Assembly: GCF_039904985.1 (NCBI RefSeq)
Contig: NZ_CP157005.1
Span: forward strand, 3,243,501 to 3,307,500
Direction of reading: 5' to 3'
From: Methylomonas sp. AM2-LC
GTDB taxonomy: Bacteria; Pseudomonadota; Gammaproteobacteria; Methylococcales; Methylomonadaceae
Length of the DNA stretch: 64,000 nucleotides
Both the position numbers and the translations under genes were made by a program. Shown here piece by piece: positions 1 to 64,000 of this stretch. The notes under the pieces were generated by a model. It was not told where the DNA came from. It did not search any database and saw only the letters and a list, made by a program, of their open reading frames with translations. Numbering within the stretch: position 1 is the stretch's first letter; every line of letters starts with the position of its first letter.

Positions 1-1277
1 CGCAGCAAATTCAGCGTATTAACAATACCAACCGGTCCAGTACCGCTAGGCTTAATATTGGCCGTGGGCGCGGTGCCAGTGGGTGCAGCGTTAAATGTGC
101 CGTTGGTGTTGATATTCACTTCATCAGTAAATGTACCTAGATTTTTACGTAATACCCCGCCATTCGTATTTTTGGCATAAGAACCGGTCATCAAACCAAA
201 ATTCATTTGGTTATTATCGCCATAGGTTTGCAGTAAACCGATAGGTTTCAGTGTGCCGTCTGGATAAGTTTTACAGTTTTCATGCCCTATCAGCGTTGGC
301 GATGCACACACGGCTACCAACACATTATAAACATTGGGGGTAATAGTCGTACTATCAGGGACAGTGGAAATTGCTGGCAAACCCGAGTAGGTTTGGTTAT
401 TACCATTCGCATAAGTGGTTTCCGAACTCCACTTGCATTGCCAACCTTCATTATTGGCCCACATACTGTAATTACCCAACGCCACTCTAAACACGGGCGG
501 CGCGGTGATAGATTGTGAATAAACCTGACTGGGACTTACACTATCGACAGTGGTATTGCAAAAAGTTATCCCATTACTTACAGTTGTTGAGCTATAAGGT
601 GTTAACTTAGTGATATCCGAACCATTATAGAATTTGGCAAAACTATGCGCGTCTGTTGGCAAATAACTACGAGCCAGCACGGTGACGCCAGGAGTTGTGG
701 TAGTAACTTTAGTAGTGCTATCGGTACTGGTGGAATTTCCGGTATCAGTCGTGCGTAAACCTCCATATAGAATTTTACGGATTACATCCATGCGTGTCAT
801 GGTTAACCAGTTAAGAAAATTACCGCTCCAAGTTAAAGTAATAGTTCCCGTGTTGCAGTAATTATTACTATCTACAGCCGTAGTCGGTTCAAATGTTGCT
901 TGTTTAGTACCTGTCAGTGAATAATTGTAACTGGGCGCCGTATTATAGGTATAACACTTATAACTGTCGAAATAGCCATAATAGATAACACTGTTGATAT
1001 AGGTTGTATCAGGCACTCCATCGCCGGTCAGGTCGGAATAATCATCAAACGCTTTATAAAACGACTCGTGATCCTTAGAAATAGTCAACAAAGCAGAGGG
1101 TGTAGTACCATTTGCAACAGGGGGCGGTGTATTTGCAGGCGGATTGGCTGGATTGGCGGTTGGAGTTGTGGTGGCAGCAAAAACAGGATTATTAAGGATA
1201 ATAGCGATAGCCAAATTCCTTAACGCTATAAACATGAATCTGTTCAGCGAATATGTGTGACTTATCTGTTGTGTCAT
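1..1277 (-). CDS. pilY1: Type IV pilus tip adhesin/assembly protein PilY1, N-terminal part (runs off left edge)
   Basis: The frame is open from an ATG at 1275-1277 leftwards to the window edge, about 425 codons. A signal-peptide-like hydrophobic stretch at about residues 14-35 precedes a Pro/Thr-rich linker, then the PilY1-type start of the mature protein (short motifs DDYSDLTGDG, then GNFLNWLTMTRMDVIRK). PilY1 is a large secreted protein at the pilus tip that works with the minor pilins in pilus priming and adhesion. The gene lies 20 bp downstream of pilX in the same direction and is the last visible gene of the minor-pilin operon. The C-terminal beta-propeller and calcium site would lie outside the window. 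The family call is firm; the binding target is unknown. Confidence 0.85.
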   Translation of the reverse strand, partial: MTQQISHTYSLNRFMFIALRNLAIAIILNNPVFAATTTPTANPANPPANTPPPVANGTTPSALLTISKDHESFYKAFDDYSDLTGDGVPDTTYINSVIYYGYFDSYKCYTYNTAPSYNYSLTGTKQATFEPTTAVDSNNYCNTGTITLTWSGNFLNWLTMTRMDVIRKILYGGLRTTDTGNSTSTDSTTKVTTTTPGVTVLARSYLPTDAHSFAKFYNGSDITKLTPYSSTTVSNGITFCNTTVDSVSPSQVYSQSITAPPVFRVALGNYSMWANNEGWQCKWSSETTYANGNNQTYSGLPAISTVPDSTTITPNVYNVLVAVCASPTLIGHENCKTYPDGTLKPIGLLQTYGDNNQMNFGLMTGSYAKNTNGGVLRKNLGTFTDEVNINTNGTFNAAPTGTAPTANIKPSGTGPVGIVNTLNLL

Positions 1278-1297
1278 GTTTATACCTTTAACAATAT

Positions 1298-1891
1298 CTA
1301 TTTAGTAAACAAAGCTTGCAATATAACACTCTGATTAGTATTACTATCCCCTGTGCCATACACGGTAACACGGTAATTCTTCTGCGTACCGGAGCTAACC
1401 GTGGTATCCGGCAAGCGCTCCACAATATACCAGGGTGGGCCAGCGGTTACAGATAATGGTAAGGCTGCAGTGGTGTCACTCCAGGCAAAAGACTGCTTTG
1501 TACCATTACAATCCAAATCGCCTGTGCCATTCCAATAATTGGCGGTATTAGGGTTACATAGATTAATTTGATACATGCCTGTTTTACAAACAGATCCGCA
1601 GGTATTTCCAGTGAGACCTGTCGGCGCTGGAATGGCGGTAATATTGGCATTGGTGGTCAAATTATTCTGTACATAAGCCAGAGCCGCTTCTGCCTGCTCA
1701 AATGCCAGTTCGCGCTTACGAGCATTACCTGCCATGCGTTCTTCCAAACTACCTGTCTGAGCAACATTCACTCCCAGCAAAGCCAGCATGACTAACAGCA
1801 GCAATGCGGTTAGCAATACCGCCCCGCCCTGCCGCTGAAAACCGGGTAATTTAACTGATGTACGGCTAGGGATTATGCAAACTGTAGTCAT
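1298..1891 (-). CDS. pilX: Type IV pilus minor pilin PilX
   Basis: A 197-residue protein with a short basic N-terminus, then GGAVLLTALLLLVMLALLG, the PilX-type hydrophobic N-helix, followed by the family signature around SLEERMAGNARKRELAFEQAEAAL. PilX is a minor pilin inserted at the pilus tip with PilV, PilW, FimU and PilE and processed by prepilin peptidase. Four Cys in the C-terminal half could form disulfides. Its start overlaps the pilW stop by one base (TAATG), so the two are probably translationally coupled. pilY1 follows after 20 bp. Confidence 0.88.
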   Translation of the reverse strand: MTTVCIIPSRTSVKLPGFQRQGGAVLLTALLLLVMLALLGVNVAQTGSLEERMAGNARKRELAFEQAEAALAYVQNNLTTNANITAIPAPTGLTGNTCGSVCKTGMYQINLCNPNTANYWNGTGDLDCNGTKQSFAWSDTTAALPLSVTAGPPWYIVERLPDTTVSSGTQKNYRVTVYGTGDSNTNQSVILQALFTK

Positions 1892-3126
1892 TAATAGTTT
1901 TTTACCATTACAGTGGTTGTAAACACTTTACGCAGCTGGTTATCAGTGGGTGTCACTTTTTCCAAAGGTGTATCGCTCGTGTTGATTACCCCATCACCAT
2001 TTGTGTCTAGTTGAAATGGCTGCGCCTCGGTCGTAATGTTTGCCTCGGTGGAACGCGACACCATTAACAGGCTGATACGCACGCCTAGAATACTATTCCA
2101 GTCGGTCGTAATACTTGTTCCATTACATTTAACCGTATTGTTTGTAATATCACTGGCGTTTGCATAACACTGTGGTGTAAATGTGGTGTCACCCGATTTT
2201 ATAACTAAATACGATAATTGCATATCCTGCACCCCCTCCACCAATTCTTGCGTACTAAGCGTACCATCTGCCGCCAAACTGACACGATAAAGGGCGGGAT
2301 CAGTGTTGTTGGTACAGGCATAGCCTGTCGGTGTTGTCCAAGTGAGGGTAGGATCAGTTTTTGGCCGGCAAATAAAATACACGTTGGCACTCAAGGGATA
2401 AACCACCGAATTCGTTACAGTAGTTGCCAAAGCGTTTGTAGAGGTATATGCAAGCTTGTTACCGGTACAAGTCGAAGTCGTGCAACTATCTTTAAATATT
2501 TCTATACCCGCCGTCCCGGAAAAACAGTTTGCCCCTATTAATATTTGCCCGTTTTTAAAATTATTGGTGGTATTCAGTACCAGTGGATTTGCTGGCGCAC
2601 CCGTGGTAACGATATATTGCTGACTAGGATCGACATGTTTAACCAGTAACACATCGCCTTGCGACACAAAACCGGTAACACCTGCAACGTTAGTTTTGAA
2701 GTTAGCATCTGCTGGAAAGGTTGATTTATAGTTACTGGTAGAATTAAAGGCAATGGTGGCTTCATTGCTATTTTCATAACCTGTCAGGAAATAAGTTTTG
2801 GTCAGATTACTGGTATTGGTATTATTGTCAAAATACTGATACCACTCAGCTGCAGCGTTTGCTGGACTATTGGCAGTACTAAGGGTTGAACTACAGCCGG
2901 TAAAACCAGCCATATGGATATCCTTGGACACCACATCAAATGCCAGCCGTGCGCCTTCTTGCATACGTGACAACGCATCTTGTTCGCGAAAGGTGTTACG
3001 CGCGGCAAGATAGGAATAACCCAAGCCAGCCAGTATGATTAAGCCAATAGACATGGAAATCAGCAGCTCTAGCAGTGTCATACCAGCTTGAGGCGTTTGG
3101 CGGCGACGTTGCGTTAAACTTGTCAT
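1891..3126 (-). CDS. pilW: Type IV pilus minor pilin PilW
   Basis: 411 residues with a class III prepilin leader: QAGMTLLELLISMSIGLII, with Gly before Met at the cleavage site and Glu at mature position +5. The C-terminal two thirds are Thr/Asn-rich and Cys-containing, as in PilW proteins. Its role is as a minor pilin in the tip complex that initiates type IV pili. It sits between pilV (4-bp ATGA overlap) and pilX (1-bp overlap), the standard gene order. It is longer than the typical Pseudomonas PilW because of extra loops in the middle. Confidence 0.87.
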   Translation of the reverse strand: MTSLTQRRRQTPQAGMTLLELLISMSIGLIILAGLGYSYLAARNTFREQDALSRMQEGARLAFDVVSKDIHMAGFTGCSSTLSTANSPANAAAEWYQYFDNNTNTSNLTKTYFLTGYENSNEATIAFNSTSNYKSTFPADANFKTNVAGVTGFVSQGDVLLVKHVDPSQQYIVTTGAPANPLVLNTTNNFKNGQILIGANCFSGTAGIEIFKDSCTTSTCTGNKLAYTSTNALATTVTNSVVYPLSANVYFICRPKTDPTLTWTTPTGYACTNNTDPALYRVSLAADGTLSTQELVEGVQDMQLSYLVIKSGDTTFTPQCYANASDITNNTVKCNGTSITTDWNSILGVRISLLMVSRSTEANITTEAQPFQLDTNGDGVINTSDTPLEKVTPTDNQLRKVFTTTVMVKNY

Positions 3127-3563
3127 AAAGTACTATTGGTAATAAAGGTAGTGGTGGATGCGCCGCCTGATGAATTGGCACCTTTTGACAGCTCGGTCCA
3201 AGTAAGGGTGATGACAACATTGTTCGTAGTTGTCTTAACCGTTGCCTGCCAACCCGGCAGCATACTGTCTACATTAGTTAACCAGTCATGCTTTTCAAAA
3301 TCCTGAAGGGTAGTAGTACTGGTGGGAACTGTAGTGGTAATGGTAATATCATAGCCACCTGCCATAGCAGAAGTCTGATTCATACGCATACGTTCCAGAT
3401 AATCACTAGCCAACAAACTAGCCTGAGTATGATAATAGGCGGAATTATTAGATTTTGACGATTGCGCCATCAAAGCAGCCTGACCGAGCAAGCCCAGACC
3501 CACTACCACCATGGTTACCAGAACTTCCAGCAAAGTAAAAGCGGATTGTTTACGTTTCATCAA
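3123..3563 (-). CDS. pilV: Type IV pilus modification/minor pilin PilV
   Basis: 146 residues with the prepilin N-terminus QSAFTLLEVLVTMVVVGLG, then a PilV-like segment with short motifs LLASDYLERMRMN and ITLTWTE. PilV is a minor pilin of the tip complex. The gene overlaps fimT and pilW by 4 bp at both ends, showing tight operon structure. The leader has Ala rather than Gly immediately before the Phe, a tolerated variant in some minor pilins. Confidence 0.85.
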   Translation of the reverse strand: MMKRKQSAFTLLEVLVTMVVVGLGLLGQAALMAQSSKSNNSAYYHTQASLLASDYLERMRMNQTSAMAGGYDITITTTVPTSTTTLQDFEKHDWLTNVDSMLPGWQATVKTTTNNVVITLTWTELSKGANSSGGASTTTFITNSTL

Positions 3564-4180
3564 TTACAAGTTCCTCCAGAACATAACTCATAGTAGCCAC
3601 CCGTGCCAATACCACAGGTATTACCACTGGTTGATCCCGTCAAACTAACCCGTCCAAGAATATTTAAACTAATCAGTTTCGGATAACCAGGATATTTTCC
3701 GGAAAGATCAATGGCACATATCAGAAAGCTGCCATTACTATTATTTTGATAAAAACTGGAATTGACAAAACCAGTGGGCAGATATTGTACATAACTGCCA
3801 ATAGACGCATTCCCTGAATTGTAGATAGCCGCCACAGCTACCCCACTATTTTGCGGCTGTACATATTTGATGACTGTATCGGTTCCGTCAAAAGTACCTA
3901 CTGTGCTAGTATCAACAAACACCATCCAACCATTACTCCAGTTTGTACCACAAGTGGAAGTACCGGCAGAGGCGGGGCAGACCGTAACCGGCTGCACTTG
4001 TTTAACCGCCTCAGAACGAGCCAGATTTAAAGCAGCCGTCAGCTGATTGGTATAACTAACCGCACGGTTTTGTTGTAATAACACATTAAAAGACGGTACA
4101 GCCATCGCGCTAAGAATACCTACAATAGCAATGGTAACCAGTAGTTCCAGTAACGTAAATCCTAGACATAAACGCGGCAT
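3560..4180 (-). CDS. fimT: FimT/FimU-like (GspH family) minor pseudopilin
   Basis: 206 residues beginning with a short leader and the class III prepilin motif LGFTLLELLVTIAIVGILS, Glu at +5. A GspH/FimT-like core follows (LNLARSEAVKQVQPVTVCP, then GWMVFVD). It is the first gene of the minor-pilin operon. FimU and FimT are close relatives and FimU is the usual partner of PilVWXY1, so the symbol is a best guess between them. The promoter presumably lies in 4181-4250; no clear sigma-54 site was identified. Confidence 0.8.
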   Translation of the reverse strand: MPRLCLGFTLLELLVTIAIVGILSAMAVPSFNVLLQQNRAVSYTNQLTAALNLARSEAVKQVQPVTVCPASAGTSTCGTNWSNGWMVFVDTSTVGTFDGTDTVIKYVQPQNSGVAVAAIYNSGNASIGSYVQYLPTGFVNSSFYQNNSNGSFLICAIDLSGKYPGYPKLISLNILGRVSLTGSTSGNTCGIGTGGYYELCSGGTCN

Positions 4181-4676
4181 GATAGACTCAATTTAAGCTT
4201 AAACAATACTGATCATAAATAATCAGGCCAGACAGTCGATGCCACCTATAGCAGGGAGAACCACAATAAGAAAATAACTTAACACAAACCCATAACCAAT
4301 AAAAAGTATAAGCCCGACACTAGCGCTACAGTACTCGAATTATACACCATTCTTGGATGCTGCGATAAACCTGAAGTGAGTAAAATTGAGACGGAGTACC
4401 GCTAAATGAAGTTTAGTCGAGAAATGGAAAAATGGCGTAAAGCGGGCGGGTTAGATGCGTGTGCACCTTGACTTTGATGCCAAAAACATCCTACGCATCG
4501 ACACCCGCCAAGCCTTTAATCTGCTATCACTCTTTACTTGAAGACTAACAAATGCCAGCAAGTAAATAGCAATGCATAATGACGTCGTTTAGGCTATGGC
4601 GGGTTACGTTGCGAATCTTACACAACTGAACTGGCTTAGCGAAGATACACCCGCGCAGCTAACCCGCCATACGGCC
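4181..4676. other. Intergenic stretch with remnant and inverted-repeat sequences
   Basis: 496 bp between fimT and the acnB stop. No convincing gene was found: an ATG at 4405 opens only about 20 codons. The segment 4447-4509 carries a loose inverted repeat (GGCGGGTTAGATGCG against CGCATCGACACCCGCC). The last 80 bp are a dispersed repeat listed separately. Confidence 0.5.
4596..4671. repeat. Dispersed inverted repeat, GGCGGGTTACG type
   Basis: The ends GGCGGGTTA and TAACCCGCC are inverted copies about 55 bp apart, immediately downstream of acnB. A related, more diverged copy is at 54776-54841. It may act as a transcript end for acnB, but no T-run supports an intrinsic terminator. Confidence 0.55.
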
Positions 4677-7229
4677 CTACGCTACGGTTTCTTCCTGATA
4701 AGCAGGCAACTGATTAAAGTTTAAATACCGATAAGTATCAGCACTGGTGGCATCTAATACACCGGCATATTGCTGATATTCCGCCAGCGTGGGGATTTTA
4801 CCCAACAATGAACACACCGCTGCCAATTCAGCAGAAGATAAAAACACATTAGCACCATTTCCCAAGCGGTTTGGAAAATTACGTGTAGAGGTAGACACTA
4901 CCGTTGCACCATCCGCAACCCGTGCTTGATTACCCATACATAAAGAACAACCGGGCATTTCGGTACGCGCACCGACTTTACCAAAAGTACTGTAATAGCC
5001 CTCTTCAACTAACTGGTTCTGATCCATTTTGGTGGGTGGCGCTACCCATAAACGGGTTGGTAGGCTGGTGGCTTTTTCCAGTAATTTACCCGCAGCCCGA
5101 AAATGACCAATATTAGTCATACAAGAACCGATAAACACTTCGTCAATTTTGGTACCCGCAACGGCCGACAGTGGTTTGATGTCGTCCGGATCATTTGGAC
5201 AAGCCAATAAGGGTTCGGTGATCTGATTCATATCAATGTCAATAATTTCCGCATACTCTGCATCGGCATCTGCTTCCAGCAATACCGGTTTAGCCAACCA
5301 GTCCTGCATAGCAGCAATTCGACGTTGCAAGGTACGAACATCGCCGTAACCTTGAGCGATCATCCAATTTAACAGACTGATATTAGAAAGCAAATACTCT
5401 CGAATAGGTGCTTCATTCAATTTGATGGTACAACCACCGGCTGAACGTTCAGCCGAGGCATCGGACAGTTCGAAGGCCTGCTCTACCTTTAAGTCTGGCA
5501 AGCCCTCTATTTCCAGGATACGTCCGGAAAACACATTTTTTTTACCTTCTTTGGCTACCGTTAACAATCCACGTTGTATGGCCGCATAGGGAATAGCATT
5601 CACCAAATCGCGCAAGGTGATACCGGGCTGCAAAGTACCGCTAAAGCGCACTAATACCGATTCCGGCATATCCAACGGCATCACACCCGTGGCTGCCGCA
5701 AACGCTACCAGGCCGGAGCCTGCTGGAAATGAAATACCAATCGGAAAACGGGTATGCGAATCACCACCAGTACCTACGGTATCGGGTAACAGCATACGAT
5801 TCAACCAGGAATGAATTACGCCATCACCAGGACGTAGCGATACACCACCACGTGTCATAATAAAATCGGGCAAACTATGTTGCATGGCAACATCGACTGG
5901 TTTTGGATAAGCGGCAGTATGGCAAAAAGATTGCAATACCAGGTCAGCAGAAAAACCCAGACAAGCCAAATCTTTTAGTTCATCTCGAGTCATGGGGCCA
6001 GTCGTATCCTGCGAACCGACTGTTGTCATGCGCGGTTCGCAATAACTACCGGGACGTACACCTGCCACACCGCAAGCCTGTCCCACCATTTTTTGCGCCA
6101 ACGTATAGCCTTTATTGGATGCAGCCACATTAGACAGGCGACGAAACTCCGTAGAAACGGGCAATCCCAACACGCTACGGGCTTTATCGGTCAAACCACG
6201 ACCAATGATAAGCGGAATGCGCCCTCCGGCCCGCACTTCATCCAATATCACTTCGGTTTTCAGGCTAAACCGACAAATTTCATGACCAGTTTCGTGCGCT
6301 TTAATCACACCCTCGTAAGGATAAATATCAATTACATCACCCATGTGTAACTGGGTAACATCGCATTCTATGGGTAAAGCGCCAGAGTCTTCCATGGTAT
6401 TAAAGAAAATAGGCGCAATTTTGCCACCGATACACACGCCACCTGCTCGTTTATTAGGAATATTGGCAATATCATCGCCCATAAACCACAACACGGAATT
6501 CGTGGCTGATTTGCGTGAAGAGCCAGTACCAACCACATCACCAACATAAGCCACTGGAAAACCCAGTTTTTTTAAGTTGGTAATTTGTTGTTCAGCATTA
6601 TCAATACCCGGGCGCGGGATTTTTAACATGGCTTTGGCATGCAAAGGGATATCCGGTCTGGACCAAGCATCCTGAGCAGGTGACAAGTCATCGGTATTGG
6701 TTTCGCCGCTGACTTTAAATACGGTGACTGTCAATTTTTCGGGCACCGGGGCACGCTCGGTAAACCACTTGGCTTCTGCCCAGGCATTCAGTACCTGTTG
6801 AGCATAAACATTACCTGCCGCTGCTTTTTCCTGCACATCGTGAAACGCATCAAAAATCAGTAAAATACCCGATAAAGCTTGAGCAGCTATACTGGCCAGC
6901 TGTGGATGATCCAGCAACTCAATCAACGGTGCCACATTGTAACCACCCAACATGGTACCCAATAACGAAGTGGCTGTTTCCGGCGTTAATACAGCTGTTT
7001 TGATATCGCCTTTTGCAACAACGGTTAAAAATCCGGCTTTTACATAAGCCGCTTCATCCACACCGGCTGGTACGCGGTTAATCAGTAAATCCAGTAAAAA
7101 TTCACTCTCATTTTCCGGTGCCTGTATGAGTAACTCAACTAAGGCTGCAACTTGCGAGGCGTCCAGGGGTTTTGGCACCACACCTTCGGCGGCACGTTCG
7201 GCTACATGTTTGCGGTAATTATCTAGCAT
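4677..7229 (-). CDS. acnB: Bifunctional aconitate hydratase B / 2-methylisocitrate dehydratase
   Basis: 850 residues, the usual AcnB length. Domain order is the AcnB-specific one: N-terminal HEAT-like domain (about 1-155), swivel domain (about 160-370, with [13 protein letters not shown]), then the catalytic domains. The [4Fe-4S] ligands are visible as Cys703 in GSCMTN and Cys761/Cys764 in CSLCMG. The enzyme interconverts citrate and isocitrate in the TCA cycle. The gene is monocistronic with about 365 bp of non-coding DNA upstream and a dispersed inverted repeat just downstream. Identification is secure. Confidence 0.96.
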
Positions 7230-7594
7230 GGCTGTTCCTCTGATAGTGAAATAGTTAGGCTGGGTGCTATCGGCAATCTAAACACCGTTGGCTTCTAGCT
7301 TATTGTAACCACATCAGCACTGCTTGTGAGCGCATTTATCCAGGATTATTATAAAAAAATAGCTATTTTCTACATTTTTGACCAGATTGTTTACTGACTA
7401 TTAATAACTTGTTTCCTAATAAGCATTAGAACTAGATATTTGCAGGTTACAACTCAACAATACTCACACACCTTTCAAGTTGAATATTAGCTAGTCGCCT
7501 TATAATACTCATAATGGGTAATGAAACATCAATCTAAAAATTGCGCCCCCCCCCCAGCCAACGCTAAGTCATTATAAGTACTAGTCAGTGCCAA
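7230..7594. other. acnB upstream region with a 10-C homopolymer
   Basis: 365 bp, AT-rich, no gene seen. A run of ten C residues at 7546-7555 lies about 320 bp upstream of acnB and 40 bp downstream of the GGDEF-EAL gene. Such tracts are slippage-prone, but its distance from either start argues against a clear regulatory role. Confidence 0.4.
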
Positions 7595-10510
7595 TCAAAT
7601 AAATCCCGTGTGATTTTCTTGCAAGTGTGGACTCGTCTTTTTTGGGGTATTAATAGTCATTTTCTGCAACTCTATCTGAAATTGCTCTATAGCCATTGGC
7701 TTGCCAAAGAAATAGCCCTGGTATTGTTTACATCCCATATTTTCCAGCAATTTTCGCTGAAACTCGGTTTCCACACCCTCGGCAATCACATCTAAATTAA
7801 GACTGTGAGCCATGACGATAATAGTACTGACAATTGCTTCATCATTACTGTCTATGGAAATATCTCGCACAAAAGACTGATCTATTTTCAGTTGATTCAA
7901 TGGTAACAATTTCAAATACTGCAAAGATGAATAGCCGGTTCCAAAGTCATCCAAAGAAAATTGTACGCCGAGTTGCTTTAGCGAATTCATGATATTGATC
8001 GTATCATCAATATTATCCAGCAACAGACTTTCAGTCAGTTCCAGTTTAAGCAGCCGGGGATTAACTGAATAACGTTTAACGGCCGATTCCACCTGTGCCA
8101 CGAAATCACCCTCGCGAAACTGCTGCGCAGACACATTGATAGAAAGCACCAACTCTCTGGAAAAATCGTTGTGTTGCCAGGATTTAAGTTGTGAACAGGC
8201 ACTGTCTAATACCCAATGACCAACAGATAGAATGAGCCCGGTTTCCTCAGCCAGTGGAATAAAGTCTGCAGGCGATACAAATCCTCGTTCAGGATGAATC
8301 CAACGAATTAAGGCTTCCGCACCGATGGGTCTTTTGTATAGATCAACTTGTATCTGATAGAAAAGCTGAAATTGACGCAATTCAACTGCCTGACGAATCT
8401 GGTTTTCCAAAGCGGCACGATTATTAATGGCATCTTGCATTTGTGGGTCAAAGAAACGCATCGTGTTGCGTCCTGATTTTTTAGCCTGATACATTGCAAT
8501 ATCGGCTTGTTTTAACAATTCATCAGTTGGGTGTTGATCGTTGAACAAGGTTATACCAATGCTAGGGGTAATATGATATTCATAAGGCCCTAGCTGAAAA
8601 GACTGATTTAAAACCTGTAATATTTTATCGCCTACACCACCGGCATAATTGACCGCATCCACATGCAGTCTGGATAGTTCGCCCAATATGACCAAAAACT
8701 CGTCTCCGCCCAAGCGAGCAACCGTATCGACTTCACGCACTGTCGATAACAGGCGTTGCGCAACCAATTGTAGAAGTAAGTCACCTACGCCATGCCCCAA
8801 GGTATCGTTCAGAGTTTTAAAATTATCCAAGTCGATAAATAATAATGCGCTGGTTTTACCGCTTCGTTTACTGGTTACCATGGTATGTTGTAAACGATTG
8901 AGTAACATGCGCCGATTAGGCAACTGCGTCAAAGGATCAAAAAACGCCAGATTCTGAATCTCATCCTCGGCTTTTTTACGTTGCGTAATATCAGAAAATG
9001 AAGCCACATAATTACTGACTTTGTTTTTATGATCTGTCACCGCTGTAATGGTTAATAATTCGATAAAAATCGTACCATTTTTGCGTCGATTCCAGATTTC
9101 ACCTTCCCAAGTACCATTCGTATTTAGCTGCGTCCACATGGCGGCGAAAAACTTGTCATCATGACGACCAGACGCTAATAAACTGGGCTTGTGTCCAATC
9201 ACATCTTTAGCGGTGTAACCAGTGATTTGAGTAAACGATTTGTTTACCCGTAGAATGACGTTATGCGCATCAGTAATAATAATGCCTTCTTGAGACTCAA
9301 ACGCGGTCGCTGCAATGCGCAGCTCTGCTTCCACCTGTTTTCGTTGCGTAATATCGTGTAGTAGTACAATAAAACGCAATTCAACCCCCGGTTTAACTGG
9401 TTTTCGAGAAACAGACAGTTCAAACCAGCGATTACCTTCGGCAGTTTCAATCTCGATTTGTTTACCTTGCGAAAGCCCTTTTTTTTCAGCTTCTAATAAT
9501 GCAGCAATAAACACCTCTTCAGCAGAACGTGATAGAAATTCGCCCACCGATTTGCTGAGATTATGTTTTACAATGGCGGTCAATAAATGATTATTTGTGG
9601 TGCGATAAAAACCAATTTGTCCATTCCTGCTCACTTCAAGCAACATATCAGGCAACACATCTAAGGTAGCTTGCAACTGATTCTGCGAATCACGTAACTG
9701 GTTATAGGGATATTCTATGGTTTCGACAAAAACGGCATAATAAAGAAAAATGTAAGAAACCACTTTATACAGATGGCCCATCAGATTAAATAAGTCAGTC
9801 AAATCCTGATAACGAGTGAAAAATAATTCACTCATTGCCATAGAAGAAACCACACCGATTAAGCCTGCCGCATTAAAATTAAGCTGTTGACCGAGTCGCT
9901 TGCACAAAAAACCTGCAGCAATCAGATTAAGAAAAATAATAAAGTATTCAGAATAAATTTTGCTGGCTGTCAGCCCCTTTCCGGGTTTATAGGCGATTGG
10001 CAGCCAATTTTCATGAAACAAAACCAACCAATGTACGATGACAACAAAAAAAAACACCAATCCCAGAGTGGTATAACGAAATCGAATGGAATTAGCGGGT
10101 CGCCAGGTACTGACTGCTACCCATAACAAGGTAATAGCAGCCAGAAATCGAGCAAATAGCCAAAAATTGGTCGCTTTCTGTGGACCACTAGGCGTAAAAA
10201 AGTCTGGCATGCCTGAATAAGAAAGCATGTGCGAAAAATCAAGCGTCGCCACACCCAAGAAGGCACAGGCAATAACAAGTAAATTTCCTGGTAATCCACG
10301 CCGATAAGCATTCCAACCGACTGAAAATATCAGAGAGGCGATAACAACAGTGATGGTTTCCAAAAAGGTATGTAAGGCCAGATAGTCTGGAATAACCGGG
10401 ATATCTACAAGTACAGCACCCGCAAATAGAGTAACCAGAATAAACAACAGCAACCCTATGATATTGATCACTTTTTGTATTTCTAATTTATGACTGTCGT
10501 GATACCACAT
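7595..10510 (-). CDS. MASE3-PAS-PAS-GGDEF-EAL membrane signalling protein (cyclic-di-GMP)
   Basis: 971 residues. The N-terminal ~265 residues contain several hydrophobic helices of the MASE3 sensor type. Two PAS domains follow (about 280-395 and 400-515), each ending in a DITQRK linker. The GGDEF domain (about 520-690) keeps the catalytic RLGGDEF signature. The EAL domain (about 700-955) keeps GAEALIRW, SLDDFGTGYSSL and DVIAEGVET. Both cyclic-di-GMP synthesis and hydrolysis motifs look intact, so it may be bifunctional or one domain may be regulatory. The signal is unknown. It stands alone; its start at 10510 has only a weak ribosome-binding sequence. Confidence 0.9.
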   Translation of the reverse strand: MWYHDSHKLEIQKVINIIGLLLFILVTLFAGAVLVDIPVIPDYLALHTFLETITVVIASLIFSVGWNAYRRGLPGNLLVIACAFLGVATLDFSHMLSYSGMPDFFTPSGPQKATNFWLFARFLAAITLLWVAVSTWRPANSIRFRYTTLGLVFFFVVIVHWLVLFHENWLPIAYKPGKGLTASKIYSEYFIIFLNLIAAGFLCKRLGQQLNFNAAGLIGVVSSMAMSELFFTRYQDLTDLFNLMGHLYKVVSYIFLYYAVFVETIEYPYNQLRDSQNQLQATLDVLPDMLLEVSRNGQIGFYRTTNNHLLTAIVKHNLSKSVGEFLSRSAEEVFIAALLEAEKKGLSQGKQIEIETAEGNRWFELSVSRKPVKPGVELRFIVLLHDITQRKQVEAELRIAATAFESQEGIIITDAHNVILRVNKSFTQITGYTAKDVIGHKPSLLASGRHDDKFFAAMWTQLNTNGTWEGEIWNRRKNGTIFIELLTITAVTDHKNKVSNYVASFSDITQRKKAEDEIQNLAFFDPLTQLPNRRMLLNRLQHTMVTSKRSGKTSALLFIDLDNFKTLNDTLGHGVGDLLLQLVAQRLLSTVREVDTVARLGGDEFLVILGELSRLHVDAVNYAGGVGDKILQVLNQSFQLGPYEYHITPSIGITLFNDQHPTDELLKQADIAMYQAKKSGRNTMRFFDPQMQDAINNRAALENQIRQAVELRQFQLFYQIQVDLYKRPIGAEALIRWIHPERGFVSPADFIPLAEETGLILSVGHWVLDSACSQLKSWQHNDFSRELVLSINVSAQQFREGDFVAQVESAVKRYSVNPRLLKLELTESLLLDNIDDTINIMNSLKQLGVQFSLDDFGTGYSSLQYLKLLPLNQLKIDQSFVRDISIDSNDEAIVSTIIVMAHSLNLDVIAEGVETEFQRKLLENMGCKQYQGYFFGKPMAIEQFQIELQKMTINTPKKTSPHLQENHTGFI

Positions 10511-11173
10511 TAGCTGTGAGTACCTGACAAATTTAATTTTGATCTATTCACAGACAACCCCTGTTGACAGGAATACAATTGATTATAAACATCAACAACA
10601 TAGTTATTTTTTTATTAGAAAAGGCATTATCAGTACAGAAAAATTAATTATGCTTACAGCCTATAGCGGCCAGATTATTCTTAACTGAAATAATAATACC
10701 AAAATTGGGGGATAAGTTATCATGAACACCGTGCAAATTCATCTGCAATGTCTATTAGGCACACAAAAAAATTAAAATTAATCAGATTCGCCAAAGCAAA
10801 TCACCATTATTACTAGAATGATAACCAACAATTACAATAATACAAGCAGAGGTTTTACGTTAAGTCGTTGCTACAGCATAACCAACAGCGTGTTTACTTA
10901 ATGGTTTAACTATAATCAGCAAAATTGATATCGATTGTGACAGGTAAAACCCAGTGCAAAATAAACCGAGATATAAAAAAGATGCCGAGCGGCATAAGAC
11001 CTGCCTATTTACAATAATAAGCCCAAAGAGTCACTATACAGCACAGTTTTTTATTAAAAAAACAATGAGCTATAGAGTGTACTGAATGAGGTGAAGTGTA
11101 CCCATCACAATATAGATGCTCATCAATCCTATAAAACTTAACTTGATGCTTAAATTTAGCAAGGAGAAACAGT
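10511..11173. other. Long AT-rich intergenic stretch
   Basis: 663 bp without a convincing gene. An ATG at 10722 behind GGGGGA opens a 17-codon frame, too short to call. A short stem (ATGCC/GGCAT at 10982-10995) is flanked by A residues on the plus strand, so it would resemble a weak terminator for leftward transcription. Nothing else is recognised. Confidence 0.4.
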
Positions 11174-11500
11174 ATGATATCGCCTAGATTATTGCCAGCA
11201 CTGTTATTGACAAGCGGTATGACTATGGCACCAACACAGACAGGATTAACTGCTGAACTGGTTCCTAATAAGAAAAATACACCCATAGTTGCTAACAGTA
11301 CACCTACAGTTAACATTCCAGAAAATAACAAACAAATCCCCAAAAACGCCCCACATGCCAATAGGCAAATGCTACCGATGGGGGAAGCACTAAGCAACAA
11401 TGGTCGTCATATACCCGAAATGGGGCAACAAGCGCCGACAAAACGTGTCATTCCTATGGGTAAAGCTAACGTGCGCTTCAAAGCTACACCAAGCCAGTAA
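11174..11500 (+). CDS. Small exported hypothetical protein
   Basis: 108 residues preceded by a strong ribosome-binding site (AAGGAG, 8 bases before the ATG). Residues 1-27 look like a weak signal peptide (LLPALLLTSGMTMA). The rest is Pro/Asn/Met-rich and low in complexity, with recurring PMG/EMG motifs (LPMGEA, PEMGQQ, IPMGKA). No family is recognised. It is preferred over the overlapping minus-strand frame 11005-11400 because of the ribosome-binding site and the signal-like start. Function unknown. Confidence 0.6.
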   Translation: MISPRLLPALLLTSGMTMAPTQTGLTAELVPNKKNTPIVANSTPTVNIPENNKQIPKNAPHANRQMLPMGEALSNNGRHIPEMGQQAPTKRVIPMGKANVRFKATPSQ

Positions 11501-11560
11501 CACCTGCGTCCGACTGTTTTTTCTTGATTTCTCTAGCCAGATTGATCGTAGCAATGTAAA

Positions 11561-11640
11561 GGAAACTTCGAAAAACCCGGCTTTTGTGCTTCGACAGAGC
11601 TCTCCTGAGTTGTATCGAAGGGCGGTCTTTCGAAGTTTCC
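11561..11640. repeat. Palindromic dispersed repeat, ACTTCGAAAAACC family, copy 1
   Basis: An 80-bp element with near-perfect inverted ends (GGAAACTTCGAAAAACC against GGTCTTTCGAAGTTTCC) and a conserved centre containing TTTTGTGCTTCGACAGAGCT and TTGTATCGAAG. Related copies are at 21551-21702, 56148-56236 and 63961 to the right edge. It would fold into a long hairpin. All copies are intergenic, as for REP-like or MITE-like elements. Confidence 0.85.
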
Positions 11641-11659
11641 TAAAGATTTACCTACCGAA

Positions 11660-11737
11660 TCAGACTTCAGCAAGACTTTTAATTTTTTCCAAAATATAAT
11701 CGACTTTACGCATAACAGTATCAATGAAGGTTTTCAT
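11660..11737 (-). CDS. Possible 25-residue peptide gene
   Basis: An ATG at 11735-11737 sits behind a good ribosome-binding site (AAGGGAG, 6 bases upstream) and encodes 25 codons, MKTFIDTVMRKVDYILEKIK followed by SLAEV, then TGA. The peptide is predicted to be an amphipathic helix. It ends 20 bp before a palindromic repeat. The spacing of the ribosome-binding site and the codon choice suggest it is translated, but there is no family support. Confidence 0.4.
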   Translation of the reverse strand: MKTFIDTVMRKVDYILEKIKSLAEV

Positions 11738-12070
11738 GATGAACTCCCTTAAAGCTTAATTACTTACAATTGTGACGGCTAAAACATTGTGACACTTAGC
11801 CTCTCTGCAATAACAAGCAACATTTACACCATTCTTATAATTTTGCGTACATTCAAGCTTTCTGACCTACCTACTGTTATCGGAATAATTAAATAAGGTT
11901 TATATCCACCATGTGAATGGTGCAAATGCACTGATTTTCTGAACATTAAAGACTTAACAACCAGATAGTTCTCACCAAAAAAGTTGGCATACATGCTGCT
12001 TTAATAGTGATAATACTGACTGTTAACGATACGAATGCTCTATTAACAAGGTTAGCGAGGATTAACTATT
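11738..12070. other. Intergenic region between divergent small genes
   Basis: 333 bp, AT-rich. It presumably holds the promoters for the leftward 25-residue peptide and the rightward lipoprotein gene. No operator or RNA structure was recognised. Confidence 0.4.
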
Positions 12071-12322
12071 ATGAAAACTGTATTGTTTAAATGTTTTGGC
12101 ATTATCATATTAATGATAATCGCACAGGGATGCGTAGGCTATGTTCCGCCACCCCGACCAATGGCTGTTACATCTGCATATCCAGCTTATGGCGGTTATT
12201 ATAATAACTATGGCGCCTATCCGGCGTATGGTTATGGACCGACCTATTATCCGCCAGCTGTTGGCATAGGCATTGGCCCTATGTTTGGTTTTAGAGGGGG
12301 ATGGGGACATCATCACCATTGA
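12071..12322 (+). CDS. Small Tyr/Gly/Pro-rich lipoprotein
   Basis: 83 residues. The N-terminus is a lipoprotein signal (hydrophobic FGIIILMIIAQGC with the lipobox Cys21). The mature part is rich in Tyr, Pro and Gly (YGGYYNNYGAYPAYGYG) and ends in GWGHHHH, a possible metal-binding tail. It is probably anchored in the outer membrane. No enzymatic domain is seen; function unknown. A GAGG ribosome-binding site lies about 11 bases upstream. Confidence 0.7.
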   Translation: MKTVLFKCFGIIILMIIAQGCVGYVPPPRPMAVTSAYPAYGGYYNNYGAYPAYGYGPTYYPPAVGIGIGPMFGFRGGWGHHHH

Positions 12323-12787
12323 ATATCCGATAACTGAATATTTCACACAAAAGCTTTTAAAATGCCTATAGCGATCAAGTAAGCGCTTGAAATCAATATA
12401 TTGCCTATTCAAATCGGGCTAGCAGAAACTGACTACCCCGATTTCTCCGCATGCTATTTATTCGATCATTCAAACAAGCGACTATTTTTTATTACTGGTT
12501 AATCCACTGTTTTTACGTATTTTTATTTTTCTAACCTACTATTGATAACATTCTGCGCAACCCGATAAACTAATTTACGATAGAATAGCGGATTATCTGC
12601 ATAATCGCCCTAGCTGTACTGAGATGTCAATTTATGCACTTGCTCATAGCGGGCGGTGTAAGTCAGTTATCTAGTTCTAGTCAGAGTGGATTTACGCTGA
12701 ATTTAACCCCCTGTTTTTTTGCTGGCCGGATAAATTTGTTTTATGCAGTCATCTGTAAAGTTTTAATATCCAATTGGAGTATTTTGT
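12323..12787. other. Intergenic region upstream of hflK
   Basis: 465 bp with no gene. It contains a hairpin at 12411-12444 (listed separately) and presumably the hflKC promoter in its right third. Confidence 0.4.
12411..12444. terminator. Possible transcription terminator hairpin after the lipoprotein gene
   Basis: AAATCGGG and CCCGATTT form an 8-bp perfect stem with an 18-nt loop, 88 bp after the lipoprotein stop. A- and T-ends on the two strands could allow function in both directions. Confidence 0.35.
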
Positions 12788-13999
12788 ATGTCTTGGAATG
12801 AGCCTGGTGGCGACAAAAAAGACCCTTGGAGTGGTCGCAACGATAATAAAAATCCTCCGGATTTGGATGAGGTAATGCGCTCGTTACAGGAAAAATTAGG
12901 CGGCCTTTTCGGTGGCGGTTCGGGTGGTGGTGATCAGACACCCGGCAATGATTCCGTCTTCAAAGGCTTAGCATTTCTGGGTGCAGCCGCCGCAGTACTG
13001 TGGGGGTTAACTGGATTTTACACAGTAGACGAAGGTACGCGTAGCGTTGTCACGCGTTTGGGTGCCTATGTAGGTACGACACAACCCGGCTTAAACTGGC
13101 ATATTCCCTATCCGATTGAACAACAATTAAATATTAATGTTGAACACCAAAGCTTTATCGAAATCGGTTATCGTTCCGGTGGTGGCCAGGCAACAGGGTC
13201 GGTTCCCAAAGAAGCTATGATGCTTACCAAAGATGAAAATATCGTTGATGTGCGTTTGGCGGTGCAATATCAGGTTAAAGATGCTAAAGACTTTGCCTTT
13301 AATGTCCTTGATCCCGCATCTACTTTAAAACAGGTAACAGAAAGTGTGTTACGTGGCGTAATTGGTCACAGTGATATGGATTTTGTTCTGACCGAAGGCC
13401 GTAGCGAAATTGTACAAGCCATTAAAACTGAAATTCAAACGGTGATGGATAGTTATCAAGCCGGTATTTTAATTACCAGTGTTAACTTACAAGATGCTCA
13501 GCCTCCTGAACAAGTGCAAGGTGCTTTTGAAGATGCTATTAAAGCTCGTGAAGACAAACAACGCCTGATTAATGAAGCAGAAACCTATTCGAATGATGTG
13601 GTACCCAAAGCACGTGGTAAAGCATCACGTATCGTTCAGGAAGCTGAAGGTTACGAACAAAATGTGATTGCGCGAGCTGATGGCGATGTCAGCCATTTTT
13701 CGCAATTATTATCAGAATACAAAAAAGCACCTGCAGTTACCAAGCAACGTATGTATATAGAAGCCATGGAGTCGGTACTTGGACACTCCAACAATATTCT
13801 GGTTGATGTAAAAGGCGGCAATAATATCATGTACTTACCTCTGGATAAAATAGGTGTAAAAACACCAGAGGAAATACAGCAACAGGTTATCAACCACGAA
13901 CCTGTCCCTGCCCCCGCAGCTCAAACTTCAGTTCCGGTAAAAACCGTAAAAACTGATGACAGAGCGGCCAGCCGTGAACACGATTTAAGAGGACGTTAA
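12788..13999 (+). CDS. hflK: FtsH protease modulator HflK
   Basis: 403 residues. A Gly-rich cytoplasmic N-terminus (GGLFGGGSGGG), one membrane segment (about residues 55-78), then an SPFH/band-7 domain (TVDEGTRSVVTRLGAY, NVEHQSFIEIGYRS) and a charged helical C-terminus. HflK and HflC form a large membrane cage around FtsH and tune its proteolysis of membrane proteins. hflC starts one base after the hflK stop. The hfq-hflX genes that often precede it are absent here. Identification is secure. Confidence 0.94.
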   Translation: MSWNEPGGDKKDPWSGRNDNKNPPDLDEVMRSLQEKLGGLFGGGSGGGDQTPGNDSVFKGLAFLGAAAAVLWGLTGFYTVDEGTRSVVTRLGAYVGTTQPGLNWHIPYPIEQQLNINVEHQSFIEIGYRSGGGQATGSVPKEAMMLTKDENIVDVRLAVQYQVKDAKDFAFNVLDPASTLKQVTESVLRGVIGHSDMDFVLTEGRSEIVQAIKTEIQTVMDSYQAGILITSVNLQDAQPPEQVQGAFEDAIKAREDKQRLINEAETYSNDVVPKARGKASRIVQEAEGYEQNVIARADGDVSHFSQLLSEYKKAPAVTKQRMYIEAMESVLGHSNNILVDVKGGNNIMYLPLDKIGVKTPEEIQQQVINHEPVPAPAAQTSVPVKTVKTDDRAASREHDLRGR

Positions 14000-14000
14000 G

Positions 14001-14855
14001 ATGCTGAATAAGATTTTAGTCGCCGCTGGCGCATTGCTTTTACTCTTATCCATGTCGGTTTTCACTGTAGGTGTTACTGAACGTGTCATTAAATTTCAAT
14101 TAGGTGAAATTATAGGCACTGATTTTCAGCCTGGACTGCACTTTAAATGGCCGTTTGTGAATAATGTAATCAAGTTTGATTCGCGCATTCTGACCATGGA
14201 TTCCACTCCCGAACGTTTTTTAACTGCCGAAAAGAAAAACGTCATCGTCGATTCGTTTGTTAAATGGCGTATTGGCGATGTAAAAGTGTTTTATACGACA
14301 GTATCTGGTGATGTTAATCAGGCCAATGTACGTCTGGATCAAATTATCAAAGACTCTTTTCGCAGTGAATTCAGCAAACGAGAAATTAAGCAACTGGTAT
14401 CTACCGACCGCAGCATTATTCGTGAAGCCCTGATTACCAACGTTTCACCACATGCAAAAAAAATGGGCATAGAGATTGTAGACGTACAGGTTAAGCGTAT
14501 TGATTTGCCCCCTGAAGTCAGCAACTCTGTTTATCAACGTATGGAAGCGGAACGCGCTCGGGTTGCGCGTGAATTTCGTTCTCAGGGTTCTGAAGAAGCT
14601 GAGCGCATTCGTGCCAATGCCGACAAACAACAGGCTATCATTCTAGCAAATGCTTATCGTGACTCTGAAGTATTACGCGGCGAAGGTGATGCCAAAGCCG
14701 CAGAAGTTTACGCTAAAAACTATAGTGAAGATCCTGATTTCTATGCTTTTTATCGCAGCATGATTGCCTACAGACTCAGCTTGGGTAAATCTGGAAATAT
14801 TATGGTATTGGAACCAAATTCGGATTTCTTCAAATTTTTCAAGAATCAGAAATAA
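14001..14855 (+). CDS. hflC: FtsH protease modulator HflC
   Basis: 284 residues, typical HflC length. An N-terminal membrane anchor (about 5-24) is followed by an SPFH domain (GVTERVIKFQLGEIIG, RILTMDSTPERFLTAEKK) and the helical ERARVAREFRSQG segment. It pairs with HflK in the FtsH-regulating complex. It sits directly behind hflK and is followed by an intrinsic-terminator-like hairpin. Confidence 0.94.
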   Translation: MLNKILVAAGALLLLLSMSVFTVGVTERVIKFQLGEIIGTDFQPGLHFKWPFVNNVIKFDSRILTMDSTPERFLTAEKKNVIVDSFVKWRIGDVKVFYTTVSGDVNQANVRLDQIIKDSFRSEFSKREIKQLVSTDRSIIREALITNVSPHAKKMGIEIVDVQVKRIDLPPEVSNSVYQRMEAERARVAREFRSQGSEEAERIRANADKQQAIILANAYRDSEVLRGEGDAKAAEVYAKNYSEDPDFYAFYRSMIAYRLSLGKSGNIMVLEPNSDFFKFFKNQK

Positions 14856-14879
14856 GCTTACACTTTCGAAATGCTGCAT

Positions 14880-14908
14880 AAACGCTCCGTCTGACGATGG
14901 GGCGTTTT
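14880..14908 (+). terminator. Intrinsic terminator after hflC
   Basis: The stem AAACGC-CC pairs with GG-GCGTTT around a 10-nt loop and ends in TTTT, about 25 bp after hflC and 22 bp before hisZ. Confidence 0.7.
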
Positions 14909-14930
14909 CTGCGATTGGGATATACAAAAT

Positions 14931-16124
14931 ATGCAAAAATCAGACTCTTGGCTTTTACCGGAAGGTATTGATGAAGTTTTGCCTGCACAGGCAGAACCCC
15001 TTGAACGTTTACGCCGCCAACTACTCGACACCTTTGCTTGCTGGGGTTACGATCTGGTTATTCCGCCCTTTGTGGACTTTCTGGATTCGCTACTTACTGG
15101 ATCGGGACACGATCTGGATTTGCAAACCTTTAAACTGACGGACCAGATAAGCGGAAAAATGCTGGGGGTACGTGCAGATATGACTCCACAGGTGGCTAGA
15201 ATTGATGCACATAATTTAAAACATAACTGGCCAACCCGCCTATGTTATGTCGGCACCATTTTGCATACTCTGGGTGATCCGCTAGAAAAAACCCGTAGCC
15301 CTATGCAAATAGGTGCCGAATTGTATGGTCATGCGGGCATAGAAAGCGATTATGAAATCATCTCCCTGATGCTGGAAACTTTGTCGATCAGTGGTCTGGA
15401 AAATGTACACCTTGATTTGGGACATGTGGGTATCTACCGCGCACTGATTGCCGAGGCGGGATTAAATAGTCAGCAAGAAAGTGTGCTGTTTGATATTTTA
15501 CAACGCAAGGCGGGCAGCGAACTACAAGAGTTGATACAGGAACTGGCTATTGATAAAGTTTACAAAGAGCTGTTAATCGCTCTACCCAAATTAAATGGCA
15601 GTGCTGATGTATTACATAAAGCAATCGATCTGTTTAAAGGTATCAACAATGTGCATATCAACCAGGCATTGCAAGATTTGCAAAATATAGGGAACAAACT
15701 GCGTCGCGACTTCCCTGCCCTACCTGTCAGTTTTGACTTGGCTGAATTACGTGGTTATCACTATCATACCGGTTTGGTTTTTGCAGCTTTCATACCGGCG
15801 ATTGGCAGGGAGATTGCTCGCGGTGGTCGTTATGACAATATCGGCCAAATTTTTGGACGCGCCCGGGCTGCTACAGGTTTTAGTGCCGATTTAAAAGTGT
15901 TGGTCGGCATCTACAAACAAAGCCAGACAACTGCACAAATACCCGTGATATTCGCACCTTTTGTGGATGATCACGAACTGGCAGAAACCATACGTGACTT
16001 GCGTGCTGAAGGCAGCCGCGTCATTCAGTTTCTGCCCAATCAATCAGGGAGCGCCGCGGATTTGGGTTGTACCGCTACGCTGGAAAAACAGGATCACCGC
16101 TGGATTGTTAAAGAATTATTATAA
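14931..16124 (+). CDS. hisZ: ATP phosphoribosyltransferase regulatory subunit HisZ
   Basis: 397 residues, class II aminoacyl-tRNA-synthetase-like fold related to HisRS (motif-2-like VRADMTPQVARI, motif-3-like GRYDNIGQIFGRARAATGFS) but lacking the anticodon-binding domain. HisZ partners with the short form of HisG in the first step of histidine biosynthesis. The order hflK-hflC-hisZ-purA is common in gammaproteobacteria. purA starts 12 bp downstream, so the two are probably cotranscribed. Confidence 0.93.
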   Translation: MQKSDSWLLPEGIDEVLPAQAEPLERLRRQLLDTFACWGYDLVIPPFVDFLDSLLTGSGHDLDLQTFKLTDQISGKMLGVRADMTPQVARIDAHNLKHNWPTRLCYVGTILHTLGDPLEKTRSPMQIGAELYGHAGIESDYEIISLMLETLSISGLENVHLDLGHVGIYRALIAEAGLNSQQESVLFDILQRKAGSELQELIQELAIDKVYKELLIALPKLNGSADVLHKAIDLFKGINNVHINQALQDLQNIGNKLRRDFPALPVSFDLAELRGYHYHTGLVFAAFIPAIGREIARGGRYDNIGQIFGRARAATGFSADLKVLVGIYKQSQTTAQIPVIFAPFVDDHELAETIRDLRAEGSRVIQFLPNQSGSAADLGCTATLEKQDHRWIVKELL

Positions 16125-16133
16125 GGTTTATAA

Positions 16134-17426
<1,293 letters not shown>

Positions 17427-17453
17427 CCCTGCACTGTGTAGCTTACTTAAAAA

Positions 17454-17497
17454 ACCGATGTTGGTGTTTTGAAAAATTCACCTTAAATCGGTATTTT
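17454..17497 (+). terminator. Terminator-like hairpin after purA
   Basis: ACCGAT pairs with ATCGGT, with an inner GGTG/CACC pairing, followed by ATTTT; 28 bp beyond the purA stop. Confidence 0.55.
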
Positions 17498-17580
17498 ATA
17501 GGGCGTCTATAGCGTAGCGTATTGCCCCGGAAGCACAGAACCCAATAAGTGCAGCTTTAATGTATTTTATAGCTGTACTT

Positions 17581-17608
17581 GTTGGGTTACGCTTGCGCCT
17601 AACCCAAC
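17581..17608. repeat. Dispersed inverted repeat, GTTGGGTTA/TAACCCAAC family, copy 1
   Basis: Perfect 9-bp arms around a 10-nt loop. Related copies are at 32497-32527 and 58530-58557. All are intergenic. This one lies just before xseA. Confidence 0.75.
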
Positions 17609-17642
17609 GCCATTGAAATCTCCCAAAACCATACAGCCAACC

Positions 17643-18983
17643 ATGCAAGCTGAAACCGTCTACAGCGTATCGCAACTTAACCGTGAAACCAAACGCCTGC
17701 TGGCCAGTCATTTTTTAAGCGTACAAGTAGCCGGTGAAATCTCTAATCTGAGCATGCCTTCTTCGGGACATATTTATTTCACTCTCAAAGATGCGCAAGC
17801 GCAAATCCGTTGTGCCATGTTTAAGGGCCAGCAACTACGCCTACGCTTTAAACCTGACAACGGCAAACAGATTGTAGTGACCGCTCAGGTCAGTCTTTAT
17901 GAACCACGCGGTGATTTTCAACTCGTGGTTGAACATATGCAAGAAGCTGGCGATGGTGCTTTGCGGCTGGCGTTTGAAAAACTAAAATACCAATTGCAAC
18001 AAGAAGGTCTGTTTGCCGAGGACAGAAAAAAACCATTGCCGTTACTGCCTAGTTGTATTGGTGTTATAACCTCCTCTAGCGGAGCAGCTATTCACGATAT
18101 TCTCAGTGTATTAAAACGTCGCTTTCCAGCCATACCCGTCATCATTTATCCCGTGGCTGTGCAAGGCGATGCGGCCAAAACGGAAATTGAGCAGGCGCTG
18201 GCAACGGCAAATCAACAACAGCGGGTCGATGTCATTATTTTGGGTCGTGGCGGTGGTTCGCTAGAAGATTTATGGGCGTTTAACGAAGAACGGGTAGCGC
18301 GTGCTATAGCTGCCAGTAAAATTCCTGTTATCTCTGCCGTCGGACATGAAGTGGATGTAACCATCGCCGATTTTGTAGCCGACTTACGAGCCGCCACACC
18401 AACTGCTGCCGCAGAACATGCGGTACCTGAACAAAACGAATGGTTACAGAACTTTCAGGCCTACGAACAACATTTAACGCAACAATTGCAACGTCGATTT
18501 CAGCAACAACAGCAAAAATTGCACTGGCTGATAAAAGCGTTACAACAACAACATCCTGGGCAAAAATTGCAACGCAATGCTCAACGGCTAGATGAGCTGG
18601 AGTTGCGTATCAAACAAGCAATGTATCGGCAAATACAAGCTTTAAACCAGCAGGTATCAATTTACAGTCACCAACTTAAACAATGGCAACCGCAGCAACG
18701 AATAACCAGCCACCAGCAGCAACTGGCTTTTTTTCAGCAACGCTTGCACACTGCCATGAAAGCCAAACTGACGGTTTTGCAAAATACCCAAGCTGCATTA
18801 AGTCAAACCCTCAATGCAGTCAGTCCCCTGGCTACCTTACAGCGCGGTTATACCATTACACAACGTCAGGACAATTTGCAACTCGTAAAACACGCAACAC
18901 AACTAAAAGTGGACGATATAATCGTTAATCGCTTAGCGCATGGTCAAATAGTGAGTCAGGTAAAAAAAATAGTGATTGATTAA
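17643..18983 (+). CDS. xseA: Exodeoxyribonuclease VII large subunit
   Basis: 446 residues from the ATG at 17643; the frame also allows a TTG start at 17613. The ATG is preferred because the protein then starts just before the conserved VYSVSQLNRETKRLL. An N-terminal OB-fold (about 1-100) is followed by the catalytic region (GRGGGSLEDLWAFN, GHEVDVTIADFVADLRA) and a long Gln-rich coiled coil (about 270-400). It degrades single-stranded DNA with XseB; xseB is not in the window. Neither start has a clear ribosome-binding site. Confidence 0.93.
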   Translation: MQAETVYSVSQLNRETKRLLASHFLSVQVAGEISNLSMPSSGHIYFTLKDAQAQIRCAMFKGQQLRLRFKPDNGKQIVVTAQVSLYEPRGDFQLVVEHMQEAGDGALRLAFEKLKYQLQQEGLFAEDRKKPLPLLPSCIGVITSSSGAAIHDILSVLKRRFPAIPVIIYPVAVQGDAAKTEIEQALATANQQQRVDVIILGRGGGSLEDLWAFNEERVARAIAASKIPVISAVGHEVDVTIADFVADLRAATPTAAAEHAVPEQNEWLQNFQAYEQHLTQQLQRRFQQQQQKLHWLIKALQQQHPGQKLQRNAQRLDELELRIKQAMYRQIQALNQQVSIYSHQLKQWQPQQRITSHQQQLAFFQQRLHTAMKAKLTVLQNTQAALSQTLNAVSPLATLQRGYTITQRQDNLQLVKHATQLKVDDIIVNRLAHGQIVSQVKKIVID

Positions 18984-19131
18984 AGCTATCTTGCTTATTC
19001 TAAATATGAAAAAATAGCCCTAGTATTCACTTTTGCCCCTATCCCGTTTTTAGTCCAAGGTGGAATTACCAAATGAATCAAGGACAATTAAGAACAGTTT
19101 GCAAAACCACTATCCTAGTTTCGCATCCTAA

Positions 19132-21495
19132 TTGAGAAAAACAGTGTTTGTTCCCAAACCCTTGAAATCACTATTCATCAGTTTTGTATTACTGGTTTGT
19201 TTATTAGCTATTGGCTTATCCTATTTACTATTTGCTTCATTGCCCATAGAAAATGGTAGGCAGCAACTAACTGGCTTAAGCGCTAGCGTTACCGTTAATG
19301 CCGATAAATTAGGCATACCCAGTATTCAGGCCAACAATCGTAATGATGCTTTTCGCGTTTTAGGTTTTTTACATGCGCGTGATCGACTCTTCCAAATGGA
19401 TTTGATGCGCCGCATGAGTGGCGGGCGTTTGGCTGAAGTTTTTGGCGAAAAAGCCATTAACATTGATAAGACTCAACGTCATTACCAACTCAATCAGACA
19501 GCAGCATCCATCGTTCGAAACTTACCTAAAAACCAACTTGCCGTGCTTTCTGCCTATGTCGAAGGAGTGAATGCATTTATCGCTCAAGCCCCAATTTTAC
19601 CCCCTGAATTTATAGCACTCAATTATCGCCCTGATGCCTGGCGTGCAGAAGATAGTTTATTGGTTGCTCTACACATGTTTCAAACGCTTAATGGTCAAGA
19701 ACAGGATGAACGCATGTTAAGCGTGATGGATAAAATGCTTTCACCAGCGCTAGTTAAATTTTTGACACCCGATACGGATCAATACGCAACCGTTTTGGTG
19801 GGCGGGGCGCTATCGCATCGGCCGGCATCGGCAATTCCAATTGCCGATTTTAAACAACTCACTAGTCAAACTATCAAATTAGCACAAGGTGCAGTCGACA
19901 CGGAAACCAACATTGCCGGTTCAAATAATTGGGTCGTCGCGGGTACCAAAACCTTGGATGGACGTGCCATCATTGCTAACGATATGCATTTAAAACTAAA
20001 CACACCTAATATTTGGTTCCGCGCCGAATTACGCTATGGAGAGTACTTTCTTAACGGTGTGACTTTGCCGGGTTTGCCGGTACAAATTGTGGGAAGTAAT
20101 CAATATGTTGCTTGGGGTTTTACCAATGCAACAGCTGATTTGCTGGATTTAGTTCGCCTAAACATTAATCCAGACAATAATCAGGAATACCTTACTCCGC
20201 AAGGTTGGCGTAGATTTACCCAACAGTCTGACATCATCAAGATTAAGGGGGGTAAAGAAATACCGATAGAACTGCGCTCTACTATTTGGGGACCGGTATC
20301 TAATCAACCTTTATTAGAGCAACCAGTTGCTATTAAATGGACTGCTCTTGAACCCAACGCTGTCGATTTTGGCTTATTGGATATGGATAAAGTTAAATCC
20401 GTAGCACAAGCTATGACGGTACTTAATCAAGCTGGTGGCCCACCACAAAATGTGGTGCTAGCCGATAGTGATGGCCATATAGGCTGGACGTATATGGGAC
20501 GTTTTCCAAAGCGCAAGGGATTTGATGGTCTTGTCAGTCTATCCTGGTCTGAGGCGTCTTCAATTTGGGATGGATTTATTCCAGCAGAGGAATTACCGCG
20601 CCTGCTCGATCCAGCATCCGGATTTATTGCCACGGCTAATAACCGCACACTAGGGAAAGAATATCCTTATATTATGGGTTATAACTGGGCACTTGGTTAT
20701 AGAGCCTATCGTATCTCAGAGTTATTGGGACAAAACAACGCAATCACCGAACAGGATATGCTGCAAATTCAGCTAGACACCCGCTCAGAAATTTTTGATT
20801 TTTATCGTGATCTGGCACTGAAAGTATTAAATGGCTCAGCAAATAGCCAAATAGAATCCGCCATACGCGCCTGGGACGGCCATATGCATAGCGATAGTAA
20901 AGGCATTGCCTTATTAATTGCGTTTCGCAGTCAATTAGCAGAAGCCTTATTCGCTAAAGTGGTTGAGCGCTGCCGACAATCTGATCCAGATTTTGTTTAT
21001 GCTTGGCGAGAAATGGAAACTCCGCTCCGCGCACTGCTAACGCAACGTCCTGCTGGTGTTCTTCCTGCCCAATATCAAGATGATTGGGATCAATTCATTT
21101 TACAAACATTGCAATCATCCGCTGTTAATCTAGCAGATAAATATCCTCAGACTACAATAGATCAACTTGATTGGAAAACCGTCAATCGCGTTTCTCTAAC
21201 CCATCCCCTCAGTAAAGGTTTGCCCATGCTGGCGACACTATTGAACATTGATGATTTTAATAGCGATGGTTGTGCAGGTTTCTGTATCAAGGTATTGGCA
21301 AATGCGCATGGAGCAAGTGAGCGCCTAGTGGTATCGCCAGCACATCCAGAGGACGGCATACTGCAAATGCCAGGCGGTCAATCAGGACATCCGTTTTCCA
21401 GACATTACCGAGATCAGCATCCGTTTTGGTATGCAGGAGGAATAACGCCATTTACCCCTACTGAAAGCGTACAAACCCTGCAATTTACACCCTAA
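19132..21495 (+). CDS. Penicillin acylase family protein (Ntn hydrolase)
   Basis: 787 residues. An N-terminal membrane segment or signal (about 9-32) is followed by the A-chain (NRNDAFRVLGFLHARDRLFQ) and the autocleavage site with the Ntn nucleophile Ser264 in AGSNNWVVAG, then the B-chain (ANDMHL, QYVAWGFTNATADLLDL). Such enzymes are exported, self-cleave and hydrolyse amides, often N-acyl homoserine lactones, but the substrate cannot be read from sequence. The TTG at 19132 directly follows an in-frame TAA, so the start can only be here or later (a GTG at 19144 is possible). Confidence 0.88.
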   Translation: MRKTVFVPKPLKSLFISFVLLVCLLAIGLSYLLFASLPIENGRQQLTGLSASVTVNADKLGIPSIQANNRNDAFRVLGFLHARDRLFQMDLMRRMSGGRLAEVFGEKAINIDKTQRHYQLNQTAASIVRNLPKNQLAVLSAYVEGVNAFIAQAPILPPEFIALNYRPDAWRAEDSLLVALHMFQTLNGQEQDERMLSVMDKMLSPALVKFLTPDTDQYATVLVGGALSHRPASAIPIADFKQLTSQTIKLAQGAVDTETNIAGSNNWVVAGTKTLDGRAIIANDMHLKLNTPNIWFRAELRYGEYFLNGVTLPGLPVQIVGSNQYVAWGFTNATADLLDLVRLNINPDNNQEYLTPQGWRRFTQQSDIIKIKGGKEIPIELRSTIWGPVSNQPLLEQPVAIKWTALEPNAVDFGLLDMDKVKSVAQAMTVLNQAGGPPQNVVLADSDGHIGWTYMGRFPKRKGFDGLVSLSWSEASSIWDGFIPAEELPRLLDPASGFIATANNRTLGKEYPYIMGYNWALGYRAYRISELLGQNNAITEQDMLQIQLDTRSEIFDFYRDLALKVLNGSANSQIESAIRAWDGHMHSDSKGIALLIAFRSQLAEALFAKVVERCRQSDPDFVYAWREMETPLRALLTQRPAGVLPAQYQDDWDQFILQTLQSSAVNLADKYPQTTIDQLDWKTVNRVSLTHPLSKGLPMLATLLNIDDFNSDGCAGFCIKVLANAHGASERLVVSPAHPEDGILQMPGGQSGHPFSRHYRDQHPFWYAGGITPFTPTESVQTLQFTP

Positions 21496-21550
21496 ATTTG
21501 CCCAATAATGTTGCCAAGCCTAAGTTTTCTGAGCAATGTCAGTAGCAAGC

Positions 21551-21702
21551 TATAGGGAACTTCGAAAAACCTAGCTTTTGTGCTTCGATAGAGCTCTTCT
21601 GAGTTATATCGAAGGGCTCAGCACGAACGGTAGGCTATTGATATATAAATACCACCGTTCGCCCTGAGCTTGTCGAAGGGTGGTTTTTCGAAGCTCCCTA
21701 TA
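21551..21702. repeat. Palindromic dispersed repeat, ACTTCGAAAAACC family, copy 2 with nested palindrome
   Basis: A 152-bp element with ends TATAGGGAACTTCGAAAAAC and GTTTTTCGAAGCTCCCTATA. It carries an internal second inverted repeat at about 21613-21680 (GCTCAGCACGAACGGT against ACCGTTCGCCCTGAGC). The nested part matches the AGCTTGTCGAAGG type of bacterial intergenic repeat. The surrounding 21496-21916 holds nothing else recognisable. Confidence 0.85.
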
Positions 21703-21916
21703 CATAACAAACTCTAATCTTACCGCCTAAATTCTTCACTCTATAGGTATTTCTACGTATATTCATTCTGTATAAACTCATTAGAATCTAACACCGAACA
21801 CCAGCAGTATGTGGCAGCATGTTGATGAACTATGAACCTTACAGTTTCTAGGACAATCTGCATCTGTCGAATTTTAAATTCTAGCGTTACGATTTTAACT
21901 TTTTGGAGTATTCAAT

Positions 21917-22522
21917 ATGATTATGCGAAAAAAAACTTTATTAGCCAGTGCTATCGCTTTGACAGCTACCGTTTATTTGCCAACAGCCAGTGCTTTAGGA
22001 ACTGATACCTTTACTGTTAGTGCCGCTGGCACCTATACGCCTACTTCAACAATTACCGATACACTAGGGTACGGAACCATAGCTAGTTATTTAAGTGCAG
22101 CAAATGGAAGTGCTTTTGATTTCATCATCCATTTTAAAGATCCTATTGTTAATGCTGTATTACAATCCGGAAATGAATCATGGAATTTTGCTTTCGATAA
22201 GGGTGCTTTCAGCAATATTCAATCCAGTTTTAATGGTGCGGCCTTTTCTAATGCTCCCATTGCTAATGGTGCGTATGATGTTATCTCTACTGCTATTGCT
22301 ACATCAACGGCAAATGGTGTGCCTTTTACGACTGATACCACTCTTGAAATCAAAGGTACTGAATCACTTAATGCAGGAACCAGTGCTCACTACACGATAG
22401 ATATTACATCGAGCGGCATTACCGGACAAGTACCAGAACCAGAACAATTGTCTCTGTTTCTAATTGGCCTGCCTTTAATTTCTTGGTTGGTGCGTCGCAA
22501 ACAAATGATTAAAGTAGCTTAA
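21917..22522 (+). CDS. PEP-CTERM sorting-domain protein
   Basis: 201 residues, with a GGAG ribosome-binding site before the ATG. A signal peptide (about 1-28, LLASAIALTATVYLPTASA) precedes a Ser/Thr/Asn-rich mature domain. The C-terminus is a PEP-CTERM signal: VPEPEQ, then a hydrophobic helix (LSLFLIGLPLISWLV), then basic RRKQ. Such proteins are exported and processed by an exosortase, often in organisms that make extracellular polysaccharide. No exosortase gene is in the window. The mature domain has no recognised fold. Confidence 0.85.
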   Translation: MIMRKKTLLASAIALTATVYLPTASALGTDTFTVSAAGTYTPTSTITDTLGYGTIASYLSAANGSAFDFIIHFKDPIVNAVLQSGNESWNFAFDKGAFSNIQSSFNGAAFSNAPIANGAYDVISTAIATSTANGVPFTTDTTLEIKGTESLNAGTSAHYTIDITSSGITGQVPEPEQLSLFLIGLPLISWLVRRKQMIKVA

Positions 22523-22764
22523 ATAACAGTTAAGTTTTACTTGGAATTTATCGTACCTATGTATGTTTACTCGACATATATCTTATAGAGACATGTTAAT
22601 GATGTAAGGCAGTATGGTGCAGTATTAATTCAAAAATATACTAAGCCATAGTGCCTGCTTATATCAGTGCTTGCCTGCAAGTTGTAAGGATAAACATTAC
22701 CAAGTTAGCCAACATATTCCATAAACTACCCTAGAATAGACGATAAGATAAATACTGTACTAGA

Positions 22765-22917
22765 TTAAGTGTTTTTCTCAAGTAATCGTAATAACACATC
22801 TCTTTGTTTAACCAGTTGTGAACTCTGTCTGCAAAGCAATTTTATTAACTCTGCTGCATCTTTATAACCTGCAGAATTAAGTTCATTCACCATTTGCATA
22901 GGGGTTTTATCGTACAT
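22765..22917 (-). CDS. Small hypothetical protein (50 residues)
   Basis: The start at 22917 is chosen over the upstream ATG at 23037 because it has a GAGG ribosome-binding site 5 bases before the ATG. The protein begins MYDKTPMQMVNELNSAGYKD and ends in a charged helix (SSQLVKQRDVLLRLLEKNT). It looks fully helical, perhaps a coiled coil. No family is recognised. Confidence 0.5.
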   Translation of the reverse strand: MYDKTPMQMVNELNSAGYKDAAELIKLLCRQSSQLVKQRDVLLRLLEKNT

Positions 22918-23107
22918 AAAAATCCTCATAATTAATAAAAACAATACTTCAGCATGTTGTACACAGAATGCGTGAAAGAATTTGTTAGAATCTATTATTA
23001 ATAATTTTTTCTTAAATAAATACCGACCAAAGTACAATACAACGGATAAATTTTTGAATTTTTATTTATATCTATGATAAATATATAAAAATATTTATGA
23101 AACCTGT

Positions 23108-23134
23108 AAAAAACCCGACTTTGACTTAGTCGGG
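23108..23134 (-). terminator. Intrinsic terminator of the MFS transporter transcript
   Basis: On the minus strand CCCGACT-7 nt-AGTCGGG is followed by a run of T residues. It lies about 80 bp after the stop of the 43-residue small-subunit gene, so it fits the end of the two-gene MFS operon. Confidence 0.75.
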
Positions 23135-23215
23135 CTCACCATTAAACATAAAAATCAGCAGATATAAATGGCCTAAGCTCATTATTCTCTATCTTGAATA
23201 AAACCAGATGCCACT

Positions 23216-23347
23216 CTAATTAAACAATGCCATCGCTTTTTTAACAGTTGACCATACTCCCCAAGTTAAGGGTATGGACACATACAACCAAAACAGTAGT
23301 ATTTGCCAGAGTGGTGTTGAAACAGGTATTTCGGTAGGTTGCATCAT
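23216..23347 (-). CDS. MFS transporter small subunit (43 residues)
   Basis: An ATG at 23345-23347 with AGGAG 5 bases upstream encodes 43 residues with one hydrophobic helix (WQILLFWLYVSIPLTWGVW) and a basic tail (STVKKAMALFN). The LYV-x-IPL-x-WGVW-x-TVKKA pattern matches the small partner protein found beside OFA-type MFS transporters. Its position 8 bp downstream of the MFS stop supports this. It is probably a single-pass membrane subunit; its role is not established. Confidence 0.7.
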   Translation of the reverse strand: MMQPTEIPVSTPLWQILLFWLYVSIPLTWGVWSTVKKAMALFN

Positions 23348-23355
23348 ATAAACTC

Positions 23356-24825
23356 CTATTTAACTTGTGTATGCGGATAAGCACCATCCAATTCATCAAA
23401 CTCATCATGCCTCATATGATGTTTTTCATGTACCGGACGTATCAGCAAATTACTGACAAACCCAATCAGTAACAATCCCGCCATGATATACATGGTGACA
23501 TTATAAGCTTCAGCTTTGGCGACACCCTGCTGAATCTGATATTCCCTAATGTAATTGACTAATACAGGCCCTAAAACACCGGCTGTAGACCAGGCGGTTA
23601 ACAAGCGACCATGAATACCACCCACAAATCGGGTGCCGAATATGTCTGCCAAATAGGCTGGAATGGTAGAAAATCCGCCACCGTACATACTCATAATCAC
23701 TGCGTACAACAACACAAACATCAGCATATTGCCATGCATACCCATACTGGGTATGGTGGCATACAGGCAAGCACCAAGTACAAAAAATATAAAATAGGTA
23801 TTTTTACGCCCCAGATAATCGGATGTGGAAGACCAAAAAAATCGACCACCCATATTAAATAAACTGAGTAAACCAACAAAACCTGCTGCGGCAGCAGGCG
23901 TAACCGAGCCTTTAAACATTTCCTGTATCATCACAGAGGCCTGACTCAATACGCCAATACCCGCACTAACGTTCATACACAACACCAACCACAACAAATA
24001 GAATTGCGGTGTTTTCAAGGCCTGATCGATATGCACATGTTTATCGGTAATCATACGATTTTCGACTATCGCAGGCGTCCAGCCAGCGGGTTGCCAGTCT
24101 GAAGGAGGTATTCGAATGGTGAGTGAACCTATCAGCATGGAAATAAAATAGAAACTTCCCATCACACAAAAAGTCTCCATAACACCCACAGAGCTAGCTG
24201 ATTTAAAATGCTCCATCAATAATACCGACAAGGGCGACCCTATCATGGCTCCGCCGCCAAAGCCCATGATTGCCATACCCGTTGCCATCCCTCGTCGGTC
24301 TGGAAACCATTTAATCAGGGTAGATACCGGTGATACGTAACCTAAGCCTAAACCGATGCCGCCTATCACACCGTAACCCAAATAAACCAGCCAGATTGTA
24401 TGTAAATAAATCCCTAATGCCGCCACCCAAAAACCGCCACCAAAACAACAGGCAGCCACAAACATGGTTAAGCGAGGTCCTACTTTTTCCAACCATTTAC
24501 CAGCAAAAGCTGCTGATAATCCCAAAAATACAATAGCTAAACTAAAAATCCAGCCCAGGGTGGTTAGCTTCCAATCATCGGGTGCACTAGTGGTCACACC
24601 AATAATTCTGCTCAGCGGTTCATTAAACACACTAAACGCATAAGCTTGCCCAATACACAAATGTACAGATAAAGCCGCCGGAGGTACTAGCCAACGACTA
24701 AAACCCGGCTTGGCTGTTATACGTTGCTTAGAAAAAAACCCTGGCATCACCCAGACTCCTTTTGTTATGAAAATTACTGCAATTATGCCGAGTAATGCTA
24801 GAGATTGTAAACACAGCTTTTGCAA
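23356..24825 (-). CDS. OFA-family MFS transporter (oxalate/formate antiporter type)
   Basis: 489 residues with 12 predicted membrane helices. The OFA signature is visible in the first helix (LSVHLCIGQAYAFSVFNEPL), with GYGVIGGIGLGLGYVSPVS and KWFPDRRGMATGMAIMGFGGGAM. It probably carries a small monocarboxylate or dicarboxylate, but the substrate is not determined by sequence. The first about 30 residues are an extra hydrophobic stretch, so a start at the Met near residue 28 (MPGFFSKQRI) is possible. Confidence 0.85.
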   Translation of the reverse strand: MQKLCLQSLALLGIIAVIFITKGVWVMPGFFSKQRITAKPGFSRWLVPPAALSVHLCIGQAYAFSVFNEPLSRIIGVTTSAPDDWKLTTLGWIFSLAIVFLGLSAAFAGKWLEKVGPRLTMFVAACCFGGGFWVAALGIYLHTIWLVYLGYGVIGGIGLGLGYVSPVSTLIKWFPDRRGMATGMAIMGFGGGAMIGSPLSVLLMEHFKSASSVGVMETFCVMGSFYFISMLIGSLTIRIPPSDWQPAGWTPAIVENRMITDKHVHIDQALKTPQFYLLWLVLCMNVSAGIGVLSQASVMIQEMFKGSVTPAAAAGFVGLLSLFNMGGRFFWSSTSDYLGRKNTYFIFFVLGACLYATIPSMGMHGNMLMFVLLYAVIMSMYGGGFSTIPAYLADIFGTRFVGGIHGRLLTAWSTAGVLGPVLVNYIREYQIQQGVAKAEAYNVTMYIMAGLLLIGFVSNLLIRPVHEKHHMRHDEFDELDGAYPHTQVK

Positions 24826-25076
24826 TTCATAAACTTTTCATTACCTACAATCAAAAAGTAACGATGTATAATTTGTGGATTATCTTACTGTCTATTTAAA
24901 ACTGTGACGTTCGGTAACAATCGATTTTTGAAGGTAGTTGCTAAGCATTATCCTCATTAGTTTGGTATTTTTTATATCTTTTTTGACAGCGATAACCTTA
25001 ACAGTAATTTCGAAGAACCAAAATACAAAACCTGATACCCATTTTTTCATTTCAATTTCATAATAAGGAGTTTTCA

Positions 25077-25727
25077 ATGCCAGGTAATTTTTTGATTGAC
25101 CCAATCGATTTTATGAAGAATAACCTAGTTGTTCCTCATCATGCGCAAATTGGTTCAAACCAAGCTGACTCAGGTATACATACAATGTGCTTGGTTAAGT
25201 CCAGTGTTCCTGCCAGACAAAATGGTAAAGATGTCGACAAATGGATTTTGATGAAATATTCATCACGAATAAACCCAGCTACATTAGGGGGAGTATTTGA
25301 AGCTTATTGGTGTCCATATTCACAAAACCAAACTTTAACTTGTGTACTCAACACGGAATCACGTTATATGTTTACCGCGACAATGGATGGCTGTAGCTTT
25401 GGCATTGGTTCGCAAACGGGTGATGGTGCTTGTCGGGTTGCCCATGCAAACGAATCAGGATTTGGTTTAAAACATGAAAATATATTTGGAATGGATGGAG
25501 CTCGGCAATTTCAACGTTCGGAACAGGAACAAAGATTAAAACATCAATTAGGTAACAACATTCAAGTCATTAATCCACTTAACTATATGGCAGACTTTGA
25601 TGGTGCTTTAGAGCTTAAATCAACTACTTTCGGTTATCGAAAAGCAATGACTTGGGAGTTTTATACGCAAAAATATTGGAAAAATGGAGGAACTTTCTTT
25701 TTAAGAGAGGTTGTAAAACAGGCTTAA
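25077..25727 (+). CDS. Hypothetical protein with a Cys/His motif resembling CNF/BLF1-type deamidases
   Basis: 216 residues behind a strong AAGGAG ribosome-binding site; no signal peptide. A central segment reads YMFTATMDGCSFGIG (Cys106), then 17 residues on VAHANESG (His123). The order of a Cys in a D-G-C or S-G-C turn followed by a short-range His resembles the catalytic pair of the CNF1/BLF1 glutamine deamidase fold. That match is an inference from a short pattern, not a confirmed homology. The gene is monocistronic between the MFS transporter and tgt, with no immunity gene recognised beside it. Confidence 0.6.
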   Translation: MPGNFLIDPIDFMKNNLVVPHHAQIGSNQADSGIHTMCLVKSSVPARQNGKDVDKWILMKYSSRINPATLGGVFEAYWCPYSQNQTLTCVLNTESRYMFTATMDGCSFGIGSQTGDGACRVAHANESGFGLKHENIFGMDGARQFQRSEQEQRLKHQLGNNIQVINPLNYMADFDGALELKSTTFGYRKAMTWEFYTQKYWKNGGTFFLREVVKQA

Positions 25728-25850
25728 CTATCACAAAAAGTAATTCAAACCATCAGACTATGAGGTCTCTTAACAATTTCATTAGCAGTGAGATTTACTG
25801 TTCAGAGCACATTTAAACTAGCCTGTCTGCTCAAAAGCAAGCATAATTAG

Positions 25851-26980
<1,130 letters not shown>

Positions 26981-26981
<1 letters not shown>

Positions 26982-27484
26982 TGGCGACTGTATACAGTTT
27001 CCCTCCCTTGGTTAGCGCAGAAGCCAAACTCTTAATTTTGGGTAGTATGCCGGGTACGGCTTCGCTGACGGCCGGACAATATTATGCGCATCCGCGCAAT
27101 TTATTTTGGCCTATCATGGGTGAACTGTTGGGAGCTGCCCCCACACTTTCTTATCAGGAACGCACCCGCATACTCACCAGTAAAGGTATTGCGGTATGGG
27201 ATGTATTAAAGAGTTGTTCACGCACTGGAAGCCTGGATGCGGCCATCAATAAGTCATCGATGGTCAATAATGACTTTAGCGATTTTTTAAGTGGCTATCC
27301 ACAGATAAAAGCTATATTTTTTAATGGTAGTACGGCGGAAAAAACATTTTCAAATTTCGTATTAGCACATTTAAATAACAAGGCTTTGCATTTACAACGA
27401 CTTCCTTCTACCAGCCCAGCACACGCGGCACTCAGTTATTCACAAAAACTGGAAAGCTGGCGGGTAATACTTGAATATATATAA
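26981..27484 (+). CDS. DNA-deoxyinosine glycosylase (uracil-DNA glycosylase superfamily)
   Basis: 167 residues. It starts with the family pattern LLILGSMPG and YYAHPRNLFWPIMGELLG, then GIAVWDVLKSCSRTGSLDAAI and the C-terminal LPSTSPAHAAL motif. Members remove hypoxanthine or uracil-type bases from DNA; this subfamily is annotated as deoxyinosine glycosylase. It is translationally coupled to tgt, a common pairing in related bacteria. Confidence 0.87.
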
Positions 27485-27572
27485 TAGTAGCATCTTGCCA
27501 GGTTTCGGCTAGCACCTCAACAAGAGTATACAGGCTTCCAACGAGGCTTTTTGAGTTAAGTTAAACCTTGTA

Positions 27573-28394
27573 TCATGCTAAAGGTGGCTGTCTTTCACCT
27601 GTCTCTACAATTTCAATTAAACTGCCTACGCTTAATACACCCTGCTGATCATGCAGTACATTTTGGCCAAAATACACTTTGTTTTGCCATTTTCTAAGCC
27701 GGGCCAAGGTAGTTAAAGGTTCTTTGCCACTTAATGCTGTTTGCGGGTCAATGGTCGGAACAGAACAACGTGAACAGGGCTTGGGAAGCCTGAAGTGAAT
27801 ATCATTAATGATGATTTGTCGCCAACTGTCTTCTGCATAGCTAGCACATTCTGCCACTACCAGATTAGGACGAAATCTGATCATGTCCAGTTCCAGTGAC
27901 ATGGCGTTATTTAAAGCCTGCAATGAAGCTTCGGACACCAACAAAAATGGAAATCCATCTGAAAATGCGGTTTGATCGGAAGACAACGCGTAGTTTGGAT
28001 CGACACGACGAATACTGTGTTCTGGCAGATAAACCAAACGACATGAGGTACCTAAATAATCGCTTAGCCAATTATCTAGTCGAGCATCACAGGTTTTGGC
28101 AATACACTGATCATGCCAGATTTGCACAGTTAGCTCTTCTCCGTCTTCAGTCTCTAAAGCCACGCTATACTCAGAATGACCCGGAGCAGTCAAAAACAAG
28201 CGTTGTTCTTTGATTTGTGTACTAATTAAAGCCATGCGCGGCAAACGGCGCTGTGATAGGAAATCACCTTGCTCATCGACCAGCATCCATTTGCGGTCAT
28301 AACGTAAACCATTCTGGTCGACTGGCCATGTGGAGACCTGAAAACCAGCCAGAGATTTAACTGGGTATAGGTGAATTTGACTAAGAACTGGCAT
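27573..28394 (-). CDS. MOSC domain protein (YcbX-like, no ferredoxin domain)
   Basis: 273 residues. An N-terminal MOSC beta-barrel (LSQIHLYPVKSLAGFQV, RYDRKWMLVDEQGDFLSQRR) is followed by the MOSC domain with the conserved Cys region RLPKPCSRCSVPTIDP. It lacks the C-terminal 2Fe-2S domain of full YcbX. MOSC proteins bind molybdenum cofactor and reduce N-hydroxylated compounds or move sulfur. It is convergent with the deoxyinosine glycosylase gene and lies 12 bp downstream of the PilZ gene. Confidence 0.87.
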   Translation of the reverse strand: MPVLSQIHLYPVKSLAGFQVSTWPVDQNGLRYDRKWMLVDEQGDFLSQRRLPRMALISTQIKEQRLFLTAPGHSEYSVALETEDGEELTVQIWHDQCIAKTCDARLDNWLSDYLGTSCRLVYLPEHSIRRVDPNYALSSDQTAFSDGFPFLLVSEASLQALNNAMSLELDMIRFRPNLVVAECASYAEDSWRQIIINDIHFRLPKPCSRCSVPTIDPQTALSGKEPLTTLARLRKWQNKVYFGQNVLHDQQGVLSVGSLIEIVETGERQPPLA

Positions 28395-28405
28395 AAGAAT
28401 GGCGT

Positions 28406-28864
28406 TTAAACGAAGATTAAATCCGTTTGAGTTTTGAGAATATGGTCGCCTAAGGGTTTATTATAACGTTTGAATTTAAGGCCGTATTTATTTGTGGCTG
28501 TATAGACGACAATCGCTTCAATATCAAAGCGTTTTCCATCCTGAAACAACAGATAAAGAAAAACTTGCTTACTACGACCAAAATTTTTAGTTGTCCTGAT
28601 ACCCGCCCCTTTACTACTGATATCTTCAATTATGACTGGCACCAACTGTGGCAGAATCAGTTTACCCAGTTTTACCACTGCTTTTATATCATTACGTCGA
28701 TAGCGCACAGCCATTCTTTTATTGACGTTAGAGTCGTCGAACAGAGGTATTTCTTTATCCAATTCATCGAAAATATCGACGGGAAGTTCTGATTCTGACA
28801 TAAAAAAACCGATTGAAATTATTCGCCAAGTATTAAGACTTCCTTTGAAAAATACAAGTGTCAA
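28406..28864 (-). CDS. PilZ domain cyclic-di-GMP-binding protein
   Basis: 152 residues from 28864, or 131 if translation starts at the Met at 28801 (MSESELPVDIF), which may be more natural. The PilZ motifs are visible as RYRRND (Arg cluster) and EDISSKGAG (the DxSxxG element), followed by a beta-barrel pattern ending HILKTQTDLIFV. It probably senses cyclic-di-GMP. It sits 12 bp upstream of the MOSC gene, so the two may be cotranscribed. Confidence 0.8.
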   Translation of the reverse strand: MTLVFFKGSLNTWRIISIGFFMSESELPVDIFDELDKEIPLFDDSNVNKRMAVRYRRNDIKAVVKLGKLILPQLVPVIIEDISSKGAGIRTTKNFGRSKQVFLYLLFQDGKRFDIEAIVVYTATNKYGLKFKRYNKPLGDHILKTQTDLIFV

Positions 28865-28941
28865 AGTACCATTAAGAGAACTAGTACAATATTTTAATTT
28901 TTAGGTACAATCGATGCTTTGATATCACCCACTGTTAACTA

Positions 28942-30108
28942 ATGTGTAACGCCAAGTTTTACCTATTCTCCTTATTGCTTTTTATCCATACGCCGAGTTG
29001 GAGTGCATCGAATAATCAAGTCATTAAGATTGCATATGTTATACAAGAACTACCTGCACCGGTTGCCTTATCCAATCTGGATGTGCTTGTACCTAACAAA
29101 GGAATAAGCGGCGCAGAATTAGCTATCAGTGATAATAATACCACGGGAGAATTTACGGGTCAGAAATACGTTTTAAAAACTATCAATATACCGCTGGGTG
29201 CTGATGTTGTTGAAACCTATAAAAAACAAATTGATAATGATACCAATTTGATTTTGCTGGCGGTAAATGCCGAACAATTATTGAAATTGACTGATTTGAC
29301 AAACAACCAGCAAAAACTGTGGTTTGATGTGGCCACCAGTGATGATGAGTTACGTAATGGTCTGTGTCGGCATCAGGTGTTACATATATTACCCAGCCGC
29401 GCAATGCGTGCTGATGCACTGGCCCAGTACATGTTAAAAAAGCGTTGGCAAAAATGGTTTTTGGTCACCGGTCAAAGTCCTGCCGATCAATTATATGCAC
29501 AGGCTATAAAACGAGCCGCAAAACATTTTGGTATGAAGATAGTCGCCGAAAAAAGCTGGACGAATAACTTTGACTCGCGACGCACTGCTCAATCAGATGT
29601 TCCTGAGTTTACTCAAGGGGTAGATTATGACGTATTAGTGGTCGCTGATGAGGAAGGCGTGTTTGGAGAATATCTGGATTATCGCACCTGGAGTCCACGC
29701 CCGGTTATAGGTACACAAGGGTTGATTGCGACTGCCTGGCACAAAACCCATGAGCTATGGGGTGCAACACAATTGCAAAACCGCTTTCGGGCATTTAGTG
29801 GACGCGGGATGGAAGAACAGGATTATGCTGCCTATATTGCTGTAAGAGCTATCGGCGAAGCCAGTTTGCGTACCAAGTCGAATCAAATGCAATCCATAAA
29901 AGATTACCTGCTATCCAATACCTTTGCATTACAGGGTTACAAAGGTGTGCCTTTGTCGTTTAGGGCTTGGGATGGGCAATTGAGGCAACCTGTTCTGTTG
30001 GCTGCACCTCGCGAATTGGTGTCCGTAGCACCCTTAGATGGTTTTTTACATCCAAAAACAGAATTAGATACACTGGGTTATGATCAGCCGGAAACAAGTT
30101 GTAAATAA
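28942..30108 (+). CDS. ABC-type periplasmic binding protein of the PQQ-dependent alcohol dehydrogenase type
   Basis: 388 residues with a signal peptide (about 1-21, LLLFIHTPSWSA). The mature protein has a type I periplasmic-binding fold (IKIAYVIQEL, GISGAELAISDNNTTG, DVLVVADEEG). It matches the family linked to PQQ-dependent alcohol dehydrogenase systems in methylotrophs (TIGR03863 as I recall it). The usual neighbours (ABC permease/ATPase, cytochrome c, quinoprotein) are absent here, so it is an orphan copy. Ligand unknown. Confidence 0.75.
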   Translation: MCNAKFYLFSLLLFIHTPSWSASNNQVIKIAYVIQELPAPVALSNLDVLVPNKGISGAELAISDNNTTGEFTGQKYVLKTINIPLGADVVETYKKQIDNDTNLILLAVNAEQLLKLTDLTNNQQKLWFDVATSDDELRNGLCRHQVLHILPSRAMRADALAQYMLKKRWQKWFLVTGQSPADQLYAQAIKRAAKHFGMKIVAEKSWTNNFDSRRTAQSDVPEFTQGVDYDVLVVADEEGVFGEYLDYRTWSPRPVIGTQGLIATAWHKTHELWGATQLQNRFRAFSGRGMEEQDYAAYIAVRAIGEASLRTKSNQMQSIKDYLLSNTFALQGYKGVPLSFRAWDGQLRQPVLLAAPRELVSVAPLDGFLHPKTELDTLGYDQPETSCK

Positions 30109-30168
30109 GGTGTATGAAATCTGTCGAATTGCCCAATACGGGTGGGTGTTCGATATTTCGCTGATTAG

Positions 30169-31239
30169 TTAAAATACAGTCACTAAACCTGGAATGCCCA
30201 TACGCTGGATATGCACAGCATTATCACCGTCCTGATAAGCTAGTAATTTACCTTCTTGATGCCAAAGTCTGAAAGCCAGCGAATAAGACAACACCCTAAT
30301 CGGATAATCACGCGGCAACTGCTGTAAATACGGCTGCATACTGATAAAATCGTTGGCACCGTATTGATCCATAATAAACTTTAGGCCTCCATTTTTTGGG
30401 CCTATGTTGTAGGCTAGTAAGCCTAAAAATAAATCATTATTCATTTCTGCTAAATAATACTTTAATGTAGCTGCAGCTACAAAAGCATTATGTCGCTGAT
30501 CTAACAACGATAATTTATCAATCTTAAGTTGTTGTTTAGCCTGTTCCAGCAAAAATTTGGGTACTGCCGTAATTTGAAATAGCCCGTGCCCACCGTCATG
30601 GCTATCACGGGGTAAAAAAGAAGACTCTGTAGCGGCAACACCTAATAAAATATCCAAATCAAGATCGAAATGGGCGGCAGCATCGGTAACATCGGCTTTA
30701 AAGGTTTCTGAGCGTTCCATCATTTTCTGCAAATCGGTCTGATCATAACGCCGATAGGCTGCATAAACCTGATGCGCCAGTGTGGTTCTGGCTGCTTGCT
30801 GTTTTCCCCCCACCAAACCACGAAAATGCGTAAATACAGAAGTGTAACCCGCATGAGCCACATACCAAATCACCCCACCAGACAAGATGACTGCCAAACA
30901 AGCGGGTAAGAAAACGGCACGCTTAACTAACCAACTACGCAGTTTAATCCAACTAATTAAGGCAAGCGCAGCCAAACCAATCCAACAAACCACACCCAAT
31001 GTAAACGGTAATATATTGGCAAAAAACTCAGTACCCGTAAAACTATTTGCTGCAAAGCCTAACGCAATCATGGTTGCCAAACTAGCGCTGATGATCACGC
31101 CTAAACTTTCCATAATGAATAAAGGCATATTCCGTTTAAAACTGGACAGTAAGGTCAATCCTTTTTTATGTGATTTGGTTTTACCTTTACGTTGTGCAGA
31201 TTTAGCTGATGGCCTGATTGTTGGTTTTGGTTTGATCAT
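30169..31239 (-). CDS. Membrane-anchored lytic transglycosylase (SLT domain)
   Basis: 356 residues from the ATG at 31239; a TTG at 31275 would add 12. A basic N-terminus (KSAQRKGKTKSHKKG) precedes three hydrophobic helices (about 30-130). The C-terminal SLT domain has the catalytic Glu in LGVAATESSF, then GGHGLFQIT and LLAYNIGP, the lysozyme-like signature. It should cleave peptidoglycan between MurNAc and GlcNAc in the periplasm. The multi-helix anchor is unusual for this family. Confidence 0.83.
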   Translation of the reverse strand: MIKPKPTIRPSAKSAQRKGKTKSHKKGLTLLSSFKRNMPLFIMESLGVIISASLATMIALGFAANSFTGTEFFANILPFTLGVVCWIGLAALALISWIKLRSWLVKRAVFLPACLAVILSGGVIWYVAHAGYTSVFTHFRGLVGGKQQAARTTLAHQVYAAYRRYDQTDLQKMMERSETFKADVTDAAAHFDLDLDILLGVAATESSFLPRDSHDGGHGLFQITAVPKFLLEQAKQQLKIDKLSLLDQRHNAFVAAATLKYYLAEMNNDLFLGLLAYNIGPKNGGLKFIMDQYGANDFISMQPYLQQLPRDYPIRVLSYSLAFRLWHQEGKLLAYQDGDNAVHIQRMGIPGLVTVF

Positions 31240-31537
31240 GCCAATAGTATAGTAACGATGTTGGCTTCTTTCCAACGGGTTAATTTATTGTACTACTAAC
31301 CGCCTATCCTGTCGGCAGATATGCTTATTAAAGGGGGACACCACGCGGTGCGACGTGATATTAGGTAACAAATATTGTGCCAAATAAACAGTAAATAATC
31401 ATACTTGTATTCGATATCGTTTTAATTTATAAAGCTTTTACCAGAAAAAAGCTGGAACATAAATACATTATAGAATATAGGGTACACCATTTTATTAACG
31501 CTAAATTGATGAGGAATTTAATAATCTATAAAAAACA

Positions 31538-32380
31538 ATGCTAGCCCTACTTTGCACATTACCGATATCACAGGCAATCACAGCTGCTTGCTCTGATATA
31601 AATTATTGACTGCTGCTAAAAATACCCAAAATACCGGTGGATATGGCTTACCCATGGGGCAACCGTAATTGACGAAACTGGTGTAGCCTTCGCAGTGGTG
31701 ACAACCGGCCAGGCAGGTGCTGCTGCCAGTAACCATGCCTGGTTAGGTAGCCGCATAATTTCAGCCCAAAAGCGAATACAGCCAATGATTTTAGTCTTGA
31801 TGGTTATGCTATATCAACGGCAAACCTGTATAGCGCCGTGCATCCTGACGGCAGTTTATACGGTTTACAACACAGTAACCCGGTTGACTCTGCTATTGCC
31901 TATAGCGGCAATCCAGTAGACTATAGCGTTAACAACACCTCCGGTGTACAAGTTAGCGCATCTGACCCTTTAATTGGTAATCGCATTGGCGGTGTTAATG
32001 AGTTTGGCGGTGGATTGGCACTATATCTGAATGGTAAAAAAGTGGGAGCCTTAGGTGTATTTGGCAACACCTCCTACCGCGACCACGCCAATGCTTGGCA
32101 AATTCGGGCTGCCTTAAAATTACAACCTGGCAAAGAAACAGTTGGCATCACAACTTATAACGTTAATGCCGCAGGACAATTACAGACCAATCTTACCGGC
32201 GCCACAGTGGGTGATGAATTAATTCTGAATGTGGGTGCTGATAGAGATGGTGATAATAATTATTGGTCAGCTTGGTCACAACCTGCCTGCCCTAATTCAA
32301 CAGCTCTAGGCACAGCAAACAACACTTTAAATTGTACAATTCAAATTAATAATGTTCCAGATCACCATAAACACTGGTAA
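31538..32380 (+). pseudogene. GlcG/HbpS-like heme-binding protein pseudogene
   Basis: The last 180 codons (31838-32380) read cleanly and match the HbpS/GlcG family (DGSLYGLQHSNPVD, NEFGGGLALYLNGKKVGALG, YRDHANAWQIRAAL). Upstream, the expected protein continues in other frames. VTTGQAGAAASNHAWLGSRI then ISAQK is followed by a one-base slip near 31770 into ANTANDFSLDGYAIST. A second slip lies near 31657, where MWATVIDETG needs one extra base. A signal-like MLALLCTLPISQAITAAC begins at 31538, followed by an in-frame stop. At least two frameshifts make it non-functional unless these are sequencing errors. Confidence 0.72.
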
Positions 32381-32496
32381 AACAACCCGATATAAAGTGT
32401 TAATTAACGTTGATATAGTTACATTAATTTAGAAAAACTGATTGAGTAAGCACCCACTCTCTCTCATTTAGCGATTCAACGTATAGCCCTATGTTT

Positions 32497-32527
32497 GTTG
32501 GGTTATGCTCTACTGAGCTAACCCAAC
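32497..32527. repeat. Dispersed inverted repeat, GTTGGGTTA/TAACCCAAC family, copy 2
   Basis: Perfect 9-bp arms with a 13-nt loop between the convergent HbpS pseudogene and DUF2076 gene. Copies are also at 17581-17608 and 58530-58557. Confidence 0.72.
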
Positions 32528-32564
32528 ATATTTAGATTTTGAAGTTGTTTTTTGTGGTTACACA

Positions 32565-33308
32565 TTAAATCCAGTCAGAATCACTGCTACCACTATCATC
32601 CATAAAACTATCATCACTGCTACTGGTTAAAAAATCATTACCGGAATAGCTGTCGTTAGCGTACTGTCCGGCACCGTATTGATTATTATCGGCAAGTTGC
32701 GATCCAGCATCATCTCCATAATAATTATTGACGACTGTATTTTCGGTAATTTGTTCACCACCAAAAGGTTGCTGACCAAAGCCGCCGCCACCAAAACCAC
32801 CACCGCCAAAGCCACCGCCATGATGCCCCATCAGACTTTCAATTCCCTGAAACAAAAAGCCCCCCGCTACGACACCTGCTGCAGTGGTTGCCATATTTCC
32901 AAGAAAACTGGAACCGCCCCCAAACAAACCACCACTTTGTGCAGGTTGTGGCGCAGGTGCTTGCGCTTGTGGCGCATAACGCGGTGCGGGCTGATAGTTG
33001 GTTGCACCTGGAACTGGACCAGAGCTAGCCACTGGTTGCGCCCAGGGATCGCTACCTAAAAAGCTACCTGAACCAATTGGACTTTGCACGCTTTGCAATT
33101 GTTTTTGCAATTGATCGATCTGAGCTTTAGCACTGTTCAAGGCATGATCCATTAATAATGCTCTTTGTACCAGTAAATAAGCTGCATCGGGTTGACGTGC
33201 TACTGCGTCACGGATAAGGCCTTCTGCCTCCGCATCTTTAGTCGGTAATTTATATTCAATCAAAGACTTAAGTAACTGAGTCAGTTGATCGCGTTCCTGT
33301 GTATTCAT
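32565..33308 (-). CDS. DUF2076 domain protein
   Basis: 247 residues with a GGAG ribosome-binding site. The helical N-terminus (MNTQERDQLTQLLKSLIEYK, ALLMDHALNSAKAQIDQL) is typical of DUF2076. It is followed by a Pro/Gln-rich linker, a hydrophobic glycine-rich segment (FLGNMATTAAGVVAGGFLF), an HHGGGFGGGGFGGGGFG tract and an acidic Asp/Ser-rich tail. The family is of unknown function and possibly membrane-associated. It is monocistronic. Confidence 0.82.
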   Translation of the reverse strand: MNTQERDQLTQLLKSLIEYKLPTKDAEAEGLIRDAVARQPDAAYLLVQRALLMDHALNSAKAQIDQLQKQLQSVQSPIGSGSFLGSDPWAQPVASSGPVPGATNYQPAPRYAPQAQAPAPQPAQSGGLFGGGSSFLGNMATTAAGVVAGGFLFQGIESLMGHHGGGFGGGGFGGGGFGQQPFGGEQITENTVVNNYYGDDAGSQLADNNQYGAGQYANDSYSGNDFLTSSSDDSFMDDSGSSDSDWI

Positions 33309-33440
33309 AGTCGCTCCAGTGTTGAATTAAAAATGGCAAAATGCCACTATTGGCTAAGATAGTTAAATCTAACAATAATTCCCTAAATGAGGCATGAAAT
33401 AAAAAAAATCAAGAGAACGCACTAGCTATGATTCCAAAAA

Positions 33441-34246
33441 TTACCGACCAATTGCTTTTTTAATCTTATCTTTAACTAAGTGCCATCCGTGCAAAACCTT
33501 GTTATACGAAGTTTCTGCAGGCATTAATAAATGACCACGCATCCATTCATCAGGACGCGCTTTAAAAATGGTTGAATGCTTAGTTCCATCCCATCCTACT
33601 GGCGCCTCTTTTGTATAGTAGTATGTAGCAAAAGATTTACGCAACATATTAGGTGGGCAGGTTAACGGTGTTACGCCGTGATAACTGATTTCACTGGTAG
33701 CAAAACCACATGCCCGGTTAAAAACAGGTGCAAATTCGCCATAACATTTTTTAACATCCTTATCCCAAATATCCAGATATCCACCATATTCCTCTTTCCA
33801 ATCCTTATTGAAATAAATCAGAATATTCAGTCGCCGATGATAAGCTTTATGGGTTAAATAATTAAAATCCACATGCACATCAAGCCGACCACCAGTATTG
33901 GTTTCATGAATGCCCCCACCATTTAATTCCTCATCGGCAATAAGATCAGGTATCTCCATTAAATCAGACATCATTTTTACAAACTGTTCAGAAGCAAGCA
34001 ATTTATTCAGTTTGGCGATGGCGGGTGGAAATTTACTAGCATCGGTAATCTGAATTTTTTCTGCTCATTAACTGCACTAAATTCAAACCCAATCGCCTGC
34101 GCATCGTTAAAAGAGGGAAAAGCATTGTAAATTTCGTTGGCAAACTCTTCGTTCAAAAAATTATCGATACAAAAATGCGGAAAGGGTTCAGCCGCTTTAA
34201 TTTTTTGCTTTAATGCTTCATGATCAAATGGGTTTATTAATTCCAT
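33441..34246 (-). pseudogene. 2OG-Fe(II) oxygenase (prolyl 4-hydroxylase-like), broken by a one-base slip
   Basis: Two frames join to one protein. 34246-34007 encodes the N-terminus (PFPHFCIDNFLNEEFANEIY), and the rest reads in another frame to 33441. The join lies in a run of six A residues near 34056-34061 (minus strand AVNEQKK), where a seventh A would restore KIQITDASKFPPAIAKLN. The iron ligands are intact (His and Asp in DVHVDFN, distal His in ISYHGVTPL, Arg in RKSFATYY). It is either recently inactivated, a sequencing error, or slippage-controlled. Substrate unknown; such enzymes hydroxylate proteins or modify glycans. Confidence 0.75.
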
Positions 34247-34579
34247 GGCATATCCTGGTTATAGATAAAAGCTGCTATAAAAACAGCGTTAAACAGCAAA
34301 ATAACTAAGCCTGAAAAAGGCATGGGTAGTTAGCACTTTAAATCCAAATGCCCTTTTTTGGATAATAACTTATACATGCTTTACATGGCAAATTTGCCTA
34401 ACATCTAAAATAAATAATAATGGCTATTCAATCAGGAATTCATCACCTTAAAAAACAGCAAACTTGATTTATTTAATTTACTCTTCTGGATACCCTAAAC
34501 AGCAATTATGTCTAAAATCATACCGAGCCACATAATTTGCTATAGTAATACTGATTTTTTGATGAGTAAAAACAAAATT

Positions 34580-35005
34580 ATGTCAGGATTTAAACTGCAT
34601 CCACGATTAGAACAAGACTGCTTAACCGTTGGACAAATGACTTTATGCACACTGATGTTGATGAACGACAGCCAATATCCCTGGTATATCCTGGTACCTT
34701 CCCGTCCTGACATCAACGAAATTTATCAACTAGCCATTACTGATCAACAGGCATTATTAGCAGAATCCAGCCTACTGGCAGAAAAGTTGCAACTCATCTA
34801 CCGACCCGACAAATTGAATATAGCGACTATCGGTAATCTGGTACCACAATTACACATGCATCACATAGTACGCTATCAGAAAGACAGCACATGGCCAGCA
34901 CCGGTTTGGGGGAAACTACCAGCCCTTCCCTATTCAGAGCCACAAGCAGAAGCAGAAATATCTCGAATGCGTATGGCTTTACAAGCTTATTTAATTGATT
35001 ACTAA
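34580..35005 (+). CDS. HIT-family nucleotide-binding protein
   Basis: 141 residues from the Met at 34580 (MSGFKLHPRLEQDCL); an ATG at 34508 would add 24. The histidine triad reads LHMHHIVRY, with the first helix PWYILVPSRPDINEIYQL. HIT proteins are nucleotide hydrolases or transferases. It is monocistronic. Neither start has a good ribosome-binding site, so the exact N-terminus is uncertain. Confidence 0.8.
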   Translation: MSGFKLHPRLEQDCLTVGQMTLCTLMLMNDSQYPWYILVPSRPDINEIYQLAITDQQALLAESSLLAEKLQLIYRPDKLNIATIGNLVPQLHMHHIVRYQKDSTWPAPVWGKLPALPYSEPQAEAEISRMRMALQAYLIDY

Positions 35006-35065
35006 CTATTCAGTGAATTTTAATATCGCCTATAAAGCTTGGTTTCTATTCAGTAATTGGCTCAT

Positions 35066-35216
35066 TCAGTCTATCGGTAGCGATTGAGAAATAAAATAAC
35101 CCTGAGCGATAATGTCTTAAAATTTCCAGTTGCGCTAAGTTTTCCACTCCTTCCGCCACTACGGAAAATTCTAGGGGTTTACCCATTTCTATTAAGGTTT
35201 GTGTAATCACACTAAT
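35066..35216 (-). pseudogene. Remnant of the C-terminal end of an EAL-domain protein
   Basis: The minus strand encodes ISVITQTLIEMGKPLEFSVV then AEGVENLAQLEILRH. After a one-base shift it continues IIAQGYFISQSLPID and stops. This is the EAL-domain ending (VVAEGVE then QGYFIS-x-x-LP). Only about 50 residues remain, and the rest of the gene is gone. It is a genomic fossil in a decayed region. Confidence 0.7.
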
Positions 35217-35267
35217 ACACTTTATAAAAGCTTTCTCTACCCTTTGGCAACGACAATGAGTATCGAT

Positions 35268-35744
35268 TTAATCATCATAATTTTCGTGACCATCTTCATC
35301 ATCCTCTTCTTCACTATCATCATCCTCAAATTCTTCTTCACTGTCGATATCTTGATTCTGAACATACGCTGTTTCAGCGGCTATAAATATTCTATCTTTA
35401 AGATATTCAACAATATCTTCAAATATATCATCAGCTTCAGCACTACCCTCTTTACTGAAATCGTAACTTTTAGTGTTTAGGCTTTCCATAATATCGTTTA
35501 TCTTGGTTTTTCCACCCCAAGATTCAGACCATATTATTTCATTTATATCTTCAGGTAGATTCACAACCAGCAAGCGCAGCATTTCTTCTACATGGTTACA
35601 AATCTCTCTGTCACCTTGGGAAAGATCACAACCTAAATCAATCCAAAGATTTTTATGACCCGCATAAGAAAGAGATGCTTGGTTTTTTAATTCATTTGTA
35701 AACTTCTGGATGATTGTTTCAACAATTTCGTCATTTTTACTCAT
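35268..35744 (-). CDS. Acidic hypothetical protein
   Basis: 158 residues with a GAAGG ribosome-binding site. The N-terminal two thirds are mixed helix/strand (IIQKFTNELKNQ, LWIDLGCDLSQGDREIC). The C-terminus is a 35-residue Asp/Glu tail. No family is recognised. The ATGAGTAA at its start overlaps the end of a short upstream reading frame (ITQRGLELITEEQAEHVLEN), whose 5' part is lost. It may be a leftover from a toxin or immunity locus, but that is speculation. Confidence 0.55.
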   Translation of the reverse strand: MSKNDEIVETIIQKFTNELKNQASLSYAGHKNLWIDLGCDLSQGDREICNHVEEMLRLLVVNLPEDINEIIWSESWGGKTKINDIMESLNTKSYDFSKEGSAEADDIFEDIVEYLKDRIFIAAETAYVQNQDIDSEEEFEDDDSEEEDDEDGHENYDD

Positions 35745-35843
35745 TTTTAAAGCCTTCTTTGATTAACAGGTTTTCAAGCACGTGTTCGGCTTGTTCTTCC
35801 GTTATCAATTCTAACCCACGCTGAGTAATTACTTTTCTTTAAC

Positions 35844-35948
35844 TTAAGCACTTAGTGATAAATCAGCATGTAACTCATGTATCGGATCGCTCAGTCTATT
35901 CATGGTTCGATGTAGCTCACCACGAACAGACTGAATGACGCTAAGCAT
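35844..35948 (-). other. Short possible coding remnant upstream of the acidic protein
   Basis: An ATG at 35946-35948 opens 34 codons (MLSVIQSVRGELHRTMNRLS, then DPIHELHADLSLSA). It is followed after the stop by an open but startless stretch (about 35742-35843, VITQRGLELITEEQAEHVLE) that ends on the start of the next gene. No ribosome-binding site. Probably fragments of degraded genes. Confidence 0.3.
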
Positions 35949-35981
35949 TGTGACTTTTTATAATCGGCTTAACTACTAACC

Positions 35982-36389
35982 CTAATTAATCAAAAATTCC
36001 GAGAAAAATACATCTCTAAACCCATCACTATTTTCCAGTTTAGTCAGTTTATCGGTAATGAGCTGTTTGGTTTTTACCCGCAGGTTTTCACGTTGCTCCA
36101 TGGTTTGTAACTCATCCACATGTAAACCGCTGAGCATCATGATCATTTCATGTCTCAATACAGGCATAAATTTTTTTACTTTTGCCACATTCGCCGCGCC
36201 TTCTACCATTAACTGAATGTTAATCATCAAGTATTTTTTGGGTTCGGCCAGATTAACTGTAAATTTAGGCTTCATTTCCATATACTCAATAACCGGGCCA
36301 GCACTTTCGTCAGGCGCTTTTTCTTCAGAATTGGCATAAGCCTGCATCGGCAGCAACGTTAATGCAATTAATAAAATAAGCTTTCGCAC
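35982..36389 (-). CDS. fliL: FliL-family flagellar basal-body protein with a signal peptide
   Basis: 135 residues. The N-terminus is a cleavable-looking signal (LILLIALTLLPMQAYA) rather than the usual cytoplasmic tail plus membrane anchor. The FliL domain follows (YMEMKPKFTVNLAEPKKYLM, MPVLRHEMIMMLSGLHVDEL, ENLRVKTKQLITDKLTKL). FliL helps stator function around the flagellar motor. It stands alone here, away from flagellar genes, as FliL-like proteins sometimes do in gammaproteobacteria. The role of this orphan is uncertain. Confidence 0.8.
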   Translation of the reverse strand: MRKLILLIALTLLPMQAYANSEEKAPDESAGPVIEYMEMKPKFTVNLAEPKKYLMINIQLMVEGAANVAKVKKFMPVLRHEMIMMLSGLHVDELQTMEQRENLRVKTKQLITDKLTKLENSDGFRDVFFSEFLIN

Positions 36390-36459
36390 CTTGATTCCTC
36401 ATATAATGTGATGGTAACTGTTAATCAGTATAGTCCATTTTTTTACTCATTTTTTTACT

Positions 36460-37461
36460 ATGAAACAACTTGCTTTTGGTCCGCTGATGATCGATATAGG
36501 TGGTCTAACCCTGACCGCTTTAGATAAAGAGAAAATTGCTCACCCCAATACCGGTGCTTTAATTCTGTTTAGCCGAAACTTTGAGAATCCAGAACAAATA
36601 CAAGCACTGATCAAAGACATTCGCAAAGCCAGATCGGGGGAATTATTAATTGCTGTCGATCAGGAAGGTGGACGTGTACAACGTTTTCAAAATGGGTTTA
36701 CCCGCTTACCCCCTGCCGCACGCTATGCTGATTATCCACAGCTGGCGGAAAGTGCCGGTTGGTTAATGGCCGCTGAGTTGCTTGCAATGGGCGTGGACTT
36801 TAGTTTTGCCCCGGTATTGGATGTTGATACTGGCGTTAGTGAAATTATTGGTAATCGTTCATTTTCTACCGATTGCCAACAAGCAGCCCTACTTGCCAGT
36901 GCCTTTAGACGCGGTATGCGCCGTGCAGGCATGTCTGCTACGGGTAAACATTTTCCAGGTCATGGTGCTGTTGCACTGGACTCGCATTTAACCTTACCGA
37001 TAGACGAGCGCGACTTAGCCAGCATACGACATCAAGACTTAGTTCCATTCCAGAAGCTAATATCTGAAGGTCTGGAAGCCATCATGCCTGCTCATGTGGT
37101 TTATCCTCAGGTAGACGAATTACCCGCTGGCTTTTCAAAAATATGGGTCGATCAGATTTTGCGCCAGGAACTGGGCTTTACCGGCACAGTATTCAGCGAT
37201 GATTTGAGTATGGCGGGCGCAGCCGTTATGGGTGATTATTTAGAACGAGCCAAACTGGCTGATCAGGCTGGTTGTGATATGCTGTTAGTATGCAATAATG
37301 CTACAGCAGCTGAACAGGTGCTAGATGGTTTTACTCCTAAGGCAAACCAATTCCGTCAACAGCGCTTAGAGACCATGCGTGGCTATAATACGATTAGCCA
37401 TCAGGATTTACAGCATTCTGAGCAATGGCAAAACATTTCAGCTCAACTCAACAGCCTTTAA
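36460..37461 (+). CDS. nagZ: Beta-N-acetylhexosaminidase
   Basis: 333 residues, GH3 family. Signatures are AVDQEGGRVQRFQNGF and KHFPGHGAVALDSHLTLP with the catalytic His/Asp pair. NagZ removes GlcNAc from muropeptides during peptidoglycan recycling in the cytoplasm. It heads an operon with hpt and the thioinosine phosphorylase gene, an arrangement also seen in Pseudomonas. Identification is secure. Confidence 0.96.
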   Translation: MKQLAFGPLMIDIGGLTLTALDKEKIAHPNTGALILFSRNFENPEQIQALIKDIRKARSGELLIAVDQEGGRVQRFQNGFTRLPPAARYADYPQLAESAGWLMAAELLAMGVDFSFAPVLDVDTGVSEIIGNRSFSTDCQQAALLASAFRRGMRRAGMSATGKHFPGHGAVALDSHLTLPIDERDLASIRHQDLVPFQKLISEGLEAIMPAHVVYPQVDELPAGFSKIWVDQILRQELGFTGTVFSDDLSMAGAAVMGDYLERAKLADQAGCDMLLVCNNATAAEQVLDGFTPKANQFRQQRLETMRGYNTISHQDLQHSEQWQNISAQLNSL

Positions 37462-37466
37462 TTTTT

Positions 37467-38012
37467 ATGCTCAATGAAATAGCTCAAATCCAAAACCATG
37501 CCTTATGTTTGCATGATGAACAAGCGGTTGAAGCGGCGTTAGATGCAATGGCAATCGCTATCACCGCAAAACTGGCCGACAAAAATCCCTTGATTTTATG
37601 CGTAATTAACGGCGGAATCATTGCCACAGGTAAACTGTTACCTCGACTAGATTTTCCGTTAATGCTGGATAGCATCCATGCCAGCCGTTACCGTAACTCA
37701 ACGTCAGGCAAAGACATACACTGGTTATTTACGCCTACCACACCATTAATAGATCGCACCGTACTGATTGTTGATGATATTCTGGACGAAGGACACACCT
37801 TACGCGCCATTGTGGACTATTGTGTAGAACAAGGTGCAGAAGCCGTTTACACAGCCGCCTTGCTAAATAAACAATTACCTGGTGTTAAACCTATTACTGC
37901 AGACTTTGTTGGTTTACAGGTTGAAAACCACTATCTATTTGGATATGGCATGGATTACAAAGGTTATCTCAGAAATGCAGCGGGCGTATATGCCTGCAAG
38001 GAAATATTATGA
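37467..38012 (+). CDS. hpt: Hypoxanthine-guanine phosphoribosyltransferase
   Basis: 181 residues from the ATG at 37467, 6 bp after the nagZ stop; an upstream in-frame ATG at 37425 inside nagZ is less likely. The PRPP-binding motif is VLIVDDILDEGHTLRA, and the substrate loop lies near LDSIHASRYR. It salvages hypoxanthine or guanine. Its stop overlaps the next start by 4 bp. The pairing with the thioinosine phosphorylase makes sense, since that enzyme releases hypoxanthine. Confidence 0.9.
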   Translation: MLNEIAQIQNHALCLHDEQAVEAALDAMAIAITAKLADKNPLILCVINGGIIATGKLLPRLDFPLMLDSIHASRYRNSTSGKDIHWLFTPTTPLIDRTVLIVDDILDEGHTLRAIVDYCVEQGAEAVYTAALLNKQLPGVKPITADFVGLQVENHYLFGYGMDYKGYLRNAAGVYACKEIL

Positions 38013-38749
38013 CATTGGCAATAATTGGCGGCACAGGCTTAACCCAGATTGCAGAATTAAACATAGTAGAACACTGTGATCTGGACACACCTTTTGGCAA
38101 ACCCTCTGCTCCCTTTTTACGAGCAGAATTAAACGGTGTACCTCTAATTTTTCTGGCCCGTCACGGCAACCCCCACCGTATCCCACCGCATAAAATCAAC
38201 TACCGCGCCAATATCTGGGGTTTGAAACAGCTAGGTGCCAAACAGATTATTGGCGTAGCAGCAGTGGGTGGTATTGGCGCAGCCATGGCTCCATCGGTGA
38301 TTGCAATTCCAGACCAACTTATTGATTACAGCTATGGTAGAGAACATACCTTTTTTGCCGACGATCTAGAGCATGTTACCCATATTGACTTTACCCTGCC
38401 TTATGCGCAAGCCTTGCGTGAACGCATTTTAACAGCCGCAAAACTTGCACAAATAGACGTTATTGCGCATGGCACTTATGCCTGCACACAAGGACCAAGA
38501 TTGGAAACTGCTGCGGAAATTAAACGTCTGGCTAATGATGGTTGCGATCTGGTGGGTATGACAGGTATGCCGGAAGCAGCGCTGGCTAAAGAATTGGAAT
38601 TAGATTACGCCAATATCTCTGTGATAGCCAACTGGGGCGCAGGCCTAATTGAAGGTGAAATTACCATGGAAGAAATTGAAAAAAATCTTGAATCTGGCAT
38701 GCAAAAAGCAATTTCGTTATTAAAAAGTATCGCTACGTTAAACGCATAA
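38009..38749 (+). CDS. S-methyl-5'-thioinosine phosphorylase (MTIP, PNP/MTAP family)
   Basis: 246 residues. The PNP/MTAP signatures are ARHGNPHRIPPHKINYRANI and YACTQGPRLETAAEIKRLAN-type positions, with GMTGMPEAALAKELEL. In Pseudomonas the gene in the same nagZ neighbourhood encodes S-methyl-5'-thioinosine phosphorylase, which splits methylthioinosine to hypoxanthine. The adjacent hpt would then recycle the base. An MTA phosphorylase assignment is the alternative. Confidence 0.85.
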   Translation: MTLAIIGGTGLTQIAELNIVEHCDLDTPFGKPSAPFLRAELNGVPLIFLARHGNPHRIPPHKINYRANIWGLKQLGAKQIIGVAAVGGIGAAMAPSVIAIPDQLIDYSYGREHTFFADDLEHVTHIDFTLPYAQALRERILTAAKLAQIDVIAHGTYACTQGPRLETAAEIKRLANDGCDLVGMTGMPEAALAKELELDYANISVIANWGAGLIEGEITMEEIEKNLESGMQKAISLLKSIATLNA

Positions 38750-39084
38750 GCATAATGAAAGGGTTAACATTCCGCGCAATGTTCTACCTAATTACTTAGC
38801 ATGAAACGTAACGATAAGCCTGTATAGGATGTGCCGATGCCAAGAGGAGCATCATCGCGACAGATCGTTCAACACATCCTACAGCTTAAACAGTACCGGT
38901 ATGCGCTATGACCATGCCGATATTGCTTGACACTCAAAATTTATTGTACTGCTCAGCATAACGTTTGTTAAGCCTTTAAATAAAGCTAACGGGTTTCTTC
39001 TACCCATGGTGAGATTCGACGTCAATGCTTAAATTGCACATCTAACCTACACCAAGTAACGCCCGTTCACTGAGTAATGACAAA
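38750..39084. other. Intergenic region with a GGATGTG inverted repeat
   Basis: 335 bp, no gene. At about 38826-38882, GGATGTG and CACATCC are inverted copies 45 bp apart, one of the dispersed repeat types of this genome. A related short copy is at 46812-46840. Confidence 0.45.
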
Positions 39085-39279
39085 TTATTTTGTAGCGCCT
39101 TTGTTATGCAGCACATCATTGCGATAGGCTGAATTACTTGAGTCTTCCGCAATTGCTTTGGAAGAAGCGGCATATTTATCATGCTCCGAACTTTTTACCA
39201 TAAAAATACCGCCGGCAAATAATGCGACTGCCAGACCGATATACAACCAAAAATTGTCTTTTTCTTGTGTTTCGTTCAT
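39085..39279 (-). CDS. Small single-pass membrane protein
   Basis: 64 residues with a strong AGGAAGG ribosome-binding site. One membrane helix (FWLYIGLAVALFAGGIFMV) lies near the N-terminus, followed by a polar Ser/Asn-rich tail. No family recognised. It lies upstream of the NhaR-like gene in the same direction but 260 bp away. Confidence 0.6.
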   Translation of the reverse strand: MNETQEKDNFWLYIGLAVALFAGGIFMVKSSEHDKYAASSKAIAEDSSNSAYRNDVLHNKGATK

Positions 39280-39410
39280 TGTAAACCTTCCTTTTGTTGT
39301 TTTTGATGGCGCTGAAGTAATTCAACGGATATCAGAATAACAATAAAAGCCTTATCAAATTTGATGCAGATCAACAAATCTGCATTTTGGTCTTATGCTT
39401 AAATAGATAG

Positions 39411-40346
39411 CTATTCTTCTGCGCACAGAGAGGACGGTAAATCCAACAAACCAAACAATCGATTCTGCGCTTGTTCCAGTATTGCCATTACTGCTGGATG
39501 CTTAAGTTTGCGTTGTGCGGTAATGGCATAAAAGCGCTCGAAGACGTTATCAATGTGTCCAACAATCGGTGTACCATATTGACGGTGAATGGCATTCGCC
39601 ACCGCAATAGGTGCGACAAACATACCAATCCCGGCAGATGAAAAGGTTTTTAATAAAGCGCTATCCTCAATTTCTGCTTTTATATCCGGGCAAATTTCTT
39701 CGCTATCAAGCCATTGATCCAGAGAACGGCGTAAAGCGGTATTGGCTGTAGGCAATAAAAAGGGTGCGCCGTTCAAAGAGCGCGGAAAATCTTGAGCATA
39801 TTTTTCGACAAATTTTGGCAAACCAAACACTGCTACCGAAGACTCCCCCAGCAAATGATTAAATACGTTGCCACCCACTGCCGGTGATGCGGGTCGGTCT
39901 GACAATACCAGATCCAGACTATGCAAGGTTATTTCGGTAATTAGCCGATCTGCCTTGTCCTCAAAACAGGTTAATTGCACAGGTTCAATACTGTTTATTA
40001 CGGGTTCGAGTAAGCGATAGGTAATCAATTTAGGCAAAGCGTCGGCTACACCGACACTAAGCCTTAAGCCTTTACTACCAATGCGACCTTTTAATGTGTT
40101 TGTTAACTCACGTCCAATGGCAAAAATCTCATTGGCATAATGAAAGACAGTTCTGCCTGTATCAGTTAGTACTAATTTTCGGCCTTCTTTGAAAAACAGC
40201 TTTTCGCCAATAGCCTGTTCAAAAACGATTAACTGACCGCTGATAGTAGGTTGGGCAAGATGCAGTTTTTCACAGGCACGCATGATGCTGCCCTCTTTGG
40301 CCACCTGCCAGAAATAATATAAATGTTGATAATTTATGCGTTCCAT
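39411..40346 (-). CDS. nhaR: LysR-family regulator, NhaR type
   Basis: 311 residues. The N-terminal winged helix matches NhaR rather than generic LysR proteins (MERINYQHLYYFWQVAKEGS, LAQPTISGQLIVFEQAIGEK), and the effector domain contains KLITYRLLEPVINSI. NhaR in E. coli activates nhaA and pgaABCD. Here it is divergent from carbonic anhydrase and ppc, so control of bicarbonate-linked metabolism is possible but not shown. No operator was identified in the 111-bp gap. Confidence 0.85.
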   Translation of the reverse strand: MERINYQHLYYFWQVAKEGSIMRACEKLHLAQPTISGQLIVFEQAIGEKLFFKEGRKLVLTDTGRTVFHYANEIFAIGRELTNTLKGRIGSKGLRLSVGVADALPKLITYRLLEPVINSIEPVQLTCFEDKADRLITEITLHSLDLVLSDRPASPAVGGNVFNHLLGESSVAVFGLPKFVEKYAQDFPRSLNGAPFLLPTANTALRRSLDQWLDSEEICPDIKAEIEDSALLKTFSSAGIGMFVAPIAVANAIHRQYGTPIVGHIDNVFERFYAITAQRKLKHPAVMAILEQAQNRLFGLLDLPSSLCAEE

Positions 40347-40457
40347 AACCTTTGCATCGTATTTTTCTATAAAAGTTTTAGATATATTCTATTTTACAAT
40401 GAATTTAACTAAAGTTAGACTACAAATCATCCACTCATAACAGAATCGGTAAAAATC

Positions 40458-41123
40458 ATGCAAAAATTGATACAAGGTATTCATCATTTTCAGAATACAC
40501 TGTTCGGTAAACAGCGCGAGCTTTTCGAACGTTTAGCCAAAAAACAATCGCCTGAGGCATTATTTATTACCTGTTCAGACTCGCGGATCAACCCTAATCT
40601 GCTTACCCAGACTGATCCGGGTGAGTTATTTATCTTACGTAATGCGGGCAATATCATTCCTGCTTACGGTGAAGTATGGGGAGGAGAAGCGGCAACAATA
40701 GAATTTGCAGTGTCTGGCTTGGGCATTAAAGATATTATTATCTGCGGCCATTCGCATTGTGGAGCTATGAATGCGGTTGTTGATCCAACACTAAGGGAAA
40801 AATTTCCGGCCTTATCCCGTTGGCTAAATCATGCAAATATCAATCGCACAATTATTGATAATAAATATCCCGAATTAAGCGGTGAAGCCTTGCTAATGGC
40901 GACTATCCAGGAAAATGTGTTGGTGCAAATGGAGCATTTACGTAGCCACCCAGTAGTGGCTGCCGGTATAGCCAAAGGAAAATTGAAATTGCATGGCTGG
41001 GTCTATAAAATTGAAACGGGCGAAGTGTTTAACTTTTCACCGAAGCATGACCAATTTGAGTTACTAAAACTACATCGTCATGATGTTATTGCTGATAAAC
41101 ACTTTAATAATGCGGAGATTTAA
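40458..41123 (+). CDS. Beta-class carbonic anhydrase
   Basis: 221 residues. Zinc ligands Cys39 (in CSDSR), His98 and Cys101 (in HSHCGAM), with the catalytic Asp41/Arg43 pair. It interconverts CO2 and bicarbonate. The gene is 2 bp upstream of ppc, so the two are translated together and the enzyme would feed bicarbonate directly to PEP carboxylase. This fits the anaplerotic demand of one-carbon metabolism. Confidence 0.93.
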   Translation: MQKLIQGIHHFQNTLFGKQRELFERLAKKQSPEALFITCSDSRINPNLLTQTDPGELFILRNAGNIIPAYGEVWGGEAATIEFAVSGLGIKDIIICGHSHCGAMNAVVDPTLREKFPALSRWLNHANINRTIIDNKYPELSGEALLMATIQENVLVQMEHLRSHPVVAAGIAKGKLKLHGWVYKIETGEVFNFSPKHDQFELLKLHRHDVIADKHFNNAEI

Positions 41124-41125
41124 TA

Positions 41126-43921
41126 ATGCTGAAAGTCTATGATGACAAAGAACTGAGTCGTAGTCGCCGAGTGCTAGTTTCTTTGCTGGCAAAACGGCTT
41201 AAAATTGCTGCCGGTCCCGAAGTGGCTAGCATAGTAGAAAAACTGCAACGTGATTTTAATGGCCTGATTCATGACAATGGCTCTACCAACCTTCATAAAC
41301 ATTTGCAAGACACCATAGAAGGCTTATCCCCGGAACTGACAGATAAAGTGGTACGTGCGTTTAATCTGTATTTTAGTTTGGTTAATATTGCCGAAGAATC
41401 TTATGCCTTAAAACTTAGACGTTCTTTAACCGAACACGGTGGGCATTATTGGCCCGGTTCTTTTCAGGACACCTTACTGTCAATGAAACAAGCCGGCGTA
41501 ACGGGCGATCAACTTCAGACTCTATGCAACGAATTATTATATTTACCTGTATTAACCGCTCATCCTACCGAATCAAAACGGAGAACGATCAAAGGCAGTT
41601 TGCGTAATATTTTCCTAACCTATGAAAAACTGACTGATCCCAGGCTAAAAGGTTATTATCGACAACAGGTTTTACAGACCTTAGAAAGCCAGATTCATCT
41701 TTTGTGGAAAACCGATGAAGTGCGGGCGCACAGTATGGGCGTGGTAGACGAAATTGAAACTGGTTTGTCTTATTTTCCTAGTTCATTATTTGCTGCCACG
41801 GCACAGGTTTACCGTAATTTTGAGAACGCTCTGCACGATGTTTATGGTAAAGAAGCCGAACGAATTCATCTGCCCAAATTTTTAAATTTTGGTTCATGGA
41901 TAGGGGGTGATCGTGATGGTAACCCCAATGTAAAACCTGAAACCACTGCATTGGCATTACGTTTGCAATCACGCACCGTATTGCAAGAATATATTCGCCG
42001 ATTGGCGGAACTTTGTGATCAGCTGTCTTTTTCTTATGGCTTATGCCAACCCAGCGTTGAATTTCTAGCCAGCCTGAAAGCGGATCAGGATTATATAGGC
42101 GAGGCGGTAAAAAGCCTGGAAGATCGTTATTTACAAGAACCTTACCGGCATAAACTGGTTATCATGAAACATCGCATGGAACATGCTTTGGCGCAGATAG
42201 AACAGTGTATAGAAACAGGCTCTGGCATGACGGCTGGCTATTTATATCCTTGTTCTACTTTTTTGGCCGATCTTAAGCTGATAAGCAATTCTTTAAATAC
42301 GCATGGCGATGCTGACATTGCTGCACTGGATTTGCAGGATTTGATCCACTTAGTCGAGACCTTTGGCTATCATTTAATGCAATTGGATGTTAGACAAGAA
42401 TCCACCCGCCACAGTCAGGCGGTTGCGGAAATACTTAATTTGGCATTGGGAATTGATTATCATCAATTAGATGAACAGGAAAGGCTGAATGTATTAAGTG
42501 AGGCCATAGGTGCGCCCGGCGGCTTGCTGTATGACAGAAACGATTTGTCAGCCGCAACTCGAGAAACACTGGATTTATTTCAAGTCGTTGCACAAATGCG
42601 CTCTGAATTAGGTGTAGCCTGTTTTGGTCGTTACGTGATTTCCATGACCCATGCTGCCAGCCATATTTTAGAAGTGTTACTGATGGCAACCCAATACGGC
42701 TTGGCGGGACGAATTGCGGGTCGTTGGTATTGCAGTATTGGCGTTAGCCCCTTATTTGAAACCATCGAAGATCTTAAACATATAGCTAGCGTTCTAAATA
42801 CCTTATTTGATGTACCCGCCTATCGGGAATTACTCAACGCGTCAGGTCAACGCCAGGAAATTATGCTGGGCTATTCGGACTCTTGTAAAGATGGTGGCAT
42901 TATCGCTTCGGGCTGGAACTTATATCAGGCGCAGCTGCAAATTATTGAGATTTGCGATCAACGTGGTATTAAATGCCGCTTATTTCACGGCCGCGGTGGT
43001 ACAGTGGGTCGCGGTGGCGGCCCTACCCACGAAGCCATACTTGCCCAGCCACCCGATACAGTACGCGGTCAAATCAAGTTTACCGAACAAGGTGAAATGT
43101 TGTTTTATCGCTATAACAATATGGAAACCGCTGTTTACGAACTCACATTGGGGATAACTGGATTAATCAAGGCCAGCACCACGCTAATCCAAGGCCCAGT
43201 GATGGACTATACCGCCTATCATCCCATGATGACGGAATTGGCGCGCATAGGTGAGCATAGTTTTAGGGAATTAACCGAACATACCAGCGATTTTCTGGAT
43301 TATTTTTACGAAGCCACCCCGGTTAGCGAGTTTGGTCAGCTTAATCTGGGATCACGCCCTTCGCATCGCAAACACCAGGATCGTTCTAAACAATCGGTAC
43401 GCGCCATCGCCTGGGTGTTTTCTTGGGCGCAATCACGACAAACCTTTCCGGCCTGGTATGGCTTGGGCAGCAGTCTATCAACTTGTTGTGCGGGTAAACC
43501 AGAACGCATGAAAACCATGCAAACCATGTATAAGGAATGGCCATTTTTTAGAAACTTACTCAGTAATGTGCAAATGGCTTTAAGCAAAACCGATATGGAT
43601 ATTGCCAAAGAATATGCTGGTTTGTGTGTGGACAGCAATGTTGGCAAACGCGTACATAAGCAAATTGCCCAGGAATATCAATTGTGTGTGGACTGGATAC
43701 TGGATATTGTGGGTGCCGAAGAATTGCTGGCAGACAATCCCATGCTGGCTACCTCGTTACGCAGCCGTAACAGTTATTTGGGGCCACTTAATTATATCCA
43801 GGTATCGTTATTGCGGCGGGTTAGAGCAGCGAGGGAAGCAAATCAGGAAGACGATATTAGTTTACGGGTATTACTACGCACCATCAATGCCATTGCGGCA
43901 GGGATGCGCAATACGGGTTGA
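41126..43921 (+). CDS. ppc: Phosphoenolpyruvate carboxylase
   Basis: 931 residues, typical length. Active-site motifs are LPVLTAHPTESKRRTIKGS with the catalytic His, GGDRDGNPNVKPE, FHGRGGTVGRGGGPTHEA, GYSDSCKDGG and the C-terminal NTG. It makes oxaloacetate from PEP and bicarbonate. A diverged second copy of its last codons and downstream region is found at 46850-46965. Confidence 0.97.
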   Translation: MLKVYDDKELSRSRRVLVSLLAKRLKIAAGPEVASIVEKLQRDFNGLIHDNGSTNLHKHLQDTIEGLSPELTDKVVRAFNLYFSLVNIAEESYALKLRRSLTEHGGHYWPGSFQDTLLSMKQAGVTGDQLQTLCNELLYLPVLTAHPTESKRRTIKGSLRNIFLTYEKLTDPRLKGYYRQQVLQTLESQIHLLWKTDEVRAHSMGVVDEIETGLSYFPSSLFAATAQVYRNFENALHDVYGKEAERIHLPKFLNFGSWIGGDRDGNPNVKPETTALALRLQSRTVLQEYIRRLAELCDQLSFSYGLCQPSVEFLASLKADQDYIGEAVKSLEDRYLQEPYRHKLVIMKHRMEHALAQIEQCIETGSGMTAGYLYPCSTFLADLKLISNSLNTHGDADIAALDLQDLIHLVETFGYHLMQLDVRQESTRHSQAVAEILNLALGIDYHQLDEQERLNVLSEAIGAPGGLLYDRNDLSAATRETLDLFQVVAQMRSELGVACFGRYVISMTHAASHILEVLLMATQYGLAGRIAGRWYCSIGVSPLFETIEDLKHIASVLNTLFDVPAYRELLNASGQRQEIMLGYSDSCKDGGIIASGWNLYQAQLQIIEICDQRGIKCRLFHGRGGTVGRGGGPTHEAILAQPPDTVRGQIKFTEQGEMLFYRYNNMETAVYELTLGITGLIKASTTLIQGPVMDYTAYHPMMTELARIGEHSFRELTEHTSDFLDYFYEATPVSEFGQLNLGSRPSHRKHQDRSKQSVRAIAWVFSWAQSRQTFPAWYGLGSSLSTCCAGKPERMKTMQTMYKEWPFFRNLLSNVQMALSKTDMDIAKEYAGLCVDSNVGKRVHKQIAQEYQLCVDWILDIVGAEELLADNPMLATSLRSRNSYLGPLNYIQVSLLRRVRAAREANQEDDISLRVLLRTINAIAAGMRNTG

Positions 43922-43929
43922 TAAAGTAT

Positions 43930-43957
43930 CCCGTATGGAGTGTATACACAATACGGG
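43930..43957 (+). terminator. Hairpin downstream of ppc
   Basis: CCCGTAT and ATACGGG form a 7-bp stem around a 14-nt loop, 9 bp after the ppc stop. No T-run follows. A second overlapping stem (GGGTGTC 43956-43962 with GACACCC 43978-43984) could compete. The first hairpin is exactly what is missing from the duplicate ppc tail at 46850. Confidence 0.4.
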
Positions 43958-44121
43958 GTGTCGGTTTTAATACAGCTGACACCCTACAAGTCATTTCCAT
44001 GTTTCGATAACCTTTAAACATCTTAGCTTCGATCCCCGGATTCCATTTCATTACATCCAGACTACATGCGGGTGAGTAACGAATTGATGGAGTGAAAGAT
44101 TAGAAAGCGTTACCATTTATC

Positions 44122-44154
44122 AACATTCGTTCTGATCATGTCGAAGCACGAACG
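44122..44154. repeat. REP-like repeat fragment at the 5' end of draT
   Basis: CGTTCTGATCATGTCGAAGC followed by ACGAACGG is a copy of the GTTCG...TGTCGAAG...CGAACGG type of intergenic repeat, related to the nested palindrome in 21613-21680. It is followed by a run of T residues. It supplies the upstream ATG of the draT frame. Confidence 0.55.
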
Positions 44155-45109
44155 GCCTTTTTTTCAATTTCAATCAACAAATTTTCATCATCAGCCTTGG
44201 AAATTTGGCTGTAGAAGCTTTTACAACGATTTATATTTAAACATGAGTAATAACTATCTGGGCGGCTATAGCAGTAATCTATTGGGTATATCTACGGCAT
44301 TTTTGGCCTGCGAAGGTTTTAATGTACAGCCAGGGGGATTACATATTGCTGGTACCCGCGAGGCAGCAGTCAGTTTGTTTGCGGCATTGACAAAACTGGT
44401 TGCCACAGGGCTTGGACAAACTGAACGTTCTGATGAAGAATTACCTGATAACAATACCAGCCTACGTTTGCATTGCGGGCGGTTGTTTCAGGCTTATATG
44501 TGCGATGTGTTTGGATATGAAGATGAACAGAAGTGTAAAGACGCCTCAGGACGGCGGCGTTACCGTAACAGTTATTTAAGTTTGATACAGGATTGGGGGC
44601 TGGATTCTAATAATGCACAGGCTGCGGTTTTGAAAGGTTGGGTGGAAAGCCGATTTGGTTTGTTTCCAAGTTTTCATAAACAGCCTATTAACAGTTTTAT
44701 GGGGCATGATTGGCTAATTTATTGCTCCGAAAAAATGCACAGCCGTTATCATAATAACTGTATTTATATGCAGTTGGATTTGTTGTACGAATATTGCCAA
44801 TGGGTAATAGAGCAGCTGCATTACCCTGCCCGCTCTCACAAGACTCTGTATCGCGGAGTAAATACACTGACTGATTTGCGCGAATACCTTGATGAAACAG
44901 GCCCGTATCAGGTGCTAAAATTTAACAGTTTAGTTTCTTTTACCGATAGACGCAGTATTGCAAGCGAATTTGGTGCTTATATTCTGGAAGTGCAAGTACC
45001 CATGTCGAAACTGATGTTTTTTAACGAATTGTTACCGCAACATGCTTTACATGGCGAAGCTGAATATCTGGTGATTGGTGGTGATTATCGGGTACGGGTA
45101 TTGCGCTAA
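44138..45109 (+). CDS. draT: NAD+--dinitrogen-reductase ADP-D-ribosyltransferase DraT
   Basis: 323 residues from 44138, or 288 from the ATG at 44243 (MSNNYLGGYSSNLLGIS), which fits the usual DraT length better. Family signatures are NLLGISTAFLACEGFNVQPG, NAQAAVLKGWVESRFGLFP, HNNCIYMQLDLLYEYCQWV and the C-terminal GEAEYLVIGGDYRV. DraT switches off nitrogenase by ADP-ribosylating an Arg of NifH when ammonium or darkness/energy stress appears. draG follows after 80 bp. No nif genes are in the window. Neither start has a strong ribosome-binding site, and the upstream ATG lies within a repeat. Confidence 0.9.
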   Translation: MSKHERPFFQFQSTNFHHQPWKFGCRSFYNDLYLNMSNNYLGGYSSNLLGISTAFLACEGFNVQPGGLHIAGTREAAVSLFAALTKLVATGLGQTERSDEELPDNNTSLRLHCGRLFQAYMCDVFGYEDEQKCKDASGRRRYRNSYLSLIQDWGLDSNNAQAAVLKGWVESRFGLFPSFHKQPINSFMGHDWLIYCSEKMHSRYHNNCIYMQLDLLYEYCQWVIEQLHYPARSHKTLYRGVNTLTDLREYLDETGPYQVLKFNSLVSFTDRRSIASEFGAYILEVQVPMSKLMFFNELLPQHALHGEAEYLVIGGDYRVRVLR

Positions 45110-45189
45110 GCGTTTATTGATCTAAGCGGCACCACATTTATGGCTTGCCGATACAGCCAGATAAATATCATTCTTTTTTAGGAACCAAT

Positions 45190-46077
45190 ATGCCACAAAC
45201 TTTAAATGATCGGGTATTGGCTGCGTATCTGGGATTTGCATGCGGAGATGCGTTGGGGGCAACAGTCGAGTTTATGCGGCCTAAACAGATACAACAGCGT
45301 TATGGTGTACATAAAGACATTATAGGCGGTGGCTGGCTGGGATTGACTGCTGGTGAGGTAACGGATGATACACAAATGACACTGGCACTTGGGCAGGCTG
45401 TGCTAGAACAAGGGCGCTGGGATATTAAAGCCATTGCCGATCAGTTTATACAATGGCTGGATACTAATCCGCCTGATGTGGGAAATACCGTACGGCGTGG
45501 TTTGTTACGTTATCGTACTACTGGCGAATTATTTACTACACCCAATGAGAAGGATGCCGGAAATGGCGCTTGTATGCGCAATTTGCCGGTAGTGTTGCTC
45601 ACTTTGCAGCAACAACACACTTTTCATGAATGGAGTTTGCAACAATGTCATCTGACGCATAACCATCCGCTTTCAGATGCCGCAACCTTGGCTTTAGGGG
45701 CAATGCTGAGGCATTTGTTGTTGGCAGAAGATGGGGTGGCTCGGTGTCAATTTGAGGCTAATCGCTTGCTGCATATTCATCCAGAATTTAGTTATACCCC
45801 CTACCCCGGCAAAGCGTCTGCTTATATAGTGGATACAATACAGACTGTGCTACATTATTTTTTTAGCACCCACAGTTTTGAGGAATGTGTGGTTGCTACC
45901 GTTAATCAGGGCGATGATGCAGATACCACTGGCGCACTCGCAGGTATGCTGGCAGGTGCTTATTACGGCCTGGAACACATTCCGAAACGCTGGTTAAATC
46001 AATTGGATAAGAACATTGTCACCCAAATTCGTCATCAATCTATTGCGCTGCGACAAATTAACAAACTTCAGGCATAA
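45190..46077 (+). CDS. draG: ADP-ribosyl-[dinitrogen reductase] hydrolase DraG
   Basis: 295 residues from the ATG at 45190, chosen because AGGAA lies 5 bases upstream; a longer frame from 45145 adds 15 residues. The binuclear metal motifs are GEVTDDTQMTLALG near the N-terminus and VNQGDDADTTGALAGMLAG near the C-terminus. DraG removes the ADP-ribose that DraT puts on nitrogenase reductase, restoring activity. The pair implies the organism fixes nitrogen. Confidence 0.92.
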   Translation: MPQTLNDRVLAAYLGFACGDALGATVEFMRPKQIQQRYGVHKDIIGGGWLGLTAGEVTDDTQMTLALGQAVLEQGRWDIKAIADQFIQWLDTNPPDVGNTVRRGLLRYRTTGELFTTPNEKDAGNGACMRNLPVVLLTLQQQHTFHEWSLQQCHLTHNHPLSDAATLALGAMLRHLLLAEDGVARCQFEANRLLHIHPEFSYTPYPGKASAYIVDTIQTVLHYFFSTHSFEECVVATVNQGDDADTTGALAGMLAGAYYGLEHIPKRWLNQLDKNIVTQIRHQSIALRQINKLQA

Positions 46078-46156
46078 AGAACGAACATGAAGCATGATTT
46101 AAATCACATTGCCAGACTACATAGTAGCCGTAGGTGTAACCCAATATTTGTCTAAT

Positions 46157-46174
46157 TATACAAAATATTGTATA
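46157..46174 (+). promoter_or_regulatory. Palindromic operator before the toxin-antitoxin pair
   Basis: TATACAA and TTGTATA are perfect 7-bp arms separated by 4 bases, ending 8 bp before the toxin ATG. Autorepression by the antitoxin HTH protein is the likely use. Confidence 0.55.
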
Positions 46175-46182
46175 TTTGAAGT

Positions 46183-46518
46183 ATGAAAAACCTAAAGCCA
46201 ATCGAATTCTGCGGCAGCTCTCTTGACGATCTTCGTGCTTTTCCAATTACGGCTCGGCGTGAAGCAGGTCATCAACTCGACCAAGTACAGAACGGACAAG
46301 AGCCGGACGATTGGAAGCCCCTAAATACCGTGGGGCAAGGGGTAAAAGAAATTCGGATTCGAGATGCCTCTGGAGCATTCCGAGTCATCTATGTAGCCAA
46401 GTTTACCGATGCCGTCTACGTTCTTCATTGCTTCCAGAAGAAAACAGAAAAAACAAGCAAAGCTGATTTAGACTTAGCAGCGAAACGTTACCGGGAATTA
46501 TTGAAGGAGAAAGGCTAA
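46183..46518 (+). CDS. higB: RelE/HigB-type toxin (Gp49-like)
   Basis: 111 residues. The frame matches the Gp49-like/DUF891 branch of the RelE superfamily (VGQGVKEIRIRDASGAFRVI, AVYVLHCFQKKTEKTSKADL). Such toxins cut mRNA at the ribosome. The toxin-first order and the one-base overlap with the HTH gene (TAATG) are typical of higBA loci. Confidence 0.85.
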   Translation: MKNLKPIEFCGSSLDDLRAFPITARREAGHQLDQVQNGQEPDDWKPLNTVGQGVKEIRIRDASGAFRVIYVAKFTDAVYVLHCFQKKTEKTSKADLDLAAKRYRELLKEKG

Positions 46519-46799
46519 TGAGCAACCAACAATTTGCCAGTGTCTGGGATGCAATTGAAGATACCCAGGAAAACGCGGAAAACATGAAATTGCGCTCCAT
46601 TCTCATGATGGCGTTAAAAAATCATATTATTAACACTGGAATAAGTCAGGCAGAAGCCGCAAAGCATCTCGGTATAACTCAGCCGCGAGTTTCCGACCTG
46701 ATGCGTGGCAAGATTAACCTATTTGGCCTTGATGCACTGGTAAACATGGCAACAGCAGCCGGACTGCATTTAGAATTACGGATACTTGATGCTGCTTAG
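46518..46799 (+). CDS. higA: HigA-type antitoxin, XRE-family HTH
   Basis: 93 residues. The HTH is GISQAEAAKHLGITQPRVSD followed by LMRGKINLFGLDALVNM. It should neutralise the upstream toxin and repress the operon through the nearby palindrome. It is the last gene before the duplicated ppc tail and the retroelement module. Confidence 0.86.
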   Translation: MSNQQFASVWDAIEDTQENAENMKLRSILMMALKNHIINTGISQAEAAKHLGITQPRVSDLMRGKINLFGLDALVNMATAAGLHLELRILDAA

Positions 46800-46849
46800 A
46801 GCTTTAGCCAAAGGATGCGGTTCGTTCTTCACCACATCCTGCCAGCTCT

Positions 46850-46965
46850 GCGGACGATTAATGCTATTGCGGTGGGAATGAAAAATACGGGTGCCAGCCT
46901 TAAAACAGCAGACACTTCGAAAATATTTACAATGTTTGGATAACCCTTAAACACATTAGCTACGA
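46850..46965 (+). pseudogene. Diverged duplicate of the ppc 3' end and downstream region
   Basis: The plus strand encodes LRTINAIAVGMKNTG, matching the end of PEP carboxylase (LRTINAIAAGMRNTG at 43872-43918). The following about 75 bp match the ppc downstream region position by position (shared ATGTTT-GATAACC-TTAAACA-TTAGCT-CGATC). Relative to ppc it lacks about 41 bp between two AATACGGG repeats, which includes the ppc hairpin. draT, draG and higBA lie between the two copies. Confidence 0.75.
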
Positions 46966-47124
46966 TCTGTAGCGCCAGCGTACTCGCGGTATTAAGTAGC
47001 CAACCAACCTTTGACTAAACTAAGCCAATATAAGTAAACTGTAGGTATTGGACAGCTGGTCTATTCAAAGCACCACTAAATCGGCTAAGCCACCCCGTGA
47101 TTTAGCTTAGCATTATCGCGGCTA
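46957..47124. repeat. MITE-like element A, left flank of the retroelement module
   Basis: 168 bp with imperfect inverted ends (TAGCTACGAT and ATCGCGGCTA). It is closely similar along its length to element B (55057-55222): shared TGTAGCGCCAGCGTA, AAGTAGCCAA, CAATATAAGTAAACT, CTATTCAAAGCACCA. The two lie in the same orientation on either side of the module. No transposase gene is inside. Confidence 0.8.
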
Positions 47125-47212
47125 TGCAGGCTAACAGAGAAATAGCCGCACAACTAGCACGCCAGCTTAATAGTGACCCACAGCCCTGGCAACCCGTCCT
47201 CCGCTTGTGCCC

Positions 47213-47233
47213 CACGCGCTACCGCCGCGCGTG
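47213..47233 (-). promoter_or_regulatory. Hairpin downstream of VR1
   Basis: Plus-strand CACGCGC and GCGCGTG form a 7-bp perfect stem with a 7-nt loop, 46 nt beyond the end of VR1 (47280). The same structure lies 47 nt beyond VR2 and none follows TR. DGR target genes are known to need such a hairpin or cruciform for homing. Confidence 0.75.
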
Positions 47234-47271
47234 TCCCAAGCGGCTGCCGGATTGCCGCCTGCCTGACTGGC

Positions 47272-48069
47272 TCACTGACCTCGGGACAGGCGAAAACCGA
47301 TGCGCTGGGAAGCGTAGTCAGGATGGTCGTAGAAACGGAAGGCGGAACGGCAGATCCTGCCATTGAAGTTCCACGACCCACCGCGCAACACACGGGCAGC
47401 GCCACTGTCTTCGCCTGTTGGATCGGTTGCTTGGTCGGGTATATATTTGCCATAATAATCTAGACACCATTCCAAAACATTGCCGTGCATTTCGTACAAA
47501 CCCCAGGCATTAGGCGGCAGGGTTTTTACTTCCACGGTTTGCTCTCGATACTCACTGACAGGTCCATTGTTATAGGGAAATTGTCCATCATAATTGACCT
47601 GACTGGCATCAATCTGCTGACCAAAATAAAACGGTGTTTTTGTGCCAGCACGGCAAGCATATTCCCACTGAGCCTCGGTGGGCAAGCACAAAGCCAATTC
47701 GGGTTTAATTTGGTTCAGGATGTTAATAAAGGCATTGGCATCGTCCCAGCTTACAGTTTCTACAGGTTTATTTTCACCTTTAAATTTGCTGGGGTTATTT
47801 TGCATCACTGATTGCCATAAGGCTTGGGTGACAGTAGTATCAGCCAACCAAAAGCCCTTGGTTAACAGGACACTATGTTGGGTTTCATCATCTTCTCTTT
47901 GTGATTCGTCTTCTGGAGAACCCATCAAAAAACTACCCGGCTCTATCCAGCGAAAAACCTGCTTTATACCTTTGTAGCTAAAAGCCATCCACAAACCGAA
48001 TTGGTCTTGTCCCCAACCAGAAGCCCAAGGTTCGGGGAATTGTGTGGGGTAAACTTTGGGGTTAGGCAT
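47272..48069 (-). CDS. DGR variable protein 1: FGE/SUMF1-fold (C-type-lectin-like) protein
   Basis: 265 residues forming one formylglycine-generating-enzyme-like domain (FRWIEPGSFLMGSPEDE, KPVETVSWDDANAFI, LPTEAQWEYACRAGT, NAWGLYEMHGNVLEWCLDYY, RVLRGGSWNFNGRICRSAFR, GFRLSRG). The active-site Cys pair of true FGE enzymes is not conserved, so it is probably a binding protein. Residues 223-263 are encoded by VR1. The stop follows VR1 by 6 bp. The gene begins 13 bp after the open stretch that follows TR, where a reverse transcriptase gene would normally lie. Confidence 0.93.
   Translation of the reverse strand: MPNPKVYPTQFPEPWASGWGQDQFGLWMAFSYKGIKQVFRWIEPGSFLMGSPEDESQREDDETQHSVLLTKGFWLADTTVTQALWQSVMQNNPSKFKGENKPVETVSWDDANAFINILNQIKPELALCLPTEAQWEYACRAGTKTPFYFGQQIDASQVNYDGQFPYNNGPVSEYREQTVEVKTLPPNAWGLYEMHGNVLEWCLDYYGKYIPDQATDPTGEDSGAARVLRGGSWNFNGRICRSAFRFYDHPDYASQRIGFRLSRGQ
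47280..47403 (-). repeat. DGR variable repeat VR1
   Basis: 124 bp aligned without gaps to the template repeat 48231-48354. Reading on the minus strand, VR1 differs at 15 of the 29 TR adenines (for example AAC to GCC, TTC, ATC, TCC and CGC) and at one other position (TR T, VR C). It ends in the invariant GGTTTTCGCCTGTCCCGAG, the presumed initiation-of-homing site. It encodes the ligand-binding face of variable protein 1. Confidence 0.95.
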
Positions 48070-48230
48070 AATAGTGTTAATTTATAAATAGGCGGCCGAC
48101 CAATGGGCGTTCAATACTGACGTAATTTTACTAGCGCAACTGGCGGCCTTGGTTTTTGCCTGTCTGGTAAACTTTAGACAGGACTGGATGCAAGCCTGGT
48201 CATATGCACTCTTTCCAACAGTACAGTGAG

Positions 48231-48354
48231 CTCGGGACAGGCGAAAACCGATGTTCTGGTTAGCGTTGTCAGGATGGTTGTAGTTACGGTTGGCGGAACG
48301 GCAGTTCCTGCCATTGTTGTTCCACGACCCACCGCACAACACACGGTTAGCGCC
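48231..48354 (-). repeat. DGR template repeat (TR)
   Basis: 124 bp, minus strand, carrying 29 adenines, most of them in AAC codons (in-frame reading GGSWNNNGRNCRSANRNYN). It begins 25 bp after the stop of the HRDC gene and ends about 160 bp before variable protein 1. It is non-protein-coding in function: the RNA serves as template for adenine-mutagenised cDNA. The bases immediately after CGAG are CTCACTG, against GTCA in the VRs, a typical IMH*/IMH difference. No hairpin follows. An open frame through it (48082-48375) is fortuitous. Confidence 0.93.
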
Positions 48355-48379
48355 AATATGGCATACACCCAACATTATT

Positions 48380-48793
48380 TTATACCAAAATCGGCGGATG
48401 TACGCTTAAGTTTTGTTTACGCCAACCTTTGGTTGTAATCCGCTGTTGTATCATCACCGCTAGTTGTTCATTAGTAAACAAGGCATAGGGTGGCACGTTT
48501 TGCTGTTCTGCTAAATCTTTCCTAAAATTCCGCAATTCAACATACAAGGCAAAATCAACTTCGCTTAAAATCTGTTTATAATCAACCGTAGCTTTGGCAC
48601 TGCTATTTATGGCTGTAGAAGGAACCCCATCACCCTCTAGCCAGGCAATACAAAACGACCAAAAGCTGTTAGCACCGTCCATTACCAAATGTTTTTCGAT
48701 AAAACTAATTCGATGACTACTACAAAACGCATTTAACTGGCTTTCTATAGATTCTGGATTTGTAGCGGGTATGGCGAAAAATTTGTATTTCAT
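48380..48793 (-). CDS. DGR accessory protein with HRDC domain
   Basis: 137 residues. The N-terminal half (MKYKFFAIPATNPESIESQL, DGANSFWSFCIAWLEG) resembles the leader of HRDC proteins found next to DGR reverse transcriptases. The C-terminal half is an HRDC domain (VDFALYVELRNFRKDLAEQQ, NVPPYALFTNEQLAVMIQQR). HRDC proteins replace Avd in a subset of DGRs and are thought to help the reverse transcriptase/RNA complex. The start overlaps the stop of the 1016-residue variable protein by 4 bp. TR follows 25 bp after its stop, so the usual order accessory-TR is kept while the reverse transcriptase is missing. Confidence 0.85.
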   Translation of the reverse strand: MKYKFFAIPATNPESIESQLNAFCSSHRISFIEKHLVMDGANSFWSFCIAWLEGDGVPSTAINSSAKATVDYKQILSEVDFALYVELRNFRKDLAEQQNVPPYALFTNEQLAVMIQQRITTKGWRKQNLSVHPPILV

Positions 48794-51700
48794 TTTTTAA
48801 ACCGTTTTGTTATTTTAGATAAAAGGCTTTTATCCGCCAACGTGTTATCGCTATCCCGCAGGCCGTCCCCCGCCTGTGTCCCACGCGCTACCGCCGCGTG
48901 TGCCCCATCCGGCAGCCGGTCTGCTGCTGCCTCACTGTACTCATGACCTCGGGACAGGCGAAAACCGATGTACTGGATAGCGAAGCCAGGAGGGGCGCAG
49001 TCACGGTAGGCGGAACGGCAGCGCCCGCCAACGTCGTCCCACGACCCACCGCGCAACACACGGTAAGCGCCGCTAGCTGGGCCATGTGGGTCGGTTACTT
49101 GTTTGGATGTATATTCGCCATAGTAATCCTGACACCATTCCAATACATTGCCGTGCATTTGATATAAACCCCAGGCATTCGATGGGTAGCTTTTATTTTT
49201 TACCTCTGTTGTTTCGCGTAAGGCATTATTTGCCCATTTATCAACTTCGAATTCCCAAGTACCCCGGTAATTGACTAAAGCAGTTGAAAGGGATTCTTTA
49301 AAATTGAACGCTGTTTTGGTTCCTGCCCGACAGGCGTACTCCCATTCTGCTTCAGTGGGTAAACGTAAATCTAAAAAAGGTTGCTTCTGGTTAATTTTTT
49401 GCAGAAACACTTGCACATCATCCCAGCTTACATTCTCTACCGGCCTTTCCGTACCTTTGAAATAACTAGGTTTATCGCCCATTACCGCTTGCCATAAGGC
49501 CTGGGTACAAGCCGTATCTGCCAGCCAGTAACCCTGGCTGAGTATTACCTTGTGTAAGAGTTCGTTTGAATTTCTACCCTCTTCATCATCTGGATAACCC
49601 ATCATAAACTCGCCGGGTTGTATCCAACGAAAACGTTGGATAACTCCGGCGATGTTGACATCGGCATACAGGCCATATTCATCACGATAGAGTGGATAAG
49701 GCCAATCTTCGCTAACTACTGCATCTAGTTGGGGGCGGTACCACCAAAAACCTGGGCAGGTTAGTACTTTTGATGAGTGTTCATTAGGTTGAAGTTGTTG
49801 CCCTTTAAGAATGGGTGGCTGCCAATACCAGGTGAAGTATTGATCGGCATTATTGCGGGTCTGCATACTGGTATAAGTACCTTCCATGCTAATTCCAGCC
49901 ATATAAGCTGGCAAATTCTCCTGATCTAAGGCTTCTATTTCAAATATTTCGTTGTTGATTTCTATTGAGTGAGTGCCGGGGAGTAAATCCAGCATTACCG
50001 GTTCAGCAGTGTTTAAATCCAGACTATAGGTGTGTGATTTTCCCTGTGTATCTGTATACGCATAGATAACGGTATTTTGTATAAACGGCAACCCCAACAC
50101 CACCACCGGAGCGCCCCACTCCTGCTCAGCATAGGCTTTAGAGGCACTACTTAACTTTAACTGGGTACCCACTTGGCAAAGTAATAGTTGTTGCAGGGGT
50201 TCGCCAGCTGGCAAAAATTGTCTGAGTAATTCTTTTGGGATATCTTCCGGCCATTGGATGGCGGGTTTGGTTTTATCATCATTGCGTAGGGTAACCAAAA
50301 TACGCATGACTTGTTGTTGTTGGCTGAATGGATAGTCTTTGGAAAAGGCCAGACGGGATAGGTAGCGGTTTGCCCAATTGTTCAGTCCATGATGATTTTC
50401 ATAACGGTAATAACTTTTAATTAACTGTGGAAGATAATCGTCTATAGCCTGCTTAATACTATCCGGTAATTCAATACCCAGTCGTTGTAATTCAGACAAC
50501 ACTTCAAAATAATGTTCATCGGCAATCTGGGCATGATGGGTAGCAATATGCCAAATCAAGCTTTGTTGCTGAGCGGTAGTCAATTGCTGAAACTGGCTTA
50601 AAAACTCGGGTAAGTAAGCCGCTTTACTGTCAGGCATCCAACTCCAATCACTTTGTTCCGTATCTTTTAAATGGGGTTGGCGACGAAGGGCTACTTCAAC
50701 ACTGGCATCGCAAGCTGGCGGCAATAAATAGCGAATACTTCTTAACAAACCGGGACTAACCTGAATAGCCGGATAGCAGAGTGCCAACAGTGTTTTGATG
50801 AACTGCTGCTCATCGTCGATAGTGGTGCCAATCGAATCGCTATTCTGTGGTTTTAAATTGCTGTGCCTATCCCAAATGATACAGTTGTAAAAATGCAGTA
50901 AACGTAGGTCGAGCTTTCGACAGGCGACTGGTAATAATACAGTAGGACGTAAGCCATATTGTTTAAGCTGTTGACCAAAGGCCAACCAATTATCTACGGC
51001 ACCATCATTATTACTATGCAACCCCAGATCGGATAAAATCAACAGTGGCGTACTGTTATCCGGCATTTGCCATTGCGCATAAACAGGTTTTTTTCCACGG
51101 TAACGAACAATTTCTTTACCGGGTTCGGCACGATGCACAAATTGAACATCCAAGCCTTCGCTGCCACGCCAATCTCGCAATTTATGATGCAAAGCATGAT
51201 AATCCTGACGAAAAGGTATAGAGTCTGGGTTATTATCTATGAGTAACCAAGATTGGCTTTTCCAGGTATAGCGATGTTTTTTCGGCAAGTGTGTTAATTG
51301 CTGACAACTGGCTTGCCACTTTACCAGCTTGTCTACATCGGGATTGCGTCCTGGCTGATTGCCACCCAATGTTTTGAGTAAAACCGGTAATAATCTACTC
51401 CAAGGTATAAGTGGTGGATAGCTAACCGTAATCCGATGCTCACGGGGGGTAAATCTTTTATTTTGTGACAACACATCACCAGCCTGTTCCAACCAGTTTA
51501 CAATTGACATAGACTGATCTTCCACCTGTTTTTGTTCACGATGGATAACTCGAAAATAACTGCTACTCGCTATTTTGGCGGACTCTTCGCTATTCGAATG
51601 CGGCGTTGAGTCAGTTTTTATGTAAGTTTCTGTTACAAACTGCTGAAATTGCGATTTTCCATCATTTTCTTTTTCTGTTTTTATATCGGTTAGCGGTTCA

Positions 51701-51840
51701 AACTTTAGTAGCCGCGCAACATTAGCTTGCTGTGTCTCAGTTAAGGGTGGTCCTGAATAGAAGCCCCACAATAAATCTGCATAGCCAACACTAGAGTGCG
51801 GCAATTGCCATTTATATAATTTGTCAGGCTGATGAGACAT
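48790..51840 (-). CDS. DGR variable protein 2: large conflict-system protein with C-terminal FGE-fold domain
   Basis: 1016 residues. The N-terminal part (about 1-330) has a segment LLILSDLGLHSNN that recalls a degenerate vWA/Rossmann-like fold. A helical middle follows (about 330-600). The C-terminal FGE/SUMF1-like domain (about 725-966) has FRWIQPGEFMMGYPDDE, RPVENVSWDDVQVFL, LPTEAEWEYACRAGT and NAWGLYQMHGNVLEWCQDYY. Residues 924-965 are VR2-encoded. Unlike variable protein 1 the frame runs 50 residues past the VR through the hairpin region. It lies in one operon behind the MoxR ATPase gene (18-bp gap) and before the HRDC gene. Probably a ligand sensor feeding the ATPase. Confidence 0.88.
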   Translation of the reverse strand: MSHQPDKLYKWQLPHSSVGYADLLWGFYSGPPLTETQQANVARLLKFEPLTDIKTEKENDGKSQFQQFVTETYIKTDSTPHSNSEESAKIASSSYFRVIHREQKQVEDQSMSIVNWLEQAGDVLSQNKRFTPREHRITVSYPPLIPWSRLLPVLLKTLGGNQPGRNPDVDKLVKWQASCQQLTHLPKKHRYTWKSQSWLLIDNNPDSIPFRQDYHALHHKLRDWRGSEGLDVQFVHRAEPGKEIVRYRGKKPVYAQWQMPDNSTPLLILSDLGLHSNNDGAVDNWLAFGQQLKQYGLRPTVLLPVACRKLDLRLLHFYNCIIWDRHSNLKPQNSDSIGTTIDDEQQFIKTLLALCYPAIQVSPGLLRSIRYLLPPACDASVEVALRRQPHLKDTEQSDWSWMPDSKAAYLPEFLSQFQQLTTAQQQSLIWHIATHHAQIADEHYFEVLSELQRLGIELPDSIKQAIDDYLPQLIKSYYRYENHHGLNNWANRYLSRLAFSKDYPFSQQQQVMRILVTLRNDDKTKPAIQWPEDIPKELLRQFLPAGEPLQQLLLCQVGTQLKLSSASKAYAEQEWGAPVVVLGLPFIQNTVIYAYTDTQGKSHTYSLDLNTAEPVMLDLLPGTHSIEINNEIFEIEALDQENLPAYMAGISMEGTYTSMQTRNNADQYFTWYWQPPILKGQQLQPNEHSSKVLTCPGFWWYRPQLDAVVSEDWPYPLYRDEYGLYADVNIAGVIQRFRWIQPGEFMMGYPDDEEGRNSNELLHKVILSQGYWLADTACTQALWQAVMGDKPSYFKGTERPVENVSWDDVQVFLQKINQKQPFLDLRLPTEAEWEYACRAGTKTAFNFKESLSTALVNYRGTWEFEVDKWANNALRETTEVKNKSYPSNAWGLYQMHGNVLEWCQDYYGEYTSKQVTDPHGPASGAYRVLRGGSWDDVGGRCRSAYRDCAPPGFAIQYIGFRLSRGHEYSEAAADRLPDGAHAAVARGTQAGDGLRDSDNTLADKSLLSKITKRFKK
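48882..48900 (-). promoter_or_regulatory. Hairpin downstream of VR2
   Basis: CACGCG and CGCGTG form a 6-bp perfect stem with a 7-nt loop, 47 nt beyond the end of VR2 (48948). The flanking sequence is similar to that around the VR1 hairpin over roughly 85 bp. It lies inside the reading frame of variable protein 2. Confidence 0.75.
48948..49071 (-). repeat. DGR variable repeat VR2
   Basis: 124 bp, gap-free alignment to TR. It differs at 19 of the 29 TR adenines and at the single non-adenine position also seen in VR1. VR1 and VR2 differ from each other only at TR-adenine positions. It encodes RVLRGGSWDDVGGRCRSAYR followed by DCAPPGFAIQYIGFRLSR. Confidence 0.95.
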
Positions 51841-51858
51841 TCTTGAGTGTGGGTGTGG

Positions 51859-52878
51859 TTAATCAGTTAGCATTTGCGGGTATTTGCGCATTGTGTATTT
51901 GCTGATTGTATTTAACATAGCAACATGTTGTTGCGGATCGTTTTTACCTAACACCACAATGGCTCTTAACATATCCAAATACTCTGCCTGTCCTGGAAGG
52001 TGGGTTAAAGATTTATCACGAGCACGTTCGCGTTCGCGCAATAATAATTTGGCAGCACTTCTGTAAATATCTTCAGAACAAGCTTCTTTAAAATGTAGTT
52101 GCGCCCGATCTATCATCAAATTGATAAACGCATCGTCTTCTTTGGGTAAATCCAGATGCAACACCAGACAGCGACGCACAAATGCTGCCGGTAACTCGCG
52201 CTCTTCGTTAGTGGTGATTATGACTAATGGCGGCAGGTGTTCACCACCACCGATAGGGGTGTCTAACCAAGGAATAGTGACAGCGTTATTGCCAAGGATT
52301 TCCAATAGTCCATTTGGTAATTCCAGATTGGCTTTGTCTATTTCGTCAATCAATAACACACTACCTTGCCCAGGCTGCCATTCAGCATTTGGGCGTTCCG
52401 GTTTTATTAGCTGATATTGACTTTTATCATAAGTATCTTCCGCCGTCTTCCAATCCAAGGCCCACCAGATGACACCCGGCGAAATAAATTTTTTACAATC
52501 CAGTAATTTTTTTCGGTCAACGGTATCCAGTTGTTGGCCTTGCAGAGTTTGCGCCTCGGCTAATCTGGCAACGGCATCAAAACGCCATAGTAAGTCTTGG
52601 CTTTCGGTATGGGCGTCAATTACTTGATAAACAAATAAACGATCTAGCGCATAAGCAACAGCCCTGGCTAATTGACTTTTCCCTGTGCCGGGTTCGCCAC
52701 GTAACAACAGCGGCCGCCCAGCGGCTAAAGCCGTGCGTAATGCGTCAAGACTGTCTTCATCAAATTTATGCACTGATTGCGGCCAAGAACCATTAGCTGG
52801 CAGTGTTTGCTCGCTTATATTTTGCAGTTTTTCGATATCTGCGATAATTTTTTGCCTATCGATCATTTGTTTTTCCAA
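51859..52878 (-). CDS. MoxR-type AAA+ ATPase
   Basis: 339 residues. Walker A is GEPGTGKS (61-68), Walker B is SVLLIDEIDKA (173-183), sensor 1 is VIITTNEERELP, and an Arg-finger-like region is AAFVRRCLVLHLDLP. MoxR ATPases act as chaperone-like remodelers, usually with vWA or similar partners. Here the partners are the upstream PRTase-like protein (16-bp overlap) and the downstream variable protein. A start at the Met at 52866 is also possible. Confidence 0.9.
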   Translation of the reverse strand: MEKQMIDRQKIIADIEKLQNISEQTLPANGSWPQSVHKFDEDSLDALRTALAAGRPLLLRGEPGTGKSQLARAVAYALDRLFVYQVIDAHTESQDLLWRFDAVARLAEAQTLQGQQLDTVDRKKLLDCKKFISPGVIWWALDWKTAEDTYDKSQYQLIKPERPNAEWQPGQGSVLLIDEIDKANLELPNGLLEILGNNAVTIPWLDTPIGGGEHLPPLVIITTNEERELPAAFVRRCLVLHLDLPKEDDAFINLMIDRAQLHFKEACSEDIYRSAAKLLLRERERARDKSLTHLPGQAEYLDMLRAIVVLGKNDPQQHVAMLNTISKYTMRKYPQMLTD

Positions 52879-54677
52879 ATTTTATAATATTCTTTAATTG
52901 CAGAAGCCAAATATTTATTATTAAACCAGAATATCTGCTCAGAGAGATCAGATTTTAGAATAATCCAATGTAATTCAGGTATATTTTCATTAGCCCAATT
53001 GACTACTTCTTCCTCAGCGGATGAAATATCACTTATTTGCCAAAAAAAACTTTCACGGTATTTATAATCGCTACTGATTTTACGGTCACCCATTTGGTTA
53101 TTTAGATTTGTAGCATTATTCTTATTGCGTTTAACTTGTTTGTCTTCTGGCAAATCCTCAACATTAAACATGTGCTGATCATCTAGATGAGTATCACTAT
53201 TAACTATTTCATTCAGTTTCGACAAAAACTTTGAAATTCGTACATTTAAGCGAATACTACTATCTTGCACTATGCTACTGTCTTTATTTTTATCGTTTAA
53301 TCCATAAGGCAAATACTGATGCAGTCTGGCATGAATAACTTTTAGCGTGTTCAAATCAAGGTCTGGCCAAAAATATTTTTGTCCATTTTGCTTTTTCTGA
53401 TTGATAGCTATCCATTGATCTTCTATAGTGAAGAGTAATATCTTATTAAGAAGGCGCTCTGCCAAGCTACTAATTTCCGCTTTATCTATCTCAGAGTTTG
53501 TATTATTTGTTTTTAATTTATCAATCAGATTAGAGAAAACTGTGCGCAGTTTGTCTATCAAAGCACCCAAATCCTTTTCTTTTTTACGGCAAGATTGGAT
53601 AAAGATTTCTGTCAATTGGTGAGCTGCAGCATCAATTAATATTGGCTGGTTTGAGTCTACTTTGTCTGGCAAAAACACTGATTGCATTTCTTTTAGTACT
53701 AAGCCATTTTCTTCTAAATCCGTAATGATGGAATTCTTTATTTTGCCTAAAAACTCTTTATCTTTACTAGACGGAACATCATCTACACCATCTTGTTTTT
53801 GATCTTGTTTTTCGTCCGAATCATTTAGTTTATTAACATCTTTTGTTAAAGAGCTTGTTTTTGAGCGATAAGTAAACAATGGCTGCCAACGATACGTTTC
53901 ACTGCCCTCGCTCCAAATAAGCGGCAAGGTATTATTGGGACACTGAAAATGATATACGGTTAATAGTGCAGTATTGCCATAACCTAATGGTGTATCGGGC
54001 TGAATTTTTCCACCTAATTCCTGTATACGAATAAACTCATCATGGCTAAAGATTTTAGAAGCACTACTAGCAACATAATCTGGAAAAACTTGAAATCCCT
54101 CTGTGTTAAATCGTTTATGAGCAGTCTCTGCAATGGTCAAGGCCACAATAATAATTTTATTGCTGGCAATGCCAGTTTTCTTTAGTTTTGTCCAAACAGT
54201 TCTTATAAACTGATCGCCACTTCCATGAGTATCGTTTACGAATAACAAATATTTGTCGCCAACGTTAGCTTTTGTAAGCTGCTCTATGTTTATAACATTT
54301 TTTCCGGGTATCCCCTCAATCTTTGAAATCAACCAGCCATGTCGATAAGCACTATCTACTTTGTTATCCGGCATTACTAATAGGGTATTATTATTTTGTC
54401 CTTCAATATAAATACCTTTTCTGGTTAATGCCGCCAAATGGTCTGTGAATTTTTTTTCAACTTGAGCTTCATTATAATACTCTAATGAAAATATAAGTTT
54501 GAGTGCCAAATCAAAGTCTTTCTTTTCATAGTTAGAAATCCATGCACCAAGCCTTTCATAAAATCCAGGGTTATTTAATAGCCAATTTTTTATTCTATCT
54601 GACAGTTTATCGAATCTGCTATCCTTGTCATAATAGAGTTCGTTCAAAAATGGATGGCAATTAGCAAGTTCATTCAT
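52863..54677 (-). CDS. PRTase-like conflict-system protein (first gene of the DGR operon)
   Basis: 604 residues with an AGGA ribosome-binding site. Residues 100-260 resemble a phosphoribosyltransferase-like fold: LLFVNDTHGSGDQFIRT (PRPP-loop position, 144-160) and a later GYGNTALLTVYHF followed by CPNNTLPLIWSEG (247-258). This combination is a hallmark of the PRTase-CE type found in bacterial conflict loci. The charged region 270-600 has no recognised fold. It may sense or make a nucleotide signal or act as effector; this is inference from family context. Confidence 0.65.
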   Translation of the reverse strand: MNELANCHPFLNELYYDKDSRFDKLSDRIKNWLLNNPGFYERLGAWISNYEKKDFDLALKLIFSLEYYNEAQVEKKFTDHLAALTRKGIYIEGQNNNTLLVMPDNKVDSAYRHGWLISKIEGIPGKNVINIEQLTKANVGDKYLLFVNDTHGSGDQFIRTVWTKLKKTGIASNKIIIVALTIAETAHKRFNTEGFQVFPDYVASSASKIFSHDEFIRIQELGGKIQPDTPLGYGNTALLTVYHFQCPNNTLPLIWSEGSETYRWQPLFTYRSKTSSLTKDVNKLNDSDEKQDQKQDGVDDVPSSKDKEFLGKIKNSIITDLEENGLVLKEMQSVFLPDKVDSNQPILIDAAAHQLTEIFIQSCRKKEKDLGALIDKLRTVFSNLIDKLKTNNTNSEIDKAEISSLAERLLNKILLFTIEDQWIAINQKKQNGQKYFWPDLDLNTLKVIHARLHQYLPYGLNDKNKDSSIVQDSSIRLNVRISKFLSKLNEIVNSDTHLDDQHMFNVEDLPEDKQVKRNKNNATNLNNQMGDRKISSDYKYRESFFWQISDISSAEEEVVNWANENIPELHWIILKSDLSEQIFWFNNKYLASAIKEYYKIWKNK

Positions 54678-54729
54678 TCCGGTTCCTTTCTAACAGATTC
54701 TTTTATGTTAATATTGTCAGCTATGGTTG

Positions 54730-54735
54730 ATTATA
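54730..54735 (-). promoter_or_regulatory. Possible -10 element of the conflict/DGR operon
   Basis: TATAAT on the minus strand about 53 bases before the ATG at 54677. No good -35 is visible at 16-18 bp, so support is weak. Confidence 0.25.
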
Positions 54736-54775
54736 CATAGCATTTTGACTAAAAAGAATAGCCGTTAGCGTATCT

Positions 54776-54841
54776 AAAGTGGCGTAGGGAGTTACGTTTC
54801 GAATTTCACTCAGCTAATGCAACCTCGCAACTAACCCGCTC
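54776..54841. repeat. Dispersed repeat related to 4596-4671
   Basis: Begins GTGGCGTAGGGAGTTACGTT and ends AACTAACCCGCT, a diverged copy of the GGCGGGTTACG...TAACCCGCC element downstream of acnB. It lies 100 bp upstream of the conflict operon. The rest of 54842-55056 shows nothing recognisable. Confidence 0.45.
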
Positions 54842-55056
54842 TTCTGAAATTATGAAAAGATTAATACCTGACTGGTTACTCTCCAGCCAAGTATTATGTC
54901 AATGTATTGAACCATCCATGATGGGGATTACTGTATAGGCCATAACAACATAGTAAAGGCTTTTTTGTTAATAGTATGTTTGTAGGATGCTAGTGAGAAA
55001 GGAACTGCATCAATAAGAATTATGTGTGCTTATGCTTATTGTTAATATTTAGCGCG

Positions 55057-55222
55057 TAGCCGCGATTGTAGCGCCAGCGTAATCGCGGATTTAAGTAGCC
55101 AATCAACCTATAGCTAAACTAAACCAATATAAGTAAACTATTAGTAAAAGACAGCAGGCCTATTCAAAGCACCATCTAATCTGCTAAGCCTCCGGCAATT
55201 TAGCTTCGCATAATTACGGCTA
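55057..55222. repeat. MITE-like element B, right flank of the retroelement module
   Basis: 166 bp with inverted ends (TAGCCGCGAT and ATTACGGCTA) and clear similarity to element A (46957-47124) over the full length, in the same orientation. It lies 380 bp upstream of the conflict operon and 150 bp before the second toxin-antitoxin pair. Confidence 0.8.
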
Positions 55223-55372
55223 CTTGGGCTTAGATTAGCCAGTGCCTATACTCCTTTTACTGCCTATGACGTGGATTTAATTTGGTAAAGTTAACTTATT
55301 AGTTGAATCTTAAGTACAATATTATGAAGCAGCTTTTGAAAGAACGGGTTTTAGCGGAGCAGCGTTAGAGGG

Positions 55373-55708
55373 ATGAACGATATGAAAGCATTAGGTTTGT
55401 TACTTGATGATATTCAAACGGCGATTAATGCCGATCAAATACTTTGGAAACGCCACACTTTAGAACGAATGTTGCAACGTAGCATAAGTCGGCAACAAGT
55501 CAAACAAGCTATTTTAGCTGGTATGATAATAGAATGTTACCCAGACGATCATCCTATACCAAGTTTACTTCTAGCAACAGGACAACCTGAAGCACTGCAT
55601 GTAGTTTTGGGCTATGATGCTAATACTGGCCTATGTCACATAATTACAGCCTATCGACCTAATTTAACCCATTTTGAAGCGGATTTAACTACGCGGAGGA
55701 TTTCATGA
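55373..55708 (+). CDS. DUF4258 protein, probable toxin of a type II TA pair
   Basis: 111 residues. The C-terminal DUF4258 pattern is visible (LWKRHTLERMLQRSISRQQV then ECYPDDHPIPSLLLATGQPE and LHVVLGYDANTGLCHIITAY). DUF4258 proteins resemble RelE/MqsR-type toxins and are usually paired with a YgiT-type zinc-finger gene, as here (4-bp overlap). Toxicity is inferred. Confidence 0.8.
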   Translation: MNDMKALGLLLDDIQTAINADQILWKRHTLERMLQRSISRQQVKQAILAGMIIECYPDDHPIPSLLLATGQPEALHVVLGYDANTGLCHIITAYRPNLTHFEADLTTRRIS

Positions 55709-55965
55709 CCCACTCAAATACGCTTTGCCCTGTCTGTCATGGTGGACGTAAACAGCCTGGCCGAACTACTTTTACTGTCGAACTAGGTTTTGGTGTAGTC
55801 GTGGTGCGCGATGTACCAGCACAAGTTTGCGATTTGTGCGGTACCGACTGGTTGGAAGACACGGTTGCCGAAAAACTGGAACAGATTGTCGAACAAGCCC
55901 GTTTAAAGCATCCTGTTGTAGAAGTGGCTAACTGGCCTAAGGATATACAGGCTTTAGCTTCTTAG
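55705..55965 (+). CDS. YgiT-type zinc-finger (MqsA-like) antitoxin
   Basis: 86 residues. Two CxxC pairs (CPVCHGG at the N-terminus, CDLCGTDW further on) surround a beta segment, the YgiT/MqsA N-terminal zinc finger. The usual C-terminal HTH is missing, so it matches the short YgiT-only form that accompanies DUF4258 toxins. The start overlaps the toxin stop by 4 bp. Confidence 0.82.
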   Translation: MTHSNTLCPVCHGGRKQPGRTTFTVELGFGVVVVRDVPAQVCDLCGTDWLEDTVAEKLEQIVEQARLKHPVVEVANWPKDIQALAS

Positions 55966-56272
55966 GCTATAGTTTAGCAGCACTATCCAATTTTTATAAT
56001 TCAATCCTATTTGAACTGGTCCTACGATTGTATGCGTTTTAAAGTGTAGGTGCAATGGAAATTGCTGTTTGATAAAAGCCCATAATAGCTAGCATTGACT
56101 CCTGCAAAATCAGCCTGTTTTTCTTAATTTGTTGACGCAAGCTAAATATAGTGGACTTCGAAAAACCTAATTTTTTGTGCTTCAACAAGGCTATCCTTAG
56201 TTGTATCGAAGACTGGTTTTTCGAAGTTCCTTATAGTTTATGGCAAGCCAGACAAATTCATAAACCACTAAC
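55966..56272. other. Intergenic region before the Kir channel gene
   Basis: 307 bp with no gene; its right part holds palindromic repeat copy 3. Confidence 0.5.
56148..56236. repeat. Palindromic dispersed repeat, ACTTCGAAAAACC family, copy 3
   Basis: 89 bp. Ends TATAGTGGACTTCGAAAAAC and GTTTTTCGAAGTTCCTTATA, centre TTTTTGTGCTTCAACAAGGC and TTGTATCGAAG, matching copies 1 and 2. It lies 36 bp before the Kir channel start. Confidence 0.85.
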
Positions 56273-57175
56273 ATGAAGCATCAATTTAGACACATAACCA
56301 ACCTGCGCAGAGCCTCCAAACTTGCTCCAAGGCAGATAATTAATCAGGATGGACGCTTTCAAGTTTCACGTCTAAATTGGCATAGTTTCTGGCGCGATCC
56401 TTATCATCTGATGCTAACTATACCCTGGAGCGGTTTTTTACTGCTGATTAGTGTTGGCTACTTGACGCTTAATTTACTGTTTGCGTGTGCTTATTGGCTG
56501 GGTGGTGATTGCATAGCCAATGCCCTGCCCGATTCTTTATTAGATAAATTTTTCTTTAGCGTACAAACACTGGCATCTATTGGTTATGGCGTAATGTATC
56601 CAAAAACCCTTTATGCAAATGCTATGGTCACCCTCGAATCCATAGTGGGTTTGACAGGCATTGCGGTAATGACAGGTTTATCCTTCGCTCGATTCTCTAG
56701 GCCAACAGCACGCATTTTATTCAGTAAAGTGGCGGTTATTACTCAGCATAATCAAGTAGAAACGTTGATATTTAGAGCGGCAAATAAACGCACTAATCAA
56801 ATTTTAGAAGCGCAGATGCATTGTTATTTGTTTCGGGATGAGGTTACGTTAGAGGGTAAATCAATGCGCAGGATTTATGATCTTAAGTTAGTGCGGAGCC
56901 AGACACCTAATTTTATGCTGACTTGGTCTGTGATGCATGAAGTGGATGAACTAAGTCCCATTTATGGTATGACGCATGAAGATTTTAAACGGACTAATAC
57001 TACCATTACCATTATTTTAAGCGGTATTGACGAAACCGTTTCGCAAATGATACATGCCCGACACGTTTACTCCCCACAGGATATTCTGATCAATAAACAA
57101 TTTGTGGATATTATTTATCATAGCGATGATGGCAATCGGTATATTGATTACAGTCTTTTTCATGACGTTGAATAA
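56273..57175 (+). CDS. Inward-rectifier potassium channel (Kir/KirBac type)
   Basis: 300 residues. The slide-helix region (FWRDPYHLMLTIPWSGFLLL) is followed by TM1, the pore with selectivity filter TLASIGYGVMYP, TM2 (ANAMVTLESIVGLTGIAVMT) and the cytoplasmic immunoglobulin-like Kir domain (ILFSKVAVITQHNQVETLIF, LVRSQTPNFMLTWSVMHEVD). It forms a tetrameric K+ channel in the inner membrane. Monocistronic. Confidence 0.92.
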   Translation: MKHQFRHITNLRRASKLAPRQIINQDGRFQVSRLNWHSFWRDPYHLMLTIPWSGFLLLISVGYLTLNLLFACAYWLGGDCIANALPDSLLDKFFFSVQTLASIGYGVMYPKTLYANAMVTLESIVGLTGIAVMTGLSFARFSRPTARILFSKVAVITQHNQVETLIFRAANKRTNQILEAQMHCYLFRDEVTLEGKSMRRIYDLKLVRSQTPNFMLTWSVMHEVDELSPIYGMTHEDFKRTNTTITIILSGIDETVSQMIHARHVYSPQDILINKQFVDIIYHSDDGNRYIDYSLFHDVE

Positions 57176-57488
57176 GTTATTCAGTTTAGACATCATGTTT
57201 TTATAGGCGTTTCGAGGTCGATTTAACCCTTGTACCCTGTGACCATTTTTATAGGATGATAACATCCAGAAAGCCTACAATCTCGACATTTGTACATCAC
57301 TTCTTTCTGTATATTGCTTTAAATTTTAAAATTCGCTGATTTGGTTGCAATTTCTGTTGTATTCTTTATGCATTTCCCTGCAGTATTCGTCATGATAGTT
57401 AACTCCGATTTACACTAACTTAACACGGCTAAAAAAATTATACCCAAGCTTCGAATGACATTTGCCCAAGAACTGTATAATAACTTAC
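57176..57488. other. Intergenic region before the RIO kinase gene
   Basis: 313 bp, AT-rich, no gene, repeat or clear regulatory element recognised. Confidence 0.4.
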
Positions 57489-58343
57489 ATGAAAACACCT
57501 AAAAGACTCGAACCGTTAATTGACAGCGGACTCGTCCACGAAGTTATTCGATCATTGAAAAGCGGCAAGGAAGCGTCTGTCTACGTGGTACGTTGCGATA
57601 ATGAATTATGCTGCGCCAAGGTTTATAAAGAAGCTGACCAACGCAGCTTTCGGCAAAGCGTACTGTATCAAGAGGGTCGTAAGGTCCGCAATAGTCGACG
57701 CGCACGGGCTATGGAAAAAGGCAGCCGTTATGGCCGCCAAGAGCAAGAATCGGCTTGGCAGAATGCCGAAGTAACGGCTCTTTTCCGTCTCGCAGCAGCC
57801 GGTGTTAGAGTACCGCGTCCGTATAACTTTCTGGACGGTGTGTTACTGATGGAAATGATAGTCGATGCCGATGGCAGGCCCGCTCCTAGACTCAACGATC
57901 TGGTAATGACGGCAGAACAGGCCATCACTTTTCACACATTTTTAATTTCGCAGATCGTTCTAATGCTTTGCGATGGACTGGTTCACGGCGATTTGTCCGA
58001 ATACAATGTATTAATTGGCAGCGATGGACCTGTCATCATCGATTTACCTCAAGCAGTGGATGCCGCAGGTAACAACCATGCCCGCAGAATGCTGGAACGC
58101 GATGTTAATAACATGAAGACGTATTTTGGCCAGTTTGCCCCAGAGCTATTAAGCACAAATTATGGCAGCGAAATGTGGAAACTCTACGAAAGTGGCGAAC
58201 TTACTACAGATATAAAGCTAACGGGTATATTTGAAGACGACACCCAACCTGCCGATTTGCTTAGCGTGATGCAAGAAATTGAAAGCGCTCGAGAAGAAAA
58301 TGAAGCCAAACGAAGGTATTTGGAATCTATAGGTGCGCTTTAA
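57489..58343 (+). CDS. RIO1-like serine protein kinase
   Basis: 284 residues from the ATG at 57489; an upstream TTG at 57462 is less likely. RIO-type kinase motifs are SGKEASVYVVRC (P-loop equivalent), the catalytic loop LVHGDLSEYNVLI and the metal-binding VIIDLPQAVD. The flexible region between contains RKVRNSRRARAMEKGSRYG. Bacterial RIO kinases of this PA4780-like type are conserved in gammaproteobacteria with a poorly known role. The gene is alone. Confidence 0.92.
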   Translation: MKTPKRLEPLIDSGLVHEVIRSLKSGKEASVYVVRCDNELCCAKVYKEADQRSFRQSVLYQEGRKVRNSRRARAMEKGSRYGRQEQESAWQNAEVTALFRLAAAGVRVPRPYNFLDGVLLMEMIVDADGRPAPRLNDLVMTAEQAITFHTFLISQIVLMLCDGLVHGDLSEYNVLIGSDGPVIIDLPQAVDAAGNNHARRMLERDVNNMKTYFGQFAPELLSTNYGSEMWKLYESGELTTDIKLTGIFEDDTQPADLLSVMQEIESAREENEAKRRYLESIGAL

Positions 58344-58529
58344 AAAGCATATTGTTAGCCCTTAGTAGCTTCCTAGATAGTTGCAAAGGGCTATTGGCAT
58401 GGGCATATTCCTGCCTATCCAAACGGTAACTCCTTAACGAAAAATTATTTATTTTAATGGCATAGATGAGTTTGGGCGCAAGCCGTAACTCAATATGTCA
58501 GCTTTTGCTATAGATAACAGCTCCGATTA

Positions 58530-58557
58530 TTGGGTTAGCTCTGTCTAGTTAACCCAA
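58530..58557. repeat. Dispersed inverted repeat, GTTGGGTTA/TAACCCAAC family, copy 3
   Basis: TTGGGTTA and TAACCCAA form 8-bp arms with a 12-nt loop, between the convergent RIO kinase and AraC-family genes. Confidence 0.7.
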
Positions 58558-58582
58558 CCTAGCCAAATTGCAACGTATGATT

Positions 58583-59461
58583 TTATTTTAAAGGCAAATA
58601 AATATCGGTAATCAACTCACTTTCTGCTACTTCTGGAAATAGGTTAAGGTAGTAAAAATAGCAGGGGAAATCTCGCAATTCTTCACCGCTTTTTGGCAAC
58701 CAGGTTCCGTACAAATAATGTATTTTGTCACCCATCAATTCATGCACGCCGAAATGACGAATCACAGCACAACGCCCACCCGGTATAGTTTTAGTGATAA
58801 CACCTTGCGGATTTTCTGGCACATCGGCAGCTACGGAACCACATAAGTCAAATCTAAATTTTTCAGGGGGCGTGGTTTTAGGGTCATCATAGGCAAGACC
58901 AAACGTATCACTGCTTGTAACCGGGGATAATTGACTGGTTTTACGCCATTCGATAAAAACAGCAACGGAATCATTCAATGTTTCCACGGCACCACGATGT
59001 TCTAAAACAGCGATTTTGGTTTCTTTAAATTCCACTATATTGACTTGCATATTCGTTTTTCCTTTTGGAATTGGTAGCTTATATTTTTCATGCCAAGGTA
59101 TCCACTGTGGCATTTTTCTAAATTGAGAAGGTGTTTGTCCAAAGGTTTTTTTAAAAGCGCGCGAAAAGGATTCTGGATTCTCGAATTTTGCATCATAAGC
59201 AATATCAATTATGCGCAACTCAGTATTGAATGCCAATTGGTATGAGGCGCGCTTTAGGCGTGTTAGTTTGATAAATCTGAAGACATTAATGCCCATATAT
59301 TCAGAAAACTGCCTGTGAAAATGATATTTAGAAAACAACGCAATCTGGCTTAGTTGTTCAACAGATAAATCTTCATCAAGGTGATTGCGAATATAGTCAC
59401 ATACTCGATTCATCTTAATTTCATAGGCATTTAGTTGTACGACTAGCTCTGTCATTTCCAT
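58583..59461 (-). CDS. AraC-family regulator with GyrI-like effector domain
   Basis: 292 residues. Two AraC HTH motifs are in the first 115 residues (LSVEQLSQIALFSKYHFHRQ, IIDIAYDAKFENPESFSRAF), followed by a GyrI/Rob-like small-molecule-binding domain (about 135-290, VEFKETKIAVLEHRGAVETL, GGRCAVIRHFG). Such proteins often regulate efflux or stress genes. No target is adjacent apart from the LysR-family gene in the same direction 110 bp away. Confidence 0.9.
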   Translation of the reverse strand: MEMTELVVQLNAYEIKMNRVCDYIRNHLDEDLSVEQLSQIALFSKYHFHRQFSEYMGINVFRFIKLTRLKRASYQLAFNTELRIIDIAYDAKFENPESFSRAFKKTFGQTPSQFRKMPQWIPWHEKYKLPIPKGKTNMQVNIVEFKETKIAVLEHRGAVETLNDSVAVFIEWRKTSQLSPVTSSDTFGLAYDDPKTTPPEKFRFDLCGSVAADVPENPQGVITKTIPGGRCAVIRHFGVHELMGDKIHYLYGTWLPKSGEELRDFPCYFYYLNLFPEVAESELITDIYLPLK

Positions 59462-59574
59462 TCATCTCTTATATCTGTTAGGCGTGAATATTTTGCCATG
59501 ACATAGCAGAGATATCCTGACCAGCATTGCTGTTCTAACCAATAAAGCAACAGTTTAAGAATCTATTGTTTAAA

Positions 59575-60474
59575 TCAACGCAGATTATTATCTTCCCGTA
59601 ATCGGGAGGCAACCAGGTCGATAAAAGCTCTGGCTTTTACAGAGGCATAACGCCCTTCACGATGCAGGACATGAATAGGCATAGGCGCAGGCTCGAATTG
59701 ACTTAAGATAATTTCTAATTGCTTGGCAGCCAGATTATCTGCGATTTGATAGGAAAGTAATCGGCTAATACCAAAGCCTTGCAGGACGGCTTCAATAGCG
59801 GCATCATTGTTGTTGACTATCAATCTTGGTTTTATACGTACAGGAGACAATGCAGAGTCCACACCAAATTTCCATTCGTGGGTTGGGCTTACTGTTACAG
59901 CAATAAGGGTGTGATCTTTAAGGTCTGACAAACTGGTTGGTGTACCGTATTTTTCCAGATAGTCAGGCGCGGCGCACAGCACACGCCGTACAGAGCCTAC
60001 CCGTATAGCCTTCATGCTGGAATCGGCAAGTTCGCCTATCCTAATGCCCACATCCAATCCTTCTTCCAGCAGATTAACGGGCCTATCCAAAAAAAGAGCG
60101 GACACTTCCATCGCCGGATAGCGCCGTAAATAGTCGACAATGGCCGGTAAAACGAACATTTTTCCGAATAATACGGGTGCAGTGACCGCTAAATGACCCC
60201 GCGCTTCGGCGTTGACGCCTGCAGCGGCGTCGTCGGCTTCATCTATTTCGCTAATAATACGCCGAGCATCATCAAAATAGCGTTGTCCTGCCTCAGTCAT
60301 ACGCACGTAACGCGTGGTTCTGTTGAGCAGTTTAACTTTTAAATGTTCTTCTAATGCTGAAATTGCCCTAGTCACGGCTGGCGGCGACATACCCAGACGC
60401 CGAGCGCCTGCTGCAAAGCTTTCCTCTTCCGCTACCGCAACGAAAACGCTCATCAAATGTAGTCTGTCCATCAT
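59575..60474 (-). CDS. LysR-family transcriptional regulator
   Basis: 299 residues. The N-terminal winged HTH (MDRLHLMSVFVAVAEEESFA, LGMSPPAVTRAISALEEHLK) is followed by a LysR substrate-binding domain. It is divergent from the AhpD-like gene, the classic layout for a LysR regulator and its target. A 10-bp perfect inverted repeat overlaps its own start codon. The inducer is unknown. Confidence 0.92.
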   Translation of the reverse strand: MMDRLHLMSVFVAVAEEESFAAGARRLGMSPPAVTRAISALEEHLKVKLLNRTTRYVRMTEAGQRYFDDARRIISEIDEADDAAAGVNAEARGHLAVTAPVLFGKMFVLPAIVDYLRRYPAMEVSALFLDRPVNLLEEGLDVGIRIGELADSSMKAIRVGSVRRVLCAAPDYLEKYGTPTSLSDLKDHTLIAVTVSPTHEWKFGVDSALSPVRIKPRLIVNNNDAAIEAVLQGFGISRLLSYQIADNLAAKQLEIILSQFEPAPMPIHVLHREGRYASVKARAFIDLVASRLREDNNLR

Positions 60475-60499
60475 ATTATTCCACTCATCGGAATAATAT
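60473..60499. promoter_or_regulatory. Probable LysR operator
   Basis: ATATTATTCC and GGAATAATAT are perfect 10-bp inverted arms around a 7-nt spacer. The site overlaps the LysR start codon and lies about 105 bp before the AhpD-like start. Position and symmetry fit autorepression plus control of the divergent gene. Confidence 0.65.
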
Positions 60500-60603
60500 A
60501 TTGTGAATGATAGCTATTCTTATTTCAAGTGAAATTTGTCACTATATATCCCGTGGCGCAAGGTGCGTTACACTTCAAACCAACAGTTAAACGGAGAACC
60601 CTT

Positions 60604-61158
60604 ATGAATAGAATCGCCATCCCATCCGCAGATCAAACACCAGCAGCATCAAAACCCTTATTGGAAGCTGTACAAAAACAATTGGGTGTCATTCCCAACT
60701 TAATGAAATTAGTGGGTAATAGTCCAGCGGCATTACATGGATATTTAAGCCTGAGTGGAGCCTTAGCTAAAGGCAGTATTGATATAAAAACAGGTGAGCG
60801 TATCGCTCTAGCAATTGCCGAAATCAACGCCTGCAGTTACTGTTTATCTGCACATACTTATTTGGGTAAAAATGTAGCAAAACTGGATGATATAGAACTC
60901 GCTGCTAATCGCAAAGGCACTTCCACCGATCCTAAAGCAGCTGCGGCTGTTCACTTTGCCAGCAAAGTAGCCATTGAACGAGGCCATGTTTCCAATACGG
61001 ATGTACAGGCGGTTAAAGCAGCAGGCTTCAACGATGCGGAAATTGTAGAAATAGTGTTGCATGTGGCGCTGAATACTTTGACCAATTATGTTAACGAGGT
61101 GGCTCAAACAGAAATCGACTTTCCAGAAGTAAAACCTGGTTTGCCTAGAGTTGTTTAA
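60604..61158 (+). CDS. Carboxymuconolactone decarboxylase/AhpD-like protein
   Basis: 184 residues from the ATG at 60604, supported by GGAG 8 bases upstream; the longer frame from 60529 is not needed. The AhpD motif is INACSYCLSAHTYLG (CxxC plus His), used in peroxidase or reductase chemistry. The gene is probably controlled by the divergent LysR protein. Exact substrate not known. Confidence 0.9.
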   Translation: MNRIAIPSADQTPAASKPLLEAVQKQLGVIPNLMKLVGNSPAALHGYLSLSGALAKGSIDIKTGERIALAIAEINACSYCLSAHTYLGKNVAKLDDIELAANRKGTSTDPKAAAAVHFASKVAIERGHVSNTDVQAVKAAGFNDAEIVEIVLHVALNTLTNYVNEVAQTEIDFPEVKPGLPRVV

Positions 61159-61368
61159 TCTTATTCGCAGCTTATAAACAGTTGCTATGTACCGCTACGC
61201 CAAGTCCGTTCGTGGAAAAAAAACTAAAGCCATGAACGGACTCGACGCAGTTTTTTGTGAAAAGTATGAAACGCATCTGTTGTAATTGATGCGCCTCTTG
61301 CCATCGACACATCCTCTAAAAGCTTAGCTTTACACTGCACAGTTACTTATATTTTGGAGAATAGCATT

Positions 61369-61926
61369 ATGACACGCGCATTTCAGAAAATTGCTTTTAC
61401 CCATTCAGTCAAGGCTGCGCAGAAACGCTATGGTAATCGACAAACCTATAATGTATCAGAGGATGATACCGAGCTACGAGACTCGTTAACCCAAAATGAG
61501 ATTAGTTTTCTATCAGACCGCGACAGTTTCTACATGGCGACTGTTGGTGAAAATGGCTGGCCTTATGTGCAGCACCGGGGAGGGCCAAAAGGCTTTCTTA
61601 AAGTTCTGGATGAAAATACAATTGGTTTTGCGGATTTTCGTGGTAACAAGCAATACATTAGCGTGGGCAATATGAATACGGATGATCGCGTTATGCTATT
61701 TTTAATGGATTATCCTCATCGTCTACGTCTTAAGATTTGGGCTCACTCACAAATATTTCACCCTGAGGATGCCCCGGAACAACTAACCAGCCTAATTAAT
61801 CAAAACTATGCTGGCCATATTGAACGTTGTATTATCCTGAAGATTGCAGCATTTGATTGGAATTGCGCACAGCACATCACGCCTCGCTACTCAAAAACAG
61901 ACATTGAAGCGATGATACTAGATTAA
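61369..61926 (+). CDS. Pyridoxamine 5'-phosphate oxidase-family flavin protein
   Basis: 185 residues from the ATG at 61369, with GGAG 8 bases upstream. The split-barrel flavin-binding fold is suggested by FLSDRDSFYMATVGENGWPY, VQHRGGPKGFLKVLD and FADFRGNKQYISVGNM. These proteins bind FMN or F420 and reduce small molecules. It follows the AhpD-like gene by 210 bp in the same direction, so a common response is plausible. Confidence 0.87.
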   Translation: MTRAFQKIAFTHSVKAAQKRYGNRQTYNVSEDDTELRDSLTQNEISFLSDRDSFYMATVGENGWPYVQHRGGPKGFLKVLDENTIGFADFRGNKQYISVGNMNTDDRVMLFLMDYPHRLRLKIWAHSQIFHPEDAPEQLTSLINQNYAGHIERCIILKIAAFDWNCAQHITPRYSKTDIEAMILD

Positions 61927-61983
61927 TGATTACGATAACACCGTAGCCTATGATAAATTTTTACCACTTACTGGAGACTTAAT

Positions 61984-62463
61984 ATGACAGAAGACAACGA
62001 AAGCCGCCCTCCTTTTCCGCCATTTACTCGCGAAACAGCTCTACAAAAAGTCAGAATGGCTGAAGATGCTTGGAATAGCCGCGACCCAGCACGAGTTTCG
62101 CTGGCGTATACCCAAAATAGTCAATGGCGTAATCGTTCCGAATTCCCACTAGGTCGGCAACAGATTGTAGAATTCCTAACAAGCAAGTGGTCTCGAGAAC
62201 TGGAGTACCGATTAATTAAGGAATTATGGGCCTTCGATGGTCATCACATCGCGGTTCGTTTTGCCTACGAGTGGCATGACACCGCTGGAAACTGGTTTAG
62301 ATCTTACGGCAATGAAAATTGGGAATTTTCTGAAAATGGCCTGATGGATCGCCGCTTCGCCAGCATCAACGACTTACCTATTAAAGAATCCGAACGCAAA
62401 TTCCACTGGCCGCAAGGACGCCGTCCGGATGATCACCCAGGATTGACCGAGCTGGGATTATAA
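61984..62463 (+). CDS. DUF1348 / SnoaL-like NTF2-fold protein
   Basis: 159 residues with a GGAG ribosome-binding site. The whole length matches DUF1348 ([60 protein letters not shown]). NTF2-fold cone shape is expected; function unknown. It is 57 bp behind the PNPOx-like gene and may be cotranscribed with it. Confidence 0.9.
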
Positions 62464-62545
62464 ACTTTCTGCAGGGATACGAAATTCCAATTGGAGCAAA
62501 GTTAAAGTGTTATACACCCGCACTTTAGCTATGCCCCATTGCAAC

Positions 62546-63598
62546 TTAAGAATGCTTTACAACTTCCAAACTGGCATGTTTGCGTCTGTAGCTCACCGAA
62601 GAAAAGATAGAGAGGGTAATAAAAACAGCACCAATCACCCCTGTTACCACCTCTGGAATTTCATGCCTCATACTGACCAGCATAATGATTGCTAACGCGC
62701 CGATGGCATAATGTGCGCCATGCTCTAAAAAAACATATTGATCCAGTGTTCCCTGCCGAACCAAAAACACAGTTAGGCTACGCACAAACATGGCACCCAC
62801 CGCTAAACCGAGCATAATAGTCACTATATCTTGAGTAATGGCAAACGCGCCAATGACTCCATCAAAAGAAAAGGATGCATCCAGTATTTCCAGATAAACA
62901 AAGCTCATCATACTGCCGCGCTTAATAACGTTTGAAACTTCTTCGCCTTCTTCTTCACTTTCAAACAAAGTAGCCAAACTATCCACGATGACGAACAAAA
63001 CGATGCCGGCGATGCCGGAATAGAGCACCGATAAACGATCGGCGGGTTCTAAAAAGCGTTGCATACCAAGTAATATTAACAGCGAACATATCACTTCTAT
63101 TGATTCTAGCTTGCCAAAGCTGGAGAACTTTCTTTCGATATAACCCAGCCAAACCAGTTCACGTTCATTGTTAAATAAAAAGCCAAAAAACACCATCAGC
63201 AGAAACATACCGCCAAATGCAGCGATTTGAATATGCGCACTAGTTAGATGTTGCGCATAGACCGCAGGTTCTTTAATTGCCATTTGCGTAACACTTACAA
63301 AGTCTATCCCAGTGGCAAATTCTACAATCACAACAGGGAACACCAGCCTCATTCCAAATACCGCAATTAAAAGGCCCCAGGTTAAAAAGAGCCGCTGCCA
63401 ATGTTCATCCATGCGTTTTAAAATTGAGGCATTAACGACTGCATTATCAAATGACAAACTGATTTCTAATACACTTAGAATCAAGGCAATCATCACACAG
63501 CTAGCTCCGCTCTTGATGCCGCCATCTAAATAGCCCCAGTAAAATGCAAGGCCAAAACAGATGATAGAAACAATAAACGAAATTCTAAAATGCTTCAT
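62546..63598 (-). CDS. DUF475 integral membrane protein (TerC-like)
   Basis: 350 residues from the ATG at 63598, supported by TTTGGAG upstream. Eight or nine membrane helices with TerC-type acidic motifs (LEISLSFDNAVVNASILKRM and DASFSFDGVIGAFAIT). The paired S-F-D-x-x-V motifs may bind metal ions. The DUF475 family is related to TerC, implicated in metal or tellurite resistance, but this branch is uncharacterised. Confidence 0.88.
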   Translation of the reverse strand: MKHFRISFIVSIICFGLAFYWGYLDGGIKSGASCVMIALILSVLEISLSFDNAVVNASILKRMDEHWQRLFLTWGLLIAVFGMRLVFPVVIVEFATGIDFVSVTQMAIKEPAVYAQHLTSAHIQIAAFGGMFLLMVFFGFLFNNERELVWLGYIERKFSSFGKLESIEVICSLLILLGMQRFLEPADRLSVLYSGIAGIVLFVIVDSLATLFESEEEGEEVSNVIKRGSMMSFVYLEILDASFSFDGVIGAFAITQDIVTIMLGLAVGAMFVRSLTVFLVRQGTLDQYVFLEHGAHYAIGALAIIMLVSMRHEIPEVVTGVIGAVFITLSIFSSVSYRRKHASLEVVKHS

Positions 63599-63667
63599 GA
63601 ATACTCCAAAATGAGGCAATCTGGGTTGTACAGGCTAAGGAATACAGTACAGAGAAAACGCCGGACA

Positions 63668-63693
63668 AAAAAAACCCCACAATTTCATGTGAG
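63668..63693 (-). terminator. Intrinsic terminator for a leftward transcript from the right edge
   Basis: On the minus strand CCTCAC-8 nt-GTGGGG is followed by eight T residues. It lies upstream of the DUF475 gene, so it ends a transcript coming from beyond 63700, whose gene appears lost or lies outside the window. Confidence 0.65.
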
Positions 63694-63960
63694 GCTTCTC
63701 TATACTTGACTTCCAGAGATGAGTTAACCGCTAACCTGATGATTGAACAACGCCCATACACTTGATTTAAGCCAGAAATTTTATCAATTTTAACAGGTTT
63801 TCTTGCTGCTGTCGTGCGGCGCGATAGCTACCCTAAGCAAAAGTAAGTGGTACTAGTGGCGTTTGCATAGAATAAACTTAGTCACAAAATTGCTGTGATA
63901 AGTAAACCCAATTGGAAACACAATGCCGAATTTGGTATTACCTCGCCAATGGCAAGATTG

Positions 63961-64000
63961 TAGGGAACTTCGAAAAACCAGGCTTTAGTGCTTAGACAGG
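63961..64000. repeat. Palindromic dispersed repeat, ACTTCGAAAAACC family, copy 4 (cut by window edge)
   Basis: Begins TAGGGAACTTCGAAAAACC and continues GGCTTTAGTGCTTAGACAGG, matching the left half of copies 1-3. The right half lies outside the window. Confidence 0.75.

Follow-up and report, generated by a model that had tools for sequence, protein, structure and literature searches.

We are fairly confident that the locus of Methylomonas sp. AM2-LC described here is an HRDC-type diversity-generating retroelement (DGR) that lacks its reverse transcriptase (RT) and can probably no longer rewrite its two FGE targets. The likely cause is an in-frame loss of some 1.08 kb, by which a shortened HRDC gene became joined to the final 14 codons of the RT. 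The locus is best read as a recently decapitated, frozen DGR within a predicted MoxR/FGE conflict system. The template repeat (TR), two variable repeats (VR1 and VR2) and a 3' RNA element are still present, as are the frames of both targets and the upstream AAA and PRTase-CE genes. The locus was taken from a 64,000-nt window of NZ_CP157005.1 (GCF_039904985.1), the whole stretch of DNA that was analysed, and coordinates are positions in this window. All features of the locus given below lie on the minus strand.

Repeats, targets and RNA element

The TR and VRs were compared again on the coding (minus) strand. The TR (48231..48354) is 124 nt long and contains 29 adenines, of which 15 were changed in VR1 (47280..47403; 9 A>T, 3 A>G and 3 A>C) and 19 in VR2 (48948..49071; 9 A>G, 7 A>T and 3 A>C). 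Each VR had one other mismatch, the identical one in both, at TR position 19 (window 48336), where the TR has T and both VRs have C. Apart from this shared position, 1 of the 95 non-adenine positions, substitutions were confined to TR adenines, as in a DGR, and did not fall mostly elsewhere; the counts were the same as those of an earlier sequence-only reading of the window. The adenine bias of the mismatches (Fisher p = 1.4e-10 for VR1 and 3.2e-14 for VR2) excluded chance repeats as the source of the pattern. When the AM2-LC genome was searched with the TR at E <= 0.001, three copies were found, TR, VR1 and VR2, all at the locus, and no further ones.

Each VR forms the end of an FGE-sulfatase (PF03781) protein according to Pfam, in agreement with the FGE fold recognised before and with the role of these proteins as DGR targets. 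Variable protein 1 (VP1; 47272..48069) is a short FGE-fold target of 265 aa with an open frame, and variable protein 2 (48790..51840) has 1016 aa with a C-terminal FGE domain and a long N-terminal extension that had no Pfam match. In the first run of the repeat detector, paralogous targets gave long matches to each other. Upstream of the two variable proteins lie the genes for a MoxR-like AAA ATPase (AAA_5 in Pfam; 51859..52878) and a PRTase-CE protein (52863..54677), which may be the effector in the predicted conflict system. PADLOC matched the PRTase-CE protein with its PRTase_III-A models, gave only weak matches for the AAA and HRDC proteins and none for the FGE proteins of the locus.

A conserved structured RNA element 3' of the TR (48089..48230) was intact by model score (82.6 bits). 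The model, which has 142 positions, was defined in this analysis and built without the AM2-LC window, and the element shows covariation. No Rfam match was found over 47000-49200 at E up to 1. A GC-rich hairpin-forming segment is located downstream of VR1 (47189..47258; 47189-47279 folds at z -4.8), and a segment matching it at 81% downstream of VR2 (48858..48927; 48858-48947 folds at z -2.2).

The vacant RT position and the junction between HRDC and TR

No RT was found when the region 46001-56000 was searched by tblastn with 14 RTs of the HRDC type, nor when 84 RT queries were run against the 3 kb following the start of HRDC, which bears out the earlier statement that the locus has none. Both searches, together with searches of the own genome, also ruled out an RT concealed in a different reading frame or lying immediately beyond the locus. 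What the locus holds instead of a DGR-type RT is an RT-like tail of 14 codons. It had been assumed that the RT normally follows the TR and that its place was taken by VP1 after a spacer of about 160 bp. The span from TR to VP1 start was indeed 161 nt, but the assumed order did not hold: among the best 80 of 139 candidate loci, 71 HRDC-type loci have an intact RT, and in 62 of them it is placed after HRDC and before the TR; in 43 of these 62 the TR is directly followed by a short FGE target. As the RT precedes the TR in most relatives and 43 of the 71 RT-intact loci share this target position, VP1 does not stand in the place of an RT. In one relative (L073) the TR is located upstream of HRDC. 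Because most relatives carry the order HRDC, RT, TR, VP1 after the TR is normal, and it is the RT between HRDC and TR that is missing. The AM2-LC order of AAA, long target, HRDC, TR and short target is that of the HRDC/MoxR two-target family with the RT slot vacant, and what had been taken for an unusual DGR layout is most likely the usual HRDC-type layout after a deletion.

The HRDC accessory frame (48380..48793) was identified by PF00570 directly upstream of the TR, where the sequence-only reading had placed it, and in addition proved to be truncated. It encodes 137 aa, about 123 of them from HRDC, after which the frame continues through the 14 RT-like codons; full-length relatives have 152-173 aa (n = 15 in alignment A1). 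The profile match covers only 2-43 of 68; the C-terminal part, kept by 15 of the 16 other sequences of A1, is missing. The tail (48380..48424, 14 codons plus stop) is likely a relic of the 3' end of the RT gene. It reads WRKQNLSVHPPILV before its stop, where the RT of L057, the closest relative with DNA, ends in WRKQNLFHHPPLAV, and 34 of 45 nt are identical. This match was first read by eye; an ungapped scan then gave the counts, and in it the RT end was the best place for the tail in the L057 locus (next-best place 24/45) and again in L081 (28/45), whereas in L080 the best place was elsewhere (24/45, RT end 23/45). By blastn, the AM2-LC junction gave no alignment with L057. The HRDC frame stops 25 nt before the TR in AM2-LC, and the RT stops 20-22 nt before it in L057, L080 and L081. 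Judged from these sequences, the junction is likely a deletion scar, with about 1.08 kb lost. The breakpoints are approximate, the nearest sequence for comparison being not the intact ancestor of the locus but a relative with 73% identity in HRDC.

The template itself also seems to have drifted. C was found in both VRs at position 19 and, by eye, in the corresponding Arg codon of the TRs of 14 relatives, so the T of the AM2-LC TR is most simply explained by a change of the TR after the last homing. As evidence of freezing, a single TR substitution is thin on its own. By one criterion, TR-specific substitutions shared against two VRs were present in 3/3 RT-defective versus 3/36 RT-intact loci (p = 0.002), or in 3/5 versus 3/36 when L082 and L104 were counted as negative (p = 0.017). 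Another detector found shared TR-specific differences in 6 of 42 two-VR loci, AM2-LC and L111 included, and three of the six have such differences within 9 nt of the 3' end.

Loss of the RT was also found in relatives. A strict motif rule passed 59 of 84 loci; by hand, 12 more were classed as RT-intact (11 show both motifs, L091 was accepted by profile match) and 10 as defective, and three cut by a contig end were dropped (L096, L119 and L149). In this partly hand-sorted set, drawn from the best 80 of 139 candidate loci, 10 of the 81 loci that could be assessed had a lost or broken RT, or 8 of 79 without the distant L141 and L142, where no RT, TR or RNA element was found. In-frame RT deletions were identified in L082, in which the catalytic motif region is gone, and in L104.

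Other reverse transcriptases and alternative explanations

The AM2-LC genome (3 contigs, completeness 100) has 14 RT places, none of them at the HRDC locus. A query with an HRDC-type RT retrieved group II-like RTs and one DGR RT at 24-32% identity, compared with 45-58% to the same reference for the RTs of 13 relatives, and found no HRDC-type RT elsewhere in the genome. Group II-like RTs were rejected as the driver, for the six distinct frames that were read carry a QGG..SP motif 4 and not.G...SQ; the other places among the 14 had the same scores as these six. The genome search for a DGR-type RT proposed in the sequence-only reading did yield one, the only other found, but it belongs to an Avd-type DGR (L015) 1.59 Mb away with its own TR and VR.

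This Avd-type RT (C1, about 4.877 Mb) has the DGR-type motif 4 IGNLNSQ and YCDD, and it apparently works: its own VR looks freshly written, with 17 of 44 TR adenines changed and zero other mismatches. It could in principle copy the TR RNA of the HRDC locus besides its own, and trans activity is reported for Thiohalocapsa PB-PSB1 (Dore et al. 2024, PMC10907252), there between loci of the same class. The RT of AM2-LC, however, has its own Avd and TR and shares only about 28-33% identity with HRDC-type RTs. The RNA element that follows HRDC-type TRs was not found at its locus by model search, and its resident TR did not match the TR of the HRDC locus. Moreover, the HRDC partner is truncated and the T at TR position 19 was not passed to VR1 or VR2. 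The earlier suggestion of an RT acting in trans is therefore not supported, and we regard it as most improbable.

Rather than being frozen, the locus might be polymorphic, with some members of the population or sister strains still carrying the RT and the assembly representing a deleted variant. Long reads revealed intact structural variants of broken DGR loci in Thiohalocapsa (PMC10907252). For AM2-LC this is unlikely, given the completeness of the assembly and a search of 5.8 billion proteins, in which the best HRDC match after its own was the one at 73% identity and no near copy, fused or full length, was found. In 37 genomes of the genus, the window DNA as query also found no near copy of the locus; matches outside the own genome were 64-91% only, except for a single run of 24 bases that two genomes share exactly with the query. 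It is very unlikely, too, that the fusion of HRDC and RT tail is a derived working protein, for example one holding TR RNA or VR DNA. Its frame is open, L082 and L104 likewise carry in-frame deletions, and a metagenome protein (P0008), one among 64 homologues, is a second, independent chimera of this kind with a different RT breakpoint. An open frame is nevertheless expected after one deletion in three, the search that yielded P0008 was biased toward open frames, and the AM2-LC protein lacks the C-terminal HRDC part kept by nearly all others.

Loss of the RT and freezing of the locus, the other option of the sequence-only reading, is the explanation we prefer, supported by the likely deletion scar and by the TR substitution absent from both VRs. 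Before the deletion, the RT together with HRDC would have copied TR RNA into both VRs with errors at adenines. With the cognate enzyme gone, both targets would be fixed, and they may still act as sensors of the predicted MoxR/FGE conflict system. That the deletion is in frame may have spared downstream VP1 polar effects.

Related systems and meaning of RT loss

HRDC-type DGRs that have a MoxR-like AAA together with two C-type-lectin/FGE targets seem to correspond to clade 5A of Dore et al. 2024 (PMC10907252), the main text of which does not name HRDC. AM2-LC shares with such DGRs the TR, the VRs and, in the relatives searched, the 3' RNA element, but differs in having no RT, a truncated HRDC joined to RT-like codons and a neighbouring PRTase-CE candidate effector. 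L057/L079, from the uncultured Methylococcaceae bacterium VK_bin-0278, has the same order of FGE target, HRDC (73%), TR, spacer and VP1, except that a 335-aa RT with IGSLTSQ and YMDD lies between HRDC and TR. P0008, known from a 1,120-base contig without surrounding DNA, likewise joins the start of an HRDC protein in frame to the C-terminal end of an RT, of which it keeps about 35 residues versus 14. The degenerate DGR loci of Thiohalocapsa PB-PSB1 (PMC10907252) also have missing or pseudogenised machinery and targets that retain VRs; transposons and MITE-like repeats are named there as the cause and same-class RTs occur in the genome, whereas in AM2-LC the likely cause is a simple deletion, and the searches found no RT of the same class. 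No report of RT-deleted DGRs was found in the literature, as judged by title and abstract.

An apparently exotic DGR layout can thus be traced to an event, the removal of the RT, with its last codons likely left as a scar and the template drifting. DiGReF starts its search from an RT (PMC3521204), and RT-first finders of this kind would miss loci like that of AM2-LC. Such programs could make use of both the count of RT loss (10/81, from the best 80 of 139 candidate loci) and the covarying RNA next to the TR. If the repertoire of a predicted immune system is frozen, one could also test directly whether diversification can be dispensed with after a binder has been found. We tentatively raise the rather doubtful possibility that hypermutating immune sensors are repeatedly switched off by RT excision, in-frame deletions that spare TR, RNA element and both targets having arisen several times (AM2-LC, L082, L104 and P0008, the last with flanks unseen). 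If true, excision would lock a successful sensor pair, with the template still available should a same-class RT arrive later.

Repeats and genes of the window locus

The template repeat (TR; coding strand, 48354 to 48231) and both variable repeats (VR1, 47280-47403; VR2, 48948-49071) align without gaps across 124 nt. Relative to TR, 15 of 29 adenines are changed in VR1 and 19 of 29 in VR2, and the sole non-adenine difference, at TR position 19, is common to both VRs. FGE-sulfatase domains were found at the C-terminal ends of the short target VP1 (47272..48069, 265 aa) and the long target VP2 (48790..51840, 1016 aa), while the HRDC match is a 137-aa frame (48380..48793) sitting between VP2 and TR. 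The recomputed alignment and the domain matches thus confirmed the description of these elements in an earlier sequence-only reading, and a genome-wide TR search for further TR/VR copies returned three matches, all within this locus. An AAA_5 ATPase and a PRTase-CE protein are located upstream in the operon. All locus genes are on the minus strand, and from PRTase-CE through HRDC adjacent frames overlap or lie no more than 20 nt apart.

GC-rich hairpins were detected 3' of both VRs (47189-47279, z -4.8; 48858-48947, z -2.2), resembling the target-site hairpins known from other diversity-generating retroelements (DGRs). An imperfect direct repeat (82%; 46957-47108 and 55057-55206), with just these two matches genome-wide, flanks the entire operon and is a possible boundary of an acquired unit. 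A toxin-antitoxin-like Gp49-like and HTH_37 gene pair (46183-46799) adjoins the operon, and a DRAT and ADP-ribosylglycohydrolase pair of the nitrogenase regulation type (44138-46077) adjoins the locus.

Place of the reverse transcriptase gene and the HRDC-TR junction

When the HRDC protein was searched against 301 genomes of the order, some match was found in 118, mostly weak and partial. Leaving aside the copy in the window itself, E <= 1e-25 was reached by 17 matches, and these plus one partial match gave 18 stretches. A scan of genome contigs supplied the best 80 of 139 loci, many on contigs already among the 18; with each locus counted once and the window included, the set comprised 84 loci, of which three were cut by a contig end and 81 remained for assessment of the reverse transcriptase (RT).

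The usual order in relatives is AAA, long FGE target, HRDC, RT, TR, spacer and short FGE target. HRDC-RT-TR order was found in 62 of the 71 RT-intact loci in this set drawn from the best 80 of 139; an FGE match follows within 1.5 kb past TR in 43 of the 62, and none was found within that distance in 19, some of which end there. TR was searched for and not found in six of the 71, and order was unassigned in two. The remaining one, L073, has TR upstream of HRDC; its order is TR with a conserved structured stretch 3' of it (RNA element), short FGE target, then HRDC and RT. In L080, the HRDC frame (from 8001) holds an internal TAG, and RT, TR and VRs appear intact. The earlier proposal that VP1 had taken the place of RT after TR was therefore not borne out: relatives usually carry a short target past TR, so the position left vacant in the window is the one separating HRDC from TR.

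The window HRDC matches relatives to residue ~122 and thereafter reads WRKQNLSVHPPILV*. The RT of L057, a locus of uncultured Methylococcaceae VK_bin-0278 and the nearest relative whose locus DNA was compared, ends in WRKQNLFHHPPLAV*. The final 45 nt of the window HRDC are identical to the L057 RT end at 34/45 positions, compared to 24/45 at the runner-up site on either strand of L057. The RT end was again the top site in L081 (28/45), and in L080 the top site was elsewhere (24/45 vs 23/45 at the RT end). With TR bounds as set by the detector, the stop and TR are 25 nt apart in the window, and in L057, L080 and L081 this gap spans 20-22 nt. By L057 coordinates the missing stretch is ~1,075 bp, and we infer that it was lost in one single deletion. 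Among 64 HRDC homologue C-termini, 59 were HRDC-like, three were short or unclear and two were RT tails, those of the window and of the metagenome protein P0008. The latter, on a 1,120-base contig, is an independent HRDC::RT-tail chimera keeping ~35 RT residues.

Recurrent RT loss and the RNA element

RT was absent or broken in 10 of the 81 loci, sorted partly by hand in the set built on the best 80 of 139. RT is absent from the window locus; L082 and L104 show in-frame losses of ~97 residues (including the catalytic motif) and ~110 residues; L110 has an out-of-frame deletion and YMYD; L111 has TMDD and a frame change close to the end; the RT start is missing in L140; and no RT was found in L084, L074, L141 and L142. 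The covarying RNA element of HRDC-type DGRs lies directly 3' of TR at 48089-48230 in the window and at the matching place in 64 other loci (65 of 84, training loci counted, again from the best 80 of 139). Across 21 relatives, 12 of 16 predicted pairs were changed on both sides, and Rfam gave no match in the window region holding the element. Since a model trained without the window scores it at 82.6 bits, the template RNA of the window locus looks intact. TR and RNA element are kept in five of the ten RT-defective loci (window, L082, L104, L110 and L111); the model search did not find the element in the other five.

Trans action, freezing and candidate role

The sequence-only reading had offered two explanations, an RT acting in trans from elsewhere or a frozen locus. 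A genome search gave 14 RT matches, one of them DGR-type, and an HRDC-type RT query added nothing of its own class. The DGR-type RT (L015:3944-5488; motif IGNLNSQ, YCDD, C-terminal MutS_I match) adjoins genes for bAvd and for an Lcl_C target; the latter seems to end in a putative PEP-CTERM-like sorting tail. This DGR has its own TR and VR (17/44 adenines changed, zero other mismatches) and lies at ~4.88 Mb of the same contig, 1.59 Mb from the window locus at 3.29 Mb. It appears to be a complete second DGR (L015:3944-7014, ~4.877-4.880 Mb), with a TR overlapping the listed RT start. The same RNA model, trained without the window, did not find the element at L015, so the resident DGR does not share it; the element may serve recognition. 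That the L015 RT drives the window TR in trans is unlikely. Among the genomes of six RT-defective loci searched for other HRDC-type RTs, strong matches were found for L104, L140 and L084, weaker ones for L110, and none (E <= 1e-8) for L082 and L074; trans help is thinkable for some of these loci.

As to freezing, the window TR carries T at position 19, both VRs carry C, and the Arg codon there has C in 14 relatives' TRs (read by eye). Adenine changes in the VRs flank the position on both sides. The simplest order is homing first and the TR substitution later. TR-specific differences common to two VRs occurred in 3/3 RT-defective loci (window, L110, L111) and 3/36 RT-intact loci (L072, L118, L121; p = 0.002), with L082 and L104 excluded as their second VR is shifted, apparently by indels, and in 3/5 vs 3/36 with both entered as negatives (p = 0.017); both values are rough, given the relatedness of the loci and the choice of tests after the window had been seen. 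A looser detector gave a shared difference in 6 of 42 two-VR loci (window, L111, L121, L087, L094 and L099), in the last three no more than 9 nt from the 3' end. In the RT-deleted L104, the VRs near 690 and 3142 seem displaced relative to TR by multi-base insertions.

A literature search, largely of titles and abstract openings, gave no RT-deleted HRDC chimera in those parts. In excerpts of published work, a TR placed downstream of the RT characterises one of four DGR groups (Schillinger et al. 2012, PMC3521204); DGRs linked to MoxR are described as having a short and a long CLec target, together with degenerate loci and trans action inside one class (Dore et al. 2024, PMC10907252); and MoxR conflict systems are tied to FGE domains and DGRs (Kaur et al. 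2020, PMC7159879). From the MoxR/FGE/DGR background in Dore et al. and Kaur et al., a conflict-system role is predicted as a candidate for the window operon.
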